A model generated the notes under the pieces. It searched no databases and was not told the origin of the DNA. It saw only the letters and a list, made by a program, of their open reading frames with translations. A program made the position numbers and the translations under genes. Positions 1 through 64,000 of a stretch of DNA of 64,000 nucleotides are shown here, piece after piece; within the stretch, counting starts at the first letter, position 1; each line of letters opens with the position of its first letter. Source of the DNA: Bdellovibrio bacteriovorus (GTDB lineage Bacteria > Bdellovibrionota > Bdellovibrionia > Bdellovibrionales > Bdellovibrionaceae); the NCBI RefSeq assembly GCF_001592755.1, contig NZ_LUKF01000012.1, positions 124,001 to 188,000 on the forward strand, written 5' to 3'.

Positions 1-752
1 CATCGTGTTTTCGAATGGCGCAAGGAACTCATGAAGGTCTAAAAGTCATTGAGCCTTCCGGAGCGCAAATCAAGATGGAACAAGCCCGCGAGGTGATTGA
101 GTTCCTCAGTCTGAAAAGTCTTTCCGGAAATCGCGTGATCATCATCGATCAAGCGCAGAATTTAAATCCGCAGGCCGCGAACTCCTTGTTAAAAACTCTG
201 GAAGAACCACCTGAAGGAACCTTCTTCTTTTTGATCGCTCCGAGTGTTGCAGGTTTGATGCAAACCATTCGCTCGCGTTCTCGCATTGTACAGTTCAAAC
301 CTTTGACGTCGGAAGATCTTCAGAAAAAAGTGAAGGCGCCAGCTTGGGCTTTGCGTGCGGCTCGTGGAAGTTTCGAGAAGCTTGCGCAGTTGCAAGAAGG
401 CCCTGAATTAGAGCTTCGTCAAAAATCCGTCGAGATGTTGAACTTGTTTTTGACGGACGCGGATTTTCTTTTGAATGAAACTTGGCGCACGGAATTCAAA
501 GATCGTGCGCAAGGGCAGCGTCTGATTTCTTACTGGGTCAGCTTTATGAAGGATGCTATCTATCTTCAAGAAGGTGCTAAAACTCAGATCACGAATCTGG
601 ATCAGGCGCCGATCATTAAGACCTTGGCCGAATACAACCGCGAATTCTTGTTGGCTTTAATGCAGAAGTCCCTGCAGGTAGAGCAGTCCTTTGGCGCCAA
701 CCGTGATCCTCAATTGGTTATGGAAGAGTTCTTTATTACCCATCGTCCCTAG
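1..752 (+). CDS. holB: DNA polymerase III delta' subunit (partial, 5' end cut)
   Basis: Clamp-loader subunit of the replicative polymerase. The reading frame is open to the left window edge, so the true start and the N-terminal nucleotide-binding part lie outside. Visible are IKMEQAREVIEFLSLK, typical of the region before Walker B, a Walker-B-like VIIIDQAQNL in which DEAH-type acids are partly replaced by DQAQ, the family stretch LLKTLEEPPEGTFFFLIAP (sensor 1) and IRSRSRIVQF at the SRC position. This degenerate Walker B and SRC pattern fits delta' rather than the ATP-hydrolysing tau/gamma subunit DnaX. The gene ends 14 bases before tatD, a common bacterial arrangement. Function is confident; the exact start cannot be seen. 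Confidence 0.85.
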   Translation, partial: SCFRMAQGTHEGLKVIEPSGAQIKMEQAREVIEFLSLKSLSGNRVIIIDQAQNLNPQAANSLLKTLEEPPEGTFFFLIAPSVAGLMQTIRSRSRIVQFKPLTSEDLQKKVKAPAWALRAARGSFEKLAQLQEGPELELRQKSVEMLNLFLTDADFLLNETWRTEFKDRAQGQRLISYWVSFMKDAIYLQEGAKTQITNLDQAPIIKTLAEYNREFLLALMQKSLQVEQSFGANRDPQLVMEEFFITHRP

Positions 753-766
753 GGTATACTAGCCCT

Positions 767-1537
767 ATGGAATGGATTGATATTCACGCTCATTTAAACA
801 TGCTCGAAGAGGGCGTCGAAGCTGCGATTGCCAATGCAAAAGCTGCCGGCGTTCGTAAAATCATCACTATTGGTACCGAGCCTGGTGATCATCCCATCGT
901 TTTGGACATCGCCCGTAAGTATTATCCCGATGTGTATTGCACGTTGGGAGTTCATCCTCATGACGGAAAAGTTTATACCGAAGAAGCGGGCCGCTTCATT
1001 GAAGAACATTCCAGTGAACCTTGCGTGGTTGCGATTGGGGAAATCGGTTTAGATTATTACTATGACCAATCACCTCGCGAACAGCAGAAAGAAGCTTTCC
1101 GCGCGCAGTTGGAAATCGCGAAACGCACGAAACTTCCAATTGAAATTCACACGCGTGATGCGGAAGAAGACACGATTGAGATCTTGAAAGAATTTAAAGG
1201 CGAAGTGACGGGTCTTGTTCACTGCTTTACGGGAACGGAGTGGCTTGCGAAGCAGGCTTTGGATGTGGGGCTCAATATTTCCATCAGTGGAGTTGTGACT
1301 TTCAAAAACGCCGACAGTCTTCGCGCGACGGTGAAGATGTTGCCGCTGGATCGTATTCACGTTGAAACCGATGCTCCTTTCTTAGCACCTATTCCTATGC
1401 GCGGAAAAAAGAATACACCGGCTTACGTCGTTCATACGGCGAAGTTCGTGGCTGAACTCAAAGGCATTTCTGAGGAACAGCTCTGCGAGCAAACGCGTAT
1501 CAATGCTCTGAAGATGTTCCCCAAAATAAAATGGTAG
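767..1537 (+). CDS. tatD: TatD family metal-dependent hydrolase
   Basis: 256 residues, the usual length for TatD-type deoxyribonucleases of the amidohydrolase superfamily, presumably cytoplasmic. Metal-binding motifs appear in the expected order: DIHAHLN near residue 5, GEIGLDYY near residue 91, EIHTRDAEE near residue 125, VHCFTGT near residue 150 and ETDAPFL near residue 202. It follows holB by 14 bases, so the two are probably co-transcribed. In this family the substrate is usually assigned as DNA 3' ends, but many members are uncharacterised; the general class is secure and the substrate is inferred. Confidence 0.9.
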   Translation: MEWIDIHAHLNMLEEGVEAAIANAKAAGVRKIITIGTEPGDHPIVLDIARKYYPDVYCTLGVHPHDGKVYTEEAGRFIEEHSSEPCVVAIGEIGLDYYYDQSPREQQKEAFRAQLEIAKRTKLPIEIHTRDAEEDTIEILKEFKGEVTGLVHCFTGTEWLAKQALDVGLNISISGVVTFKNADSLRATVKMLPLDRIHVETDAPFLAPIPMRGKKNTPAYVVHTAKFVAELKGISEEQLCEQTRINALKMFPKIKW

Positions 1538-2392
1538 TTAGTTCATTTTGTCGATGGCTTTGATGATCCAATCTGAAGCCGCACCGACTTTTGTGGCTTG
1601 AGTTATACCCATACAGCTATACTGTCCGTTGGCGAGTTTAGGCCCAAGCACGGCCGAATTTACTCCGATAATTTTTAGTACGCCCTCTTTATGATAAAAC
1701 TGCGGTCCACCGGAATCGCCTTGGCAGATAGAGGTGTCGGCACCGCTGACAGTCCAATAGCGATCGTCGGAGCGATGGTAGGAAGAATCAATCTTCAAGA
1801 TGCCACGATGAAGCTGACCAAGATAAGCATAGATGTCCTGGTTTTTTCTTCCCGTATAATCTTTCGAGCGTCCATAGCCATACACATAGACTTCTTCATT
1901 AGAGTAGTCGGTACGTCTGTCAGTATCGAAATCCACCGGCTGAAATCCATCGGGTATAGAGACTTCAAAGCGAACCACGGCGATGTCATGGTCATATAAT
2001 TTTTTAGTGCTGTTATAGTCGGGATGAATTTCCCAGTCGCTGGCTTTGCGAGCGACCGCGGAGCGCTGATACATAGAATATTTTTTCGTCGTGAAGATGA
2101 TGTTCACTCCGGAAAGGGACGGCAGGCGCTGTTTATCGAAACAGTGCCCTGCCGTTAAGACCGTGTGGGGCCCGATCAATGTGCCCGTACAAAAACCTAA
2201 GCCTTGGCCAAAGCGATTTGTCATCTCAACAAGAATCACACTGCGCGAAGCCTCGGTTGTTCTTTCCGTGATGGGCTGACCGCCAATGACGGATGTGCCT
2301 GGCGCTGATGTCAGAGCGTCGTGGGAACTGATATCAGGCGAGCAGGCGATGAGCATCGTGGATGCTGTGAATAGAAACAGTGACTTTTTCAA
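1538..2392 (-). CDS. Secreted trypsin-like serine protease (S1), lipoprotein-type leader
   Basis: A chymotrypsin-fold protease exported from the cytoplasm. The N-terminus KKSLFLFTASTMLIAC ends in a lipobox-like cysteine, so the mature enzyme is probably membrane anchored. The catalytic triad is complete: His in LTAGHCF, Asp in HDIAVVRF and Ser in QGDSGGPQF. An IGG motif (SVIGGQPI) marks a likely zymogen activation site. AAGGAG directly abuts an ATG at 2398 but is spaced six bases from TTG at 2392, so TTG is preferred as start; the other choice adds only two residues. Its stop abuts the convergent tatD stop. S1 proteases are numerous in predatory Bdellovibrio and are thought to degrade prey protein; a predation role here is inference. 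Confidence 0.85.
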   Translation of the reverse strand: MKKSLFLFTASTMLIACSPDISSHDALTSAPGTSVIGGQPITERTTEASRSVILVEMTNRFGQGLGFCTGTLIGPHTVLTAGHCFDKQRLPSLSGVNIIFTTKKYSMYQRSAVARKASDWEIHPDYNSTKKLYDHDIAVVRFEVSIPDGFQPVDFDTDRRTDYSNEEVYVYGYGRSKDYTGRKNQDIYAYLGQLHRGILKIDSSYHRSDDRYWTVSGADTSICQGDSGGPQFYHKEGVLKIIGVNSAVLGPKLANGQYSCMGITQATKVGAASDWIIKAIDKMN

Positions 2393-2737
2393 GATCATCT
2401 CCTTGCATGGGGGTCCAAGAAATATCTGAGGTAGAGTATGAACTCAGGTGACGAAGTGGTAAGGTGTTTAAAGACAAGTGAAACTATTCAGCGGAATTGG
2501 GATGCGTCTTTAGAGGACAAATCTACTGCCGCGGTGGCAGTAAGCAAATGCGTCAAGATTTAGTCTCCACCTCGTATCTTGTTTTCGATAGTTGCTGTTC
2601 GATCCTGAAAAAATCGACAAAGGCGTCAGCCAGTCAAACGTACCTATGTAAGACAGCGCGAGGCATTCTTCTTGCGCGATATTAGACGCAGGATTAACGT
2701 GAGTATGTCATTTTTCAATCTAACTTAAGGAGCTAAT
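2393..2737. other. Intergenic region of 345 bases, no gene recognised
   Basis: Divergent spacer between the S1 protease and tpx. It must hold both promoters. A short hairpin (actgcc, five-base loop, ggcagt) lies at about 2524-2540. The ribosome site of tpx (aaggag) is at the right end. I see no convincing protein, tRNA or known structured RNA; a small non-coding RNA cannot be excluded. Confidence 0.4.
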
Positions 2738-3238
2738 ATGGCGAGTATCACTCTTAAAGGAAACCCAGTGAAAACAACTGGAGAGCTTCCGGCAAAAGGC
2801 ACAACAGTAAAAGATTTTAAACTTGTGAAAAACGATCTTTCAGAAGTATCCCTAGCCAATTTCGCAGGCAAAAAGAAAGTTCTTAATATTTTTCCAAGCG
2901 TAGACACAGGCACATGTGCGGCGTCTGTTAGAAAATTCAATCAAGAAGCGGCGAAATTAAACAACACGGTTGTTTTGAATATCTCTGCCGATCTTCCATT
3001 TGCTCAAGCGCGTTTCTGTGGCGCTGAAGGCATCAAGAACTGTGAAACCGTATCGTCATTCCGCAGCGGTTTTGGTAAAGAGTGGGGATTGCAAATCGAA
3101 GATTCTCCATTGGCGGGGCTTCTTTCTAGAGCCGTCGTGGTTCTATCCGAGGACAACAAAGTTCTTCACTGCGAACAGGTATCTGAAATCGTGAATGAAC
3201 CGAACTACGAAGCGGCTTTGGCAGCAGTGGTTTCTTAG
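2738..3238 (+). CDS. tpx: Thiol peroxidase (atypical 2-Cys peroxiredoxin)
   Basis: Reduces hydrogen peroxide and organic peroxides using thioredoxin. At 166 residues it matches the Tpx family. The peroxidatic site is in FPSVDTGTCAASVRKFN at about residues 51-67 and the resolving cysteine in ARFCGAEGIKNC at about residues 88-99, the spacing typical of Tpx. The usual SVDTxVC context is slightly altered to SVDTGTC. There is no signal peptide, so it acts in the cytoplasm. The start is supported by aaggag seven bases upstream. It stands alone and is followed by an intrinsic terminator. Confidence 0.93.
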   Translation: MASITLKGNPVKTTGELPAKGTTVKDFKLVKNDLSEVSLANFAGKKKVLNIFPSVDTGTCAASVRKFNQEAAKLNNTVVLNISADLPFAQARFCGAEGIKNCETVSSFRSGFGKEWGLQIEDSPLAGLLSRAVVVLSEDNKVLHCEQVSEIVNEPNYEAALAAVVS

Positions 3239-3349
3239 GTCGGTCACCCTTTAAGCCGCTGGCGTAAAATAAGGCCACGAACCATCAAGAACCGAACGGG
3301 ACTTGTTATTCGTGGTTCTGATAAAAATTGTATTACAAGCATGTTTGCA

Positions 3350-3378
3350 GGCCGACGACAAATCGGCCTTTTCTTTTT
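3350..3378 (+). terminator. Intrinsic terminator downstream of tpx
   Basis: Stem ggccga / tcggcc with a seven-base loop followed by ttttcttttt. It lies about 110 bases after the tpx stop and points in the tpx direction. Confidence 0.75.
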
Positions 3379-3403
3379 GCCTCTCATTTATCCCTCTGCT
3401 CTC

Positions 3404-3565
3404 TTAGGGAGCATCAGCGCCGCCACGAATTGTCTGCTGTCGAAGTTTTAAACGACCCAGGGTGTTTCTAAACAAATCTGCATCACTTTCGGAACTTCCC
3501 GTAACGGCATGATCTTTGGAATATTCGGCTTCGGAATTTGGGCTGGCTGTAATTTCTTGGGGCAA
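3404..3565 (-). pseudogene. Possible gene fragment, about 53 codons
   Basis: On the minus strand an open frame reads through 3565 to a TAA at 3404-3406 and has protein-like composition, ending in LFRNTLGRLKLRQQTIRGGA. The only start-like codon is a TTG at 3565 without a clear ribosome site; the frame stays open further upstream, under the leader of the next gene, without ATG or GTG. It could be the C-terminal remnant of a lost gene or a small unrecognised gene. The rest of the 378-base interval 3239-3616 holds the tpx terminator and the leader of the following gene. Confidence 0.25.
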
Positions 3566-3616
3566 CTGGTCCGACTCTAAAAATTTGTACGTTAAGAAAA
3601 CAAGTCGGAGAACACT

Positions 3617-5113
3617 ATGAAAGCGTTTACAAAAACGCTAATGGCGATGTCTTTGCTGACGTCCCACTTAGCGCAAGCCTCAGGTATTGAAGATCTTCCC
3701 GGTTTCGATGAAGAAACCACCCAAACCCCGGCCCCGGTGCTAACCCCGGCGGTGCCCACACAAAATACGCAAGCATCGAATCTGCTTGCGGGCTCTGTGT
3801 CGATCAACTCGATTTCAAGAAAGTCAAACGGAACTCTTTATACAGTGGACTTGAAGCAGGCGCTGTCTTTAGTTCGTATCGACTTACGAGTCACCGCGCA
3901 GAAGTTGAAATTGCACCGAGTGACGTTGGTTACTGATACGGGCGCTCGCGTGAATACAAGACAGTTAGAAAATTCGGATGTGTTAGAGGCTGGGAATGTG
4001 CTCTCTTCCGAAACTTTAAATCAAAGTGACCGTGTGGTTTCAATTGAAGTTGTGGCTGAATCCTATGGAGCTGAAGCCAATATTCTTTTGACGGCGATTG
4101 CGGATAGGGAAGTACCCGTCATGAAACTTCGCACTGTCACGGCACCCGTACAACCTACGCGTCCCACGCCACCAGCGCCACCGACGCCGCAAAGACCGGA
4201 TTCCACTCGGCCACCGGTTTATCAGGACACGCGCCTGAATCGCGGTGACGATGTGATCTCGGGCCCTTTCTCTGATGGAAAATACTACTTTGGGAAAGTT
4301 GTCGAGATATTCAATAACGGCCAAATCCTAGTGCGCGATAACGATGATGGAAAATCGTACACACGAAATTCCAATATCGTCAGCAAGCGAGTTCGCTGTG
4401 ATGTTTCTGGTGTTTACTGTCAGGGCGTGAGAGTGTTGTCAGGGCCTTTCACTGATAACAAGTTTTATACGGGAGTGATTCACTCAGTATATGTCAACGG
4501 TCTGGTTTTTGTGACGGACGATGATGATGGAAAAGTCTATCGTCGTGAAACCAAAATCATCGCGTTGGCTTCTAAGTGTGCGGCTTCAGGACACTGTGCT
4601 GGTGACAACGTGATCTCGGGTCCTTTCAGCGGAAAGTACTACAATGGTGTTGTCGAGGGTGGTTATTCAAATGGCTTGATTGCCGTGAGAGATGCTGACG
4701 ATGGAAAGGTTTACTACCGCAATGCCTCAGTGGTTCTTAAATCTTTACGCTGCGATCAGGCATCGGGTCTTTGCATAAATACGGAAGTCATCTCTGGCCC
4801 ATTTACGAATAACAAATATTATTCGGGTGTCATCACTGGAATCTATTCTAACGGAGTCATTTACGTTCGTGACCATGACGACGGCAAGGTTTACGCACGC
4901 AAAGCTTCAGATCTTTCTAAGCGTCTTCGCTGTGAACAGAAGAAAGGTCTTTGCGAGGGCGCCCGCGTTGTATCGGGTCCGTATCGCAATGGAACCTATT
5001 ATGCCGGAACAGTTGTTAGAATTTACGCTAACGGTCTGATCCAAGTGCGTGATGATGACGATGGCAAGATATACGACCGTAAAGCCTCTGAGTTGTCTGG
5101 CATTAGAAACTAA
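3617..5113 (+). CDS. Secreted repeat protein: shared N-terminal domain plus five acidic repeats
   Basis: 498 residues with a signal peptide (about 1-21, ending AQA). After it comes GIEDLPGFD, a short tag also present in the next gene. Residues about 58-167 form a domain shared with the next two genes (AGSVSINSI ... LLTAIADREVP), predicted beta-rich. A proline-rich linker follows (about 172-205), then five tandem repeats of 59-60 residues, the last shorter. Repeat consensus: SGPF, YY.G.V, Y.NG, VRD.DDGK.Y.R, closing with a cysteine pair (RC ... G.C) in units 1-4. The pattern recalls Tudor/SH3-like barrels, but that is only a resemblance. Molecular function unknown; probably periplasmic or surface exposed. 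It stands first in a row of three paralogues. Confidence 0.8.
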   Translation: MKAFTKTLMAMSLLTSHLAQASGIEDLPGFDEETTQTPAPVLTPAVPTQNTQASNLLAGSVSINSISRKSNGTLYTVDLKQALSLVRIDLRVTAQKLKLHRVTLVTDTGARVNTRQLENSDVLEAGNVLSSETLNQSDRVVSIEVVAESYGAEANILLTAIADREVPVMKLRTVTAPVQPTRPTPPAPPTPQRPDSTRPPVYQDTRLNRGDDVISGPFSDGKYYFGKVVEIFNNGQILVRDNDDGKSYTRNSNIVSKRVRCDVSGVYCQGVRVLSGPFTDNKFYTGVIHSVYVNGLVFVTDDDDGKVYRRETKIIALASKCAASGHCAGDNVISGPFSGKYYNGVVEGGYSNGLIAVRDADDGKVYYRNASVVLKSLRCDQASGLCINTEVISGPFTNNKYYSGVITGIYSNGVIYVRDHDDGKVYARKASDLSKRLRCEQKKGLCEGARVVSGPYRNGTYYAGTVVRIYANGLIQVRDDDDGKIYDRKASELSGIRN

Positions 5114-5140
5114 ATTTGAACCGAACATATTTAGAAAACC

Positions 5141-5177
5141 AAAAGGGCTTCGCAAAACGAAGCCCTTTTTCTTTTTC
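5141..5177 (+). terminator. Intrinsic terminator between the first two paralogues
   Basis: Stem aaaagggcttcg / cgaagccctttt with a caaaa loop and a run of T. It separates the first repeat-protein gene from the second, so each is likely to have its own promoter. A palindrome gacagctgtc at 5229-5238 lies in the following leader. Confidence 0.9.
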
Positions 5178-5332
5178 GAAGATTGCAAATCAGAGAGGCG
5201 CCCAAAAACGGTCCCTGTCTAAATTTGAGACAGCTGTCGAAACTTTAGATGCAATATATGACAGCTTACGTACGCAACCGCAGGCACGTTCCTTGGAAAT
5301 ATCCGTTCGGATTAGAAAACTAGGAGCGTTAT

Positions 5333-6757
5333 ATGAACCGTCGTCTGATTGTAACAATGCTTGCGGCATTAAGTGTGGTGCAGAACTCTGCTTATGCTCA
5401 AACTATTGATGATCTTCCGGGCTTTGATGATATGGATATCACTCCCACAGTCCCTGTCGATCAGACTCCGGTCGTTACGACGCCTGTTGAACAGAAGCCG
5501 GTTGATACGGCTCCGGTACAAACCCAGTATGCGGGTTCGGCTTCATTAAATTCAATTCCGCGCAAGTCAGGCGGCACCCTTCACACTTTAAAACTTTCTC
5601 AAGCTTTGACTTTGCTTCGTCTTGATTTGCGAGTCACGAACAGCAAGGTGAAAGTTCATAAAACTTCTTTGGTGACTGAGCAAGGTCAAAAGATTGACGT
5701 ACGCCAGCTTTCACAAACCGACGTTTTGACGACAGGATCTTTATCCTCTTCAGAAAATTTGACAGCAAACTCTCGCATCGCCGCCATTGAAATCTTGGCA
5801 GAATCTTATTCGGCTGAAGCCGACGTGATGGTCACAGCCATCGCGAGTGATGCGGTTCCAAAAATGACGGTGTCTGTAGAGCAGATAGCACAACCTGTGG
5901 AGCCGACACGTCCGTCAACACCGTCGGTGCCACAAGCTCCGCCACCTCCAGGAGCGACTCGTCCAGATCCGTATCGTCCACCGGTTTATGAAGACAATAT
6001 CATCCGCGTTGGCGACGAAGTTCTTTATGCGCGATCTTACCCGGGCGTGGTGACATATATCTCAGGAACAGAAGTTCGTGTACGCCTTAATGGTTACGGT
6101 GAGACTCGAGCTGGGACGAGTGATATAGCTAAATCAGTGCGTTGCTTAAAGGGCATCTGTGTGGGTGATGAAGGACTGTATGGCGGCTCGTACAAAGGCA
6201 CCGTCGTTAAAATGTATTCGAATGCACTTATGACAGTTCGTTTGCAAGCTTATGGCAATTCTATTGTGGCGATGCGCGATTTCGCAAAAGCGCAACGCTG
6301 CCTAGGTACAATTTGTCAGGGTGATGCCGGTCTGTATGCCGGAGCTTATCGCGCCAGTGTTCTTGGGGCTTTCGACAACGGAATGCTTGAACTAAGAATC
6401 AACGGTTCTGTGAGCATCGCGATGGCAAGAGATTTTTCGAAGTCATCTTCTTGCAACCGCGAACGCACGATGTGCGCGGGAGCAGACATCCTTTATGCCG
6501 GCAGCTACCCGGGCCGTGCTTTGGAATTCTATGATAACGGCATGATGTCCTTCCAACTGGATGGATACAGTGGATCCAGCTCAAGTTACACGCGTGATGT
6601 TGCTTACTCTGTGCGCGACAGTCGAATCGGCAGAACTTACCTGTACTCCGGTTATTATCGTGCGACGGTGATTGCGGTGTATTCAAACGGCATGGCGCGA
6701 GTGGCTTTGGCCGGTTATTCCGGTTCCAGCATCGTGAGAGCAAGTGATTTAAGATAA
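5333..6757 (+). CDS. Secreted repeat protein, paralogue of the preceding gene
   Basis: 474 residues. A signal peptide of about 22 residues (ending AYA) is followed by TIDDLPGFDD, nearly identical to the tag in the upstream paralogue. The shared domain (AGSASLNSI ... MVTAIASDAVP) covers about residues 64-172, then a proline-rich linker, then five repeats of about 52 residues with core LYAGSYPG.V...Y.NGM...L.GY. Cysteine pairs close repeats 1-3. These repeats are related to those of the upstream gene but have lost the DDDDGK acidic loop. No enzyme motif is visible. A ggagcg ribosome site precedes the ATG. Likely envelope or surface protein of unknown role. Confidence 0.8.
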   Translation: MNRRLIVTMLAALSVVQNSAYAQTIDDLPGFDDMDITPTVPVDQTPVVTTPVEQKPVDTAPVQTQYAGSASLNSIPRKSGGTLHTLKLSQALTLLRLDLRVTNSKVKVHKTSLVTEQGQKIDVRQLSQTDVLTTGSLSSSENLTANSRIAAIEILAESYSAEADVMVTAIASDAVPKMTVSVEQIAQPVEPTRPSTPSVPQAPPPPGATRPDPYRPPVYEDNIIRVGDEVLYARSYPGVVTYISGTEVRVRLNGYGETRAGTSDIAKSVRCLKGICVGDEGLYGGSYKGTVVKMYSNALMTVRLQAYGNSIVAMRDFAKAQRCLGTICQGDAGLYAGAYRASVLGAFDNGMLELRINGSVSIAMARDFSKSSSCNRERTMCAGADILYAGSYPGRALEFYDNGMMSFQLDGYSGSSSSYTRDVAYSVRDSRIGRTYLYSGYYRATVIAVYSNGMARVALAGYSGSSIVRASDLR

Positions 6758-6805
6758 AAATTTTTAGTTAACAAGAAAGCATATTTATAACCCGAAGGAG
6801 ACTTC

Positions 6806-7789
6806 ATGAAAAAGAAACTGGTTCTTGGTTCGTTGGTAGTCGTATCCGTAGTGCAATACGCTAGCCCGGCGTTTGCGAATAAAGAAATCATCGGAAACAT
6901 CATCGGTGGTGTGATCGGTGGTGGTATCGGTACACAAATCGGTAAAGGCAATGGAAATAAAGCTGCCATCATCATCGGCGCCATCGCTGGTACAATGATT
7001 GGTGGTAAATTGGGTCGTGACATGGACGAAGCAGATCGTCGCGCTTGTGAAGAAGCTCAACGCCGTGCTCTTCGCAATCGTTTGGGTGAGCGTGAAGACT
7101 GGGATGGTCGCCGTCACGGTGGTCGTTCAGGCGCTCGCGGTTCTGTGACAACAACTCGTGAAGGTTATAACAACCGCACGGGTGAATACTGCCGTGAATA
7201 CAACTCGGTTATTTACTTGAACAACCGTTCAGAAGAAACTCGCGGTATCGCGTGCTCTCGTCCGGATGGTTCATGGTATGAAGTGCGTGAAACTGAAGTT
7301 CGCTTCGGTGGTCGCGGTGGCAACGGTGGTGGTTACGGTCCAGGTCGTCAAGAGCCTTCAAGACCTCCACGTTACCCTGAGGTTCCTTCACGTCCAATGC
7401 CTCCACCTCCTCCATCTTCATACCAAGCTCGTTATGAAGGTTCGGCTCGTATCGTGAATGTAACTCGTCGTTCTGGTGGCGAATGGGTGCGTGTGACTTT
7501 AAGACAACCATTGACGCTTGAGCAGATCGAAGTTCACGCGTTGGCTGCCGGCGTAAGAATCCACGAAGCGGTTCTTTACACTGACAGAAACGACCGTATC
7601 CAGATCCGTCAGTTGACTCAAACAGGCACGATCTACTCTGGTGGAGCTGTCATTTCTGAAAGATTGAACTTAAATGACCGCGTCCAAGTGATCGATCTTC
7701 GCGCTGAGTCTATGGGCGGAAGTGCAGATATCATCGTGAAAGCTATCTCGAATGAGGCTTATCCGTCACTGAGCGGTTCTCGCTACTAG
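6806..7789 (+). CDS. Envelope protein: glycine-zipper/surface-antigen module fused to the shared domain
   Basis: 327 residues with a signal peptide to about residue 24. Residues 28-70 are a glycine-zipper membrane segment (IIGGVIGGGIGTQIGKG ... GTMIGGKLGRDMDEADR), followed by a 17-kDa-surface-antigen-like part (EYCREYNSVIYLNNRSEE, CSRPDGSWYEV) to about residue 165. A proline-rich linker leads to the same domain as in the two preceding genes (EGSARIVNVTRRSGGEW ... IIVKAISNEAYP, about 210-321), here at the C-terminus. The change of order and partner shows the domain is mobile between architectures. Glycine-zipper proteins of this kind sit in the outer membrane of Proteobacteria; the precise role is unknown. 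It lies 48 bases behind its paralogue without an obvious terminator between them. Confidence 0.8.
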   Translation: MKKKLVLGSLVVVSVVQYASPAFANKEIIGNIIGGVIGGGIGTQIGKGNGNKAAIIIGAIAGTMIGGKLGRDMDEADRRACEEAQRRALRNRLGEREDWDGRRHGGRSGARGSVTTTREGYNNRTGEYCREYNSVIYLNNRSEETRGIACSRPDGSWYEVRETEVRFGGRGGNGGGYGPGRQEPSRPPRYPEVPSRPMPPPPPSSYQARYEGSARIVNVTRRSGGEWVRVTLRQPLTLEQIEVHALAAGVRIHEAVLYTDRNDRIQIRQLTQTGTIYSGGAVISERLNLNDRVQVIDLRAESMGGSADIIVKAISNEAYPSLSGSRY

Positions 7790-7819
7790 TGCCATTTCGG
7801 AGCTGCTAGCTTCCTCGAC

Positions 7820-7861
7820 GCCAGTCTATGACCAAGAGTGTCTAGACTGGCTTTTTTGTCT
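7820..7861 (+). terminator. Intrinsic terminator after the paralogue cluster
   Basis: Stem gccagtcta / tagactggc with a 14-base loop followed by ttttttgtct. It separates the envelope cluster from the glycolytic operon. Confidence 0.85.
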
Positions 7862-7905
7862 CTAAAAGTCGATAGTGAGTGGGTTTAAAAATAAGGAGCT
7901 CACTC

Positions 7906-8913
7906 ATGTCTAAATTGCGTGTTGGTATCAACGGTTTTGGTCGTATCGGTCGCGTTCTTTTCCGTGCAGGTTATGAACAATTTGAAGTTGTCGGAATTAA
8001 CTCTTTAGATAGCATTGAAGGTAATGCTCATCTTTTGAAGTATGACTCTGCTCACGGCATCTTCCCGGGCGAAGTCTCTGTTTCTGGCCATGACCTTGTG
8101 GTGAACGGCAAAAAAATCCACGTTTCTAAAACTCGCAACCCCGCAGAAATTCCTTGGAAAGACTGGGGAGTAGACTTGGTTCTTGAGTGCACAGGCGCAT
8201 TCAAAGATAAGGCAGAGTTCATGCAACACATCACGGCGGGTGCAAAACGCGTGTTGGTTTCAGGCCCTGCAGAAAAAGGCGCGGATCTAACAATGGTTTA
8301 CGGTATCAACCACGAATCTTACGATCCTTCAAAACACCACGTAGTTTCTAATGCGTCTTGCACGACAAACTGCTTGGCTCCTTTGGCAAAAGTATTGAAT
8401 GAATCTTTCGGTATCGAGCACGGCACAATGATGACAGTTCACTCTTACACGAACGATCAAAAAATCTTAGATGCTCCTCACAAAGATCTTCGTCGCGCAC
8501 GTGCCGCAGCTGTCAGCATGATTCCGACAACAACAGGTGCTGCGAAAAACGTGGGCTTGGTATTGCCAGAGTTGAAAGGTCGTATCGACGGTATTTCTAT
8601 TCGCGTTCCAACTCCGAACGTGTCTTTGGTGGATTTCACGTTCACTGCTAAAAAAGACGTCACAAAAGAATCTGTGAACGAAGCGTTGATCGCGGCTTCT
8701 CAAGGCGCTTTGAAAGGCGTTTTGGCAGTAGAGCACAATGAACTTGTCAGCGTTGATTTCAACGGCAACAAACATTCTTCTATCGTAGACCTTGCTTCCA
8801 CAATGGTTGTAGGTCCTCGTATGGTGAAAGTTCTTTCTTGGTATGACAACGAAACAGGCTTCTCAAACCGCATGGTGGACGTAGCTCACTACATGGCTAA
8901 GAAGGGTCTATAG
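7906..8913 (+). CDS. gap: Glyceraldehyde-3-phosphate dehydrogenase
   Basis: Phosphorylating glycolytic enzyme that converts glyceraldehyde-3-phosphate to 1,3-bisphosphoglycerate with NAD. 335 residues from the ATG at 7906, the family length. The N-terminus carries the dinucleotide-binding GINGFGRIGR, the active-site cysteine is in SNASCTTNCLAP, and SWYDNETGFSNRM is the family C-terminal motif. The ATG at 7906 has aaggag seven bases upstream; a GTG at 7879 would add nine non-conserved residues covering this ribosome site and is rejected. First gene of gap-pgk-MAPEG-tpiA. Confidence 0.97.
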   Translation: MSKLRVGINGFGRIGRVLFRAGYEQFEVVGINSLDSIEGNAHLLKYDSAHGIFPGEVSVSGHDLVVNGKKIHVSKTRNPAEIPWKDWGVDLVLECTGAFKDKAEFMQHITAGAKRVLVSGPAEKGADLTMVYGINHESYDPSKHHVVSNASCTTNCLAPLAKVLNESFGIEHGTMMTVHSYTNDQKILDAPHKDLRRARAAAVSMIPTTTGAAKNVGLVLPELKGRIDGISIRVPTPNVSLVDFTFTAKKDVTKESVNEALIAASQGALKGVLAVEHNELVSVDFNGNKHSSIVDLASTMVVGPRMVKVLSWYDNETGFSNRMVDVAHYMAKKGL

Positions 8914-8978
8914 GGCAGGGCCCACAGAGTGGAGGCGCCTGTCGGCGCCGTAACTGAAGTAGTAAAGGAATTTTTTGA

Positions 8979-10181
8979 ATGGCTAACGGTCTTAAGGGTA
9001 TTAAAACAGTTCGTGACTTTGAACTTGAAGGAAAAGTTGTTTTCCTTCGTTTGGATTTGAACGTTCCAATGGAGAACGGCAAAATCACGGATGAAAATCG
9101 TATCACGGCGTCTTTGCCGACGATTAAGTATTGCATGGAGAAAGGTGCGAAGCTTGTTATGGCTTCTCACTTAGGCCGTCCGAAAACTAAAGACGACAAA
9201 GAGTTTTCTCTAGAGCCTGTGGCAAAACGCCTGCAAGAGCTTTTGAGTGCCGAAGTTATCTTGGTTGAAGACCCGGATTCAGATGCTCCTAAGCATCTTT
9301 TGCAATCTTTGAAAAAGAACCAGTTGATCCTTTTAGAAAACGTGCGTTTTGAAGAAGGGGAGACGAAAGACTCTATCGAGTTCGCCCAAAAGATCGCCAA
9401 TTACAGCGATATCTACATCAACGATGCGTTTGGGGCTTCTCACCGTGCGCACGCGACAATCCATGCTCTTCCATCAGTGATGAAAGACAAAGGCATTGGC
9501 TTCTTGATCGAAAAAGAAATCACGATGCTGGATTCATTGTTGCAAAATCCGAAACGCCCTTACTTGGCTTTGATGGGTGGTTCTAAAGTTTCTGATAAGA
9601 TCGCGGTTATCGAAAGATTGATGGACGTTGTTGACGGCTTCATCATCGGTGGTGCGATGGCTTATACTTTCTTAAAAGCTCAAGGCATCTCTGTCGGTAA
9701 ATCTTTGGTGGAAAACGACAAGTTGAAATACGCAAAAGAAATGATTGAGCGTATTGAGGCTCGTAATAAAACGATTCTTCTGCCAGTTGATCACGTGACG
9801 ACAAAATCTTTTGGCGACACGGCGAGTGCGCGCACAACGAAAGATGTTGTCATTGCGGACGACGAGTTGGCCGTAGATATCGGTCCAAAAACGATTCAAA
9901 ACTACTCGACAGCTCTTCGCGAAGCGGGAACTATTTTCTGGAACGGTCCTATGGGCGTTTTTGAAACTCCGGCTTTTGCCAAAGGGACATTCGGTGTGGC
10001 TCAAGCTATTGCGGAAAGCAACGCGATTAAAATCGTCGGTGGCGGTGACTCTGCAGCGGCAGCGGAAGCTTCAGGTTTTGCTGACAAGATGACTCATATT
10101 TCGACAGGCGGTGGGGCTTCTCTTGAATATCTTCAAGGGGACAAGCTTCCAGGTCTTGAGATCCTAAGAGCGAAAAGATAG
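8979..10181 (+). CDS. pgk: Phosphoglycerate kinase
   Basis: Transfers the acyl phosphate of 1,3-bisphosphoglycerate to ADP. 400 residues, standard for bacterial PGK. Substrate-binding motifs VFLRLDLNVPMENGKI, SHLGRPK and NDAFGASHRAHA are present in the N-lobe, and the nucleotide-side motifs GGSKVSDKI, FWNGPMGVFE and GGGDSAAA in the C-lobe. It lies 65 bases after gap and two bases before the MAPEG gene, so it belongs to the glycolytic operon. The start has aaagga at a suitable distance. Confidence 0.97.
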   Translation: MANGLKGIKTVRDFELEGKVVFLRLDLNVPMENGKITDENRITASLPTIKYCMEKGAKLVMASHLGRPKTKDDKEFSLEPVAKRLQELLSAEVILVEDPDSDAPKHLLQSLKKNQLILLENVRFEEGETKDSIEFAQKIANYSDIYINDAFGASHRAHATIHALPSVMKDKGIGFLIEKEITMLDSLLQNPKRPYLALMGGSKVSDKIAVIERLMDVVDGFIIGGAMAYTFLKAQGISVGKSLVENDKLKYAKEMIERIEARNKTILLPVDHVTTKSFGDTASARTTKDVVIADDELAVDIGPKTIQNYSTALREAGTIFWNGPMGVFETPAFAKGTFGVAQAIAESNAIKIVGGGDSAAAAEASGFADKMTHISTGGGASLEYLQGDKLPGLEILRAKR

Positions 10182-10183
10182 TT

Positions 10184-10588
10184 ATGAATTTATTTTCTTC
10201 CCAGATCCATCTTGCACTTCCTTATTTGGGCATTTTGGTTCTGATGTATTTTGCCCTGACCGTGAACGTAATCCGCAATCGCTGGAAACACCGTGTGGGA
10301 TTGGGATCAGGGCAAAATTCAATTATGGAGCAGGTCATACGTATTCACGGAAATTTCGGTGAATACGTGCCCTTTCTGTCATTGGTTCTGATTGTGCTAG
10401 AATTCAACAAAGCAACACCAGTCTTTCTTCACACTTACTGGATTCTTTTAATCCTTTCACGGGTAGCCCATGCGTGGGGACTTTGGGGTTCACGTTCTGT
10501 CAGTCGTGGTCGCACTTTAGGGATGACGCTGACGGGAGTGGTGATGCTGGGTTCTTCGGTGATGTTGTTCGTTCAATTTTTTAAATAG
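10184..10588 (+). CDS. MAPEG family membrane protein
   Basis: 134 residues with about four membrane segments. The family signature is visible in RNRWKHRVGLGSG ... RIHGNFGEYVPF, corresponding to the eicosanoid/glutathione-metabolism (MAPEG) fold, with RVAHAWGLWGS in the third helix. Bacterial members are mostly uncharacterised glutathione-transferase-like proteins of the inner membrane. It starts two bases behind pgk and ends nine bases before tpiA, so it is transcribed with glycolysis, although no metabolic link is obvious. The substrate cannot be told from sequence. Confidence 0.85.
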   Translation: MNLFSSQIHLALPYLGILVLMYFALTVNVIRNRWKHRVGLGSGQNSIMEQVIRIHGNFGEYVPFLSLVLIVLEFNKATPVFLHTYWILLILSRVAHAWGLWGSRSVSRGRTLGMTLTGVVMLGSSVMLFVQFFK

Positions 10589-10597
10589 AGGTCCGCG

Positions 10598-11323
10598 ATG
10601 AAAAAAATCTTTGCTGCCAATTGGAAGCTTTTTAAATCTCCCAAAGAAACTCGTGAATTTTTCACGCAGTTTAAAGAATTGAGCAGCAAAGCCACAGGTG
10701 AAGTGGTGTTTTTTCCTTCTGCGATCTCACTAGAGGCGACCAGCACCAGCTTGCAAGGAACAAACATCAAGTGGGGCGTGCAGAACGCTTACTTTCAGGC
10801 TCAAGGCGCTTTCACGGGTGAAAACTCGGCACAAGTGGTGAAGGAACTGGGCGGCACTTATGTGCTTATTGGGCACAGCGAGCGTCGCAAGATCTTTGGC
10901 GAAAGCGATGCCTTGATTGCTGATAAAGTCGCTTTCACGCAAAGCCTAGGTCTGATTCCCATGCTGTGTATTGGTGAAACTTTAGAAGAGCGTGAAGCCA
11001 AGCACACATTCCGCGTCTGTGAAACGCAATTGCTTCAAGGCTTAGCGAAAGCCGACAAATCAAAACCGGTGGTGATTGCTTACGAACCCGTTTGGGCGAT
11101 TGGCACGGGGAAGGTGGCGACACCGGAACAAGTGGCCGAAACCCACACCGATGTTTTCAGCATTTTGCAAAAACTAGGTTTCGAACAAAGCCCGATTCTT
11201 TACGGTGGCAGTGTGAAGCCGGACAATGCCGCAGGTCTTATTAAGCAACCTCATGTGAATGGATTCTTAGTCGGTGGAGCTTCGCTAGAACCGAAGTCCT
11301 TCATTGATATCGCAACGGTTTAG
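10598..11323 (+). CDS. tpiA: Triosephosphate isomerase
   Basis: Interconverts dihydroxyacetone phosphate and glyceraldehyde-3-phosphate. 241 residues, slightly short of the usual 250. NWK near the N-terminus supplies the active-site Asn/Lys, GHSERR the catalytic His, YEPVWAIGTGKVATPEQ the catalytic Glu and loop 6, and YGGSVKPDNA the phosphate-binding loop. Last gene of the glycolytic operon. Its stop faces that of a convergent gene two bases away; a hairpin (gcaacggtt / aaccgttgc, 11312-11336) spans both stops but lacks a T-run on either strand. Confidence 0.96.
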   Translation: MKKIFAANWKLFKSPKETREFFTQFKELSSKATGEVVFFPSAISLEATSTSLQGTNIKWGVQNAYFQAQGAFTGENSAQVVKELGGTYVLIGHSERRKIFGESDALIADKVAFTQSLGLIPMLCIGETLEEREAKHTFRVCETQLLQGLAKADKSKPVVIAYEPVWAIGTGKVATPEQVAETHTDVFSILQKLGFEQSPILYGGSVKPDNAAGLIKQPHVNGFLVGGASLEPKSFIDIATV

Positions 11324-11325
11324 AA

Positions 11326-11751
11326 TCAACCGTTGCCTTCGTCGTCTTCACGAGACGCATTCATCAAGGATTCTTCCAATTCCTTGGCCTCTTTTTTAGG
11401 TAACGACTTAAGGGCTTTTTCGAAAGCCTTTTTTTCTTTCTTATACAAAGGCAGTAAAATCTCTGAAGCCGCTTCAGAGGGATCGTGTTCAAAAGTCAGA
11501 ACAGACACGCGAACCAGTTCTTTAAGAACATCTTCAGAAACTTTTTCTTTCGCCGCCACTGCGGTATCCACAGTTTGCTCAACGGTTTTTAACATCTCTT
11601 GAGTTTTTTCACCCACCGCAGCTTCATCTTTGGCGGCTTCAAAGTCTTTCGCCGAATAGGCTTGAAGCTTCTTTAAAGAATCTTGAAGCGTGGATGCAGA
11701 GGCGTTAAAGCAGAGCAGAGAAGAGAAAAGAATCGCTACTAGAGTTCTCAT
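11326..11751 (-). CDS. Small secreted protein, function unknown
   Basis: 141 residues with a clear signal peptide (about 1-20, ending ASAS). The mature part is charged and predicted helical, with heptad-like Glu/Lys/Leu stretches (KKEKKAFEKALKSLPKK) and an acidic C-terminus. No known domain recognised. The start overlaps the stop of the upstream gene by ATGA (11748-11751), and aaggag precedes the ATG, so the two genes are translationally coupled and probably act in the same compartment. Confidence 0.7.
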   Translation of the reverse strand: MRTLVAILFSSLLCFNASASTLQDSLKKLQAYSAKDFEAAKDEAAVGEKTQEMLKTVEQTVDTAVAAKEKVSEDVLKELVRVSVLTFEHDPSEAASEILLPLYKKEKKAFEKALKSLPKKEAKELEESLMNASREDDEGNG

Positions 11752-12854
11752 TTGCTCTCCTTAATCATCACACCAATTAATTCGCGGTTATAAAGCGGTT
11801 GTTTTGTCGAGCGGTAGAAATCGCTGACGTAACCGCCATTTTTACCCCAGTCCGTTTTAATCTCCGCGTGTCCTGCGTGATTGCGATCACGAGTATTGCG
11901 GTAGACTAGGATTGCGCCCTTCGGAGCATCTGCCGGACTCTTAATAAGATTTTTAAAGCGAGAATCTTCCAGCATGTTTGTGAAGCCCCGGCGTTTTAAG
12001 TCGCCGACAGCATAACGAGCCTTGGATCCTGGCAGATAGTCGCCCACCAAGTCGCCACCCAAAAGGGCGCGCTTCACATAGCGATAACAAAGTTTTTTCG
12101 AGCGACGTTCTTTATTGCGCATACCGTACTTAATAGAAGCTTCCACTTCTTTGCTTGTAGAGTATTTAGACACCGTCGGATAGTTGCTCCACTTGGGATC
12201 AGGCACTTCGGGTTTCGTCGTGACTTTCGCTTTTCCGACTTTGTTTAAATCTTCGCGATTTTTTTCAGCCGGTGTCTTTTGTTGCGAAGAACAAGTCGCA
12301 CAGAAATCACCTTCGGTTTTTTTAGGATCCGTGTTTTTTGCAAGATTAGGATCTTCAGGTTTTTCAGGCTTTTGTTCGCGCAAGACTTCTTCTTTTGTCG
12401 GAAGATGTGGAAGGGCTTGCGTTCCTTCAATAGGAAGACCTGCTCCATCTTGGATCGCACGTGAAGTTAACGCCAACTCAGGGTCTTGCACTTCTGAACC
12501 TTGGCGGTCCTTGAACGTCAACCAAGGGTCTTTTTGCGAGAAATAAACCCAAGTCTCATCGCCGACTTTAGGAACGTTTTTACCGCCCTTACCGCCAACC
12601 TTAGTCACTTTGACTTTGATACCATAAGAACCGGTGCGACTGAGTTTGCGAGTTTCAACAACAGTTCCTTCGGTTCCCTCTGGAACTAAGAATTGAACGT
12701 TGCGGGCTTTTTTTCTGAAATCTACAGAGGAGCGACCATAAAGATCACCTGTTAGGACAAGCTCTTGCAGCTCTTCAGGTCTAAACGCGAACGATGACGA
12801 CGCGAAAAGCGTGAACGACAATAGAATGTGCAGCAATCGTTTAGATAATCTCAA
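11748..12854 (-). CDS. Secreted protein with N-terminal SH3-like part and C-terminal amidase-like domain
   Basis: 368 residues from a TTG preceded by cAGGAG. Signal peptide about 1-23. Residues about 30-110 look like a bacterial SH3-type domain (KARNVQFLVPEGTEGTVVE ... GDETWVYFSQK). A polar linker with CATC follows. The C-terminal about 150 residues contain KKLCYRYVKRALL, then PKGAILVYRN and HAGHAEIKT: a Cys-then-His order as in NlpC/P60 and CHAP cysteine amidases, together with the SH3 part suggesting cell-wall hydrolysis. This assignment is by motif order only. Followed by and overlapping a small secreted protein gene. Confidence 0.6.
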   Translation of the reverse strand: MRLSKRLLHILLSFTLFASSSFAFRPEELQELVLTGDLYGRSSVDFRKKARNVQFLVPEGTEGTVVETRKLSRTGSYGIKVKVTKVGGKGGKNVPKVGDETWVYFSQKDPWLTFKDRQGSEVQDPELALTSRAIQDGAGLPIEGTQALPHLPTKEEVLREQKPEKPEDPNLAKNTDPKKTEGDFCATCSSQQKTPAEKNREDLNKVGKAKVTTKPEVPDPKWSNYPTVSKYSTSKEVEASIKYGMRNKERRSKKLCYRYVKRALLGGDLVGDYLPGSKARYAVGDLKRRGFTNMLEDSRFKNLIKSPADAPKGAILVYRNTRDRNHAGHAEIKTDWGKNGGYVSDFYRSTKQPLYNRELIGVMIKESK

Positions 12855-12930
12855 ATTGACTCCTGAAACTCTTTTCGGTGATCACACGATCAACGAAAGG
12901 CTAGGAGGCGGTAAACTGGACTTAAGGGAA

Positions 12931-12957
12931 ATAAAAAAGGCCTCTTACGAGGCCTTT
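12931..12957 (-). terminator. Intrinsic terminator of asnS
   Basis: Read on the minus strand: stem aaaggcctc / gaggccttt with a four-base loop, followed by a T-rich tail (complement of ataaaaaa at 12931-12938). It sits just beyond the asnS stop. Confidence 0.85.
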
Positions 12958-12983
12958 GCGAATAAGAAATCGAAGATCACAGA

Positions 12984-14375
12984 TTAGAACAGAGCATTTT
13001 TCGGAGTACGAGGGAATGGGATCACATCACGGATGTTCCCCATGCCAGTCAGGTACATCATCATACGTTCAAAGCCCAAGCCGAAACCCGCATGCGGGAA
13101 GCTGCCGTAACGGCGTAGATCCGTATAGAAAGAATATTCCTCTGGATGCAAGCCTACTTGTTTCATGCGTTGCTCAAGAAGCTCTAGGTTGTCTTCACGT
13201 TGAGATCCACCAATGATTTCACCAATGCCTGGAGCCAATAGATCCATTGCACGCACGGTCTTACCGTCGTCATTCAATTTCATATAGAAAGCTTTGATGT
13301 CTTTTGGATAATCCGTCACGAAGACAGGTTTTTTGAAATGCTCTTCAGCCAAATATCTTTCGTGTTCCGACTGCATGTCGATGCCCCATTGAACTGGGTA
13401 CTCGAATTTTTTGCCGGATTTTTGCAAGATTTCAATCGCTTCGGTGTAAGTCACGCGACCAAAATCGTTGTTCAGAACGTTATTCAATTTATCGAACAAA
13501 CCTTTTTCCACGAACTGGTTGAAGAATTCCATTTCTTCCGGACATTGTTCCATCACGTAGCGGATAATGTATTTGATCATCGCTTCACCCAGCTCCATGT
13601 CGGCGCTGAGATCGGCAAACGCGATTTCAGGCTCGATCATCCAAAACTCAGCAGCATGTCGTGAGGTGTTTGAATTTTCCGCACGGAACGTTGGACCGAA
13701 AGTGTAGATGTTACGGAAAGCCGCGCAGAAAGTTTCTCCGTTCAACTGACCGCTCACTGTGAGGTTTGTCTCTTTACCGAAGAAGTCTTGGCTGGCGTCA
13801 ATGGTGCCATCTTCTTTTCTTGGTGGCTTATCCAATTTCAGCGTCGTCACTCGGAACATTTCACCCGCACCTTCAGCGTCAGAACCTGTGATGATAGGTG
13901 TGTGAACATAGACGAAACCTTGTTCATTGAAGAATTTGTGAATCGCATAAGCCAAAACAGAGCGAACACGGAACACCGCAGAGAAGGTATTTGTGCGCGC
14001 ACGAAGATGCGCGATCTCGCGCAAGAATTCAAAGCTATGACGCTTGTTTTGCAAAGGATAATCGAGGTCGGCTTTTTGAATGACTTCCACTTTGCTCGCC
14101 ATCACTTCGAACGTCTGTCCGGCACCTTGAGATTTAACTACTTTGCCGGTAACTAAAATAGACGAAGAAATTGAAAGCTTAGCGACGTCTTCAAAGTTAG
14201 ACAGATTTGTATCAAAAACGACCTGAACACCTTTAAAGAAGGTGCCATCATTCAATTCGATAAACCCAAAATTTTTCTGGTCGCGAATTTTGCGAACCCA
14301 TCCTGTCAGATGGACTTCTTTATCGATGTATTTTTCAGTGTCTCTAAATAGCGATTTTACGAGAGTCGTTTCCAT
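12984..14375 (-). CDS. asnS: Asparaginyl-tRNA synthetase
   Basis: Class IIb synthetase that charges tRNA-Asn. 463 residues from the ATG at 14375, matching the family. An N-terminal OB-fold anticodon domain ([20 protein letters not shown]) is followed by the catalytic core: motif 2 region [20 protein letters not shown] and motif 3 [15 protein letters not shown] near the C-terminus. The region between holds the asparagine-type insertion, so aspartate specificity is unlikely. An ATG at 14444 would add 23 residues without family similarity; the 14375 start has gaaaggg upstream and fits. A terminator follows. Confidence 0.95.
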
Positions 14376-14610
14376 GGATGCCCTTTCACAGTGTTTCATA
14401 AAATACCGTTCTTTCGGGGCCTTGTCTAACGCCTCTTCATACATCCCGAGGTCTTCTTCGGGTTTCTGTGACGAGGGCTCTTATTGTCGTAACGCGAAAA
14501 GTCAATATACAGAAATGTGACGTAATTTCAATAGCTTAAATTGAGACCTGATCTTGCTAGGGCTTTAAGGCAAACGTATCCTAGATGAGGACCTACAAAG
14601 GAGTTGTACG

Positions 14611-14859
14611 TTGGCGCAGAGAATCCATTATCGACTTTGTCAGTGTTGTGGCGGTTTGAACTCCGCCGAAAACGAACTTGTGACCACCTGTGAGTCTTGC
14701 GGAAAGCATCTTGCACCGTTTTACTTTTTCGACGAGAGTAGGGCCATGGGCCTTGACCAGTCGAATTTTTACTCCAGTGTGCGAGGGGATGCTGAATCCA
14801 TTCTGCCACACAAAGAGTATCCACCGATCTGGGGGTTAACGGCATATTGGGAGTCGTAG
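14611..14859 (+). CDS. Small zinc-ribbon-like protein
   Basis: 82 residues starting at TTG with a strong ribosome site (aaaggag) seven bases upstream. It has two cysteine pairs, CQCC and CESC, about 18 residues apart, the spacing of a zinc ribbon, followed by HLAPFYFFDE. No signal peptide. It ends six bases before the threonine ammonia-lyase gene, so the two are likely co-transcribed. The function is unknown; small zinc ribbons often act in nucleic-acid or protein contacts. Confidence 0.7.
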   Translation: MAQRIHYRLCQCCGGLNSAENELVTTCESCGKHLAPFYFFDESRAMGLDQSNFYSSVRGDAESILPHKEYPPIWGLTAYWES

Positions 14860-14865
14860 TTCACA

Positions 14866-16080
14866 ATGAAAGTCACTTTTGCAGATATTCAAAAAGCGCG
14901 CGAGCTAATCAAAGATGTTATTTGTTCCACGGAACTGAGTCACTCGGTCAGCGCCAGTAAACTACTGAACGCAGAAGTGTACTTCAAATTTGAGAACACC
15001 CAACGCACCGGAAGTTTTAAATTTCGTGGTGCTTACAATAAAATTTCAAATCTCACGGCGGAAGAAAAAGCCCGTGGCGTTGTGGCCAGCTCTGCGGGTA
15101 ATCACGCGCAAGGCGTGGCGTATTCAGCGACTCTTGCGGGAGTCAAAGCCACCATCGTCATGCCGGAAAACGCGTCGATCAGTAAAGCCTCTGCGACACG
15201 TGCTTACGGAGCCAATGTTGTCCTTAAGGGTGAGATCTATGATGAAGCCTACGAGCATGCTCAGAAGCTTGAAAAAGAAAATGGCTTCACCTTCGTACAT
15301 CCTTATCAAGATCCCTACGTGATTGCGGGGCAGGGGACGATTGGTATTGAAATTTTAGAAAGACTTCCTGACTTAGACACCATCATTGTTCCGATTGGTG
15401 GTGGCGGATTGATCAGCGGTATTTCTTTAGCTGTCAAATCTATCAACCCGAAAATTCGTGTGATCGGTGTGCAAAGTGATCGTTCACCCGGCATGGCAAA
15501 CATGTTCCGAAAAGAACCGCCGATGTCACCGCAAAAAAGAGCAGCCACCATCGCAGACGGCATCGCAATTAAAAATCCTTCCCAAGTCATGTATGACAAT
15601 TTCATCTCGAAGTATGTGGATGAAGTGGTCACTGTCAGTGACGACGAAATTGCCGAAGCCATCGTCTTTTTGATGGAGCGTGCAAAGACCGTGGCTGAAG
15701 GTTCTGGTGCCGCGGCTATGGCTGCTGCGATGTCGCGTTCCTTGAATCTTGGAAAAAAATGCTGCGTGATTATCAGCGGCGGAAATATTGATTTGAATAT
15801 CGTTTCAAAAATCATCGACCGCGGGCAAATCTTGCGCGGTCGTCTTTGCGAACTGTCGGTGATCGTAGATGACTTGCCTGGCAACTTAAGCCGTTTGACT
15901 CAAGCTATTGCTGCCCAAAAAGCGAATATCTTAGAAGTGCGCCACGATCGAGTTTCTCAAGGTCTTTCATTACGCGAAACCCGTATCGATTTCGTTCTAG
16001 AGACTTCGAGCATTGAACATGTCGAGAAGATCAAAAGAGCTCTTGAGGATACGGGGGCTAAAATCATCAAGGGCTCCTAA
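14866..16080 (+). CDS. ilvA: Threonine ammonia-lyase (ACT domain)
   Basis: PLP enzyme that deaminates threonine to 2-oxobutanoate, the first step to isoleucine. 404 residues, the shorter single-ACT form. PLP lysine is in TGSFKFRGAYNK (about residue 51), SSAGNHAQGVAYSA binds the substrate carboxylate, and PIGGGGLISGIS is the phosphate-binding glycine loop. The last about 75 residues (LCELSVIVDDLPGNLSRL ... ) form an ACT regulatory domain. Biosynthetic versus catabolic role (ilvA/tdcB) cannot be settled. Its 3' end overlaps the convergent binding-protein gene by 84 bases. Confidence 0.92.
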   Translation: MKVTFADIQKARELIKDVICSTELSHSVSASKLLNAEVYFKFENTQRTGSFKFRGAYNKISNLTAEEKARGVVASSAGNHAQGVAYSATLAGVKATIVMPENASISKASATRAYGANVVLKGEIYDEAYEHAQKLEKENGFTFVHPYQDPYVIAGQGTIGIEILERLPDLDTIIVPIGGGGLISGISLAVKSINPKIRVIGVQSDRSPGMANMFRKEPPMSPQKRAATIADGIAIKNPSQVMYDNFISKYVDEVVTVSDDEIAEAIVFLMERAKTVAEGSGAAAMAAAMSRSLNLGKKCCVIISGGNIDLNIVSKIIDRGQILRGRLCELSVIVDDLPGNLSRLTQAIAAQKANILEVRHDRVSQGLSLRETRIDFVLETSSIEHVEKIKRALEDTGAKIIKGS

Positions 16081-16863
16081 AGAGATCTTGGATTTTTCCC
16101 AGTCTTCCACTTGGTATTTATCTAAAATCCGTTGCAGCTCTCCGTTGCGACGAAGTTCTTCGACACCACGACTTAAAAGGGCCGCGTATTCGCGAGACTG
16201 CGGATGATGTGGAGAAAATCCGACATACAGATAAGGGTCTTGTGAAGTGACCCAGCCCGCGGCTTTCAGATTTTCTGCCGGCACGCCAAACTTTTTTAGC
16301 GCGTGGTGAAGAGCCACGGGGTTTTCGATGAAAGCATCCAAGCGATTGCTTTCAATCATACGAATGATTTGCTCTAAAGGTTTTTCGCCGGAAAAAGGAA
16401 TAAAAGATTTATGGCGACTGCGAATCATTTGATCAATGCTGTCTCCGTAAGTGTAACCGTTGATCACACCGATGCGCATATTCTGTAAAGAGTGGCGACC
16501 CGTAAATTTCCACTTAGAGTCTTTTTTTGTGAAGTAGGCATTTTTCATAATACCTAAAGTGTTGTTGGTAAAAATGAAATCAGGTGCATCCATACGACTA
16601 GCACCCACGAGGACGTGTGCTTTATTTGCACGCACTTCTTTCACGGCACGCACCCAATTAGTAAGGCGCATATCAACGGTGTGACCTCTTTTTTCGAAGA
16701 TCTGCTGAATGATCTCTACCATGTATCCAGGCTTTTCAGAGCGAGGATCGCAGACGTAAGGGCACCAATAATCGGAACGCATGGAAATCACGTCAGCGAA
16801 TGACAAAGACTTAAATAGCAAGACGCTCGTGATGATAAAAAATTTAGCAATCGTGGTGTTCAT
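15997..16863 (-). CDS. Periplasmic substrate-binding protein (amino-acid type)
   Basis: 288 residues with a signal peptide (about 1-23, ending SFA) and a type-II periplasmic binding fold: SDYWCPYVCDPRSEKPGYMVEI at the first strand, then NKAHVLVGASRMDAPDFIF and a C-terminal GELQRILDKYQ typical of SBP_bac_3. No permease or ATPase genes are near, so it may be an orphan binding protein or signal receptor. A strong ribosome site (aaggaggg) precedes the ATG. The stop lies 84 bases inside the convergent ilvA gene. Confidence 0.8.
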   Translation of the reverse strand: MNTTIAKFFIITSVLLFKSLSFADVISMRSDYWCPYVCDPRSEKPGYMVEIIQQIFEKRGHTVDMRLTNWVRAVKEVRANKAHVLVGASRMDAPDFIFTNNTLGIMKNAYFTKKDSKWKFTGRHSLQNMRIGVINGYTYGDSIDQMIRSRHKSFIPFSGEKPLEQIIRMIESNRLDAFIENPVALHHALKKFGVPAENLKAAGWVTSQDPYLYVGFSPHHPQSREYAALLSRGVEELRRNGELQRILDKYQVEDWEKSKISLGALDDFSPRILKSSFDLLDMFNARSL

Positions 16864-16958
16864 AAGGTCCCCCTCCTTACTTACTCTTCAGCAATACTTT
16901 GCCTAATCGCAAGTTGCACCAGGAAAAGGGGAGCCTTTCGGAAATGTAACCTATATTA

Positions 16959-17537
16959 CTAGAACTGGATTTTGCGTTCGAAATGACAAGTGTAGCCAGC
17001 GGGGTTCTTTTCGAGGTAATCCTGATGATATTCCTCAGCTTTCCAGAACTCACCGGCCTTCACGATCTGTGTTGCCAAAGTTTGTCCCCAAGCTGCAGAT
17101 TTTTCCACGCGGACTTTGATGCGCTCAGCATCTTCCCTCTGCGTCTCGGAAGTATAAAAAATCGCACTACGATATTGTGTTCCGATGTCATTACCCTGGC
17201 GATTCACAGTCGTGGGATCATGGATTTTAAAGAAGAACAAAAGCAGATCTTCATACTTCAATTTTTTAGGATCGAAGACGACTTTGACTGTTTCTGCGTG
17301 ATTGGTCGTGCCGGTTTTCACGATATTATAAGTGGCGTTTTTAGTATCGCCACCCATATATCCTACTTCCGTTTCTACAACGCCCGGAAGTTTACGAATC
17401 AAATCTTCCATGCCCCAGAAACAACCGCCTGCCAGATAGGAAATTTCAGTTGATGCCATAGGAGTGCCTTTCTTCTGCGTTTTCGCTAAAGATGTACTAA
17501 GACCAAAGAACAATAAAAATGCTATTAGGTATTTCAT
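16959..17537 (-). CDS. msrA: Exported peptide methionine sulfoxide reductase A
   Basis: Reduces methionine-S-sulfoxide in proteins. 192 residues. The catalytic motif GGCFWGMED is at about residues 37-45, and the family motifs GYMGG, NHAETVKVVFDP, HDPTT and AEEYHQDYLEKNP follow. Residues about 1-18 (MKYLIAFLLFFGLSTSLA) form a signal peptide, so the enzyme works in the periplasm and needs an external electron donor, which is not encoded nearby. MsrB is absent from the window. Confidence 0.93.
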   Translation of the reverse strand: MKYLIAFLLFFGLSTSLAKTQKKGTPMASTEISYLAGGCFWGMEDLIRKLPGVVETEVGYMGGDTKNATYNIVKTGTTNHAETVKVVFDPKKLKYEDLLLFFFKIHDPTTVNRQGNDIGTQYRSAIFYTSETQREDAERIKVRVEKSAAWGQTLATQIVKAGEFWKAEEYHQDYLEKNPAGYTCHFERKIQF

Positions 17538-17590
17538 TCTTTTATCTTAGCACTTAACACAAGGGGCTTACTAGCCCCTGTAAATTGACA

Positions 17591-18988
17591 CTATTCTTTT
17601 CCGAAGCCGCCGCCAGAGCCCGAGCACAATGTGAGAATATCACCAGCTTGAAACTTCTGCTGTCCCAACACGGGAAGGAGTTTATGTTCTCCCGCACGTT
17701 CTAAAGACATCTCGCTGGCGTCACCATGGCTGCAGTTTTTTGGAATGCGAGGGCGGTGCAAGGTGAGGTCTGTCAGCCAAGCCGCTTCGACTTCATCGCG
17801 GACTTCCAATTTTACGATAATACCGCGGCCGCCATTGTGCTTACCTTTTCCGCCCGCTGAGTGGCGCGAGTCCACGCGTTGGATTTTAACCGGGAAGTCA
17901 CGTTCCATCTGTTCAATGGAAAAAGGTTTTAAAAGAGCCGCTTCGCCTTCTTGATCCGAACGCGCGCCTTTGCCACCTGGTAAAGTCAGCAAGGCATGCT
18001 GTTCCTTGTGTTGCAGATCGAAGTGCAGAGGGCAGTGGCTAGATAAAGCCTTTTCATTTTTATGATGAATCTGCGATAAAGTCAGCTCCATCGCCGTCTT
18101 GATCGCGGCCACACCACAAGTCATACCTTTGTAAGTAGGTGCCGGATATTTTCCAACCAGCCAGCAGCCCGTGGGTTTTGTGATCTGAAGAATAGAGAAA
18201 GATCCACTGTTGGCAAATTGATCAAAGCCATAAAAACGGCTCAAGGCATGGAAGCAGGCTCCGTAAGTCGCAGACTCTGTCAGCGAAACCGTTTTTGCCG
18301 CCGTCGTGCCACTGAAATCCAAAGAAATTTTTCCGTCATGGATTTCCATATTCATGCGCAGAAGTTCGCCGCTATCCAGGACGATGTCGACGCGGGCCTC
18401 GCCGGAAGCACGTTCACTGATTCTTTGCACGGCCGCCTGTTTAGAAAGTTCAAGATACTCTTCAATCAGCTCGCCGGTGATAGTGAAACCAGTAAGTTCG
18501 ATGGCCTCATGCAGTTTTTTTGCTTTTACGGTCAAAGTTTGAATTTGTGCTTTGATCCATTCCACAAATTGAGGAGGGCAGGCCGGATGCGCTTGCATCG
18601 CTGCCAAGATCATTTCATTGACTTGATTCTTTTGACGAAGCGGTGTTGGCGGAATACGCAAACCTTCTTCTTCGACAGATTTAGTGATGCGAACAGATTT
18701 ATTCACGGACTGACGAGTCACCCACAAAAGATCTTCCGACACGGCCATGATAAAAGTCATGTCGCAAAGAACACTTCCACCGCTATAAGGGTCGTTAAGA
18801 AGAGCGATGTCGCCTTCTTCGAGTTTCAAATATTTGCTGGCGGTATTCGCGGCGGTTGTCAAAGTGCCATAAGTGACAGGATCTTGTCCTTTCACGGCCA
18901 GGACATCCCCTTCCGTCGTTAAAAGGGCCGACTCGCCTTGCAGGAAGTCGTTTAAAAGAGAGTGAAGAAGTTCGATTTGATAACTCAT
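17591..18988 (-). CDS. hyuB: Hydantoinase B / oxoprolinase family protein
   Basis: 466 residues, shorter than the usual 520-600 of HyuB. Family signatures: LNDPYSGGSVLCDMTFIMAV, SATYGACFHALSRFYG and near the end DSRHSAGGKGKHNGGRGI with CSGSGGGFGKE at the terminus. The start is the ATG at 18988, overlapping the stop of the upstream hyuA-like gene (ATGA); an ATG ten codons upstream would lie inside hyuA and is rejected. The A/B pair normally hydrolyses a cyclic amide (hydantoin or 5-oxoproline) with ATP, but the partner here has degenerate ATP motifs, so the reaction is uncertain. Confidence 0.82.
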   Translation of the reverse strand: MSYQIELLHSLLNDFLQGESALLTTEGDVLAVKGQDPVTYGTLTTAANTASKYLKLEEGDIALLNDPYSGGSVLCDMTFIMAVSEDLLWVTRQSVNKSVRITKSVEEEGLRIPPTPLRQKNQVNEMILAAMQAHPACPPQFVEWIKAQIQTLTVKAKKLHEAIELTGFTITGELIEEYLELSKQAAVQRISERASGEARVDIVLDSGELLRMNMEIHDGKISLDFSGTTAAKTVSLTESATYGACFHALSRFYGFDQFANSGSFSILQITKPTGCWLVGKYPAPTYKGMTCGVAAIKTAMELTLSQIHHKNEKALSSHCPLHFDLQHKEQHALLTLPGGKGARSDQEGEAALLKPFSIEQMERDFPVKIQRVDSRHSAGGKGKHNGGRGIIVKLEVRDEVEAAWLTDLTLHRPRIPKNCSHGDASEMSLERAGEHKLLPVLGQQKFQAGDILTLCSGSGGGFGKE

Positions 18989-20352
18989 AAGGACTCCTGC
19001 AAAGCTTGATGGCCACAAAGAGCTGTCGCATAAGATTCACTGAACTCTTCCGTTTCGATAACGGTGTGAGAATCTTTTTTGAAGGCATTGGCAAAGACAG
19101 TTGCTAGGGGACCTGTCACAACCAGCTTTGCGCTTTGTCGGTTGAGATAAGCTTCCATCGCGAGTCTTTGCAAAGTCAGACTTTGCATTTCCTTCGTCAA
19201 ATGGGAAATATCGCTGTCGCGAGTTTGGCTGATTTTTGAAAGAGCAAAGAATGAATTCTTAAAGCGCTGAATACCTTGCGCTGAAAAACGGTCTTCTAAG
19301 CCAGGAAGTTTCGTGAGCTTGGCATTTTCAGCCCATAAATCCAAAAGCGAAGGTTTTTGCCCACGACCCAAGAACATAGGACCGGGTTCCCAGCCCTCTT
19401 GAGTTTTACTGAAATCGAAGCGACCAAAAGTATTTAAAGCAATTCCCAACGTTGGTTGGATTCCAAGTTCGATCGTCTTTAAATGCGGTACTTCCACCGC
19501 GCCCCAAGGACTTTCCCACGCCGAACTCCAAGAAGCGCCAGAGATCAGCAAGAAGCCTTCAAGTCCCAAGTACAAGACGTCGGCTTTTTTCATGGCACCG
19601 AAGTAGTGACCTAAAGCGGTTCCTGCAGAAAAAAGACTGCTGACGTGTTGAGAAGAATCTTCCTGGAACAGTTTACCGGAAGAATTAAGGAAGTAGATTT
19701 CTTCCTTAGTAACGGCACCGTCCAGAGCGGCTATGATTTCTGCTTTACGATCGGTGAACACGCTAGAGATCGTCGCATTCAATGCATTCTTGTTCCAACG
19801 ACTGACTTCATGAGGATTGTCGTTGTTTTCCGGAGTAAAGACCTCCAAGCCCTTTTCTTGCAGATAGTTTTTTGCGACCTGAAGATTTGCCGGATGAGTG
19901 GCAGAGTGCAAGAAGTGCAAACACACTTTCTTGCAACCCATCATCTGAAGTTTGGCAACCACGGGTTCAAGATCATTGGTATCTAAGGGAATTTCAACAG
20001 TGCCATTAGCAAGAACACGCTCACGCACAGAAAAAAGCAGATCTTTGCTTGTCAAAGTTTGCTCTGGTGATTTCGCGCAAAGGTGCAACCAGTGTTCGAA
20101 GCCCTCGGTCGTGATATGCGCGACCGCGCCACTGAGTTCGTAGCTCAAAAGTTTTTTAGGCAGGCGCAAGCTCACGAAAGCTTGAGTCGGTTTTTGTCCT
20201 GCATGTTCGCTAACGAATTGGGACAGGCTTTGTTTAAGACTTTCGCGCGCAAGATAAACTCTTTTTTGCGCTACTGGTTTTGTATCTGACAGAAGCGAGT
20301 ACTCAGCGAAGGACTCACCAACGCTCACCCCTAACAAGAAACGGTTTTGCAT
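18985..20352 (-). CDS. Divergent hydantoinase A / oxoprolinase-like protein
   Basis: 455 residues against roughly 650 for typical HyuA. Placement directly before and overlapping hyuB by four bases, and a stretch GPMFLGRGQKPSLLDL resembling the HyuA segment before PTVTDA, support the assignment. The N-terminal ASKHA phosphate loop, usually DVGGTFTD, reads GVSVGESFAEYS, and other glycine-rich loops are weak. It may have lost ATP hydrolysis, or act as a structural partner of the B subunit. Family membership is inferred mainly from context. Confidence 0.6.
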   Translation of the reverse strand: MQNRFLLGVSVGESFAEYSLLSDTKPVAQKRVYLARESLKQSLSQFVSEHAGQKPTQAFVSLRLPKKLLSYELSGAVAHITTEGFEHWLHLCAKSPEQTLTSKDLLFSVRERVLANGTVEIPLDTNDLEPVVAKLQMMGCKKVCLHFLHSATHPANLQVAKNYLQEKGLEVFTPENNDNPHEVSRWNKNALNATISSVFTDRKAEIIAALDGAVTKEEIYFLNSSGKLFQEDSSQHVSSLFSAGTALGHYFGAMKKADVLYLGLEGFLLISGASWSSAWESPWGAVEVPHLKTIELGIQPTLGIALNTFGRFDFSKTQEGWEPGPMFLGRGQKPSLLDLWAENAKLTKLPGLEDRFSAQGIQRFKNSFFALSKISQTRDSDISHLTKEMQSLTLQRLAMEAYLNRQSAKLVVTGPLATVFANAFKKDSHTVIETEEFSESYATALCGHQALQESL

Positions 20353-20445
20353 TTTTAAACGCTCTCTATTGAAAATACTCTGGAATATGTTAAAGCTAGA
20401 CGCACAGGTATACCAAAATAAAGTCTGTAAGCAAAGGATTCTAAA

Positions 20446-21567
20446 GTGAAGATTTCTCCCGAAATTCTAAACCTGGTTCCCTATAAACCTGGTAAGCCGA
20501 TTTCAGAAACGCAACGCGAATACGGTTTAACGACAGTTTATAAACTGGCAAGTAACGAAAATCCCTTAGGTCCCAGCCCGAAAGCCATGGATGCGGTTAA
20601 AAGAGCTTTGGATCACCAAAATCTTTACCCAGATCCTTCTCACTATGAGCTTTTGCAAACTCTTTCTAAAGAGTGGGGTGTGCCTACCAAACAATTGGCG
20701 ATTGGCAACGGAAGCGACGAGCTGATTGATCTTTTGACTCGCATTTACTGTGAGCCTCAAGACGGTGTTTTAACGTCCGTAGCGGCTTTTAACGCTTACG
20801 AGGTCAGTGCACCCGCGAATCGCGCGGTGATTCGTAAAGTGCCGATGAAAGAGGGTTATCGCTTTGATTTAGCAGCCATTGCCGAACATTTCTTTGCACA
20901 TCCTGAACAAAATATTCGCCTGGTGTTTGTTTCAAATCCGAACAATCCCACAGGAACATATGCGCCCAAACAAGAGGTCGAAGCCTTCTTGGAAAAACTA
21001 GGAAATCGCGATGATGTGATGATTATTTTTGACGAGGCTTATAATGAATTTGTTCGCGCCTCTGATTATGTTTCTGCTCAAAAATACATCAACACGTATA
21101 AAAATCTGATTGTACTTCGCACCTTCTCAAAAATTTACGGTTTGGCCGGCTTCCGCATCGGCGCCATGGTGGCTCCTCCGGAGGTTGTGGAGGTCTTTAA
21201 CCGTGTGCGCAAACCGTTTAATGTCAACGATTTAGCGCAGGTCGCGGCAAATGCGGCTCTGCAAGATAAAGAATTTATTGAGCGTTCGCAGCAGATTTGC
21301 TGGAAAGGGCTTGATTACTTCTACAAGAAGTTAGAAGAATTAGGCCTGCCTTACATTCCATCTCAAGGGAACTTTGTCATGTTTGACACCCTTCGCGACG
21401 CCGCCAAGGTGAATGAAGCCTTGTTACGTCGTGGGATTATTATGAGACCGCTATTGAACTACGGGTTCAAGACGCATCTGCGTTTGAGTGTAGGCCTTGA
21501 TCATGAAAACCAAGCGGCGATTGCAGCTTTGGCTGAAGTGCTCAAAGAAATACCGGCGTTGTCGTAA
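20446..21567 (+). CDS. hisC: Histidinol-phosphate aminotransferase
   Basis: PLP class-I/II aminotransferase of histidine biosynthesis. 373 residues, starting with GTG after aaagga. Motifs: ASNENPLGPSPKAMDAV near residue 36, SNPNNPTGTY, the aspartate in IIFDEAYNEF and the Schiff-base lysine in RTFSKIYGLAGFRIG near residue 230. Related enzymes act on aromatic amino acids, so the exact substrate is inferred. It precedes cmk by 24 bases, an order seen with hisC or aroA in many genomes. Confidence 0.88.
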   Translation: MKISPEILNLVPYKPGKPISETQREYGLTTVYKLASNENPLGPSPKAMDAVKRALDHQNLYPDPSHYELLQTLSKEWGVPTKQLAIGNGSDELIDLLTRIYCEPQDGVLTSVAAFNAYEVSAPANRAVIRKVPMKEGYRFDLAAIAEHFFAHPEQNIRLVFVSNPNNPTGTYAPKQEVEAFLEKLGNRDDVMIIFDEAYNEFVRASDYVSAQKYINTYKNLIVLRTFSKIYGLAGFRIGAMVAPPEVVEVFNRVRKPFNVNDLAQVAANAALQDKEFIERSQQICWKGLDYFYKKLEELGLPYIPSQGNFVMFDTLRDAAKVNEALLRRGIIMRPLLNYGFKTHLRLSVGLDHENQAAIAALAEVLKEIPALS

Positions 21568-21591
21568 GACAGCGCCCTAGTTGGAGAGTAA

Positions 21592-22245
21592 ATGGGAATG
21601 GTTATTACGATTGATGGCCCTGCGGCCTCTGGGAAATCTTCTGTAAGTAGAGAACTTGCTCGTCGTTTGGGCTGGCAATGGGTTTCTACAGGAGCTTTCT
21701 ATCGTGGTTTGGCCTTCGCCGCTCTTCAATTGCAAATCGATCTTGATGACGTGAAGTCATTAACAGACCTGACGCACAATCCGGTATGGAGCGTGCGTAT
21801 GGAGCATGATCGCACGAAAGTTTTCTTTAAAGACCAAGATGTCACAGATTTGATCGCTCACGAAGACGTGGGTAATTTCGCTAGTAAAGTCAGTCACTAT
21901 CCCGAAGTGCGCAAAGCTCTTTTGGAAGCACAAAGAAACTGCAGCAGTGGCCCTCAAGGTTTAGTTGCTGAAGGCCGTGATTGCGGAACTGTTGTTTTTC
22001 CTGAAGCGGAAGCCAAAGTTTATCTTACTGCAAACAGTGAACACCGCGCCGCTCGTCGTGCGGCTGAGCTAGGCCTTGCTCAAGACGATATGGTTAAAGC
22101 GCAGCAACAGCGTGATCATCAAGACTCTACTCGCAAAGTAGCTCCTATGGCTGTTCCTGATGATGCGTTGGTTGTGGATACAACAGCTCTCAATCTTGAA
22201 CAAGTCGTCGACAAAGTCGTCGAATACGTCAAAAACAAAATTTAA
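21592..22245 (+). CDS. cmk: Cytidylate kinase
   Basis: Phosphorylates CMP/dCMP with ATP. 217 residues. The P-loop ITIDGPAASGKSSVSRELA is at the start, followed by the TGAFYRGLA substrate motif and AEGRDCGTVVFP typical of Cmk. A ggag ribosome site is five bases from the ATG. It follows hisC closely. The stop codon is immediately followed by a duplicated palindrome-arm repeat. rpsA, often the next gene after cmk, is 14 kb away. Confidence 0.95.
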   Translation: MGMVITIDGPAASGKSSVSRELARRLGWQWVSTGAFYRGLAFAALQLQIDLDDVKSLTDLTHNPVWSVRMEHDRTKVFFKDQDVTDLIAHEDVGNFASKVSHYPEVRKALLEAQRNCSSGPQGLVAEGRDCGTVVFPEAEAKVYLTANSEHRAARRAAELGLAQDDMVKAQQQRDHQDSTRKVAPMAVPDDALVVDTTALNLEQVVDKVVEYVKNKI

Positions 22246-22275
22246 CCAAAAGGTGCCAGAACCAAAAGGTGCCAG
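22244..22275 (+). repeat. Tandem 16-base repeat of the ggtgcc family
   Basis: The unit aaccaaaaggtgccag occurs twice head to tail at 22244-22259 and 22260-22275, beginning within the cmk stop codon. The same sequence (with one extra A) follows another stop codon at about 50784, where it forms one arm of an inverted repeat. No opposite arm is seen here. Confidence 0.75.
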
Positions 22276-22288
22276 GGGATTTCTGGCT

Positions 22289-22660
22289 TTAGCGACGGCA
22301 GGATTCCAGAAGGATTTTTTTGCCGTTAGCGGGACCCTGCATAACAGTGTAATCCGTGAAGATGCCACGACCTGTTTTATAATTCACTTCCAGCGATTGT
22401 TTCGCTGTGATCATACCCATTCTTTTTTTACTGCCTACGATGTGAAGACCGTCGCCATCATTTTTAAGCAATTGATTTTCGTGGTGAATGGCAATGACGG
22501 TGGGACTTTCAGCTTTTTGCGCAGGTTCAACCGCGATATCACCAAAATCCGTTAAAGAAATATTGTAATCGCGACAGCTGACGACAACTTCGTTTGTTGC
22601 AGAGGCCGCACCGGCAAATGACACCGTCAGAAGAAATAAGCTTAAAGATTTGAATGTCAT
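22289..22660 (-). CDS. Small secreted protein, function unknown
   Basis: 123 residues with a signal peptide (about 1-21, ending ASA). Two cysteines (VVSCRDYN and LESCRR) at either end of the mature chain could form a disulfide. No domain recognised. The ATG has gaggcc upstream. It is convergent with cmk and separated from it by the tandem repeat. Confidence 0.65.
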   Translation of the reverse strand: MTFKSLSLFLLTVSFAGAASATNEVVVSCRDYNISLTDFGDIAVEPAQKAESPTVIAIHHENQLLKNDGDGLHIVGSKKRMGMITAKQSLEVNYKTGRGIFTDYTVMQGPANGKKILLESCRR

Positions 22661-22855
22661 AGAGGCCTCCGAAAAACTGTACTTATCCCCTATACAAGCT
22701 CTGTGCCCTGTCAGCTGACGTATAAAGGGGGAAGGTCGCGGAAGTGACGCCCAACGCCTGCACAGGCATGAAAAAAACTCAAAGACCCGCCTGTTTTTAG
22801 TCAGGGCCGAGCCAAGAGTTTTGGAATTTAAACGGCCTTCTTTTTTAATAGTTCT

Positions 22856-23542
22856 ATGAAAACACTTCGCGGAATTATTTTAGATGTGGATGGAACTTTG
22901 ATCGATAGCAATCACGCTCATGCCGAATCCTGGGTTCGCGCCTTGGGGGAGTATGGCATTGTCACGACCTATGCCGAAGTCCGCGAAAAAATTGGAATGG
23001 GTGGAGACAACCTCTTGCCTGCGGTCAGCGATATCGAAGAAGACAGTGAAAAAGGAAAAAAGATTTCTCGTCGAAGAGCTGAAATATTTCAGATCGAGTA
23101 TTTGCCTTATTTGAAGCCCTTTAAAAAAACTCGTCAGTTGATTCAGTTTTTCCAGCAAGAAGGTGTGAAGATGGTCGTGGCAAGTTCATCTTCAAAGGAA
23201 GATTTGCAAGGCTTGCTTAAGATGGCTCACGTTGATGATCTTTTGCCGCAAAGAACTTCAAAAGATGACGTCGAAGTTTCTAAGCCCGCACCTGATATTA
23301 TCCAGGCTGCTTTAAAGAAACTGCAGATCCCGGCTTCCAATACCGTGATGTTGGGCGATACGCCTTATGATATTATCGCTGCCCAAAAAGCGGGCGTCGA
23401 AACCATCGCTTTGACCTGCGGCGGCTGGAGCGCCAAAGATTTATCCGGAGCCGTGGCTATTTATCGCGATCCCGAAGATTTTTTGTGGCACTTGGAGAAA
23501 AACGGTCGTCCTGAAATCAGTGGTGATTCAAAACATCGTTAA
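22856..23542 (+). CDS. HAD-superfamily phosphatase (beta-phosphoglucomutase-like)
   Basis: 228 residues. The nucleophile motif ILDVDGTLIDSNHAHAESW is at about residues 8-26, with a four-helix cap, motif II VVASSSSKED, motif III lysine near VSKPAPDII and motif IV GDTPYDIIAAQKAG. This is the HAD subfamily IA layout, as in phosphoglycolate phosphatase and beta-phosphoglucomutase. The substrate cannot be deduced. The last 26 bases overlap the end of the convergent kinase gene. Confidence 0.85.
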   Translation: MKTLRGIILDVDGTLIDSNHAHAESWVRALGEYGIVTTYAEVREKIGMGGDNLLPAVSDIEEDSEKGKKISRRRAEIFQIEYLPYLKPFKKTRQLIQFFQQEGVKMVVASSSSKEDLQGLLKMAHVDDLLPQRTSKDDVEVSKPAPDIIQAALKKLQIPASNTVMLGDTPYDIIAAQKAGVETIALTCGGWSAKDLSGAVAIYRDPEDFLWHLEKNGRPEISGDSKHR

Positions 23543-25904
23543 TCTTGTGCAGCAGGGCCGCACGATTTACGGGCTTGGTTAAATGCGCATCGCAACCAGC
23601 GGCGATGGAATTGTCGATTTCTTCGGGCAGAGCGTGTGCCGTCAAAGCGATGATCGGCTTCTTGTATCCTTGAGCACGCAAACGCCGTGTGGCCTCAAGA
23701 CCGTCCAAACCTGGCATCTGCACGTCCATTAAAATCACATCGAAGTTATCTTGGAATGCCTTATCAATGACTTCATAGCCGTTAACGGCGGATTCAACAC
23801 GGAAGTGACTGTTTTTAAGGAAATGTCGGATCAAGAGTTCGTTGTCAGGCATGTCCTCGGCCAGCAGAATACTTTTTTCATGACCGTCGACAACGATGGC
23901 GGGATCAGGAGTAGCTGCGTTTTTCTTCTCGGCTTCCTTAATTCCCTGCAAGTGATCTTCATCTTCAGAGGTGATGCTAAGAAGGAATGTGCTTCCTTTA
24001 CCCAGTTCGCTCTTTTCTAGAATCAGATCTCCACCTAAAGACTTCGCAATATGGCGAGAAAGGATCAGGCCCAGTCCCGTGCCACCAAACTTTCTGGCGA
24101 TCGAACTGTCAGCCTGACTGAAGGGTTGAAAGAGTTTTTTCTGACCGTCGGCCGAAATACCGACTCCGGTGTCTTCGACCTCGACGTAAAGGACGTTCTT
24201 GTCATAGATGTGCTCGGCTCTTAGGCGCAAAGTGATAATTCCTTTTTCGGAAAACTTAATGGAGTTCCCAATCAAATTCACTAAGATCTGTCTTAAGCGC
24301 AGTTGATCAGAGCAAATTTTTTTCGGTAAAGAACTTTGTTTGATCACGTGGATTTGGATTTTCTTTTGCTCGGCTAACAGCCGCAAAGAACTGACAACTT
24401 CATCAATAAGTTCCGTAAAGCTGAATGCGGATTTTTCGATGGGGACTTTGCCGGCTTCAAATTTTGAAAGATCCAGAATATCATCAATCAGACGTAAAAG
24501 CTGACTGCCGTTGGCCTGAATGCGCGACAAGTGTTCTTTCTGTTCGGCATTTAATGATTCTGTGGAAAGAAGATCGGCAAACCCCAATATCGCATTCATA
24601 GGCGTGCGAATCTCGTGACTCATATTTGCTAAAAACTGCATCTTGGCTTGAGTGGCCGCCTGCGCGACTTCTTTCGCCTTTTTTTCTCTTTCAAATGACT
24701 TATTTAATTCTGCCGTGCGATCTTCCACGCGTCGTTCAAGCTCGACCTGAGCTTGAATCAGCTTTTCTTCAATGGCTTTGCGATCGGTAATATCCTGAGT
24801 GGTTCCCAGCATGCGTACGACATTGCCATCGTTGTCTAAAAGAACACGCCCCCGACTTTGCACGAAACGAGAAATCGTTTTTGCCGGAAGGATCTTATAG
24901 TCAATATCCAGATAGGATTTATGAATTAAACATTCTTTAAAGGCCACTTCGACGCGATGACGGTCTTCGGGGCTGACTAATCGAAAAATATCGTGAATGT
25001 TCACTGTTGAGCCGATTTTTTCCATCGACAAAATGGAATACATCTCATCTGAGAGTGAAACCGAATTATCAATCGTATTCCAATCCCAACTTCCGACATG
25101 AGCAATGGCCTGAGCTTCTCGCAGCTGGGCTTCCCGAGTGCGGATCACCTCATCAGCTTCTTGTTCACGGCGAACTAAAATACGATCAAAAATAGAACCG
25201 GTGAGTGCGATGATTAATATCATGCAAGTCAGCCCACCCACCACATATGCCAATGTGTTGGTGCCTAAGACGGCCCCTGCAAAAGAGGGATAGTCGTGAA
25301 GATGTTCAAAAGTGGCGGCCTCCATACCTACGTAGTGCATTCCGGAAACGGCGGCCCCCATCAATAAGCTTGCAAAGACGTGAAGAGTGAAAGGGCTTTT
25401 TGAAGTTCTAAATTTTAAAGAAACCCCTAAAGCAGCGAAAGAAGCAATCGCTGCAATGACCACTGACAGCGCCACCAAAGTATAATCCCAAATGATTCTT
25501 GCAGGCATGCGCATAGAGGCCATGCCAATGTAGTGCATACCTGCAATGGCCACCGCCATTATCAAGCCCCCAAGAATGATGGAATAAAGAGGAACTTTTT
25601 TTCGACTGATGATGAAGAAGGCTAAGCCTGATGCACTGATCGCGACGACAATGGAAAGTATTGAAAGCCAGACGTCATAGGCCATCTCCATTCCCGGCAT
25701 TTTCAAAGCTAACATGCCGATGAAGTGCATGCTCCAAATGCCGATACCCATGACGATGGCACCGATCGAAAGCCAATAAAGACTCGAGCGACCTAAGGTC
25801 TGCTGTATGCGAAGAATAATATCCAGCGCGACGTAAGAAGCCATCGTGGCCACGACAATCGATAGGGCAATAAGTCCTGGACTCCAAACAGTTTGCATCT
25901 CCAT
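23517..25904 (-). CDS. MHYT-domain hybrid histidine kinase
   Basis: 795 residues. The N-terminal about 240 residues are a seven-helix MHYT sensor with repeated motifs (SMHFIGMLALKMP, GMHYIGMASMRMP, GMHYVGME) proposed to bind a metal and sense O2, CO or NO. A PAS domain follows (about 260-370), a coiled coil, then HisKA with phospho-acceptor His430 in NMSHEIRTP, an HATPase with DTGVGIS and GGTGLGLIL, and a C-terminal receiver with Asp727 in ILMDVQMPG. There is no output domain, so it should pass phosphate to a separate protein not present nearby. It is divergent from nirK, which makes gas sensing attractive but unproven. A start at the ATG two codons downstream is equally possible. Confidence 0.9.
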   Translation of the reverse strand: MEMQTVWSPGLIALSIVVATMASYVALDIILRIQQTLGRSSLYWLSIGAIVMGIGIWSMHFIGMLALKMPGMEMAYDVWLSILSIVVAISASGLAFFIISRKKVPLYSIILGGLIMAVAIAGMHYIGMASMRMPARIIWDYTLVALSVVIAAIASFAALGVSLKFRTSKSPFTLHVFASLLMGAAVSGMHYVGMEAATFEHLHDYPSFAGAVLGTNTLAYVVGGLTCMILIIALTGSIFDRILVRREQEADEVIRTREAQLREAQAIAHVGSWDWNTIDNSVSLSDEMYSILSMEKIGSTVNIHDIFRLVSPEDRHRVEVAFKECLIHKSYLDIDYKILPAKTISRFVQSRGRVLLDNDGNVVRMLGTTQDITDRKAIEEKLIQAQVELERRVEDRTAELNKSFEREKKAKEVAQAATQAKMQFLANMSHEIRTPMNAILGFADLLSTESLNAEQKEHLSRIQANGSQLLRLIDDILDLSKFEAGKVPIEKSAFSFTELIDEVVSSLRLLAEQKKIQIHVIKQSSLPKKICSDQLRLRQILVNLIGNSIKFSEKGIITLRLRAEHIYDKNVLYVEVEDTGVGISADGQKKLFQPFSQADSSIARKFGGTGLGLILSRHIAKSLGGDLILEKSELGKGSTFLLSITSEDEDHLQGIKEAEKKNAATPDPAIVVDGHEKSILLAEDMPDNELLIRHFLKNSHFRVESAVNGYEVIDKAFQDNFDVILMDVQMPGLDGLEATRRLRAQGYKKPIIALTAHALPEEIDNSIAAGCDAHLTKPVNRAALLHKINDVLNHH

Positions 25905-26031
25905 ATCCCTATACTAGCACTGGTACAAAAACGGGTTAGTGTTTTGTCTAATCACGGGTGTGTTTGTGCTAAAGTGCATTCGCGATGGCAGACCTATTTT
26001 GATACAGGAAGGAGGGTGGATTTTTTGAAAA

Positions 26032-26045
26032 ATGACCCGGATCAT
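26032..26045. promoter_or_regulatory. FNR/DNR-type box upstream of nirK
   Basis: atgacccggatcat matches 7 of 10 positions of TTGAT-N4-ATCAA. Its centre is about 53 bases before the nirK ATG, which would fit a class II activator position for a transcript start close to the gene. Confidence 0.6.
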
Positions 26046-26091
26046 TTTCTTAGCAGATGACATAGCGGATCCTTCAGACAAGGAGTTATGT

Positions 26092-27501
26092 ATGTCATCA
26101 CTGAAGACGTTCACAATTGGAACACTGGCGATTCTAAGCCTCGCCGCTCAGGGGGCTTGGGCATCTGAAAACATCAAAGGGGAAGAAGTGGCCGTATTGA
26201 CGGATGCGCCGGCTGTGCCACCTCCCATTCAAAGGAAGCACGCGACAAAAGTTATTGTTAATCTAGAAACTAAAGAAATTAAAATGAGACTGGCCGACGG
26301 AGTGGATTATACATTCTGGACATTCGGAGGCAAAGTTCCAGGTAAATTCATTCGCATTCGTGAAGGGGACCATGTCGAGTTTCATCTGCACAATCATCCT
26401 TCCAGCAAATTGCCCCACAATATCGATTTACACGCGGTGACTGGTCAGGGTGGTGGTGCCGAGGGAAGCTTTACAGCTCCTGGTCACAGTTCTACTTTCA
26501 GTTTTAAAGCTTTGAATCCGGGCCTTTATGTGTATCACTGTGCAACCGCACCTGTGGGCATGCATATCGCCAACGGTATGTATGGTTTGATCTTAGTCGA
26601 ACCCAAAGACGGTTTACCTAAAGTGGACCGCGAGTTCTATGTCATGCAGAGTGAATTCTACACTAAAGGCAAATATGGATCTCCAGGTTTGCAACCTTTC
26701 AGTATGGCCAAAGCGGTGGAGGAAAAAGCCGACTACGTGGTCTTTAACGGAAGTGTGGGCGCGCTTGCGGGTGACAATGCGATGAAAGCAAAAACTGGAG
26801 AAACTGTGCGTCTGTTCGTCGGTAACGGCGGCCCGAACTTAGTTTCTTCTTTCCACGTTATCGGCGAGATCTTCGACAAGATTTATGTTGAAGGTGGTAA
26901 GCTGATCAATGAAAACGTGCAGACGACTTTGATCCCGGCAGGGGGCTCTGCCATCGTCGACTTCAAACTGCAAACTACAGGTACTTACATTCTGGTGGAT
27001 CACTCGATCTTCAGAGCCTTTAACAAAGGTGCTTTGGGAATGTTGAAAGTCGAAGGGGAAGCGGACAAAGACGTTTATTCCGGTAAAACTAAAGACGGAA
27101 TTTACCTGCCAGAAGGTGGTGTCATCCAAGAGATCAGCACAAAAGAACCTAAGCTGATTCCAGCTAAAACTCTCGAAGACCGCATCGCTGCTGGAAAACG
27201 AATCTATGAGTCTTCTTGTTTTGCATGTCACCAAACGAACGGACAAGGTCTGCCTGGCGCATTCCCTCCACTTGCAAAATCAGATTACCTGAATAGCAAT
27301 AAAGAAAAAGCGATCTCGGCTGTGGTGAACGGACTTGAAGGCGAAATCAAAGTGAATGGCAAAGACTACAACTCTGTCATGCCGGCTCAGTTGTTGAGTG
27401 ATGAAGAAGCCGCCAACGTTTTGACTTATGTTTATAGTGTTTGGGGCAATTCGAAAAAATCGGTTTCTCCACAAGAAGTGAAAGCCGCAAGAAAGAAATA
27501 G
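26092..27501 (+). CDS. nirK: Copper nitrite reductase with fused C-terminal cytochrome c domain
   Basis: Reduces nitrite to nitric oxide in the periplasm. 469 residues from the ATG at 26092, which has aaggag upstream; an upstream in-frame ATG at 26032 falls inside the FNR box and is rejected. Signal peptide about 1-24. Two cupredoxin domains carry the copper ligands: [10 protein letters not shown] (type 1 and type 2 His, catalytic Asp), [18 protein letters not shown] (type 2 His, then type 1 Cys, His and Met), [11 protein letters not shown] and [10 protein letters not shown] (type 2 His). The last about 100 residues form a class I cytochrome c with CFACH at residues 376-380 and a likely Met ligand in VMPAQLLS. 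The fusion supplies its own electron-input haem. Heads a nirK-nirV-sco operon. Confidence 0.95.
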
Positions 27502-27508
27502 GTGTCTT

Positions 27509-28270
27509 ATGAAGCATTATCAAAGATGGATTCTTGCCGGAATGATGATAATGCTTCCCTGCCTTGCACGAGCTGCAGACCGAGTATTAATCCCCGCCGG
27601 TGAATTCAAAATGCCGGCGGTCTTAAACAAGACTAGCATTCCAGTGAAAGCTTTTTACTTAGACCGCCATCCCGTCACGAATAAAGAGTTCCTAGAGTTC
27701 ATCAAAAAGAATCCGGAATGGTCTAAGTCCCAAACCAAAAAAATTTTTGCCGACAAAAATTATTTGAACCATTGGAGCAAGGATTTTTCTTACGATGATC
27801 CTCGCTATAATAACATGCCGGTTGTTCAAGTAAGTTGGTATGCCGCCCGCAGCTATTGCTTCTGGAAGGGAGGACGGCTTCCCAGTATTGCGGAGTGGGA
27901 ATATGTCGCTCTTTTTCCTTTTCCCGGTGGTCCGACTCTTCAGAGCTTGATCTTAGAGTGGTATGGCAAATCCTCGGAGTGGCCACTGCCGGCCGTGATG
28001 AGCCGTCGTGCGAACTCTGCGGGAATACATGATTTGCACGGGCTCATCTGGGAGTGGGTCGAGGACTTTAACTCGTCCCTCGTCACAGGTGAATCACGGG
28101 CGGATTCCGCTTTAGATAAGAATTTATTTTGCGGTGCCGGCAGTGCTGGCGCGGCAGATCCCTCAGACTATGCCGCCTTTATGCGCTATGCATTTCGCAG
28201 CAGCCTTAAGGCAGCCTATACAGTGCAGAACCTGGGATTTCGTTGTGCCCAGGATAAGGAGCCGTTATGA
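27509..28270 (+). CDS. nirV: NirV-like formylglycine-generating-enzyme-domain protein
   Basis: 253 residues with a signal peptide (about 1-22). The SUMF1/FGE fold is visible from VLIPAGEFKMPAV through DRHPVTNKEFLEFIKKNP, MPVVQVSWYAARSYCFWKGGRLPS and DLHGLIWEWVEDF to LGFRCAQ. Genes of this type next to nirK are called nirV. They are needed or helpful for nitrite reduction in some bacteria, though the biochemical role is not settled. It starts seven bases behind nirK and overlaps sco by four bases, so it is in the same operon. Confidence 0.82.
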   Translation: MKHYQRWILAGMMIMLPCLARAADRVLIPAGEFKMPAVLNKTSIPVKAFYLDRHPVTNKEFLEFIKKNPEWSKSQTKKIFADKNYLNHWSKDFSYDDPRYNNMPVVQVSWYAARSYCFWKGGRLPSIAEWEYVALFPFPGGPTLQSLILEWYGKSSEWPLPAVMSRRANSAGIHDLHGLIWEWVEDFNSSLVTGESRADSALDKNLFCGAGSAGAADPSDYAAFMRYAFRSSLKAAYTVQNLGFRCAQDKEPL

Positions 28271-28806
28271 AAAAATATCTTTTACCATTGTTGTTCATAG
28301 GTCTGTTGTCAGGAGCTGGATTCCCAGATGATTCCATCTACAACCTGAACTCCACTTTCCTCAATGAGCAGGATAAGAATGTCGCAATCACAGATTTACA
28401 AGGAAGTCCGGTGGTAATTTCAATGGCGTACACAGGATGTGTCTACACATGTCCGCTAATCTTGGCGCAAATGCAGAACATTGAAAAGGAAATGGATAAA
28501 CAAGGACGTACAGATGTTCGTTACGTGCTTATCAGTTTTGATCACGAGCGCGATACTCCGGCTGTTTTACAGAAATATCTAGCCAATAAAAAGCTAAGTA
28601 AAAAATGGTCTTTATGGACTTCTAAGACAGATAAGGCGCCGCGCGAGGTCGCAAACGTCTTAGGCATCAAGTATAAAAAAATGGAAGGCGGAGATTACGA
28701 TCACTCGTTCATCATTTCTGTTTTGGACGAAAAGGGCAGAATTAAATTTCAGCAAACAGGTGCGGACGGAAAACCGTCAGACATGGTGCAAGCGTTAAAA
28801 AAGTAA
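28267..28806 (+). CDS. SCO1/SenC-type copper chaperone or thiol reductase
   Basis: 179 residues with a short hydrophobic export signal (about 1-17). Thioredoxin-like SCO fold with the copper-binding CVYTCP motif (CxxxC) and the distant histidine in DYDHSFIISV. SCO proteins deliver copper to or reduce the copper sites of terminal oxidases; here, placed directly after nirK and nirV with an ATGA overlap, it probably serves NirK. This is inference from context. Confidence 0.85.
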   Translation: MKKYLLPLLFIGLLSGAGFPDDSIYNLNSTFLNEQDKNVAITDLQGSPVVISMAYTGCVYTCPLILAQMQNIEKEMDKQGRTDVRYVLISFDHERDTPAVLQKYLANKKLSKKWSLWTSKTDKAPREVANVLGIKYKKMEGGDYDHSFIISVLDEKGRIKFQQTGADGKPSDMVQALKK

Positions 28807-28812
28807 AGACTT

Positions 28813-28826
28813 TTGATCGTGATCAA
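28813..28826. promoter_or_regulatory. Perfect FNR/DNR box upstream of the DUF2249 gene
   Basis: ttgatcgtgatcaa is an exact TTGAT-N4-ATCAA palindrome, centred 54 bases before the ATG at 28874. Best match of the five boxes in this window. Confidence 0.8.
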
Positions 28827-28873
28827 GGAACCGAAGTTCTAAATAGGGTTAATTTAGAGTTCAAGGAGACATC

Positions 28874-29134
28874 ATGAAAGAATTTGTAATTGAAGCCCAA
28901 AAAATTCCACCACAACAACGTCACAGTCATATTTTTGAAACCTTCGATAATCTGGAAGCGGGCGAAAGTATCGTCATCGTCAATAACCACGATCCGGTGC
29001 CTTTGTTACGTCAATTTGAAGAAAACCGCCAAGAACAGTTCCAACCCGAGTATTTAGAAAAAGGACCCGAAGTGTGGAAGCTGCGTCTGACGAAACTTAA
29101 AAAAGAAGGCTGTTGCGGTTTCTGCGGAGGCTAA
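28874..29134 (+). CDS. DUF2249 protein
   Basis: 86 residues. The DUF2249 core is visible: RHSHIFETFDNLEAGESIVIVNNHDPVPLLRQFEE, with the C-terminal GCCGFCGG adding three cysteines that could bind a metal. DUF2249 proteins are often found with hemerythrin-like and denitrification genes; here a hemerythrin gene is convergent with a four-base overlap and a perfect FNR box lies upstream. Biochemical role unknown; probably redox or metal handling under low oxygen. Confidence 0.85.
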   Translation: MKEFVIEAQKIPPQQRHSHIFETFDNLEAGESIVIVNNHDPVPLLRQFEENRQEQFQPEYLEKGPEVWKLRLTKLKKEGCCGFCGG

Positions 29135-29646
29135 GACAGAAGCTTCTCACACAAGACGAAAAGGCATCCGTCTTCTTTAGCAATATGCAGCTTTAACAGA
29201 CGGATGTACTCATTTTTTAAAGAAACAAAAAAGTCCTTATAAAGTTTTTCGTTGGATTGGTCTTTCAAAAAAAGAAGGGCTTGGGCGAGTTCGTCGCTTA
29301 ATACGTGTTCCCCCATAGGCATGCTTAAAGGATTGTGCTCATTGAGCCACGTAAACTGTGGATAAGCGTGCGGGCGAGGCAAGCCCTGAGCATAGGCCCG
29401 CTTCAAGAGTTCTTCAGCCACAGACTTCGGATTTAAGTCTAATTCCATGCCGCGAAAGAATGTGCATAACGGCCCGCCCTCTTGGAGTAACGGATGATCC
29501 GCAATCAAGGGAAATAGAGCTTGTTCTTCCAGTGGATGATGGATTTCTTCGACCAGCTTAATGATATCAAAAATATCTTTGTCTTCAGAGATCATGTTCA
29601 GCAGGGTCTGATGCTGCTGTCGAAGCTCTTCTAATATTTTTACCAT
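29131..29646 (-). CDS. Hemerythrin-like protein
   Basis: 171 residues, all-helical, with histidines and acids spaced as in hemerythrin/RIC (YtfE)-type di-iron proteins: H12 in LRQQHQTLL, EIHHPLEEQALFPLI, GEHVLSDEL and HIAKEDGCLF. Such proteins bind O2 or NO and repair iron centres after nitrosative stress. The ATG has ggagg upstream and lies 62 bases inside the preceding Crp/Fnr gene on the same strand, implying coupled translation. Convergent overlap of four bases with the DUF2249 gene. Confidence 0.8.
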   Translation of the reverse strand: MVKILEELRQQHQTLLNMISEDKDIFDIIKLVEEIHHPLEEQALFPLIADHPLLQEGGPLCTFFRGMELDLNPKSVAEELLKRAYAQGLPRPHAYPQFTWLNEHNPLSMPMGEHVLSDELAQALLFLKDQSNEKLYKDFFVSLKNEYIRLLKLHIAKEDGCLFVLCEKLLS

Positions 29647-30319
29647 GGCGAATGTCCTCCAGTATCTGCGGGTTCAAAATTTCAAGGTGCCTATCGTCGG
29701 TGCGGATCCAACCGTGCTTTGTCCATTGGCTTAAGATACGAATCACAGTCTCGCTTTGAGCTCCAATGCGCTCAGCAATATCAGTGCGGGTCAGAGGAAT
29801 TTGCAGACGATAGCTACCTAAGAGTTCTTGTTTCTTTAAAAGACGAGTTAAGAGGTCGGCGACCCTCGTGGGGGTTAGCTGCCGCGAAATACAAATGTCA
29901 TTTTGTAACTCTAAGAATCTTTCAGAGATCTGTCGATTTACCAAATCCCGGACTTCCGGGATTTTTTTTAGCAAATCGTTATACACCGAAAGGGGGATGC
30001 TTAAGAAGGTACTGTCTTCAATGCACTGAACTGTCGCAGGATGCTTAGGGGCCGGTAAACCCGCCATCGCTATTCCCAAATATTCCCCACGCCCAAGAAA
30101 GTTAAAAATCTTTTTTTCAGAGGAAGAAACGGAGTCATAAACGCGCACCGAGCCGCACAGAACAATGAAGATTTCAGTGATCTTGTCATTTTTCCGGTAC
30201 AGAACCTCGCGTGCGGAATGGCGGATGCATTTTATAAACGAGGCCCATTGCTTCAACTCAAGTTCTGAGGCTTTGTTGAATCCATCCAAAGATTTTAAAC
30301 GTCGGACTATCTCGTTCAT
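29585..30319 (-). CDS. Crp/Fnr family transcription regulator
   Basis: 244 residues from the ATG at 30319, which has aaggag upstream (an ATG nine codons earlier lacks this). N-terminal cyclic-nucleotide-binding-type beta barrel, a long dimer helix, and a winged helix with recognition segment AERIGAQSETVIRILSQW. Glu and Arg needed for TTGAT recognition are kept, but the Ser of FNR is Ile here. There is no FNR-like N-terminal cysteine cluster, so it does not look like an iron-sulfur oxygen sensor; haem or NO sensing as in DNR/NNR is possible. An FNR box sits 52 bases upstream, suggesting auto- or cross-control. Confidence 0.88.
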   Translation of the reverse strand: MNEIVRRLKSLDGFNKASELELKQWASFIKCIRHSAREVLYRKNDKITEIFIVLCGSVRVYDSVSSSEKKIFNFLGRGEYLGIAMAGLPAPKHPATVQCIEDSTFLSIPLSVYNDLLKKIPEVRDLVNRQISERFLELQNDICISRQLTPTRVADLLTRLLKKQELLGSYRLQIPLTRTDIAERIGAQSETVIRILSQWTKHGWIRTDDRHLEILNPQILEDIRHGKNIRRASTAASDPAEHDL

Positions 30320-30364
30320 AGTGTCTCCTTGTATTAAGGCTGACATTGATGTCCTGGTAACAAC

Positions 30365-30378
30365 ATGATCGGGATCAA
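30365..30378. promoter_or_regulatory. FNR/DNR box facing the Crp/Fnr gene
   Basis: atgatcgggatcaa matches 9 of 10 positions of TTGAT-N4-ATCAA. Its centre is about 52 bases upstream of the ATG at 30319 (minus strand). One of two boxes in this divergent promoter region. Confidence 0.75.
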
Positions 30379-30390
30379 TATTTCTTAATT

Positions 30391-30404
30391 TTGATCTGGA
30401 TCAT
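30391..30404. promoter_or_regulatory. FNR/DNR box facing nnrS
   Basis: ttgatctggatcat matches 9 of 10 positions of the consensus. Its centre is about 56 bases upstream of the nnrS ATG at 30454. The two boxes are 26 bases apart centre to centre. Confidence 0.75.
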
Positions 30405-30453
30405 GTTCTTTTTTTTGGAAGACGTCCATTCTAGGAGGAGTCAGGAGTTCATT

Positions 30454-31605
30454 ATGGAACAAAATCAACTAGATGCTTATCGAATTTTCTTTCCCGCAGG
30501 CTGGCTTTTATCTATCTGGGGCGTAGTTTTGTGGATTCTTTTTCCTTGGAAGCTAGTCAATTATCCAGGTTTTAGTCATCCCGAGATTATGATGGGAGGA
30601 TTTTTTCTGTGTTTTGTATGCGGTTTTCTTATGACGGCTGTCCCACGTTTCACAAATACTTTTGGGCCGACTCGGGCCGAACAAAATTTTTCTTTTATCG
30701 CCATTGCGGGTTTGTTTGCAAGCTTGCTGGTTTCGCAGAAGGCGGCTTTTTATGGTGCCGTATTGCTCTGTCTTTTCTTTTTAGTTTTCTATAGCGCTCG
30801 CAGATTTTTACAAAGAAAAAGCAATCCGCCGGATTCTTTTATTTTCGTCGCGGCCGGTTTGCTTTCAGCGATCGCCGGAACTTTCATTCTATTTTTAGCA
30901 GAGTTCGTGAACCTTCCTTCGGGCCTCTATTCATTGGGGCGAAGTCTTTTTCTGCAATGTTATATTATGTGTTTGATTTTAGGAGTAGGCTCTCGATTGA
31001 TTCCGGCTTTGCTCGGCTGGGGCCCGCTTCCCACGGAGATGCATAAAACTTCACGCCAGGTTTGGTTGTTTGCCGGGCTTTCGTTCTTTTTTGTTTTGAG
31101 CTACTTCTGTGAAAGCCAGGGCCACACTTTAGGTGCAGCCCTTCTTCGCGCGGCGATCGTAACGCTGATTTGTTTTAAATTCTGGAGGTTATATAAGTTC
31201 CCGCAAAGAAGGGGTGTGCAGACTTGGGGTCTGTGGTCCTCGGCGTGGTCACTGTTATTGGCGTTCTGGGCCTTGGTTTTTTTACCGTCGTTCCGCATTC
31301 ATATATTGCACATAGTTTATGCTTCCGGAATGGGTCTTATGACATTTATGATCGCAGTGCGGGTGATTCTTTCGCATGGTAAGCACAGTATGATTTTAGA
31401 AAAAAGCTCCAAGCTTTTGGGGCTCGGAGCTTTCTTGCTTTTCTTCGCCGGATTGACCCGCTTTTCTGCGGGACTGGCTCCGCATATTTACCAGTCCCAT
31501 CTTTTGTACGCGGCCGTTACGTGGATTGCTGGAGCTCTGGTCTGGGGCTGGGTGTTCCTGCCCAAGATTTTTCATGTTGGGACTTCGCATGATAAAAGCG
31601 TTTAG
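30454..31605 (+). CDS. nnrS: NnrS family membrane protein
   Basis: 383 residues with about twelve membrane segments. The family pattern appears in RIFFPAGWLLSIWGVVLW, GFFLCFVCGFLMTAVPRFTNT, GVGSRLIPALLGWGP and HILHIVYASGMGLMTFMIAVRV. NnrS proteins contain haem and protect against nitric oxide stress in denitrifiers. The ATG at 30454 has caggag upstream; longer upstream extension to 30391 would start inside the FNR box. The 3' end overlaps the convergent nrdD by 89 bases. Confidence 0.88.
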   Translation: MEQNQLDAYRIFFPAGWLLSIWGVVLWILFPWKLVNYPGFSHPEIMMGGFFLCFVCGFLMTAVPRFTNTFGPTRAEQNFSFIAIAGLFASLLVSQKAAFYGAVLLCLFFLVFYSARRFLQRKSNPPDSFIFVAAGLLSAIAGTFILFLAEFVNLPSGLYSLGRSLFLQCYIMCLILGVGSRLIPALLGWGPLPTEMHKTSRQVWLFAGLSFFFVLSYFCESQGHTLGAALLRAAIVTLICFKFWRLYKFPQRRGVQTWGLWSSAWSLLLAFWALVFLPSFRIHILHIVYASGMGLMTFMIAVRVILSHGKHSMILEKSSKLLGLGAFLLFFAGLTRFSAGLAPHIYQSHLLYAAVTWIAGALVWGWVFLPKIFHVGTSHDKSV

Positions 31606-33355
31606 CCGCTTCTTTCTGACGAGCGGAACTGAACGATGAGATTCGTTTCAAGTAACCAATGACTCGTGTGGCGTGATCGACATTATCACTGCCACATTGA
31701 GGGCAATGGTGCAGAGTGCGTTTGTCGATAGCCTCACACACGTTGCAAATCGTGATTTTGACATTCACACACCAGTAATTGCATCCCGTTAAAGCTGCAG
31801 CATGGATCAATTTGTAAAATCCCTGAGCGGTTAGCTTTTCTTCAAGGTTCAAATGCAATGCGGAACCGCCATCAAGATATTCCATCATTTCCGCTCCATG
31901 CAGAATCATTTTATCAACCGCATTGACGTCGTCGTTTTCAACGACATAGAAGTACGAGTTGTAACAGTCTCTGGAGGCGGTCAGTCCGTCGGCGCGATCC
32001 CAGGCAGAATTTTTCACACCTAGATTTTCTGCGGGAACAAACTCGGTGTTAAACATATATCCATAAGTTTTGCGAGCGGCACGATTGGCGTCAAAAATAG
32101 TTTTCAGCTGTTGTTTCAAGAAAGCTTTATACCGAGCATTGTTAGAAACCTGATAGCCCAGATATTCCGCCGCTTCGACCATTCCGTTAATACCGATCGT
32201 CAGAAATTGTTTGTCGAGCGTGATAAACCCCGCGGAGTACGCAGTTAATAAACCGTTATCGAAATAATCTTGCATCAATTTACGATAAGCGACTTGGTAC
32301 TTTTGAATTTTCTGAACCGACTCAAGCAAATCCAAATTCTTTTGAACCAGGCGATTCATATTCAAAGTGATCACGTTAATAGAACCCGTCGCGACGCCGC
32401 CAGCTCCCAGCGAATAACTGAAGGTGCGGTCTGAGATCTCATTGCGCAAGCGACAGCAACTTGCCAGGCTGTCCGCAGAGTCACTCATGTACATAAAGAA
32501 GCTATTGCCTTCACTCAATTCTTTCGCGCACATATGAGCGAAGCTGGGATTCAGGGGGCCTTGATCGCCCGTCAGCATAGCCGCCGTTACTACGGGGAAA
32601 GTTAAAAGCGCCTTGGTTCTTTCCTGGTTAAACCAACTCATAAAATGTGCCTGCAATTTTTCGACTGTTTTCCAGCAAGGTGTGTCGCCATCGGGGAAAA
32701 CGAAGTCTGCGAAAAGAGATTTAAAGTACGACTCGTCATAAAGCGAGATATTCCAGAACACGGATTGGTAACCTCGAGCGGCCGCAGGTTGATTCAAGGC
32801 ATACACCACGTGTTGCAGATGATTGTTAATAAGACGAGTGTGAGTTTCTAAGTAGTTATCGCCATAATCTTTTCGCGCAAAGTGATCAAAATACATCAGC
32901 CACTCGACCGTAGCGACGGCACCGGCAAACTGGGACGAAATAGCAAAGACCAGATTTACAAAACAGCCGCAGAAGCTTTCTAGGTGTCGGGGAGCCTGAG
33001 ACTCTCCTCCAAGTTTTTTCAATCCATCCAGCAAAAGAGGATACATCGAAATAGAAGCGCAATAAGGTTTAAGAGAAGTTTCATCATGGACATAAATCTC
33101 ATGGGCTTCGATTTGACGAATGTATTCATCGGCAAGTTCAGTTCCGAAAAGACTTTCAATTTTTTTGCGGACCAACGCGCGATTCACTTGAATATTGATG
33201 TCCTTATTCAGTTCAGATTCCATGGTCGCAATATTTTTATGAGTGACGTTGGCATTGGCATCGAATTTAGAGCCTTCAGCGGCATTGGCGGCGCGGATGT
33301 AGTTTTCGATAAATTGCATTTTGGTATTGAGCTGTTGCTCGTTCAAGCGAAGCAT
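31517..33355 (-). CDS. nrdD: Anaerobic (class III) ribonucleoside-triphosphate reductase
   Basis: Makes deoxyribonucleotides without oxygen, using a glycyl radical. 612 residues. The C-terminal zinc site is CNVC ... CPQC and the glycyl radical motif is RVIGYLKR. N-terminal EIYVHDETSLKPYC and the ESFCGCFVNLVF region match the family. It is shorter than enzymes of about 700 residues and I see no N-terminal ATP-cone, so overall allosteric control may be absent. The ATG has aaggag upstream. It follows nrdG by 16 bases in the same operon; the stop lies inside the convergent nnrS. Confidence 0.93.
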   Translation of the reverse strand: MLRLNEQQLNTKMQFIENYIRAANAAEGSKFDANANVTHKNIATMESELNKDINIQVNRALVRKKIESLFGTELADEYIRQIEAHEIYVHDETSLKPYCASISMYPLLLDGLKKLGGESQAPRHLESFCGCFVNLVFAISSQFAGAVATVEWLMYFDHFARKDYGDNYLETHTRLINNHLQHVVYALNQPAAARGYQSVFWNISLYDESYFKSLFADFVFPDGDTPCWKTVEKLQAHFMSWFNQERTKALLTFPVVTAAMLTGDQGPLNPSFAHMCAKELSEGNSFFMYMSDSADSLASCCRLRNEISDRTFSYSLGAGGVATGSINVITLNMNRLVQKNLDLLESVQKIQKYQVAYRKLMQDYFDNGLLTAYSAGFITLDKQFLTIGINGMVEAAEYLGYQVSNNARYKAFLKQQLKTIFDANRAARKTYGYMFNTEFVPAENLGVKNSAWDRADGLTASRDCYNSYFYVVENDDVNAVDKMILHGAEMMEYLDGGSALHLNLEEKLTAQGFYKLIHAAALTGCNYWCVNVKITICNVCEAIDKRTLHHCPQCGSDNVDHATRVIGYLKRISSFSSARQKEAAKRFYHAKSQHEKSWAGTPSPRPELQQST

Positions 33356-33371
33356 GTTGTCTCCTTGGTTG

Positions 33372-33818
33372 TTATCTTTGAAAAAGATGATTGAGTGTCT
33401 GTTGGGTTTTTAAATCGATAAATTTTTGATTGGTCGTCGGCGAGTTCAGCCCGCCCAGCTCGGCGCGCCACGGCCCGACTTTGAGAAAGTCCAAGTGATC
33501 TTTAAGGGACGAAGGAACATCGTCCAATCCCGTGTAAAGAGCGGTGAGCAACCCTTGCTGCTGGCAAAGAGTTAGAAACGAGATAAGATCTTTCGCGTGC
33601 CATTCACCACCTAAAAAAAGAACGCAGGTGATTTTGTTTTTATATTCCATCAAAAGCTGCTGCAACAACTCCACCGTGAGTGGGGAACCCGTTTTTTCCG
33701 TCCAGAGTTCTGGAGAGTGACAGCCGGGGCATTTCAGGGGACAGCCGCAGACATAGAAGGCAAGGCTGATTTGGTCGGGCACTTCTTGAAAGACGATGTC
33801 GTACTTGTAGATGTTCAT
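33372..33818 (-). CDS. nrdG: Anaerobic ribonucleotide reductase-activating protein
   Basis: Radical-SAM enzyme that creates the glycyl radical on NrdD. 148 residues from the ATG at 33818, which has ggaagg upstream; GTG two codons earlier overlaps this site. The Fe4S4 motif is CPLKCPGC (CX3CX2C) at about residues 27-34, preceded by DQISLAFYVCG. Motif LFLGGEWHAKDL is the SAM-binding GGE. It is the first gene of nrdG-nrdD, with an FNR box upstream. Confidence 0.93.
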   Translation of the reverse strand: MNIYKYDIVFQEVPDQISLAFYVCGCPLKCPGCHSPELWTEKTGSPLTVELLQQLLMEYKNKITCVLFLGGEWHAKDLISFLTLCQQQGLLTALYTGLDDVPSSLKDHLDFLKVGPWRAELGGLNSPTTNQKFIDLKTQQTLNHLFQR

Positions 33819-33883
33819 GGTCACCTTCCATAAAGAAAGGATAGACCTTAGATTTTTATGATCACTACCTATTGTTTGAAAAT

Positions 33884-33897
33884 ATGACCGATATCAC
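33884..33897. promoter_or_regulatory. FNR/DNR-type box upstream of nrdG-nrdD
   Basis: atgaccgatatcac matches 7 of 10 positions of TTGAT-N4-ATCAA (TGA..TCA core intact). Its centre is about 72 bases upstream of the nrdG ATG on the minus strand. Confidence 0.5.
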
Positions 33898-33912
33898 TGT
33901 ATCTAGTGATGT

Positions 33913-34548
33913 TTATAACAACAGTTGGATCTGCTTATGATTCATCTTAATTTTTCCTTCGCTTTCCAGTTCGGCTAAAGCGCGGGAAAATGTTTCTGGA
34001 CGAAGCCCTAACATCAAAGCCACATCATGTTTCTTGCCGTCCAACTTTATCACGGGCGTTTTTTGTTGTTCTTGCAGACGTCCTAAATGAAGCCACACGC
34101 GGTCTTTCGCAGACGGGGTGTTGATGTTTTCAATAACCACATCCAGATTGTTCATCCATTTAATCAGCGAGCCTACGACGGCTTGGTACAAAGAAAGATT
34201 GGACTGAATGATGTTTTGAAACTCTTTTTTTGGAAGGAACATGACTTCCGTATTTTCATTTGCGACAAAAGTGTCGCTGTGGCGGTCCTGACCCAACACG
34301 CTGCCTTCGCCGAAGGTTTTTCCTTCTCCCAGAATTTGTAAGACAATTTCTTTTCCTGAAGGAGAAAGCTTAGAAATTTTCACAGACCCGCTAGTTATCA
34401 GATAAAGGCCATTGATCTCTTCACCAGCTTCAAAGATGAGCGAATTTTTCACGAACTTTTTTTTCTTCATAAAAGAAAGTAAATCCGAGATCACTTTTTC
34501 TTCCTGCGAAGAACAGATGGGGCAATTCAGTTTATTTGCTTCGCTCAT
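33913..34548 (-). CDS. Crp/Fnr family regulator, DNR/FNR-like recognition helix
   Basis: 211 residues from the ATG at 34548 (gaaggag upstream; an in-frame GTG at 34563 would overlap it). N-terminal NCPICSS has two cysteines only, fewer than the four needed for an FNR iron-sulfur cluster. A cyclic-nucleotide-binding-type barrel (GLYLITSGSVKISKLSPSG) is followed by a winged helix with LGLRPETFSRALAELE. The ETFSR recognition residues match those of FNR/DNR proteins that read TTGAT, so this is the best candidate to bind the five boxes in this cluster. A perfect 33-base palindrome lies upstream. Confidence 0.9.
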   Translation of the reverse strand: MSEANKLNCPICSSQEEKVISDLLSFMKKKKFVKNSLIFEAGEEINGLYLITSGSVKISKLSPSGKEIVLQILGEGKTFGEGSVLGQDRHSDTFVANENTEVMFLPKKEFQNIIQSNLSLYQAVVGSLIKWMNNLDVVIENINTPSAKDRVWLHLGRLQEQQKTPVIKLDGKKHDVALMLGLRPETFSRALAELESEGKIKMNHKQIQLLL

Positions 34549-34582
34549 ATAGGTCTCCTTCACGGGGCGCCGAATCCCTACA

Positions 34583-34615
34583 TTATCAATTTCTATTGTG
34601 AATAGAAATTGATAA
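34583..34615. promoter_or_regulatory. Perfect 15-base inverted repeat, candidate operator
   Basis: ttatcaatttctatt, spacer gtg, and its exact complement at 34601-34615. The centre is 51 bases upstream of the Crp/Fnr ATG at 34548, the same offset as the FNR boxes have from their genes. It does not match the FNR consensus. There is no T-run, so a terminator is unlikely. Confidence 0.6.
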
Positions 34616-34662
34616 GAAGGGCTTGATAACTAATTGAGTGAATCTACCAGCCTGGGTGGAGG

Positions 34663-35952
34663 TCATCTCAAATAGGGTTCAGATAAAAGCAAAGCCTTCG
34701 CTGATAAAGCTGTGGTGTAGGCCGACGACCGCCAAACGACCGGGTAGCGCGCAATAAAAGTGGCGGCATAAAAAACTTGTCCCGCCCAGTAAGTGCGACC
34801 CGCTGAATCCTTTTGTGCTTGGGAAAGTAAAAAACGAACGCCTCTTTTTACACGCGCCCGATGCAGTTCATTTTCGGAGTCACCAAGCAGGATGAGCGTG
34901 TTCAGGGCCCAGGCTGTTGAGTGCACATAATCAGGTCGCGCTAAGAAACTGTTGCGCCAGGAACCGTCTTTGCGCTGCTTGCTGATAATATAATTGATCA
35001 GCCGCTCTTTTGATGGTTCTAGGCAAGACACTCCCGATTGAAGAGCTGTCGCCATCGTGTACGGCAGAGCATAGTAGCTTGGATAGTACATTCCACAGAA
35101 ATAAAACTGTTTGTTCCTGACAACACGGTTCAGATGATCGCAACTAGCACGATATCCCGGGCCTGAAGTTTTTTGGGCGAGCTTCAGAAGTTTTAAAACA
35201 TTGCCGTTCACCACGCAGTCAACGTCATTAAAATTAAATGGAATTCGTGTGCCGCGATGAGGAGCCGCAAAAATATTTCGAGGCATATCGGGATTTTTCT
35301 CATCCCACAACCAGGTTAAAAACGCACCGGTTTTGAAATGTCCCTGAGCTGCATTGTAAGCATGAGGCACACGGTTTAAATCGCGTGCGTAAGAAAAAGC
35401 ATTTATCACTTGCGATGGAAGATCGGGTGAGGCGCGATTTTCAATCATGTCCCGATAACGCATCAATGTGTAAGACACGGACGTCGTATCCGCATCGGGA
35501 GGAATATTCGCAAAACCTTTCCACTGTGGTGCTAAATACATATATCGCGGTTGTCGAACTCGGACGCCCTTGAAAGTCGCTGGAGGATAAAAGTTGAACA
35601 AGGAACCCCAATAGTATTTTTGAAAGCCCTCGATGGTTTTATCGATCATCGGTGGAATCAATGTATAGCGTGAGTCGTGCAAATAAATTTCTGCGAGCAC
35701 ATTGGCGACGGAGGAGGCGACAAAAGCCGTAGGCTCTTCAAACGGAACATTGAACTTACCAACACCGATCGCGCTAGGTACATAGGACGTCACACGCGCT
35801 CGCCACTGTCCTAAATCGTAACCATCCTTGCCGGATGTTTGATAGTGCTCGATAAATTCCAAAGCAGATGAAATCTGTTTATCAAAATAAGGACGAGCGT
35901 GCGCGCCCAGCGAAACGAACAATAACAAGATTCCAAATAAGCTTCCGTGCAC
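34663..35952 (-). CDS. Secreted alpha/alpha-toroid protein, terpene-cyclase-like
   Basis: 429 residues from GTG with ggagg upstream; signal peptide about 1-19 (ending AHA). Helix-rich with motifs of the squalene-cyclase/prenyltransferase toroid: ISKQRKDGSWRNS ... STAWALNTLILLG, a QW-like repeat, and PPDADTTSVSY, which resembles the DxDD(T) acid motif of class II terpene cyclases with one Asp replaced by Thr. Known cyclases of this class are not secreted by Sec, so a catalytic role is uncertain; other toroid proteins bind or process peptides. Not part of the FNR regulon by promoter evidence. Confidence 0.55.
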   Translation of the reverse strand: MHGSLFGILLLFVSLGAHARPYFDKQISSALEFIEHYQTSGKDGYDLGQWRARVTSYVPSAIGVGKFNVPFEEPTAFVASSVANVLAEIYLHDSRYTLIPPMIDKTIEGFQKYYWGSLFNFYPPATFKGVRVRQPRYMYLAPQWKGFANIPPDADTTSVSYTLMRYRDMIENRASPDLPSQVINAFSYARDLNRVPHAYNAAQGHFKTGAFLTWLWDEKNPDMPRNIFAAPHRGTRIPFNFNDVDCVVNGNVLKLLKLAQKTSGPGYRASCDHLNRVVRNKQFYFCGMYYPSYYALPYTMATALQSGVSCLEPSKERLINYIISKQRKDGSWRNSFLARPDYVHSTAWALNTLILLGDSENELHRARVKRGVRFLLSQAQKDSAGRTYWAGQVFYAATFIARYPVVWRSSAYTTALSAKALLLSEPYLR

Positions 35953-36344
35953 AAGGCCTCCTGATCTGAAATATGCTTTTCAAAAACAGAGGCTTTGTCA
36001 GGAAAAAGAGCGTCTTCTTGCTGGCAAACAACCGCGGAATCGGGACAATCCGGAAGGACTCACTCGTCGGAAGTGGCGCACTGGCGGCGGGTTTTTAGGA
36101 AAATCGAAGAATCAGCGGGCGGGGGATTCAAATTTGAGAGCGGCGGAAACTGCTTCAAATGCAATACATTCGTTTTAAGCCTCCGCTCGGCAGGACCCCT
36201 TTTGCCGCTCTTAACAGAGTGCGCAAAACCTTTGACTTTCGCCCCCTTAGCTCGCTAAACCATTGATTCGCCCAAAAGAGGTGAAGAAAGGTTACGGGTA
36301 GGATCCCAGAGGTTCTACTACGTGGGAGGTTTACAAAAACTAAT
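35953..36344 (+). promoter_or_regulatory. rpsA upstream region: promoter and structured leader
   Basis: 392 bases without a gene. A plausible sigma70 promoter is ttgact at 36232-36237 and taaacc at 36256-36261, spacer 18. In the leader, tccca at 36304-36308 can pair with tggga at 36323-36327, covering part of the Shine-Dalgarno ggagg (36325-36329), which lies an unusually long 15 bases before the ATG. S1 mRNAs are autoregulated in other bacteria. The left half (35953-36200) is GC-richer and shows no recognised element. Confidence 0.4.
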
Positions 36345-38141
36345 ATGACAAAACAATTAAACAAAGCCGAGCTTGAAAAACAGAAAGTTCTAGCTTTCTT
36401 GGATGCTGAAGACGCTAAGGTTCCAGCAAATCCTGGTATCTTGAATGCGAAAGCAGATAAAGGTGACTTCGAAAATCTATTTGAAGCATCTATGAAAGAG
36501 CAAGACTTCAAAGTCGGCGACGTTGTTACTGGTACAGTAGTCGAAGTTCAGTCTGACTACGTTCTAGTTGACATCAACTACAAGTCTGAAGGTTTGATCG
36601 CTATCAATGAATTCCGTATTGTTGACGGTGTTCGTGAAGTGAAAGCTGGAGACAAAGTAGAAGTTTTGATCGACCGTATCGAAAACGAAAACGGCATGAT
36701 CGTTCTTTCTAAAGACAAAGCTGACATGCTTCGCGCATGGACTGATATCTCTAAAGCAGCTGAGAACGAAGAAGTTATCGAAGGTACTGTTGTTGCTAAA
36801 GTTAAAGGCGGCTTGAGCGTTGATATCGGCGTTAAAGCATTCTTGCCTGGATCTCAAATCGATCTACGCCCTGTTCGCAACATGGACGTTTACCTTGGTA
36901 AGAAATTTAAATTCAAAGTTATCAAATTCAATAAGAAACGTGGCAACATCGTTCTTTCTCGCCGCGCTCTTCTTGAAGAAGAACGTGACAGTCTCCGTTC
37001 ACAAACTCTTGATACTATGGCGGAAGGTTCTATCGTTACTGGTGTTGTTAAAAACATCACTGACTACGGAGCATTCATCGACCTTGGTGGCATGGACGGA
37101 TTGTTGCACATCACAGACATGTCTTGGGGCCGTGTAAAACATCCTTCAGAAATGTTGAATGTTGGCGACGAAATCCAAGTTAAAGTTCTTAAATACGACA
37201 AAGAAAAAGAACGCGTTTCTTTGGGCATGAAGCAATTGACTTCTGATCCTTGGGAATCTGTTAAAGCTTCTTATCCTCCAGGCACTAAGCTTAAAGGAAA
37301 AGTTGTATCTTTGGCTGAATACGGTGCATTCGTTGAGCTTGGCGAAGGTATCGAAGGTTTGATCCACGTTTCTGAAATGTCTTGGACTAAACGTGTGAAA
37401 CATCCTTCTCAAATCGTAAACGTTGGTGACGAAGTTGAAGTTGTCGTACTTGAAGTCGACACTGAAAACCGCCGCATCAGCTTGGGTATGAAACAGCTTC
37501 AAACTAATCCTTGGGTTGAAATGAAGGAATCTTATCCTCCAGGAACAATCATCGAGGGTGAAGTTAAGTCTGTAACTGACTTCGGTATCTTCATCGGTAT
37601 TGAAGAAGGTATTGACGGTCTAGTTCATATCTCTGACTTCTCTTGGACTAAACGCGTAAATCACCCAAGTGAGATGTTCACTAAAGGTCAAAAAGTACGC
37701 GCGGTTGTTCTAGGTGTAGACATCGAGAACGAAAGATTCTCTTTGGGTATCAAACAACTTGAGTCTGACCCTTGGTCTAACATCGAGAACAAATACGCTA
37801 TCGGTACACAACACGACGTTAAAGTAACTAAAACAGCTGATTTTGGTGCTTTCGTTGAGCTTGAGTCTGATATCGAAGGTTTGATCCACATTTCTGAACT
37901 TACAACTGACAAAATCAACTCAGTTGAAGACTTCATTAAGCCAGGTCAAACTGTAAAAGCTGAAGTGATCTCTATCGACAAAGATGCTCGTAAGATCGGT
38001 TTGTCAGCTAAGCTTGTTAAACTTCGCGAAGCAAAAGCGGACGTTGACGATTACGTTAAAAAAGCGACTGCAACATCTAAGTCTACTTTCGGTGACTTGT
38101 TTGCTGACCAGTTGAAAAACGTAAAAACTGACAAGCAATAG
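36345..38141 (+). CDS. rpsA: 30S ribosomal protein S1
   Basis: Binds mRNA on the 30S subunit during initiation. 598 residues with six S1 (OB-fold) domains, as in Proteobacteria. Domains 3-6 show the strong motif DYGAFIDLGGMDGLLHITDMSW or variants (EYGAFVELGEGIEGLIH, DFGIFIGIEEGIDGLVH, DFGAFVELESDIEGLIH), with linkers LGMKQL. Codon use is very biased, as for a highly expressed gene. A terminator follows. It is commonly placed after cmk; here 14 kb separates them. Confidence 0.97.
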   Translation: MTKQLNKAELEKQKVLAFLDAEDAKVPANPGILNAKADKGDFENLFEASMKEQDFKVGDVVTGTVVEVQSDYVLVDINYKSEGLIAINEFRIVDGVREVKAGDKVEVLIDRIENENGMIVLSKDKADMLRAWTDISKAAENEEVIEGTVVAKVKGGLSVDIGVKAFLPGSQIDLRPVRNMDVYLGKKFKFKVIKFNKKRGNIVLSRRALLEEERDSLRSQTLDTMAEGSIVTGVVKNITDYGAFIDLGGMDGLLHITDMSWGRVKHPSEMLNVGDEIQVKVLKYDKEKERVSLGMKQLTSDPWESVKASYPPGTKLKGKVVSLAEYGAFVELGEGIEGLIHVSEMSWTKRVKHPSQIVNVGDEVEVVVLEVDTENRRISLGMKQLQTNPWVEMKESYPPGTIIEGEVKSVTDFGIFIGIEEGIDGLVHISDFSWTKRVNHPSEMFTKGQKVRAVVLGVDIENERFSLGIKQLESDPWSNIENKYAIGTQHDVKVTKTADFGAFVELESDIEGLIHISELTTDKINSVEDFIKPGQTVKAEVISIDKDARKIGLSAKLVKLREAKADVDDYVKKATATSKSTFGDLFADQLKNVKTDKQ

Positions 38142-38181
38142 TCTGGGCGCATACCGCCGAGGCGTTGACTAAAAAGTCATA

Positions 38182-38216
38182 AAGAGGGACCCTAAACAGG
38201 TCCCTCTTTCTTTTTC
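38182..38216 (+). terminator. Intrinsic terminator of rpsA
   Basis: Stem aaagagggacc / ggtccctcttt with a seven-base loop, followed by cttttt. Very stable; the sppA gene begins 25 bases later. Confidence 0.93.
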
Positions 38217-38240
38217 GGGACGTCGGAACGGGAGCGCATC

Positions 38241-39209
38241 ATGAAGGGCAGTTTCTTTAAAAAGCTTGTTATCATTTTTCTAGTTTTTGTCGGTATCGGA
38301 GCTCTACTAAAAATGAGCATGGATTCTTTCGGCGAATCCGAAAAGAAAGTCCTTTCCCAAAATTCCATTCTTCACCTTGAAATGAACGGTGTGATTCTGA
38401 ATGGGAAAAAGTTCCTTAAAAATCTTAAGAAATATAAAGACGACGACAAAGTAAAAGCGATCTTGATCTCTATCAATTCACCGGGTGGATCTGTCGGTCC
38501 TTCTCAAGAAATCTTTGCTGAGATCAAACGCGCGCGTGAAGAACTTAAAAAACCCGTCATCTGTGTGACAACGGGTGTGATGGCCAGTGGCGCTTATTAC
38601 TCTGCCGTAGCCTGTGACAAAATCGTGGTGGCTCCAGGGGCTTTGATTGGTTCCATCGGCGTGATCATGGAGTTTGCGAACATCGAAAAGCTTTACGACT
38701 GGGCGAAGATTTCTCGTTACTCTATCACTTCGGGAAAGTTTAAAGACTCCGGTGCAGAGTACAGAGCTATGCGTGAAGACGAAAGAGCTCTTTTCCAAAG
38801 CATGATTGATGAAGTCTATGGTCAGTTCAAAGCGACGGTGGCTAAAGAGCGCAATCTAAAAGAAGAGGTTGTCAGCGAATATGCGGATGGTCGGGTGTTC
38901 ACCGGTGCCACTGCGGTGAAAATGGGTTTTGCCGATCAAGTAGGTTTCTTTGAAGACGCCGTTAAATTGGCGGCGGAAACAGCGAAGCTAGGTGATGACT
39001 TTGATGTTTTCGAAATTCCTAAAAAACGTATGAGCATTTTTGATCTTGGTGGCGGTGACTCTGAAGACGACTTAAACAGTCTTTCTGAATACACCGATCT
39101 TCTTAAAGGAAAATCCTTCGGCCCAGATATGGAAGGCGCAATGAAATACATCTTGCGCGCGAAATATTTGAATCAACCGTTGTTATTGATGCCTGGTTAC
39201 TGGGAGTAA
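38241..39209 (+). CDS. sppA: Signal peptide peptidase SppA
   Basis: Membrane-anchored serine protease that degrades cleaved signal peptides. 322 residues, the short single-domain form. An N-terminal membrane anchor (LVIIFLVFVGIGALLKM) is followed by INSPGGSVGPSQEI, the nucleophile serine in GVMASGAYYSAVACD and a lysine in the ITSGKFKDSG region used as general base. The ATG has gggagc upstream. First gene of sppA-HIT-rhomboid, in which genes nearly touch or overlap. Confidence 0.92.
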   Translation: MKGSFFKKLVIIFLVFVGIGALLKMSMDSFGESEKKVLSQNSILHLEMNGVILNGKKFLKNLKKYKDDDKVKAILISINSPGGSVGPSQEIFAEIKRAREELKKPVICVTTGVMASGAYYSAVACDKIVVAPGALIGSIGVIMEFANIEKLYDWAKISRYSITSGKFKDSGAEYRAMREDERALFQSMIDEVYGQFKATVAKERNLKEEVVSEYADGRVFTGATAVKMGFADQVGFFEDAVKLAAETAKLGDDFDVFEIPKKRMSIFDLGGGDSEDDLNSLSEYTDLLKGKSFGPDMEGAMKYILRAKYLNQPLLLMPGYWE

Positions 39210-39212
39210 TCG

Positions 39213-39812
39213 GTGGCAAAAAAGGCAAAAAAGAAAGCATCGGCAAAAACCAAGGTCGGCAAGAAGACCGCAAAGGCAGCGACCGGTAAAATGCAAATCG
39301 GTAAGGACGTTTGGCCTTTAGAGCGCGACGTTCTTTTCCGTCCTGATCGCATGAAGTACGTGCGTAAGCTGATCAAACCGGAAGGTTGTGTTTTCTGTAA
39401 AGCCGCAAAAGACGATCCCTCTTTTGACACTCTTTGTGTTTATCAAACCGAGCATTCCATGGTGGTGCTTAACAAATTCCCCTACAACAGTGGGCATCTT
39501 TTGGTTTTGCCTCGCCGTCATTGCGGGGATCTTCTGCAATTGTCAGAAGCAGAGTTTCGCGATTTGCAAGACACCATTCGTTTGGCCATGAAAGCGCTGA
39601 ACGATGCTTACGAACCGGGTGGAATAAACTTGGGTTTGAATCACGGGGCTGTGGCCGGTGCGGGAATTCCTGAACATCTTCATTATCATTTGATCCCGCG
39701 TTGGGCCGGGGATCTTAATTTCTTTCCGCTCATCGCAGAGACCAAAGTCTTGGTTGAAAGTCTGGAGCAGACCTACGATAAGCTTTCGGGTATTTTAAGA
39801 AAATATGAATAG
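39213..39812 (+). CDS. HIT family nucleotide hydrolase/transferase with basic N-terminal extension
   Basis: 199 residues starting at GTG three bases after sppA. The histidine triad is in EHLHYHLIPRW (HxHxH) at about residue 151. CVFC near residue 59 resembles the zinc-binding CxxC of AP4A phosphorylase-like HIT proteins. The first about 25 residues are an unusual Lys/Ala-rich extension (KKAKKKASAKTKVGKKTAK) resembling a histone-H1-like tail and may bind nucleic acid. The substrate is probably a dinucleoside polyphosphate or AMP conjugate. The end overlaps the rhomboid gene by eight bases. Confidence 0.85.
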   Translation: MAKKAKKKASAKTKVGKKTAKAATGKMQIGKDVWPLERDVLFRPDRMKYVRKLIKPEGCVFCKAAKDDPSFDTLCVYQTEHSMVVLNKFPYNSGHLLVLPRRHCGDLLQLSEAEFRDLQDTIRLAMKALNDAYEPGGINLGLNHGAVAGAGIPEHLHYHLIPRWAGDLNFFPLIAETKVLVESLEQTYDKLSGILRKYE

Positions 39813-40551
39813 AGGCGTGACCTTTCAAACAGCTCCCTTAACTCCTGCAGTGAAGTGGTTGCTGATCATCAATGTGGCTATCTGGTTTGTTTTCCAAGTG
39901 ATTATGGAAGGCTTCTTGCGCGTTCCGTTCACTTCTTTGTTCGGTCTTTTCCCGGGCAAGGTTCTGTTTGAATTCCAGATCTGGCAATTAGGTACTTATA
40001 TGTTCCTGCACTCTTTGCAGGTGACGCACATCCTTTTCAATATGCTGATGCTTTGGTTCTTCGGTGCCGAGCTTGAGCAACGCTGGGGCACGAAGTTCTT
40101 CCTGATTTATTATTTCACTTCGGGCATCGGGGCCGCGATTCTTTATTGCTTGGGTATCTGGATCTACGCTTTGGCGACGGGTTCTCAAACGGGCTTGATT
40201 GTGCCGGTTGTGGGGGCTTCGGGTGCGGTCTTTGGGCTCTTGTTGGCTCAAGGGATTATCTTTGGTGAGCGCATTGTTTACTTCTTTATGCTCTTTCCGA
40301 TGAAGACTCGCTACTTCGTGGCCTTGATGGGTCTTGTTCAGTTAGCCTCCATGATGACTTCAAGTGTCAGCGGGGGAGAGGTCGCTTACCTAGCGCATTT
40401 AGGTGGTTTGGTTTCGGGTTATCTATGCCTTAAATTCAAGGGCTGGTTTGACCGTAACGAGTGGAAAAAGAAGTCCAAAGCCAAGGGCCGCAACCTGCGC
40501 CTGGTGGTGGATAACGAAAAGAACGATAAGCCGCCCAAATATTGGAATTAA
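39805..40551 (+). CDS. Rhomboid family intramembrane serine protease
   Basis: 248 residues with six membrane helices. The catalytic serine is in VVGASGAVFGLL and the histidine in YLAHLGGLVSGYL. WQLGTYMFLHSLQVTHILFN contains the helix-2 histidine and asparagine, with the rhomboid loop WFFGAELEQRWG. A polar basic C-terminal tail of about 40 residues lies in the cytoplasm. Substrates cannot be predicted. It overlaps the HIT gene by eight bases. A palindrome follows the stop directly. Confidence 0.9.
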   Translation: MNRGVTFQTAPLTPAVKWLLIINVAIWFVFQVIMEGFLRVPFTSLFGLFPGKVLFEFQIWQLGTYMFLHSLQVTHILFNMLMLWFFGAELEQRWGTKFFLIYYFTSGIGAAILYCLGIWIYALATGSQTGLIVPVVGASGAVFGLLLAQGIIFGERIVYFFMLFPMKTRYFVALMGLVQLASMMTSSVSGGEVAYLAHLGGLVSGYLCLKFKGWFDRNEWKKKSKAKGRNLRLVVDNEKNDKPPKYWN

Positions 40552-40553
40552 CG

Positions 40554-40580
40554 GGAAAAAGGTACCTGGTACCATTTTCC
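40554..40580. repeat. Palindrome with doubled ggtacc core after the rhomboid stop
   Basis: ggaaaaaggtacc at 40554-40566, one central T, then ggtaccattttcc at 40568-40580; near-perfect inverted arms. It starts three bases after the TAA. It resembles the ggtgcc elements found after two other stop codons in this window. Confidence 0.65.
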
Positions 40581-40641
40581 GAGGCTGGACTCGTCGATTG
40601 AAGTGCGCTATAAAAGGTTTTCGCACAAAAAGGGGTACGCA

Positions 40642-40830
40642 ATGTCATTGGCTCAAGCTAATAAAAATTTGAAGTTCGACAAACGATTGACTGAAAGAAA
40701 CTTGAACGTTGGTGAGATGTCGAAAGAAGAATTGCAAAAGCACCTAGAGTCTCTTCCTGATCTTGCACACAACGTAGAGAAATTCACAATCGACGGTAAG
40801 AACACATCGTCTTCTGACGAATCTCACTAA
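40642..40830 (+). CDS. Small conserved-looking cytoplasmic protein
   Basis: 62 residues from the ATG at 40642 with aagggg upstream. The sequence is charged and helical (KFDKRLTERNLNVGEMSKE, LQKHLESLPDLAHNVEKF), without signal peptide, cysteines or membrane segments. Codon use is good, and the gene is followed by a strong terminator, so it is likely real and expressed. No family recognised. Confidence 0.65.
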   Translation: MSLAQANKNLKFDKRLTERNLNVGEMSKEELQKHLESLPDLAHNVEKFTIDGKNTSSSDESH

Positions 40831-40854
40831 GATCTTTTTAAAGACTTAGAACTC

Positions 40855-40887
40855 AAAAAGCCTCGCTAAATGCGGGGCTTTTTAATT
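40855..40887. terminator. Bidirectional intrinsic terminator
   Basis: Stem aaaaagcctcgc / gcggggcttttt with one wobble pair and a five-base loop, with T-runs on both strands. It serves the small gene on the left and the convergent secreted-protein gene on the right. Confidence 0.88.
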
Positions 40888-41853
40888 TTAAGGGGCCGTC
40901 ATATTCAAAGCGACAGCGATTTTGTTTCGTAAGATTTCTTTTTCAGCCGGCGTGGGTTCTTCGCCCCATTTCTTGATGAATTCGGCTTCAGCACTTTTGT
41001 AAGCTTGATCGAATTGTTCACGCTTGATTTGAGTCACGGCGTTTTCTGCCTGTCGACCTATTTCCTGAATTTGTTGAATCGTCTGATCGACGTGACGATT
41101 GTGATAGTCTTGTATCTGCTCGTAGCCATTATGCGCGTTGAGCGCGAAAAGGACGCCGAAGATCACGCGGCCGTAAACCTTCTTAAAAGTATTGTAGGCG
41201 TCGATGTGACTTTGCGCGCGTAAAGCGACGCGGGCCTCTTCGGCATGAGTCTTAAAACCATCGCGGATGATTTTATACATCAGTTCAGGCGGCACTTCCG
41301 CATTCTTCATTGAGGGCAGGGCCAAGGGAATACGCAGCCATTCGAAAACGCGATGTTGAAGCAAAGTCCAAAGTTTATCTAAGCTTTTGCGGGCGATACC
41401 GACGTCACGCGGGTCGCGAACTTCAAGCCAGGTCTTTAATAAGCCCTCTTGCAAAAGTTTTTCTTTGATCAGCATGACGGTGGATTCTTCTAAGCGCTGA
41501 TCTTTGTTTTGACGAATCCAACGATCGACGACATCTTTTTTTCCGAAAAGGACAGTGCCCAGTTCGATCGCATATCTTTCCAAAGCTTTGTCTGAAGCAA
41601 AGTTTTGCAGATCCGTATTGTTAACGAGTTTGCGCAATTTGCGACGACGAAGCCACGAGAAATCTTTTCCGATTTCTTCAACGGAGTGAGAGCCTTTTGT
41701 CAGAAAGTTATTATTAGCGAAGTCGACCTGTTGAATGACTTCTAAGACGGTAGGAAGAAATACAGACTCGCAACGAGGAGCTGCCTGGGCCAGGTTGCCC
41801 CAGCTCAGGCCAAGAAAAATCACCACGCTTAAGAAGCGAGTTATCAAAGACAT
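40888..41853 (-). CDS. Secreted helical protein, function unknown
   Basis: 321 residues with a signal peptide (about 1-24, ending AQA). The mature part is rich in charged helices (RRRKLRKLVNNTDLQNF ... QTIQQIQEIGRQAENAV) with one more hydrophobic segment (VYGRVIFGVLFALNAHNGY) about residue 228 that could contact a membrane. No known domain. It follows another secreted-protein gene by six bases, so they form a two-gene operon. Confidence 0.7.
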   Translation of the reverse strand: MSLITRFLSVVIFLGLSWGNLAQAAPRCESVFLPTVLEVIQQVDFANNNFLTKGSHSVEEIGKDFSWLRRRKLRKLVNNTDLQNFASDKALERYAIELGTVLFGKKDVVDRWIRQNKDQRLEESTVMLIKEKLLQEGLLKTWLEVRDPRDVGIARKSLDKLWTLLQHRVFEWLRIPLALPSMKNAEVPPELMYKIIRDGFKTHAEEARVALRAQSHIDAYNTFKKVYGRVIFGVLFALNAHNGYEQIQDYHNRHVDQTIQQIQEIGRQAENAVTQIKREQFDQAYKSAEAEFIKKWGEEPTPAEKEILRNKIAVALNMTAP

Positions 41854-41859
41854 TCTTGA

Positions 41860-42654
41860 CTACTCCAAGTTGACAGCCGCAGCCATCAAAGAAAGACGAG
41901 TCGCTTTGATTTCAGCGATTACTTTTTCTGCTTCTGAATCTGAAAGACCGCCAAGAACCTGACCCAAGTTACCGGCGCTCATCACAAGAGGTCCGACTAA
42001 AAGAGCTTTTGATTCTCTTTGAGTCATACCGTAAACCGTGATCGCCACACCGGAAGCTTGCGCGATTTGGGAAATCAATTTGTTTTGAGAAATAGAATCT
42101 TCACTGTTCGTGTATTCATTCAATGACTGACGAACCGTTGTTAAAGAAGAGTTGAGCTGTTTAAGAACTGCTGAAGTTTGTTTGTCGGCAACAGTGATCG
42201 CAGATTGTACTTGAGTCTCTGCAAGTTTTAGCTGTTCTTCTAAAGCTTTAGTATCTACGTCTGTTTTGCGCGCTTGACCGATCACACCCAATCCTGCGGA
42301 AGATAAAGAGATCACTGCCGACAAGGCTCCCGTTAAGTACCCATTCAAAGCCTGACCGCCAGTTCCTTTTTTTATAGTCAAAGCCGCAATAGCTGAAAGG
42401 CCTAAGCCCACAGCAGCGCCGGCGATGGCCGTGCCATTAGCAAAAGTGCCGCGCGATTCACGTTTTTCAATCGCCGCTTGCGCTTCGCCTAAAGCTTTAT
42501 CCAAGCTTTGGATTTCCGCTTTCAAAGCTCTTACATTTTCTTGAGCGATACGGATTTGTTCATCACCAATACCTGCCGTGCGATCTTGCGCCATAGCCGC
42601 GCTTTGCAGGCCGATAATACCAGCAACAGTTAACGAAATAATTTTAGATGACAT
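41860..42654 (-). CDS. Secreted coiled-coil protein with glycine-rich hydrophobic segments
   Basis: 264 residues with a signal peptide (about 1-22, ending AMA). A coiled coil (QIRIAQENVRALKAEIQSLDKALGEAQAAIEKR) is followed by two small-residue hydrophobic segments (GTAIAGAAVGLGLSAIAAL and GYLTGALSAVISLSSAGLGVIG), then a second coiled coil and a third hydrophobic stretch. It could insert in the outer membrane or oligomerise. The ATG has aaggag upstream. First gene of a pair with the next secreted protein. No family recognised. Confidence 0.7.
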   Translation of the reverse strand: MSSKIISLTVAGIIGLQSAAMAQDRTAGIGDEQIRIAQENVRALKAEIQSLDKALGEAQAAIEKRESRGTFANGTAIAGAAVGLGLSAIAALTIKKGTGGQALNGYLTGALSAVISLSSAGLGVIGQARKTDVDTKALEEQLKLAETQVQSAITVADKQTSAVLKQLNSSLTTVRQSLNEYTNSEDSISQNKLISQIAQASGVAITVYGMTQRESKALLVGPLVMSAGNLGQVLGGLSDSEAEKVIAEIKATRLSLMAAAVNLE

Positions 42655-42826
42655 GGGGTCTCTCCTTTTGGGTTCCTAAGGAGCAAGGGGTGTACCGAAT
42701 TAAATGAGATATATTTGAATTCGTTGTCTCAGGCTGAGACAGCATCTAGGTTTGAAACAAAGAGCGGCAAGGGGATTTTAAAAGTTAGACAGGCTTACGA
42801 TATGAAATAGCAAGATGAGACCTTTA

Positions 42827-44659
42827 TTAAAGAGGAATGCCTGTCGGAGAGATCCGCTGGATTTGGCGAGTGAAGAGATCGCTGATAAAAAGATTCCCAT
42901 GCGAATCAGCGCCGATCCCCCAGGGATAATAGAATTTTCCGGGTACCCAGCCTTTTCCACCTAGCTTGCTCTGTAAGACACCTGCATTGGAATACACTTC
43001 GATAAAGCTGCCCACGAGTTCCGTTATATAAATCTTTCCAGACTTATCAACATAGATGTGGGGGGTGTTAGTGGGTACGCTGAAATTGCGGAGATAGTTT
43101 CCGCTTGAGTCAAAAACAAAAACTTTACTCACTCCAATATCAATGACGTACGCCGTGCCGGCTTCATCGACATAAAGCCCTTGTGGTTGCGTAAGAACAG
43201 GCGAACCGGAGTTCCCAAATTGGCCGAGGTAAGTACCTGCTGAGCTGAATTTTTGAATGCGGGAGTTCGCTTGATCCGCGACATAAATAACATCATTCTT
43301 ATCGACAAAAATAGCCATCGGAAGATTGAGCTGACCGTCGCCGGATCCAAGAGATCCGATGCTGGTCAAATAAGTTCCATCAGCAGAATATTTATTAATC
43401 TTATTGCCACCGGAATCCACACCGTAAATATGGCCTTCGCTATCGGTCGCGACACCATCACACTTCGTGAATTGTCCGGGACCAGTACCCAAAGAGCCGA
43501 TGTTTATGATGTGATTTCCGAGCTTGTCGAATTTTACAATTCGTTGGTCCTTCGTTCCATCGTAAGAATCAGCAACGAAGATATTATCATCTTTATCAAT
43601 CCACAAAGACGTCGGCGCCGTGAAAAATTTTTCGGCGTCGCTATAGTTGGTAAGAGTTTCTTGCCAAGCACCTGTCGCATCTAGGACTTCCAAGCGATAC
43701 TCCATCATATCGATGAGATCTACGACATAGATTTTTCCATCGGGAGCAAGGGTGATATTCATGGGTGAATCAAACGCCGCGTGTCCCGGTGCCACGCCCA
43801 GCCACGTCGTTTGGTAGGCTCCAGTGGAATCGAATTTAAGAATTCCCTGTATGGAGTCGGGCACGAAGATATCTCCTGAGGTGCTGATGCGAATGCGCAT
43901 GGCCGATTGGAACTGCCCAGGTCCCGTGCCATGACTGCCAAATTTAGAAACGAAATTGCCCGAAGAATCAAACTTCTGAATTCGGTGATTCAAGTGGTCG
44001 ACGACATAGACATTGAGATTTTGGTCAACGTCCACCGAATAAGGCTGATTCATTTGACCATCTCCTGCACCTTGCCCTAATCCAATGGAACGTAAGTGTG
44101 TGCCGTCGTTTGCATAGACTTGAATGCGATGATTCCAAGTGTCAGCGACGTAGACGGTGCCATTTTTGTCTAAGACAAAGTCGAGTGCACCACTAAATTG
44201 TGTCGGGCCTGTTCCCTGTGAGCCGATTTTGCGAATCAATGTTCCTGAAGGACTAAAAATGCGGATAGAGGGATTTGCATCCATAACCCAGATGTTATCT
44301 GACGAATCCACGTGCACGCGGCGGGCTCCCGAAATTTGGCTGTCATTCATAGTGCCCAGGGGACCGAACTTCAGTGTGCGTTTTCCAGTACCCATATCGA
44401 ATTTTTGAATTCCGGCTTCGATGTTGTTGTAAGTGCCGACGACAAGCTCGCCACTAGAAGTAAATCCGATATCTAAAGGTTGACCGAAATTAAATTTCTC
44501 TTTTTGAATGGGAAAAATTCCTGCCGGTACATAAGGTGGAAGTTCAGACCCGCTATCAAGTTGGGCCATGATAGAAGAACGCAATGTCACATCGAGTGAA
44601 CATCCACCTAAAAGAGCGGCCATGAAGAAAAGAGCAATAAAACTTCCAATGACGTGCAT
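42827..44659 (-). CDS. NHL-repeat beta-propeller lipoprotein
   Basis: 610 residues. A lipobox (AALLGGCSL) near residue 20 makes it a lipoprotein. The mature chain consists of about ten NHL-type repeats of 45-55 residues with the pattern VYVADTWNHRIQVYANDG / GTGPGQF, for example NVYVVDHLNHRIQKFDSSG and IYVADQANSRIQKFSSAG. These fold as beta-propellers that bind proteins or carbohydrates. An extracytoplasmic adhesion or scaffold role is likely, but the ligand is unknown. The ATG has caggag upstream. Confidence 0.85.
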   Translation of the reverse strand: MHVIGSFIALFFMAALLGGCSLDVTLRSSIMAQLDSGSELPPYVPAGIFPIQKEKFNFGQPLDIGFTSSGELVVGTYNNIEAGIQKFDMGTGKRTLKFGPLGTMNDSQISGARRVHVDSSDNIWVMDANPSIRIFSPSGTLIRKIGSQGTGPTQFSGALDFVLDKNGTVYVADTWNHRIQVYANDGTHLRSIGLGQGAGDGQMNQPYSVDVDQNLNVYVVDHLNHRIQKFDSSGNFVSKFGSHGTGPGQFQSAMRIRISTSGDIFVPDSIQGILKFDSTGAYQTTWLGVAPGHAAFDSPMNITLAPDGKIYVVDLIDMMEYRLEVLDATGAWQETLTNYSDAEKFFTAPTSLWIDKDDNIFVADSYDGTKDQRIVKFDKLGNHIINIGSLGTGPGQFTKCDGVATDSEGHIYGVDSGGNKINKYSADGTYLTSIGSLGSGDGQLNLPMAIFVDKNDVIYVADQANSRIQKFSSAGTYLGQFGNSGSPVLTQPQGLYVDEAGTAYVIDIGVSKVFVFDSSGNYLRNFSVPTNTPHIYVDKSGKIYITELVGSFIEVYSNAGVLQSKLGGKGWVPGKFYYPWGIGADSHGNLFISDLFTRQIQRISPTGIPL

Positions 44660-44885
44660 GAGTCTCCTGAAAAGCGTTCATATTTCTTTTCGGAGTCTTT
44701 TTTTCCACCTAAAATTTACCGTTGGTTTTGGGTATGTCTCATTGTGAAACCATTTGTTTGATCGCATAAACCAAGACAAGTGTTGCGCAGTGTTGTGCTC
44801 GTAGCTTTCAGTTATGACAAACCTGAGCGAAATCATATTCACGGATTCTGTTTTGTGCGACATTCAAAGTGAAGGAAGTGCACCT

Positions 44886-46160
44886 ATGACTCAGTTTGTC
44901 TCTGCAGAAGAAGCCCTTAAAGTCGTGAAATCCAACGACAATGTTTTTATTCACACGGCGGCGGCGACCCCGCAACAATTAGTAAAGCAGCTGACTTTAA
45001 GAGCGTCCGAGCTTCAAGGAGTGAAGGTGTACTCCATCCACACCGAAGGGGATTGTTCTTATGCAGATCCTCAACACGAAAAAAGTTTTCAGATACATAG
45101 CTTTTTTAATGGTGGCAACCTCAGAAAGACAAGAGGGAATATCAATCCTTCGTTTGTGCCGATTTTTTTAAGTGAAATACCCTCTTTGTTTTATAACCAG
45201 ATCGTGCCGCTCGATGTGGCTCTGATTCAGGTGTCACCGCCAGATCAGCATGGCATGTGCAGTTTGGGGCCTTCGGTGGATGTTTCCATCGCCGCGGTTC
45301 GTTCTGCAAAGACAGTGATTGCGCAAGTGAACCCGAAAATGCCACGAACCTTTGGGGATGCGCAGTTTGAATTTTCTAAAGTTCACTTCGCCGTAGAAGT
45401 GGAAGAAGAGCTTTATATCAAGAAACCGGTCGAGCCGACTTCCACAGAATTGCAAATCGGCAGAAACGTCGCCGGATTGATTGAGGACGGTGCCACCCTT
45501 CAGATGGGTATTGGTGCGATTCCAGACGCCACCTTGAGGGCTTTAACGGGTCATAAAGATCTAGGCGTGCACACGGAAATGTTTTCCGATGGTTTAGTGG
45601 ATTTGTATAAGACAGGAGCAGTCACTAATAAATTTAAATCGCGCCTGCGTGAAAAGATCGTAAGTAGTTTTGCGCTGGGTTCGCGGAAGACCTACGACTT
45701 TATTGATAACAATCCCATGGTGGTTATGATGGACGCGACTTACACCAATGACACCCATATTATTCGTCAGAATCCGAAAGTCATCGCGATCAACAGTGCT
45801 ATCGAAGTGGATCTCACTGGACAGGTGTGCGCGGATTCAATTGGTTCACGAATTTATTCAGGGATTGGCGGGCAGATGGACTTTATGCGAGGCGCCGCAC
45901 TTTCGCCGGGCGGAAAGCCGATCATTGCGCTGCCATCGAAAACAGCGAAAGGACAAAGTAAGATTTCCGTCTTTCTAAAAGAAGGGGCGGGAGTTACCAC
46001 GACGCGAGCTCATGTTCACTACATCGTCACTGAATACGGTGTCGCTTATTTGCACGGAAAAACATTGAAGGAACGAGTGAAAGCTTTGATCGCAATTGCC
46101 GCCCCCGAGTTTCGCGAAACTTTGGAAATTCAGGGACGAAAAGTTTTGGGATTCAATTAA
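44886..46160 (+). CDS. Acetyl-CoA hydrolase / CoA-transferase family protein
   Basis: 424 residues from the ATG at 44886, which has gaagga upstream; an ATG at 44814 would add 24 non-family residues. The fold is the 4-hydroxybutyrate CoA-transferase/acetyl-CoA hydrolase type: TAAATPQQLV, QVSPPDQHGMCSLGPSVDVS, LQMGIGAIPDATLRAL and GIGGQMDFMRGAALSPGGK. HTEMFSDGLVDL provides the conserved glutamate that carries CoA. Whether it moves CoA from acetate, butyrate or another acid cannot be told. The stop abuts the convergent L,D-transpeptidase stop. Confidence 0.87.
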   Translation: MTQFVSAEEALKVVKSNDNVFIHTAAATPQQLVKQLTLRASELQGVKVYSIHTEGDCSYADPQHEKSFQIHSFFNGGNLRKTRGNINPSFVPIFLSEIPSLFYNQIVPLDVALIQVSPPDQHGMCSLGPSVDVSIAAVRSAKTVIAQVNPKMPRTFGDAQFEFSKVHFAVEVEEELYIKKPVEPTSTELQIGRNVAGLIEDGATLQMGIGAIPDATLRALTGHKDLGVHTEMFSDGLVDLYKTGAVTNKFKSRLREKIVSSFALGSRKTYDFIDNNPMVVMMDATYTNDTHIIRQNPKVIAINSAIEVDLTGQVCADSIGSRIYSGIGGQMDFMRGAALSPGGKPIIALPSKTAKGQSKISVFLKEGAGVTTTRAHVHYIVTEYGVAYLHGKTLKERVKALIAIAAPEFRETLEIQGRKVLGFN

Positions 46161-47162
46161 TTACTGCTGAACTTGGTTGGCTTGCGCCGTCATCGAGTTG
46201 TCGCGAGCAATCGCTGCAGCCACTTTTTCTTGGCTGAACGGAGCCCACTCTTCACGAATGATTTTGTAAGAGTCGCCAGATTTCAACGCGTAAATAGTTT
46301 TTACGCCGTAATCGACGTGCTTGTCAGATTCATAGCGCTGCAAAGTTTTCACTAACAACTGATCGTTGTGCTGAACGATGTAAGGTTGTGAAAGGTGAAC
46401 TTTGATGTATTCATACTTCGACTTCAAGTTGGCTTTATGGTTTTTCCAAGTGTTGAAGTTAAAACCCGGAGCTTTAAAATCTTGATCATAAAAGCTCATG
46501 TATTTTTCAATGTCCTGGTTCTCCCAAGACTTGCGCCACTCTTCCACGAATGCGCTCAACTCCGTACGACGTTTTTCGTGTTCACTTTTTGGAAGGTAGT
46601 TGACGTGATCAAAAATCAAGATAGGTGTTTCGCGAAGTTTAACATAGTCGGCAAGTTTCTTGATAACGTCATTGCGAACCACCACGCAACCGCGAGAACC
46701 GCGAGTTAAAGGAACTGAATCGGGGATAGCATGAAGCCAAATGCCAGATCCCGTTTTCTTTTGTCGTTGGTCAAAAAGATTTGGATAGTTCGTGGTGAAA
46801 GCCAAGCCGCCGTAAAGACTGAAAGGGATTTGCGGCTGAGTCAAACGCTGCTCAAGAAAGTAAATGCCTTCGGGAGTTTTGTGATCATCGCGTTTGGTTT
46901 TATTGCCACCCATTTTTCCGATGTCCGCAGGGAACTCTTCAACCTTTTTGATTTCAGCGCCGTTACGCTCGAAGACTGAAAGCTTGCGCTTTTCTTTGTC
47001 GACAAGAAATACATAGCGTGAAAATGCCTCTGTCTCTGAAATTTGCAGCAAAGAAGCTGGGAAAAGATCCGCCTCGTTTTGAGAAGACGGCGCGACAGAT
47101 TGGCCCGCCATCACTGGCAGACTGAAAAAAGATAATGCGCATCCCGCGAGAAAAAGTCTCAT
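46161..47162 (-). CDS. Periplasmic L,D-transpeptidase with C-terminal NTF2-like domain
   Basis: 333 residues with a signal peptide (about 1-19, ending VMA). The YkuD catalytic domain (about 48-195) carries IWLHAIPDS with the histidine and LTRGSRGCVVVRND with the nucleophile cysteine. Residues about 210-315 form an NTF2/SnoaL-like domain (FVEEWRKSWENQDIEKYMSF). This two-domain form is common among Bdellovibrio enzymes that cross-link or modify peptidoglycan, including that of prey; whether this one acts on self or prey wall is unknown. Confidence 0.88.
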   Translation of the reverse strand: MRLFLAGCALSFFSLPVMAGQSVAPSSQNEADLFPASLLQISETEAFSRYVFLVDKEKRKLSVFERNGAEIKKVEEFPADIGKMGGNKTKRDDHKTPEGIYFLEQRLTQPQIPFSLYGGLAFTTNYPNLFDQRQKKTGSGIWLHAIPDSVPLTRGSRGCVVVRNDVIKKLADYVKLRETPILIFDHVNYLPKSEHEKRRTELSAFVEEWRKSWENQDIEKYMSFYDQDFKAPGFNFNTWKNHKANLKSKYEYIKVHLSQPYIVQHNDQLLVKTLQRYESDKHVDYGVKTIYALKSGDSYKIIREEWAPFSQEKVAAAIARDNSMTAQANQVQQ

Positions 47163-47168
47163 AGTTCC

Positions 47169-47199
47169 ATTATGAGTGAACTAGACGTGTTCTTGTCAA
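47169..47199 (-). promoter_or_regulatory. Candidate sigma70 promoter of the L,D-transpeptidase
   Basis: On the minus strand, ttgaca (47194-47199) and cataat (47169-47174) with a 19-base spacer. The -10 ends six bases before the ATG, so the transcript would have almost no leader. Confidence 0.4.
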
Positions 47200-47273
47200 G
47201 TGTAGGTCCACATATGTCCAAAGCTTAGACGTTTTCCCTGAAATTTTCTTACAAGAATTAGGGTCTTGCTCGT

Positions 47274-47300
47274 TAAGACCTTGGCCTGTTTCACCGATAA
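47274..47300 (+). promoter_or_regulatory. Sigma28 (FliA)-type promoter of fliL
   Basis: taag at 47274-47277, exactly 15 bases, then accgataa at 47293-47300, against consensus TAAA-N15-GCCGATAA. It lies 31 bases upstream of the fliL start, and fliL is a flagellar gene, which supports it. Confidence 0.7.
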
Positions 47301-47330
47301 ACCAAATGTAATTATTCATGAGGGTTTTAA

Positions 47331-47840
47331 ATGGCAGAAGCACAAGCACAAGCTGCGGCTCCTAAGAAGAATGTCGGCAAACTACTACAGATAGTGTTTG
47401 CAGTAGTGAATCTGGGAGTGATGGGTGGAGGCGCCTACATGGTATACGCCTCGACTATGGGATGGGAAAGTCCTTCTATTTCAGAAGAACAAGCTGAGCG
47501 GGAATTGGCTTCCATCCATGATTCTGGCGATACAACTCCGCTTGTGTACACGATGGATAAATTTACTGTGAATTTGGGTGGTGAACCCAAACGCACGATT
47601 CGTTTAGAAGTGAATTTGCAAATGCTGGGTAAAGAAGGCTTCGAAGAAGTTATGGAGCCGGAAAACCGCGCCAAGGCCCGTGACCGCATTGTTCGCTTAT
47701 TGAATGATAACAGCTTCAATGACCTGGATAGCATTCAAGGGAAGTTGTTTTTGAAAGACAAAATCGCCGGCGAAGTGAATGGCATTCTTCATCGCGGTGT
47801 TGTTAAAGACGTTTTCTTTTCTGATTTCGTTGTGCAATAA
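47331..47840 (+). CDS. fliL: Flagellar basal-body protein FliL
   Basis: 169 residues: a short cytoplasmic tail, one membrane segment (LLQIVFAVVNLGVMGGGAYMV, about 18-38) and a periplasmic domain of the FliL type (DKFTVNLGGEPKRTIRLEVNLQM ... DRIVRLLNDNSFNDL ... VKDVFFSDFVVQ). FliL supports stator function around the motor. It stands alone, without other flagellar genes, under a sigma28-type promoter. A GC hairpin (ccgggc / gcccgg, 47858-47874) follows but lacks a T-run. Paralogues of FliL exist in Bdellovibrio, so this may be one of several. Confidence 0.87.
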   Translation: MAEAQAQAAAPKKNVGKLLQIVFAVVNLGVMGGGAYMVYASTMGWESPSISEEQAERELASIHDSGDTTPLVYTMDKFTVNLGGEPKRTIRLEVNLQMLGKEGFEEVMEPENRAKARDRIVRLLNDNSFNDLDSIQGKLFLKDKIAGEVNGILHRGVVKDVFFSDFVVQ

Positions 47841-47900
47841 AGCACAGCTTTCTTTCGCCGGGCTCGTCGCCCGGAACAAAGTCTAATTAGTCCTGAAAGA

Positions 47901-47955
47901 TCGTTGAATTCAAAGCCCTCCAGTTTCAAACTAGGGCTTATTGTACATTCAACGA
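47901..47955 (+). promoter_or_regulatory. Long structured leader in front of the M16 peptidase pair
   Basis: Nested perfect stems: tcgttgaat (47901-47909) with attcaacga (47947-47955), aagccct (47913-47919) with agggctt (47933-47939), and agttt with aaact at the tip. It ends 11 bases before the ATG at 47967. There is no T-run. It could be a 5' UTR regulatory structure or an mRNA-stability element. Confidence 0.5.
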
Positions 47956-47966
47956 AAGAAGCAACT

Positions 47967-49364
47967 ATGACACGTTTTACGATCTTGCTTTTGGGACTTC
48001 TTATGTCCGCCTCTGCCTTTGCCGTGGATCCCATTCCGAATCCAAAACCAGAAATCAAAGAACCGCTAGGCACCATCAAGGGATGGGCGACACAGAATGA
48101 TCTTAAGATCTCTTTGCCTGTCACAAAATTTGTTTTGGAAAACGGACTGACGGTTTTGCTTCTTGAGGATCATGCGGTGCCGATGGTCAGCTATCACACG
48201 TGGTATCGTGTGGGCTCTCGCGATGAGTATCCAGGTGTCACGGGCGCGGCGCACATGCTTGAACACATGATGTTTAAGGGTGCTAAGAAGTACGATGGCA
48301 AATCTTTCGATCGTATTTTCCACGAAAACGGCATCACCAACAATGCCTTCACCACAAATGATTATACAGGTTTTTACGAAAATCTTCCCAGCTCGAAATT
48401 AGAGTTGGTGATGGATATGGAAGTGGACCGTATGAGTTCATTGCTTATCAGCCCTGACGATTTGAAAAGCGAAAAAGAAGTCGTTGCGGAAGAGCGCCGT
48501 TGGAGAGTCGACAATAATCCGATGGGTCTTCTTCGCGAATTGATGATGGGCACACTTTTCAAAGTCCATCCTTATAAGTGGCCGGTGATTGGATATATGA
48601 AAGACATCGCGGCCTACGATTCTGATAAGCTGCGCTTTTTCTATAACACATACTATGTCCCGAACAACGCGGTTCTGGTTATCGTGGGTGATTTCAAAAC
48701 TTCTAAAGTAAAAAGCTTGATTGAAAAATATTATGGCAAGCTTCCCATGCGCCCACTTCCAGAGACCAAGAAAGTGGAAGAGCCGCCACAAAAAGTTCAG
48801 CAGAATGCGACTTTAAGAAAGGACGTACAGAACAGTTCTTTCGTGGTCGCTTATCGCAGCCCTCGTCAAGGCGAGGCGGATATGTATGCCTTGGATTTGG
48901 CAGCAAATATTTTGGGTTATGGAACTTCCAGCCGCCTTCATAAAAGATTGGTTTATCAAAAGCAAATCGCTACATCGGCTTACGCATACAATTATGCGAT
49001 GAAGGATGCCGGGATTATGGGATTTGGCGTCAGCTTGAAACCGGGCCAGGGAACGCAAGAAGCTTTGGATATCGTCTATAACGAAATTTGGAAACTGAGA
49101 AATCAAAAAGTTTCTGACAAAGAACTTGAGAAAGCAAAAACCCAAGTTATGAAAGACCTTGTTGACGGTCTGAAAACTATGGACGGGAAAGCCCGTTCAT
49201 TGGCTGTGAACGAAATCGTGACGGGATCCTATGAAAGTCTTTTCACGGATCTTGAGAAATACCAAGCCGTGACTGCAGACGATATTCAAAAAGCCGCAGA
49301 AAAATACACGCAGCAAACTCAGCGTTCGATCATCACTTTAGAACCTAAGGCGAAAAAGGAATAA
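47967..49364 (+). CDS. M16 family zinc peptidase (active subunit)
   Basis: 465 residues with a signal peptide (about 1-19, ending AFA). The inverted zinc motif HxxEH is in AAHMLEHMMFKG, with the second glutamate in EKEVVAEERRW about 75 residues later. It lacks the R/Y pair of the C-terminal half that helps substrate binding, which is present in the next gene. The start at 47967 gives the signal peptide directly; an ATG at 47904 lies inside the leader hairpin and is rejected. Two bases separate it from its partner; together they form a probable periplasmic heterodimer. Confidence 0.9.
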   Translation: MTRFTILLLGLLMSASAFAVDPIPNPKPEIKEPLGTIKGWATQNDLKISLPVTKFVLENGLTVLLLEDHAVPMVSYHTWYRVGSRDEYPGVTGAAHMLEHMMFKGAKKYDGKSFDRIFHENGITNNAFTTNDYTGFYENLPSSKLELVMDMEVDRMSSLLISPDDLKSEKEVVAEERRWRVDNNPMGLLRELMMGTLFKVHPYKWPVIGYMKDIAAYDSDKLRFFYNTYYVPNNAVLVIVGDFKTSKVKSLIEKYYGKLPMRPLPETKKVEEPPQKVQQNATLRKDVQNSSFVVAYRSPRQGEADMYALDLAANILGYGTSSRLHKRLVYQKQIATSAYAYNYAMKDAGIMGFGVSLKPGQGTQEALDIVYNEIWKLRNQKVSDKELEKAKTQVMKDLVDGLKTMDGKARSLAVNEIVTGSYESLFTDLEKYQAVTADDIQKAAEKYTQQTQRSIITLEPKAKKE

Positions 49365-49366
49365 GT

Positions 49367-50785
49367 ATGAAAAGACTTTCACTCGTAATCACTCTTCCTC
49401 TTATTTGTTCCGCGATGGTGGCTTGCTCCAGCTCTTCTAAAAAGGACGCGGCAAAACCAGGTCAAGGTTATGTGCAAAAAGGCAGTGGCTCTTTCAAGCT
49501 ACAACCATATAAAGAAGTGGTTTTGGAAAACGGCCTTAAAATTATTTATATTCGTGATACCTCTTTACCACGTGTGAGCTTCACGCTTTTGATGAAGACC
49601 GGCAATGTCCAAGAGCCTGCAGGTAAAGCCGGGCTTAATGCCTTGACGTCTTACATGTTAGAGCAAGGCACTCAATCTCGTGATGCACTAAAAATCGCTG
49701 ATGAGTTCGGTCAACTTGGAGCGAGCGTTGATATTTCTCCTGGTTATGATGTCACGACACTTTACTCGGACTCTTTGATCACAGGTTCTGGCACTTTGTT
49801 AGATCTCTTTGCCGACGTCACGATGAATCCCGCTTTTAAAGACGCTGAGATCAGTCGTATTCGTTCGCAAATGCTCGCAAATTTGCAGAAGAAGGTAGAC
49901 AATCCGTCAGCCTACGCAGACGACAAAATGGATCAATTCCTTTATGGCAATCATCCTTACTCGCGCGACGTGAATGGAACGCCTGAGGCTCTTCGCAGCA
50001 TTACGAAGCAAGACATTATCAAGCATTATTTGACATTCTTCCGTCCTAACAACGCTTCGTTAGCGGTGGTTGGAAGCTTTAACGATGAGTTTGAAAAAAC
50101 AGTTCAGGATGTATTCTCGAAGTGGACGAAAAGAACCATTCCTGCGGTTACTACCGAAGCTCCTCCAGCTATTGATGCTTTGAAAGTTAAACTGATCGTG
50201 AAGAAGGGCTTGCAGCAAACGCAGATCCGCGTGGCTCAATTAGGCATTGCCCGCAAAAACGAGGACTACCTTCGTTTGCGCTTGGGAAATGAAGCCTTGG
50301 GGGGAAGTTTCGCCAGCCGCTTGAATCAAAAAGTGCGTGATGATTTAGGTCTGACATATTCCATTTATTCCTTCTTTGACGTGCGTAAAGATCGTGGAAG
50401 CTTCGAAGTTTCTACTTTCACTAAGAATGAAACAGCCGGAAAAACTTTGGAAGAGACTTTGAAAGTAGTGACGGATTATGTGACTGCGGGGGCGCAAGAT
50501 CCCGAGGTCGCGGCAGCTCGCAGCCAGCTGGTAGGTCAGTTCCCAAGAGCGATCGAAACCGCAGACCGCTTGGCCTACAATCTTCTTTCGTTGGACTTTT
50601 ATGGAATCCCGGTCGATTACCTGACGGACTTTAATAAAAACGTCGGTAAAATCAACGCGAAGGATGCCAACGCCTCAATTCAAAGAGCCCTAAATCCGAA
50701 CAACTTCAAAGTTCTGGTATACGGGGATGAAAAAATCATCTCTCAATTCGAAAAATACAAACCAGAAATCGAAAGAGTAAAATAA
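49367..50785 (+). CDS. M16 family protein, inactive partner subunit (lipoprotein)
   Basis: 472 residues. A lipobox (SAMVACSSSS) near residue 20 anchors it to a membrane. The zinc motif position reads LNALTSYMLEQGT, lacking both histidines, so it is not a peptidase on its own. The C-terminal half has FASRLNQKVRDDLGLTYSIYS with the Arg/Tyr pair used in substrate binding. This active/inactive pairing is known for heterodimeric M16B peptidases. It is followed by the ggtgcc palindrome and a terminator. Confidence 0.88.
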   Translation: MKRLSLVITLPLICSAMVACSSSSKKDAAKPGQGYVQKGSGSFKLQPYKEVVLENGLKIIYIRDTSLPRVSFTLLMKTGNVQEPAGKAGLNALTSYMLEQGTQSRDALKIADEFGQLGASVDISPGYDVTTLYSDSLITGSGTLLDLFADVTMNPAFKDAEISRIRSQMLANLQKKVDNPSAYADDKMDQFLYGNHPYSRDVNGTPEALRSITKQDIIKHYLTFFRPNNASLAVVGSFNDEFEKTVQDVFSKWTKRTIPAVTTEAPPAIDALKVKLIVKKGLQQTQIRVAQLGIARKNEDYLRLRLGNEALGGSFASRLNQKVRDDLGLTYSIYSFFDVRKDRGSFEVSTFTKNETAGKTLEETLKVVTDYVTAGAQDPEVAAARSQLVGQFPRAIETADRLAYNLLSLDFYGIPVDYLTDFNKNVGKINAKDANASIQRALNPNNFKVLVYGDEKIISQFEKYKPEIERVK

Positions 50786-50788
50786 CCA

Positions 50789-50865
50789 AAAAGGTGCCAG
50801 GGGACTTTTCCTAACCCTGGCGCATCTAATGCGGGCCAGTTGGAAAAAGTTCGCTGGCACCTTTT
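50789..50865. repeat. Long imperfect palindrome with ggtgcc arms (REP-like)
   Basis: aaaaggtgccag at 50789-50800 and its exact complement ctggcacctttt at 50854-50865. Between them further imperfect pairing occurs (ggacttttcc with ggaaaaagtt; ctggcgca with tgcgggccag). It starts directly after the TAA of the M16 partner gene. Related arms occur after cmk. Confidence 0.7.
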
Positions 50866-50866
50866 C

Positions 50867-50900
50867 AAAAAAAAAGAGCGCTCTTGGCGCTCTTTTTTTA
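50867..50900. terminator. Bidirectional intrinsic terminator
   Basis: Stem agagcgc / gcgctct with a tcttg loop, A-run on the left and T-run on the right, serving the M16 pair and the convergent secreted-protein gene. Confidence 0.9.
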
Positions 50901-50922
50901 TTTCTGAATTTCTTTTTTTTAT

Positions 50923-51648
50923 TTATCTTTTCTTCTTTTTCTTCTTAGCGCGAAGATAGATCAAAGCTCCGAGGGCTGCTAGAAGAAGTGCTCCGCCTAG
51001 AAGCATCGCTTTGTTGCTGCCTTTTCCTTCCGTGCCGTCGCCTTGAATCATATCTGCTGGCATTGCAGAGCTGATCGGCGCGCCCAGTGTTTCAGAGCCC
51101 GGGCGGATAGGACCAAGGTCGGGTTTCGCCAAAAGATTTTTTGAAGCGATCACACGCAGACTCATTACGGCTTTAAAAAAGTCTTGGCTGTACTTTGTGT
51201 AGTACTGTTTGTGGGCGCTGAACGTCACAAGAATCGCGATCTTATCTTTGATTGTCGCTAGATAACGAGTGAAGTAGTTTGGAACTTCTGAACCCAAGTG
51301 AAGAGAGTCGATCCACGTTTGATCGTTGATCTGCACGCTTTTCGCCTTATAAACGATTTTAGACTCCGCCGTACCGCCGCCACGAAGATTCACCGCAATC
51401 GGAGTGTTTAAGTGCGACTCATACAACGCGAAAGTGTCCGTAGGGCCGACTTCTTTAGCGGTCAAAATGATAATGGCTTCTTTAGATTCTTTCGTCTGTT
51501 CGCTACGGCAGACCCATTCGGTTTGCTCTAAGTTACATTTCCAAGTCTCTGGCATTTCAAATGCGATGTAAGCATTACGAAAGACTTTTGCATGGGCGCT
51601 AAAACTGAGTAGAATAACGGCGAGTGATGTGAACAAGCTATACTTCAT
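50923..51648 (-). CDS. Secreted protein with C-terminal membrane anchor
   Basis: 241 residues from the ATG at 51648 with gaggtc upstream. Signal peptide about 1-20 (ending AHA), then a globular domain with VFRNAYIAFEMPETWKCNL and WIDSLHLGSEVPNYFTRY, a Gly/Pro-rich linker and a C-terminal transmembrane segment (AMLLGGALLLAALGALIYL) followed by a very basic tail (AKKKKKKR) that keeps the end in the cytoplasm. Function unknown. The 5' end is close to, but does not overlap, the divergent LysR gene once starts are corrected. Confidence 0.75.
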   Translation of the reverse strand: MKYSLFTSLAVILLSFSAHAKVFRNAYIAFEMPETWKCNLEQTEWVCRSEQTKESKEAIIILTAKEVGPTDTFALYESHLNTPIAVNLRGGGTAESKIVYKAKSVQINDQTWIDSLHLGSEVPNYFTRYLATIKDKIAILVTFSAHKQYYTKYSQDFFKAVMSLRVIASKNLLAKPDLGPIRPGSETLGAPISSAMPADMIQGDGTEGKGSNKAMLLGGALLLAALGALIYLRAKKKKKKR

Positions 51649-51724
51649 GCTGACCTCGAGTTGGTTATGTTTGCAGTATAATAACAAAATTCCTTCGGAT
51701 CAAAGCGCAAAGGAGAAAAATCCT

Positions 51725-52630
51725 GTGAAGAACCTTTATCAGCTAACCACTTTCGTCACGGTTATCAGTGAAGGAAGTATGACTGCAGCGGCAGACAAGC
51801 TGTATCTGACTCAACCAGCGGTGTCGCAACAGATCCGAAATCTAGAGGAAGATCTAGGAGTGGAACTGCTTGTTCGCGGTGTTCGCCAAATCAAGGCCAC
51901 GCCTCAGGGCGAAGTTCTTTATGAATACGCAAAGAAGATCATCAATCTGACTCAACAGGCCGAAATTGCAATTAAGTCCATCGGTGCCCACATGAAAGGG
52001 CAATTGCGCATTGGAACTTTGAATTCTTTGGGTCTGCATCTGATGAGCCCGATCGTGGGCCGTTTGATGCGTCACAATCCTGACCTGATGTTGAAGGTGG
52101 ACTACGACCGTGGTGAAGAGCTTATTAAAAGTTATAAGAAAGGTCTGTACGACATCCTGATTCTGCCCGACGTGAAAACGGAATTTAGTTCCGAGCTTGA
52201 AAACAGCGAGCAAAAGTTTGTGGCCAAAGAAGAAATGTGGCTAGTGGGTTCAAGCAAAGATGAAAAAATGCCCCAACAAATTAGCTTTAAAGACATTGGC
52301 GCGTTTCCGTTAGTGAATTTCACCGAAGAGTTTCCCGGATTCAACAACACCGTGAATTCTAAAATGCAGAATGCGGGCCTCAACCTTTCATCTATTTTTG
52401 AATCGGCCAACGTTGGAACTTTAAAGCGCGTGATCGAAGCGGGTTTAGGTTGGGGATTTTTGCCGGCGCACTCCATTAAAAAACAAGTGCGCTCGGGGCG
52501 CTTAAATCGCGTTTACGTGAAAGACCTTCATTACGAAATTGATCTGATGTTCTATTATAAGAAGAATTCAGAGAATAAGGCTTTGGTCGAGGTCTTCTAT
52601 CAAACAATGTCACAACAAGAAAAAGGCTAG
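51725..52630 (+). CDS. LysR-type transcription regulator
   Basis: 301 residues from GTG at 51725, with caaaggag upstream. N-terminal winged helix typical of LysR: LYQLTTFVTVISEGSMTAAADKLYLTQPAVSQQIRNLEEDLG. The effector domain has KGQLRIGTLNSLGLHL and FPLVNFTEEFPGFNN. It is divergent from the secreted anchored protein, which may be its target. The ligand is unknown. The stop lies in a hairpin (aaggctagc / gctggcctt, 52623-52645) with a weak T-tail. Confidence 0.92.
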   Translation: MKNLYQLTTFVTVISEGSMTAAADKLYLTQPAVSQQIRNLEEDLGVELLVRGVRQIKATPQGEVLYEYAKKIINLTQQAEIAIKSIGAHMKGQLRIGTLNSLGLHLMSPIVGRLMRHNPDLMLKVDYDRGEELIKSYKKGLYDILILPDVKTEFSSELENSEQKFVAKEEMWLVGSSKDEKMPQQISFKDIGAFPLVNFTEEFPGFNNTVNSKMQNAGLNLSSIFESANVGTLKRVIEAGLGWGFLPAHSIKKQVRSGRLNRVYVKDLHYEIDLMFYYKKNSENKALVEVFYQTMSQQEKG

Positions 52631-52670
52631 CATTCGGCTGGCCTTCCGTCTCAAAACAGTTATGGGATCT

Positions 52671-52697
52671 TAATCTTTACAGCTTTTTTTCCGATAT
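52671..52697 (+). promoter_or_regulatory. Sigma28 (FliA)-type promoter of the chemoreceptor
   Basis: taat at 52671-52674, exactly 15 bases, then tccgatat at 52690-52697, against TAAA-N15-GCCGATAA. It is 43 bases before the chemoreceptor ATG. Confidence 0.6.
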
Positions 52698-52739
52698 CAA
52701 TTCTGATCTTTCGGGATTTTTGGAAAAGAAGGAATGTAA

Positions 52740-54626
52740 ATGAAGAAGCACTATTCGATTCGTCTTAAGCTCGCTGTACCTATCATCCTCATTGCTTTGT
52801 TCGTTTTAGGAACTATGACGTTCTTAATGGCGAAGAACGGGCATGAAACGGCGAAGTTAGCTGCAACAGAAAAAACTGTCGAGACAGCTCACGCCTATGC
52901 AACTGAAATGCGACTTGAGGTGGAAAGAGGTTTGGATGTGGCTCGCACCATGGCTCACTTCTTTGAATCGTATAAGAAGAACGGACATGTTCAACGTGAA
53001 CCGGTGACTTTTTCTTTAAAAGAAGTTCTAGAGAAAAACAAATTTCTTATTGGTGCGTGGACCGGGTGGGAACCTAATGCCTGGGATGGTCGCGACTCTG
53101 AGTTCGTAAACTCCAAAGGTCACGATGCCACGGGACGTTTTATTCCATATTTAAATTGGGAAGGTGGCAAAGCCAGCTTAACTCCCCTTATCGGTTATGC
53201 GAATGCGGGTGAAGGTGACTACTATCTTGTGCCCAAACAACGTCTTAAAGAAACTATGGTTGAGCCCTACTTGTATCCTATTGATGGAGTGCAAGTGTTG
53301 ATGACTTCGGCCGTGGTACCGATTGTTCTTGATGGTAAGTTTGTAGGCGTATCGGGTGTGGACCTTCCGTTAAAAGAGCTGCAAAAGAAAACAGCTACCA
53401 TCAAACCGTTTGAAACTTCCGAGGCTTATTTGGTGACGGCAAAGGGAAACTATGTGTCTCATCCCGATGATAAACTGATCACAAAGCCTGTGGTTTATCC
53501 TTTTGAAGAGGCCAAATTCAAAGAGGCCATTCAACAGGGTAAGGAACTCGTTTTAACGGGAATAGATGCTAAAGACAATCAAGAATATCTTTACGTCGTC
53601 ACTCCCATGAGCATTGGATACACGGAAGAGCCTTGGGCTTTGATCGTAAGAACTCCGACTAAAACAGTGTTAGCGTCGGCGAACTCCATGGTATGGACAC
53701 AGGTGCTTATCGCTTTAACTGGATTGTTGTTCTTGTTGGCGGCGGTGGTTTTGATCGCCCAATATATTTCTAAAACAGTCAGTGATCTTTCTTCGAAACT
53801 TCAGAACTCCGGTGATCAAGTTTCAAGTGCTATTGGTCAGCTTTCGATTGCCGGTCAATCATTGTCTCAATCTTCCAGTGAGTCAGCAGCATCGTTAGAA
53901 GAAACGGTTGCCGCTTTGGAAGAGATGACGTCGATGGTGAAAATGAACTCCGACAACGCGAAGCAAGCCGCTTCGCTGTCTTCTGCATCTTCTGAGTTCG
54001 CCGTGCAGGGGGAAAAAGAGATGGGAGAGTTGCTAGTCTCTATGAAAGAGATCTCAGAGTCTTCAAAACAAATTGAAGAGATTATCAATGTGATCGACGA
54101 TATCGCGTTCCAAACAAATCTTCTGGCACTCAATGCTTCTGTGGAAGCGGCACGTGCCGGTGAACATGGAAAAGGTTTTGCAGTCGTAGCGGAAGCCGTT
54201 CGTTCTTTGGCACAAAGATCAGCTTCAGCGGCGAAAGATATCACAGGTCTTATCAAAGAATCTGTGGATAAAATCGAACGCGGCACCGTGAAGTCAGCAA
54301 AATCCGGCGAGATGCTTAAGAACATCGTTCAGTCCGTAAAAAAGGTTTCCGACTTGAACAACGAAATTTCTGCAGCAAGTGAAGAGCAGTCAACGGGCAT
54401 TGCGCAAATCAGCAAAGCCATGAATCAGTTGGATCAATCGGTTCAATCCAATGCCGCTTCATCAGAAGAGATCGCAGGGACAGCTGACGAGATCAATTCT
54501 CAAGCGCAAATTATGAAGGCTGTGGTTGATGAGCTGAAGCTTGTGGTTTACGGATCAAGTGAACCCACCGCGACAGTCCATACATTGCAACCGACAGAAG
54601 AAAAGACGCACGTAAAAGCGGCCTAA
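52740..54626 (+). CDS. Methyl-accepting chemotaxis protein with periplasmic Cache-like sensor
   Basis: 628 residues. TM1 about 10-30, a periplasmic double-Cache-like domain (about 35-310; [35 protein letters not shown]), TM2 about 320-345 and a cytoplasmic four-helix signalling domain with the conserved tip [21 protein letters not shown] and [20 protein letters not shown]. No clear HAMP region is seen after TM2. Signals to CheA/CheW, which are not in this window. A sigma28-like promoter and a ribosome site (aaggaa) precede it; a terminator follows. Confidence 0.93.
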
Positions 54627-54650
54627 TCTGCGACACGATTAATAAATTGC

Positions 54651-54682
54651 AAGGAAGAGCTATAAGCTCTTCCTTTTTTTTT
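54651..54682 (+). terminator. Intrinsic terminator of the chemoreceptor
   Basis: Perfect 11-base stem aaggaagagct / agctcttcctt with a three-base loop and a T-run. Confidence 0.93.
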
Positions 54683-54750
54683 ATTCTCCATCATGAGCCC
54701 TCACCATGCTACCTATCGTCCTTTGGGTAGCGGATCTCGTGGACGCGCTC

Positions 54751-54777
54751 TTTTTTGCAGAAATGTGAGTCCGATAA
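54751..54777 (+). promoter_or_regulatory. Possible sigma28-type promoter of the lipoprotein-fibre pair
   Basis: tccgataa at 54770-54777 matches seven of eight bases of the sigma28 -10 element. The -35 position (tttt at 54751-54754) is poor. A short hairpin cagattt / aaatctg (54783-54797) overlaps the ribosome site of the next gene. Confidence 0.4.
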
Positions 54778-54808
54778 GAATTCAGATTTCAAATCTGGAG
54801 TGACACAA

Positions 54809-55057
54809 ATGAAGACGTGGATGGTTCTTTGTCTTTGTTCGATTCTTAGCGGATGTTCTTTGGAAGCTCAAATCGATGACCTCGGTTTGAACAAAGACTC
54901 TGTCGTGCAGGCCAAGAAACGCATTCATCCAGACTTCATTTCGGCGGAAGTCGTTTCACTTTCCTCGGGTTACCGAGTGACGGCGACTTTTGGTGAAATC
55001 ACTGAAAACAAAGTGACTAGTAATGGTTGGAAAGTGCGTGGAGTTTTCTATGAATAG
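54809..55057 (+). CDS. Small lipoprotein preceding the fibre gene
   Basis: 82 residues from the ATG at 54809 (tggag upstream). The lipobox LSGC is at about residues 11-14 after MVLCLCSI. The mature part is about 68 residues (SLEAQIDDLGLNKDSVVQA ... GWKVRGVFYE), predicted beta-rich at its end. Its stop overlaps the start of the 1370-residue fibre gene by eight bases, so they are translated together. It might help export or anchor the fibre; no homologue recognised. Confidence 0.7.
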   Translation: MKTWMVLCLCSILSGCSLEAQIDDLGLNKDSVVQAKKRIHPDFISAEVVSLSSGYRVTATFGEITENKVTSNGWKVRGVFYE

Positions 55058-58000
55058 ATTGAGCTTGTCCGTACTTGTTATGCTTTTGTTTGTTGGCTCG
55101 TACGTGAATGCACAAAATAAAGGAATTAGTTTTCAGGGTGTTTTTCAAGACCCCAACGGCGATTTTCCAACGGCTTCGGGGCTGACGGTGCGCTTGCAAA
55201 TTTTAGATCCCGTCGCAGACTGTGTTCTAAGAGAAGAGGTGCACTCGGCGGTGGACGTTACAAATGGTTACATGAATCTTGTCATTGGCTCTAGCAGCGC
55301 CTTGGTTCCTGCGGCAAGCAATCCATCGCCCATTCCGAGTTTTCAAAAAGTCATGGATAATTCAGCGCCGCTGATCGGTTTTAATTGTAGCTACGTACCT
55401 CAAGCTCATCATGAACGCAAAATTCGAATCATCACCAATATGCCTCGTTTAGCGGGAGGCTTTGACGCCGTGACCGCTGATTTTAATATGCGCGCGGTGG
55501 CCTTCGCGATGAATTCTGAGATGCTGAATGGAAAGAAAGAAGAAGATTTTCTGCAAGTGAACCCGGCCCTGGGAGCGACTCAAAATCATCTTGAGCAACT
55601 ATTGAACCGGTATTCTCAATTAGATGCTATTTTGAATGGAAACTACGTTGGTAATGCCGCAACGGCGACAACGGCGTTGACGGCAAATTCCGCAACCACC
55701 GCCACTTCTGCGACCACTGCCGCGACGGCCGCTACAGCCAATGCCCTCAGAGGATTCAATGTAGCCACGACAACGCCAACGGCTGGGCAGGTCTTAACTT
55801 GGAATGCGGGTTCCTCTTCGTGGGAACCTTCTACCTCCACAGGACTGGTGTCCTCTGTCGCCGGCAGAACTGGAGATGTGACTTTATCAGCTAGTGATGT
55901 CTCTGGACTGGATACTTTTGTGGATGGCCGGGTGACTTTGCAAAAAGGAGTGGCTAGCGGACTTGCACCTTTGAATTCTTCAAGCAAAGTTTCGTCTTCA
56001 TTTTTAGGAACGGGTACCGCGGACGCTTCGACATACTTGCGAGGCGACGGAACATGGTCGACGATCTCCTCTTCTGATGCGACGAAACTTCCGCTAGCAG
56101 GCGGGACCATGACGGGTGATATCACGATGGCCTCTGGCGCGGATTTATTGGTGGGAGGAAATTCCCTTCAGAATGTCGGATATCTGACGATGAACCCTTC
56201 AAGGTCTCTGCATCTTTCAAACAACGCAACAGATCCTGCGGGCCTGACTTTAAGTGATGCGGGGAAGATGTGGTATGACTCTTCGAACAATGTCATTAAA
56301 TTTTGGGACGGAAGTGCCATTCGTACCTTGGGTGTTGCAGGTGCGGGCTTGCAATCTTTAAATGGACTTAATTCTCCGACTCAAACTTTCGGTGTGGTGA
56401 ATACAGGTTCCGACTTTGCTATTAGTTCAACTGGAAGCACACATTCTTTTCAACTTCCGACAGCCTCAGCCACGGCGCGTGGAGCTTTGAGTTCTTCAGA
56501 CTGGTCGGCATTTAGTAGCAAACTGGGTCCATCGACATCTTTTTCAGGGGATGTCTCTGGAACTTATAACAACTTGACTCTTGCGACCGTTCCAATTTCC
56601 AAAGGAGGAACAGGTCAAACAATCAAAGCAAATGCATTTAATGCTCTGAGCCCGCTGACAACAAAAGGGGATTTGGTTGTTCACAACGGGGCGAACAATG
56701 TTCGACTTCCTGCGGGTTCTAATATGACTTATCTGCGCGCCAATAGCGCTGTCGCCGAAGGTGTTGAATGGACCAGCTCCATTTCTGCGTCGGAAATTTC
56801 TTCCCTTGTGAGCACGGGAATCGTGCAAAGAAATGGCGCGGGAAATTATAGCACGGTGACCGTGAATGCTCCTTTGTCTTACGCGGGAGGAGTCTTGGCG
56901 GTCGCAACCGGCACCAGTTCGACGACGGTCGCAGCAGGAAATGATTCCCGTATTGTTGGTGCTCTTCAAAAATCCGGTGACACCATGACAGGTGATCTTA
57001 CGATGGACTCGGGTGCTGATCTAATGCTCGGTGGAAATTCCATTCAGAATGTAGGATATGTTACGATGAATCCTTCTCGGTCTTTGCATCTTTCAAATAA
57101 CTCAACGGATCCGACGGGACTGATACTAAGTGATGCAGGAAAGATGTGGTATGACTCTACCAACAACGTCATCAAATTTTGGGACGGCGGTGCGATTCGG
57201 ACTTTAGGTGTCGTGGGCAGTGGTCTTAGTACATCCACTTCCTTCGCCGGCGATGTTTCCGGGACTTATAACAACTTAGTCCTAGCAACGGTGCCGATAT
57301 CTAAGGGTGGAACGGGACAGACGACCAAAACAAATTCCTTCAATGCGCTTAGCCCACTGACGACAAAGGGAGATTTAGTTATTCACAACGGAACGAACAG
57401 TGTTCGACTTCCCGCGGGCGCTAATATGACTTATTTGCGCGCAAATAGTGCCGCCGCAGAGGGGGTTGAGTGGGCAAGCTCAATCTCTGCTTCGGAAATA
57501 TCTTCTCTTGCAAGTACGGGCATCGTGCAAAGAAACGGGGCAGGGAACTACAGTACGGTGACGGTCAATGCACCTTTAAGTTATACGGGAGGCATTTTAG
57601 GCGTCACGACGGGAACAAGTTCAACCACGGTGGCTGCCGGAAATGATTCCCGCATCGTAGGAGCTCTTCAAAAATCAGGCGACACTTTGACTGGAACTTT
57701 AAACGCGCTAGATGTTAATATCGCCAATACTAGATATCTGAAACTTCCAGAAAGCAGCGATGGAAGTGTCGCGGGCCAGCTTTGGTACAATGCGGGAGAT
57801 ATAAAATATTTCGACGGCACGACGACAAAAACTTTGAAAGTCGTAGGAACCACCCCTGTAGATCAGGGAGGCACTGGAGTCACGTCTTTGAACTCAGGAA
57901 GTCTGTTGCTAGGAAATGGGATCAATCCCGTAACAACGTTAAATCCTGTGGCGGGGAATATTGTCTACGCGACGGGGACGACGACATGGCTCAGTGGTTC

Positions 58001-59162
58001 ACCAGATACAGCCAACCTTGTTACTAAGTCCTTAAATCAAACAATAACGGGTCTAAAAACTTTTACGACCTTTATGAATACTAAGGATATTCGTTACTTT
58101 GATTCTGATTCAAGTCACTACGTCGGACTGAAGGCGCCCAACACTGTCTTAAACAGTTTCACACTTTCTTTGCCGGCAACAGCGGGCTCTTTAGGGCAGG
58201 CTCTCACCCATGATGGTGCTGGCGGGCTGACATGGAGCAACCTCCCTGCTTCGTCAGGACCTGCTGGAGGCACAGGTCGTATTCAGTACAATAACGGCGG
58301 CAGCTTTGGAGGTACGAATCTGTACACAGATGGATTTAAGATTTCTTTGAATTCGTCAGAAATGAAAGATTATTTTTACGTCGAGGTGCAGCACGGAATG
58401 CAATATAATTCGTCTGGCGCTGGCGTTATTCCCCAATATGAAAATAGCTTCTTTCGAGTCAATAATACTTCTCCTTCTGACAACCGGGCGGCGCTCCATA
58501 CTTTTGGTGTTACCAATACAGCAACAACGTCACAAAATGCTTATTTCGGAGCGGTGTCGACACCAACCGGGCACTCTCCAGCCATCGTGATAGGACAACA
58601 AAATGGCAGCTCATCCTATGAAGAACGCTTTCGCATTGATGCTTCCGGCAATGTGGGAATTGGCACGGTCAATCCCACTTATAAACTCGTCGTCAACGGA
58701 GATATAAATTTGCTGGGAGGCGCTTCAGCACTGCGATTTGCGGGAACAGGCGTCTGCACCAGCACGGGATGCACAAGCTCGTCCGATCAAAGATTAAAAG
58801 AAAAGATTGAACCTCTATCTGATTCTCTTTTCAAGATACTGCAAATTCAGGGCGTACAATATGAATACATCGACAAAGAGAAATTCGGAAGCCGCCGTCA
58901 TATCGGGGTCCTGGCACAAGACGTGGAAAAGGTTTTCCCCGAGACGGTCGTTACTGATGAAAAAAGTGGTTTAAAGTCTGTGGCGTACGATCATCTTGTC
59001 GCGCCTATCATCGAAGCGATTAAATCTTTATACGTTGAACAGGAAGTTCAAAGAAAAGAACTAACCTTGCTGCAAAAGCAAAATATCGATTTGAAAACGG
59101 AGAACTCGGCCATCAAGTTGTATTTATGTCAGAAAGATCCCGAGGCTCCATTTTGTAATTAA
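55050..59162 (+). CDS. Tail-fibre-like surface adhesin with S74 chaperone domain (MAT-like)
   Basis: 1370 residues from the ATG at 55050 (ggag upstream), with a signal peptide of about 21 residues (ending VNA). An N-terminal beta domain (KGISFQGVFQDPNGDFP) of about 200 residues is followed by an Ala/Thr-rich region, then phage-tail-fibre-type repeats with SGDVSGTYNN, ISKGGTGQT and GDTMTGDLTM motifs. The C-terminal S74 intramolecular chaperone begins about residue 1244 (SSDQRLKEKIEPL ... RRHIGVLAQDVEKVFPETV) and ends in a coiled coil. S74 domains trimerise fibres and may cleave themselves off. In Bdellovibrio such chimeric trimeric fibres act in prey recognition; that role here is inferred from architecture. 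Confidence 0.85.
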   Translation: MNRLSLSVLVMLLFVGSYVNAQNKGISFQGVFQDPNGDFPTASGLTVRLQILDPVADCVLREEVHSAVDVTNGYMNLVIGSSSALVPAASNPSPIPSFQKVMDNSAPLIGFNCSYVPQAHHERKIRIITNMPRLAGGFDAVTADFNMRAVAFAMNSEMLNGKKEEDFLQVNPALGATQNHLEQLLNRYSQLDAILNGNYVGNAATATTALTANSATTATSATTAATAATANALRGFNVATTTPTAGQVLTWNAGSSSWEPSTSTGLVSSVAGRTGDVTLSASDVSGLDTFVDGRVTLQKGVASGLAPLNSSSKVSSSFLGTGTADASTYLRGDGTWSTISSSDATKLPLAGGTMTGDITMASGADLLVGGNSLQNVGYLTMNPSRSLHLSNNATDPAGLTLSDAGKMWYDSSNNVIKFWDGSAIRTLGVAGAGLQSLNGLNSPTQTFGVVNTGSDFAISSTGSTHSFQLPTASATARGALSSSDWSAFSSKLGPSTSFSGDVSGTYNNLTLATVPISKGGTGQTIKANAFNALSPLTTKGDLVVHNGANNVRLPAGSNMTYLRANSAVAEGVEWTSSISASEISSLVSTGIVQRNGAGNYSTVTVNAPLSYAGGVLAVATGTSSTTVAAGNDSRIVGALQKSGDTMTGDLTMDSGADLMLGGNSIQNVGYVTMNPSRSLHLSNNSTDPTGLILSDAGKMWYDSTNNVIKFWDGGAIRTLGVVGSGLSTSTSFAGDVSGTYNNLVLATVPISKGGTGQTTKTNSFNALSPLTTKGDLVIHNGTNSVRLPAGANMTYLRANSAAAEGVEWASSISASEISSLASTGIVQRNGAGNYSTVTVNAPLSYTGGILGVTTGTSSTTVAAGNDSRIVGALQKSGDTLTGTLNALDVNIANTRYLKLPESSDGSVAGQLWYNAGDIKYFDGTTTKTLKVVGTTPVDQGGTGVTSLNSGSLLLGNGINPVTTLNPVAGNIVYATGTTTWLSGSPDTANLVTKSLNQTITGLKTFTTFMNTKDIRYFDSDSSHYVGLKAPNTVLNSFTLSLPATAGSLGQALTHDGAGGLTWSNLPASSGPAGGTGRIQYNNGGSFGGTNLYTDGFKISLNSSEMKDYFYVEVQHGMQYNSSGAGVIPQYENSFFRVNNTSPSDNRAALHTFGVTNTATTSQNAYFGAVSTPTGHSPAIVIGQQNGSSSYEERFRIDASGNVGIGTVNPTYKLVVNGDINLLGGASALRFAGTGVCTSTGCTSSSDQRLKEKIEPLSDSLFKILQIQGVQYEYIDKEKFGSRRHIGVLAQDVEKVFPETVVTDEKSGLKSVAYDHLVAPIIEAIKSLYVEQEVQRKELTLLQKQNIDLKTENSAIKLYLCQKDPEAPFCN
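56106..57690 (+). repeat. Compound internal duplication inside the fibre gene
   Basis: Two different modules are each present twice. Module A (TMTGD ... DGSAIRTLG) is at about 56106-56347 and 56982-57223. Module B (SFSGDVSGTYNN ... IVGALQKSGDT) is at about 56534-56981 and 57236-57690. Protein copies are nearly identical while codons often differ, so the duplication is not very recent or has been kept by selection at protein level. Confidence 0.85.
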
Positions 59163-59163
59163 A

Positions 59164-59499
59164 TTATTTCTTACGTACACAAGTCATGTCTATTTTAGAA
59201 AGCTCACGCGCATCGGGATCATTTAGATTCAAGATGCCGGTCATTGTTTTTTCGCGTAAATCATCAATGGTAATCTCTAGGTTGCTGGGCGCATGAAGTG
59301 CGTGAAGACCTTGATCTTGGGCCGTGACTTCGACGATGCCTTTGATCGCGACTTTGCCTTGCGCATCGAAGAAGGTGAGGACGACGTCTTCATTCTTTTG
59401 TTCAAGATGAAGGCGATATTTTCCCGCCTGACATTGGATTTTCGCTGCCCAACTCAAAGAGGGCAAAAGAAGTAATGTAAATAAAAACCAGCTTTTCAT
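59164..59499 (-). CDS. Small secreted protein, function unknown
   Basis: 111 residues with a signal peptide (about 1-18, ending SWA). Two cysteines (KIQCQAGKY and DMTCVRKK) bracket the mature chain, a layout also seen in other small secreted proteins of this window and suggestive of a disulfide-closed beta domain. It is convergent with the fibre gene one base away. No family recognised. Confidence 0.68.
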   Translation of the reverse strand: MKSWFLFTLLLLPSLSWAAKIQCQAGKYRLHLEQKNEDVVLTFFDAQGKVAIKGIVEVTAQDQGLHALHAPSNLEITIDDLREKTMTGILNLNDPDARELSKIDMTCVRKK

Positions 59500-59678
59500 A
59501 TTTATCTCCTAGTAAAATTTTGAACTGCGAAGATTGTACCGATGCCATTATCGTTTAAAATTCTTAGCATCTCGTTTATCATGTTTAAGGAATTTTCGTC
59601 TGACAATCTTGGTTCCTGATGCTCCCTGGTTTTAAAAAATGAAGCAACCTGGACACTCGGGACATTCATTGCATTTTC

Positions 59679-59694
59679 AAATTACCGGTAATTT
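59679..59694. promoter_or_regulatory. Perfect 16-base palindrome upstream of the TIGR02147 regulator
   Basis: aaattaccggtaattt lies 91 bases before the regulator ATG. Outer inverted arms gatgctccct (59618-59627) and agggagc-agcatc (59724-59736) enclose it. Could be an operator or part of a structured leader. Confidence 0.4.
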
Positions 59695-59784
59695 TTCAGC
59701 CGAATGCTCTTTAATTACTTTCTAGGGAGCAGCATCTCGATTTCTGTCTTTATACAAAAATAAACCTTTGGTAAGGCTCAAAGC

Positions 59785-60555
59785 ATGAACCAAAAGCAGC
59801 TTTATCCTGAAGTGGCCTCTTTTCTAAAAATGAAAATCGAAGAGCTTCGCAGTCAGCGCAAGCGACCGCTCAGTCTTCGTGCTTTGAGCGTAAAGTGCGG
59901 CATTCCATCGGGAAGATTCACGGATCTTTTGCATGGCCGTCGTCCTTTAAGTGAATTCTATGCAGAGAAGCTTTGCGTAGGATTAAAACTCAATCCTCCT
60001 GAACAACAAAAACTTAATTCCTTAGTGACGACGGCGTCCCGTAAAGAAACTCGTCGTACCTTGAACGAAAATGAATTAGCGGTCATGTCGGGGTGGGAGA
60101 ATTTCGCTATTTTAAGTCTGCTAAAAACGAAAGACATCTTTGTAAAACCAGAACAGATTGCCGAACGATTGGGAATCACGGTCGAGCGCACTCAGCAGTG
60201 TCTGGATGTTCTTAAAAGTTTGAATATGATTTTGGATCATGCGGGGTTCTTTGAAAGAACAGCGTCGCATCTGACGACGACGTTTGGTATTCCAAGTGAA
60301 GCTATTAAAAACGCCCATGAAGCGGTGTTGATGAAGTCTTCGCAAGTTCTTCGCGCGACCACTCCAGAACAGCGATATTACTCTTCCATCACTTTTCCTT
60401 TCGATATGAATAATTTGGGTGAGGCGAAAAAGATGATTGATGAATTTAGAAAAAAATTTTCGCGTCGAATGGAATTAGGAAAACGAAAAGAAGTCTTTAA
60501 TTTAAGTATTCAATTCTTCCCTTACACGGAATTAAAAGGACCTTCTCATGAATAA
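59785..60555 (+). CDS. TIGR02147-type regulatory protein
   Basis: 256 residues without signal peptide. The N-terminal part LSLRALSVKCGIPSGRFTDLLHGRRPLSEFYAEKL is helix-turn-helix-like, followed by WENFAILSLLKTKDIF, a winged-helix-like segment (KPEQIAERLGITVERTQQCLDVLKSL) and a C-terminal part with RYYSSITFPFDMNNL. This order is characteristic of the TIGR02147/DUF4423 family common in Bdellovibrionota and Fibrobacteres. The gene overlaps the next secreted-protein gene by eight bases, which suggests the secreted protein is its partner or target. Confidence 0.8.
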   Translation: MNQKQLYPEVASFLKMKIEELRSQRKRPLSLRALSVKCGIPSGRFTDLLHGRRPLSEFYAEKLCVGLKLNPPEQQKLNSLVTTASRKETRRTLNENELAVMSGWENFAILSLLKTKDIFVKPEQIAERLGITVERTQQCLDVLKSLNMILDHAGFFERTASHLTTTFGIPSEAIKNAHEAVLMKSSQVLRATTPEQRYYSSITFPFDMNNLGEAKKMIDEFRKKFSRRMELGKRKEVFNLSIQFFPYTELKGPSHE

Positions 60556-61228
60556 GATTCTATTTTTATTTGTCTTATGCGCCTCTGTTTCTGCGATGGC
60601 TCTGGGCGGAGACGTCTTAGGCAATGGTGGTGATGCTGTCGTCTGCCCCGCTGAAGGTGGAATAAAAACTGTTGAAGCCCTGGATCTGCATGAGAGTCGC
60701 GAGCTTCGCAAGTTCACTTATATTGATGCCGCCAATGCTGCCGAGGCTTTAAGAACGGTGTTTAAAAATCTTGAAGAAAAAGACCCCTCACGCGCTTGCC
60801 TGTTTGGAACTTGGATGGAAGAGTTCACGTCTCAGTCAAAATTTGTCTATGGCAAAATTCCTAGAATATTTGATGAAGGTCCCGTTTATGTGCGTCCTCG
60901 CTGTTTCGTCTATCAAGCCATTGTCAGGTACGATCAGGTTGATGCCGACGGAAAGAGATACTTTATCAACGGAGATCTTTTTACCAATATGGACGCTCTT
61001 AATCAGATTGCTATGGTCCTGCATGAATTGGTCTATCGAGAAGCCAAATTTGCGAAGGGGCCCCTTAAAAACACGACTCGAGTGCGTCGCTATACGGGAT
61101 ATATCTTTTCGACGCGCTTAAAAAGCGATTCTCCCGAGGCGTATCGGCAGTTTTTAGAGGACTCCAACCTTAGTTCTGATGAAGACTATTGCGACGCAAA
61201 TCACCGTATTTATCAAAAAACACACTAA
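60548..61228 (+). CDS. Secreted protein with GGDVLGNGGD motif
   Basis: 226 residues with a signal peptide (about 1-18, ending AMA). The mature N-terminus LGGDVLGNGGDAVVC is followed by a domain with EKDPSRACLFGTWMEEF and a segment VLHELVYREAKF; HELVYRE resembles a metalloprotease helix HExxH but has Arg-Glu instead of the second His. Several cysteines suggest disulfides. Coupled by overlap to the TIGR02147 regulator. Function unknown. Confidence 0.7.
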   Translation: MNKILFLFVLCASVSAMALGGDVLGNGGDAVVCPAEGGIKTVEALDLHESRELRKFTYIDAANAAEALRTVFKNLEEKDPSRACLFGTWMEEFTSQSKFVYGKIPRIFDEGPVYVRPRCFVYQAIVRYDQVDADGKRYFINGDLFTNMDALNQIAMVLHELVYREAKFAKGPLKNTTRVRRYTGYIFSTRLKSDSPEAYRQFLEDSNLSSDEDYCDANHRIYQKTH

Positions 61229-61297
61229 ACAAGCTTTCGGTCAGCTTTGGAATTGACATGATTTCCAGCTGGGAATAGCAAAAGGGGTGGAGGTTTT

Positions 61298-61720
61298 ATG
61301 AAATCCCTGTTTTTGCTGTTGAGCTTGATGGCTACCAATGCCTTTGCTGCCGCGGATTCCGTGGGTGTGTTTCATCGTCCTGAAAAAGTGGTTGTTCTGG
61401 TGAACGAGCACGGCAGTCAGGGTCGTTTGCAGGGCTTTATGGATGCTCTTCAAGCTCAAGACCAACTTCTTTGGCTGTCACAAGATGAAAGCATCAAGAT
61501 TCAATGCGGTCGTAATGCAACCGATGCCAGCTGTACTTTCCGTTTCTTTCCTTCAGACAGTGTGAGTGTGGAATCGCGCTCCGTAAACGCTTTCACAGAA
61601 GGAAAAAGCCTGGCGAAAAATCCTTATGAAATGCACTTCGAAAGCTCCAACGGCGATAAATTTACTTTGAAAGTAGAAGAACAAGGGATTTCGTTCTGGG
61701 GAAGTAAGAAGCCGCTTTAA
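61298..61720 (+). CDS. Small secreted protein, function unknown
   Basis: 140 residues with a signal peptide (about 1-17, ending AFA) and a very good ribosome site (tggagg). The mature part has FHRPEKVVVLVNEHGSQGR and a cysteine pair (IQCGRNATDASCTF). No domain recognised. A strong terminator lies 50 bases after its stop. Confidence 0.7.
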   Translation: MKSLFLLLSLMATNAFAAADSVGVFHRPEKVVVLVNEHGSQGRLQGFMDALQAQDQLLWLSQDESIKIQCGRNATDASCTFRFFPSDSVSVESRSVNAFTEGKSLAKNPYEMHFESSNGDKFTLKVEEQGISFWGSKKPL

Positions 61721-61769
61721 GGTCCAGTCTATAAATCAAAGTCCTGTTTAAAAGGGGCTTTGAAAAACC

Positions 61770-61812
61770 AAAAAGGCCAAGAGACAATGTCTCTATGGCC
61801 TTTTTCTTTTTC
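61770..61812 (+). terminator. Intrinsic terminator overlapping the start of the next gene
   Basis: Left arm aaaaaggccaagagac, loop aat, right arm gtctctatggccttttt (one bulged position), followed by ctttttcc. The ATG at 61795 of the next gene lies in the right arm, and the T-rich tail encodes its Phe-rich leader. Confidence 0.85.
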
Positions 61813-62820
61813 CTGACATTCTCTTTTCTTGCGGGCGCCGCTGAGCCGGACAACTTTTCGGCCCGTCATTCTCCCAACACTGTTGTTGCTAATGCGGATA
61901 TCAACCGTGTTGTGAATTCCGTTCTTTCTTTGGCAACCGATCAGTTTCAGGCTCGAAATCGCTGTGATCGCGAAAAATTCCTGCAGTTTTTAGAAGACGA
62001 CTTAGACCGCAACTTTCCTAAAGTGGATAATTATATTTATTTAAATGCTCCTTTTGCGGGTCCCAAGTCCTATGAGGAAACGCCGCTGAATAAATTCCGT
62101 GGTTATGGAAAAGTTTTTTTCTCTCCGTCCGTCAAATTGGAAGTGAAAGGTAAAAGCTTCTTTGTCGGCTTAGATAAGATAGATCACTTTTTTTCCCACG
62201 GATACCTCTACTGGCAAATGGCCGGAAAAAAAGGGAAGCTCGATAAAGAGAAAGTTCAAAACGCACTGCAAGTGGGAATAGAACAAGAAAATGGTCCGTG
62301 GGGCTTAAAGAGCTCTGGCGTAAAATCTTACGCGGACTTAGCGGCAAATTATGCAGGTTTAAGTTTTTGGAGCCAGCTTTTAGACGGCCCGTCACCGATG
62401 ATTGTCTGCGAAAATGGACGCTTTGTTCAGAAACGTTCTTTTGATATCGCAAACTACTTCTCCGAAGCCATGGATGAAACGATTAACTGCAATAGTTACG
62501 CGACAAAGGAAATGCTATCGGCAGTAGAAAAAATGACGGCCCCTTGGAATATGGAATGTCCTGTAAAGGCGAAGGCCTGTGACGAACTCAAAAAGAATTA
62601 CCCTGCTGATGTGGCAAGTAAAATTCTGCACCCACGTTGCCTGGGGACGGGTGATTCACAGTTAGAAGAGGCTTCTGCAAAAACCACGAAAGACATTATC
62701 GATATGGCGGGCGCCGCGGTTTCCGGTGGTCCGCAGTACTTGCTTTTTAAGATGTTTGGTCAAAACAAAAAGCACCAAGCGCAACCTCAGGGTGCAAACG
62801 CGGGTGGAGGCCAACGATGA
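61795..62820 (+). CDS. Secreted protein, function unknown; start lies in a terminator
   Basis: 341 residues from ATG 61795. The leader MAFFFFLTFSFLAGAAEPD is signal-peptide-like but has no positive charge at its start. The frame is open upstream to 61735 and would add basic residues (KRGFEKPKRPRDN) if a non-standard start such as CTG at 61744 were used. The mature part has YIYLNAPFAGPKSYEE, KIDHFFSHGYLYWQMAGK and several cysteines (NCNSYATK, MECPVKAKAC); no family recognised. The stop overlaps the next gene (ATGA). Confidence 0.65.
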   Translation: MAFFFFLTFSFLAGAAEPDNFSARHSPNTVVANADINRVVNSVLSLATDQFQARNRCDREKFLQFLEDDLDRNFPKVDNYIYLNAPFAGPKSYEETPLNKFRGYGKVFFSPSVKLEVKGKSFFVGLDKIDHFFSHGYLYWQMAGKKGKLDKEKVQNALQVGIEQENGPWGLKSSGVKSYADLAANYAGLSFWSQLLDGPSPMIVCENGRFVQKRSFDIANYFSEAMDETINCNSYATKEMLSAVEKMTAPWNMECPVKAKACDELKKNYPADVASKILHPRCLGTGDSQLEEASAKTTKDIIDMAGAAVSGGPQYLLFKMFGQNKKHQAQPQGANAGGGQR

Positions 62821-63224
62821 ATAAATCGCAGATGCTGGCTTTTGCCTTCTTAGTATCAATGAGTGCGACAGCGGTTTCTCAAGGCGATTTAGGGACGGCA
62901 CAGAAAACCTGGGATCACTATAAGAACTGTCATGCCTTCAAAGACGATGATACCAAACTTATTAACTGCACTGAACCTGCCATCGAAAGCAAGCTGTCGC
63001 GTCCTGAAAAGCTCAAGCTGCTTGAGTTCTTGATATTAGGCTACGACTTCAGCGAACTTAGAAAGTGCCGCAAAGAAGACCGCGTGCAACCGACGCGACC
63101 CTTAGCGACGTCCCAATACTTCTGCATGGACGTCAAAGGAAGCGAAAAATCCATGCAAGGTTATGTCGAGTTTATAAAAGAAAAAGGCTCTGCAAAAATC
63201 AGAGCCCTTAAGTTTTCATTTTAA
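62817..63224 (+). CDS. Small secreted protein, function unknown
   Basis: 135 residues with a signal peptide (about 1-21, ending VSQ). The mature part contains four cysteines (YKNCHAFKDDD, INCTEP, LRKCRKE, YFCMDV). The start overlaps the upstream stop by four bases, so both proteins are probably made together in the periplasm. The stop is immediately followed by that of the convergent ppsR gene. Confidence 0.68.
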   Translation: MNKSQMLAFAFLVSMSATAVSQGDLGTAQKTWDHYKNCHAFKDDDTKLINCTEPAIESKLSRPEKLKLLEFLILGYDFSELRKCRKEDRVQPTRPLATSQYFCMDVKGSEKSMQGYVEFIKEKGSAKIRALKFSF

Positions 63225-64000
63225 TTAAAAGATCACACTGTCAGGAAGGCCCAAGCGAGCTGCGATAATACGCACGATCTCGGAAGCATTTTCTTCCAGC
63301 GCTCGTTCGGTCACATTAAAGACGGGCCAGCGACGATTCTGTTTAAAGATCTTTTCCGCGTACTCAATTTCTTTAGCGATATGGGACATGGAAGCGTACT
63401 CGCCACCAGGGTCTTGACCGAATTTTTCCAAACGACTTTTGCGGATTCTTTGCAGAGACTCCATATCGATGATTAAGCCTACGATACGACGTTGATCGAT
63501 TTTGAAAAGTTCCTCTGGCAAAGGAGTATCTAAGACCATAGGAACGTTCGCCACTTTCCAACCTTTATGGCTTAGAAAGATGGATAGCGGTGTTTTACTG
63601 GTACGAGAAATACCAACAAGCACGATGTCCGCTTTATCAAGTTCCGCAAACGTTTTACCGTCATCATGTTTCACGGTGTACTCAATGGCTTCGATGCGTT
63701 TAAAGTAGCGCTCGTCGACCGCTCGTAAGGCGCCGACGTGAGACTCTGAGTGTTCACCAAAGAAAGTATCCAAGGTTCCTAAGAGCGGTCCCAAAAGATC
63801 GAAGTAGGGAATGCCTTTTCCAGAAGCGATCTCGCGGATTTTATTTCTTAGCTGCTGGCTGGCTACGGTGTAAGCCAACATCCCACGGCGTTCGAAGCAC
63901 TCTTCGATCACGGCTTCAGCTTGAGTTTCCGTGCGCACATTTTTACAACGAATGATATTGATATCTTTGGTTGAATACTGAACCAAAGCGGCGCGAATCA
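63225..64000 (-). CDS. ppsR: PpsR-type kinase/pyrophosphorylase (partial, 5' end outside)
   Basis: Bifunctional regulator that phosphorylates and dephosphorylates PEP synthase or pyruvate phosphate dikinase. The minus-strand frame continues to the right window edge (IRAALVQYS, matching the family segment after the missing N-terminus), so a TTG at 63986 is not taken as start. Visible are the P-loop VGISRTSKTPLSIFLSHKGWKVANVP and the family stretch HHDDG-like VKHDDGKTFAELDKADIVLVG, then RIVGLIIDMESLQRIRKSRL. No PEP synthase gene is in view. Confidence 0.88.
   Translation of the reverse strand, partial: IRAALVQYSTKDINIIRCKNVRTETQAEAVIEECFERRGMLAYTVASQQLRNKIREIASGKGIPYFDLLGPLLGTLDTFFGEHSESHVGALRAVDERYFKRIEAIEYTVKHDDGKTFAELDKADIVLVGISRTSKTPLSIFLSHKGWKVANVPMVLDTPLPEELFKIDQRRIVGLIIDMESLQRIRKSRLEKFGQDPGGEYASMSHIAKEIEYAEKIFKQNRRWPVFNVTERALEENASEIVRIIAARLGLPDSVIF

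What the first reader, a model, noticed from the sequence alone, without database searches (positions are those of the whole stretch)
55050..59162. Giant MAT-like fibre with an S74 self-chaperone
Signal peptide, phage-fibre-type repeats and a C-terminal S74 domain in one 1370-residue secreted protein match the chimeric trimeric fibres reported for Bdellovibrio prey recognition. It is not in a prophage: no other phage genes are nearby, and it has its own Sec signal. The tip-determining region between the repeats and S74 (about 58260-58770) would be the place to look for ligand specificity.
Basis: partly seen in the sequence, partly recalled or inferred. Interest (0 to 1): 0.65.

Follow-up and report, generated by a model that had tools for sequence, protein, structure and literature searches.

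The report
Prey-binding fibre with coupled lipoprotein gene
This is one of about 21 phage-derived surface fibres that a predatory Bdellovibrio is thought to use to grip its prey; the fibre is of a known family, but its gene overlaps a small, apparently undescribed lipoprotein gene that travels with such fibres across the genus and may encode the piece that holds the fibre on the cell.

Summary
A 1370-aa ORF (55050-59162) has a signal peptide, repeats and a C-terminal S74 chaperone/protease domain with the SDxxxK motif (SDQRLK, S1245). The MAT reading is supported: NCBI's curated MAT N-domain model scores 100.1 bits (cut-off 60). The genome holds 21 MATs, 14 with S74; an HD100-sized genome gives 21 and 13, the published HD100 figures. 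It is not prophage, and not unusually large for a MAT.

(1) The gene directly upstream (54809-55057) encodes an 82-aa lipoprotein whose last codons overlap the fibre's start codon. Its family lies directly before MAT genes in 32 of 56 held-out cases (chance about 1%). In the fibre's own N-domain subclass, which includes the glycan-binding Bd2439, 20 of 23 junctions have the fibre ATG at the same place, eight bases before the end of the lipoprotein gene. The MAT paper's main text names no surface partner for the N-domain; this lipoprotein is a candidate (inferred). (2) A sister species' orthologue lacks exactly one 292-aa shaft unit while keeping base and tip.

The fibre is a new member of a known family; the lipoprotein-fibre cassette is the new variant.

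The parts
54651..54683 (+). Terminator-like hairpin plus T-run after the upstream chemoreceptor gene; separates it from the lipoprotein-fibre pair
   Evidence: 11-pair stem followed by a T-run; such patterns also occur by chance (8 found, 5.9 expected)
54809..55057 (+). Small lipoprotein gene (82 aa, lipobox LSGC, mature end ...GWKVRGVFYE); MAT-associated lipoprotein
   Evidence: ORF and sequence; family A1 with invariant Cys; found directly before MAT genes in other genomes; no Pfam, PDB or NCBIfam family
55040..55043 (+). GGAG, likely ribosome-binding site of the fibre gene, inside the lipoprotein's last codons
   Evidence: sequence; a G-rich site at the same place in the sister junctions
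55050..55057 (+). 8-base overlap ATGAATAG: fibre start codon and lipoprotein stop codon
   Evidence: ATG at -8 in 20 of 23 deduplicated subclass-II junctions
55050..59162 (+). S74-type MAT fibre gene (1370 aa)
55050..55112 (+). Signal peptide, aa 1-21 (by eye)
   Evidence: sequence; homologues carry the same element before the N-domain
55113..55562 (+). Conserved MAT N-domain (subclass II), aa 22-171; predicted beta-rich domain followed by a helix
   Evidence: NF053851 hit aa 11-171, 100.1 bits; model pLDDT 75.5; no confident PDB or viral fold match
55644..58259 (+). Shaft: repeat-rich region, aa 199-1070, with GGTG and GDVSG motifs
   Evidence: sequence and repeat comparison
56106..56981 (+). 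Shaft repeat unit 1 (aa 353-644)
   Evidence: 77-82% DNA identity to unit 2 over its repeated parts
56982..57695 (+). Shaft repeat unit 2 (aa 645-882)
56286..57161 (+). 876-bp stretch (292 aa) exactly missing from the orthologue in sister genome G003
58260..58781 (+). Predicted tip, aa 1071-1244, between the shaft and S74
   Evidence: only the sister species carries it whole (95%); two weak partial matches elsewhere in the genus
58653..58688 (+). Capping-loop-like motif VGIGTVNPTYKL, aa 1202-1213
   Evidence: resembles the published V-G-..-P-X-X-X-L motif; profile match to Bd3182 tip 8OJN
58782..58949 (+). Peptidase_S74 / intramolecular chaperone domain, aa 1245-1300; catalytic-type S1245 and K1250 (SDQRLK); predicted self-cleavage at S1245
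   Evidence: cleavage position by analogy with Bd3182 S782

Best explanation
A two-gene cassette for one prey-handling surface fibre. The fibre is exported by Sec, trimerises along its length, and its C-terminal S74 chaperone cuts itself off at S1245 once the trimer is correctly folded, exposing the tip (aa 1071-1244) to bind a prey-surface ligand, probably a glycan. The conserved N-domain sits at the predator's outer membrane. The lipoprotein, probably made from the same message and translationally coupled to the fibre, most likely anchors or docks that N-domain at the outer membrane. Shown by sequence: membership in the MAT family, the S74 motif, the overlapping lipoprotein gene and its conservation. 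Inferred from Bd3182 and Bd2439: trimer, self-cleavage, surface display, prey binding. Inferred here: the lipoprotein's role. Split confidence: MAT member 0.97; lipoprotein and fibre a functional unit 0.8; lipoprotein as anchor 0.4.
For: MAT N-domain model 100.1 bits, cut-off 60. S74 domain (profile matches MyRF ICA 5e-22, phage tail fibres, and published MAT structures 8OJN, 8OND, 8OL4). 21 MATs and 14 S74 genes in this genome; the HD100-sized genome gives 21 and 13, as published. The lipoprotein family was found with a profile made from 14 rows; of 56 held-out family genes 32 have a MAT directly downstream. Subclass-II junctions carry the fibre ATG at -8 in 20 of 23. The same pairing occurs in other genera of the family: 5 of 7 loci. 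The Bd2439 gene, identified by its match to PDB 8OL4 (2.7e-176), has the lipoprotein and the same overlap. Lipoprotein and N-domain distances correlate, r 0.83, 0 of 10000 permutations.
Against: No binding, localisation or trimer data for this protein. Most MATs of this genome have no such lipoprotein next door, so it cannot be a universal anchor unless one serves several fibres. Some strong family members are orphans (6 of 16 held-out strong hits). The r of 0.83 is also expected from linkage and shared descent. Part of the lipoprotein's conserved C-terminus may be conserved because the DNA there carries the fibre's ribosome-binding site and start codon. The lipoprotein model is of low confidence (pLDDT 49).
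Confidence: 0.6

Rival explanations
1. The lipoprotein is an assembly or export factor (a pilotin- or chaperone-like partner for moving the fibre across the outer membrane), not a lasting anchor.
For: The overlap would give matched local synthesis, as with dedicated chaperones; small size and lipobox fit a pilotin-like protein; the paper's main text has a single mention of the outer membrane and none of lipoproteins or operons.
Against: Most MATs lack an adjacent copy; no similarity to any Pfam family or PDB chain.
Confidence: 0.25
2. The lipoprotein is only a translational leader or a hitch-hiking neighbour; its conserved end is fixed by the overlapping fibre start signals.
For: The codons for GVFYE plus stop carry the ribosome-binding site and ATG of the fibre.
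Against: Conservation extends to the lipobox, the EVVTT strand and the FGEI motif, away from the overlap; relatives before subclass-I fibres keep the architecture without the same overlap; the pairing holds across genera.
Confidence: 0.2
3. It is a prophage tail fibre.
For: S74 end and shaft match phage tail-fibre families.
Against: Signal peptide; MAT N-domain, absent from viral contigs in the subclass tested; no phage structural genes among ten neighbours; same gene order in the sister genome.
Confidence: 0.01
4. The fibre serves attachment to surfaces or sister cells (biofilm, host-independent growth) rather than prey.
For: No ligand is known for this tip; single MAT deletions mostly show no or a small predation defect (PMC10769870).
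Against: All C-terminally tagged MATs tested in HD100 were seen on attack-phase cells and one MAT tip binds prey glycans.
Confidence: 0.1

Closest known systems
MAT (mosaic adhesive trimer) family, S74 subgroup, e.g. Bd3182 of B. bacteriovorus HD100 (PMC10769870; PDB 8OJN, 8ONB, 8ONC)
   Same: Signal peptide, N-domain, repeat shaft, tip, capping-loop-like motif, S74 with SDxxxK
   Different: Divergent N-domain subclass (100 bits against 235.6 for a typical paralogue of this genome); own tip sequence; 1370 against 922 aa; overlapping lipoprotein gene
Bd2439 (MAT, TNF-like tip, binds GlcNAc and Proteus mirabilis LPS; PDB 8OL4)
   Same: Same N-domain subclass (about 46% identical to the window N-domain), same upstream lipoprotein with the same 8-base overlap
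   Different: Bd2439 ends in a TNF-like tip without S74; the window fibre ends in its own tip plus S74
Phage S74 tail fibres/endosialidases and the MyRF ICA domain
   Same: S74/ICA chaperone-protease domain at the C-terminus
   Different: No MAT N-domain found in the viral collection; phage fibres attach to a virion, MATs to a cell

Membership tests
MAT family | Conserved beta-rich N-domain of about 130 aa right after the signal peptide | tested here: met
   NF053851 100.1 bits, cut-off 60, aa 11-171; homologous to 15 other N-domains of the genome; beta-rich model
MAT family | N-terminal signal peptide | tested here: met
   Read from the sequence; no prediction program run
MAT family (S74 subgroup) | C-terminal S74 domain with SDxxxK | tested here: met
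   PF13884 63.9 bits, cut-off 22; SDQRLK at 1245-1250
MAT family | Capping-loop motif near the tip end | tested here: met
   VGIGTVNPTYKL at 1202-1213; profile of this region matches 8OJN, 8OND, 8OL4
MAT family | Trimeric intertwined fibre | not testable with these tools
   Only single chains can be predicted
MAT family | Display on the attack-phase predator and relocation during invasion | not testable with these tools
   Needs microscopy
S74 / intramolecular chaperone family | Self-cleavage at the serine | not testable with these tools
   Catalytic motif intact; among MATs shown for Bd3182
Prophage tail fibre | Flanking phage structural genes | tested here: not met
   Ten neighbours: only a LysR-type regulator and a chemoreceptor match PHROGs, both families of unknown phage function
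Bacterial lipoprotein (54809-55057) | Lipobox with invariant cysteine after a short hydrophobic stretch | tested here: met
   LSGC; Cys invariant in 14 of 14 rows
Bacterial lipoprotein (54809-55057) | Binds the MAT N-domain (proposed here) | not testable with these tools
   No complex prediction was possible

The most novel reading that the evidence does not exclude
A dedicated small outer-membrane lipoprotein, translationally coupled to the fibre, is the missing surface partner of the MAT N-domain for one MAT subclass, so that base and anchor are inherited as a unit while shaft length and tip are exchanged.
Probability: 0.4. Interest if true: 0.75.

Novelty: new variant of a known kind. Interest (0 to 1): 0.5.

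Why it matters
How MAT fibres are held on the predator is stated as open in the paper that discovered them. A conserved lipoprotein gene overlapping the fibre gene, including in front of Bd2439, the MAT with a known prey ligand, gives a concrete, easily tested candidate. The one-unit difference in shaft length between sister species suggests that reach and specificity of prey fibres can evolve separately.

Tried and rejected
Prophage origin: rejected. Tip variation by a diversity-generating retroelement (some subclass-II fibres end in FGE-sulfatase domains, which from my own knowledge have a C-type-lectin-like fold): no reverse transcriptase match in six of seven genomes searched and a single match, not examined, in the seventh. 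Diversifying selection on the tip: not seen; between sister species the tip has 26 synonymous and 8 replacement codon changes. Structure of the lipoprotein: too uncertain to use. Fold neighbours of the N-domain: only weak matches, E above 0.01. Single-sequence search of PDB: nothing useful except a weak S74 hit; the profile search was needed.

Full report
What is there. The ORF 55050-59162 encodes 1370 aa. It carries a signal peptide, an N-domain, a repeat-rich shaft and a C-terminal S74 domain. Pfam places Peptidase_S74 at aa 1245-1300 (63.9 bits), starting exactly at the SDQRLK motif. The published MAT motif is SDxxxK. The start at 55050 is preferred over the mechanical start at 55023, because of the GGAG at 55040 and the conserved overlap described below.

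Is it a MAT? The MAT paper (PMC10769870) defines the family in B. bacteriovorus HD100: 21 proteins, 13 with S74, all with a conserved domain of about 130 aa after the signal peptide. NCBIfam now holds a model of that domain (NF053851). The window protein scores 100.1 bits against a cut-off of 60; a typical paralogue scores 235.6. The window genome has 21 N-domain matches and 14 S74 matches. Genome G001 has 21 and 13. Its single contig is 3,782,950 bases long, which from my own knowledge is the length of HD100; and one of its proteins matches the solved tip of Bd2439 (8OL4, 2.7e-176). So the census reproduces the published figures. A profile of S74 ends matches MyRF ICA, phage fibres and published MAT structures. 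Membership is therefore tested and met; trimer, self-cleavage and display are inferred from Bd3182 and others.

Not a prophage. Ten neighbouring genes show no phage structural family. The subclass-II N-domain has no relative among viral contigs, while the S74 end has at least 439. The chimeric picture of the MAT paper, a bacterial base and a phage-type end, fits.

An N-domain subclass. The window N-domain belongs to a divergent subclass ('II' here: HKGI.FQ...CVLREE). At E below 1e-20 it occurs in 13 of 24 genomes of the genus, and Bd2439 belongs to it. Its best single-chain model is a beta-rich domain with a C-terminal helix (pLDDT 75.5). It has no confident match among solved or viral structures, in line with the paper's remark that the MAT N-domain has no structural homologue.

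The overlapping lipoprotein gene. Directly upstream lies an 82-aa ORF (54809-55057) with a lipobox (LSGC). Its stop codon overlaps the fibre's start (ATGAATAG). In loci fetched for other subclass-II fibres the same arrangement recurs. A profile from 14 such proteins (A1) was searched through 24 genomes of the genus and the wider family. Counting only genes not used to build the profile, 32 of 56 have a MAT gene directly downstream (11 subclass II, 21 subclass I); about 1% would be a generous chance figure. Many of the 24 others are orthologues at one conserved place, and some of these lie just behind an S74 MAT rather than before one. In other genera of the family 5 of 7 family genes precede a MAT. 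At subclass-II junctions the fibre's ATG lies at -8 in 20 of 23 deduplicated cases, with a G-rich ribosome-binding site in front. Of 33 deduplicated subclass-II fibres, 21 have the lipoprotein directly upstream and one more has it nearby. The family has no Pfam, PDB or NCBIfam match. The word 'lipoprotein' does not occur in the main text of the MAT paper, and the two later papers that use the family's full name were not read in full. Supplementary files could not be read, so prior mention there is not excluded.

Interpretation. The paper states that the N-domain should bind a surface element still to be identified. A lipoprotein made in step with the fibre is a natural candidate. This is inference: no complex could be predicted, the single-chain model is poor, the distance correlation of 0.83 is also what linkage and common descent give, and most MATs of this genome have no such neighbour.

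Shaft length. In sister genome G003 the locus is in the same order, with flanks 94-98% identical. The orthologue has 1078 aa and lacks aa 413-704 exactly, 876 bp, between two diverged repeats. The repeats differ by 18-23%, far more than the orthologues (about 1-7%), so the long form is probably the older one and G003 lost a unit. The longest exact match between copies is 18 bases, which makes a short-read assembly collapse unlikely but not excluded. Tip and S74 are conserved (95% aa in the tip; 1.1% nt difference in S74). The tip as a whole is found only in these two genomes of the 24.

Tip exchange. Subclass-II fibres with the lipoprotein end variously in S74, a TNF-like tip (Bd2439) or FGE-sulfatase-like domains. 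Base and lipoprotein stay, tips change.

Verdict. The fibre by itself is a new member of a known kind. The lipoprotein-fibre cassette and the whole-unit length change are the parts worth following.

Noticed in passing
window 59785-60555; L011 1134-1952; L013 1231-2040: Three of the genome's ten DUF4423-type regulator genes lie beside a MAT gene; at the window and L011 places a secreted-protein gene follows. Similar regulators stand beside MATs in L081, L085 and L086.
   Followed up: partly
L082 2590-5958 (Bd2439 gene): PDB residue numbering implies that Bd2439 is annotated from a TTG six codons after the conserved ATG that overlaps the lipoprotein gene; the true start is probably the ATG.
   Followed up: partly
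L103-L105, L107, L109, L111, L135, L138-L142, L145, L147, L148, L151, L152, L154, L156, L157; L013 10036-10326: A second lipoprotein group (GLVSGSTQTGT...YKVYSSVQGAIVSN), about one per genome, in most cases before a conserved 'VVDVRRNITL' gene and in several genomes just behind an S74 MAT; in the window's and two other genomes a further MAT follows it instead.
   Followed up: partly
L086 3016-13596; L085 2167-9750: Subclass-II fibres of 3,526 and 2,527 aa, each with the overlapping lipoprotein gene.
   Followed up: no
L072 2868-11260: One lipoprotein followed by two overlapping tandem subclass-II fibre genes, both with FGE-sulfatase-like tips.
   Followed up: no
L015 1457-4887: Another S74 MAT of the window's genome is preceded by an overlapping 187-aa lipoprotein with a similar C-terminal end (GGGFKIRGRITQ) that the profile does not reach.
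   Followed up: no
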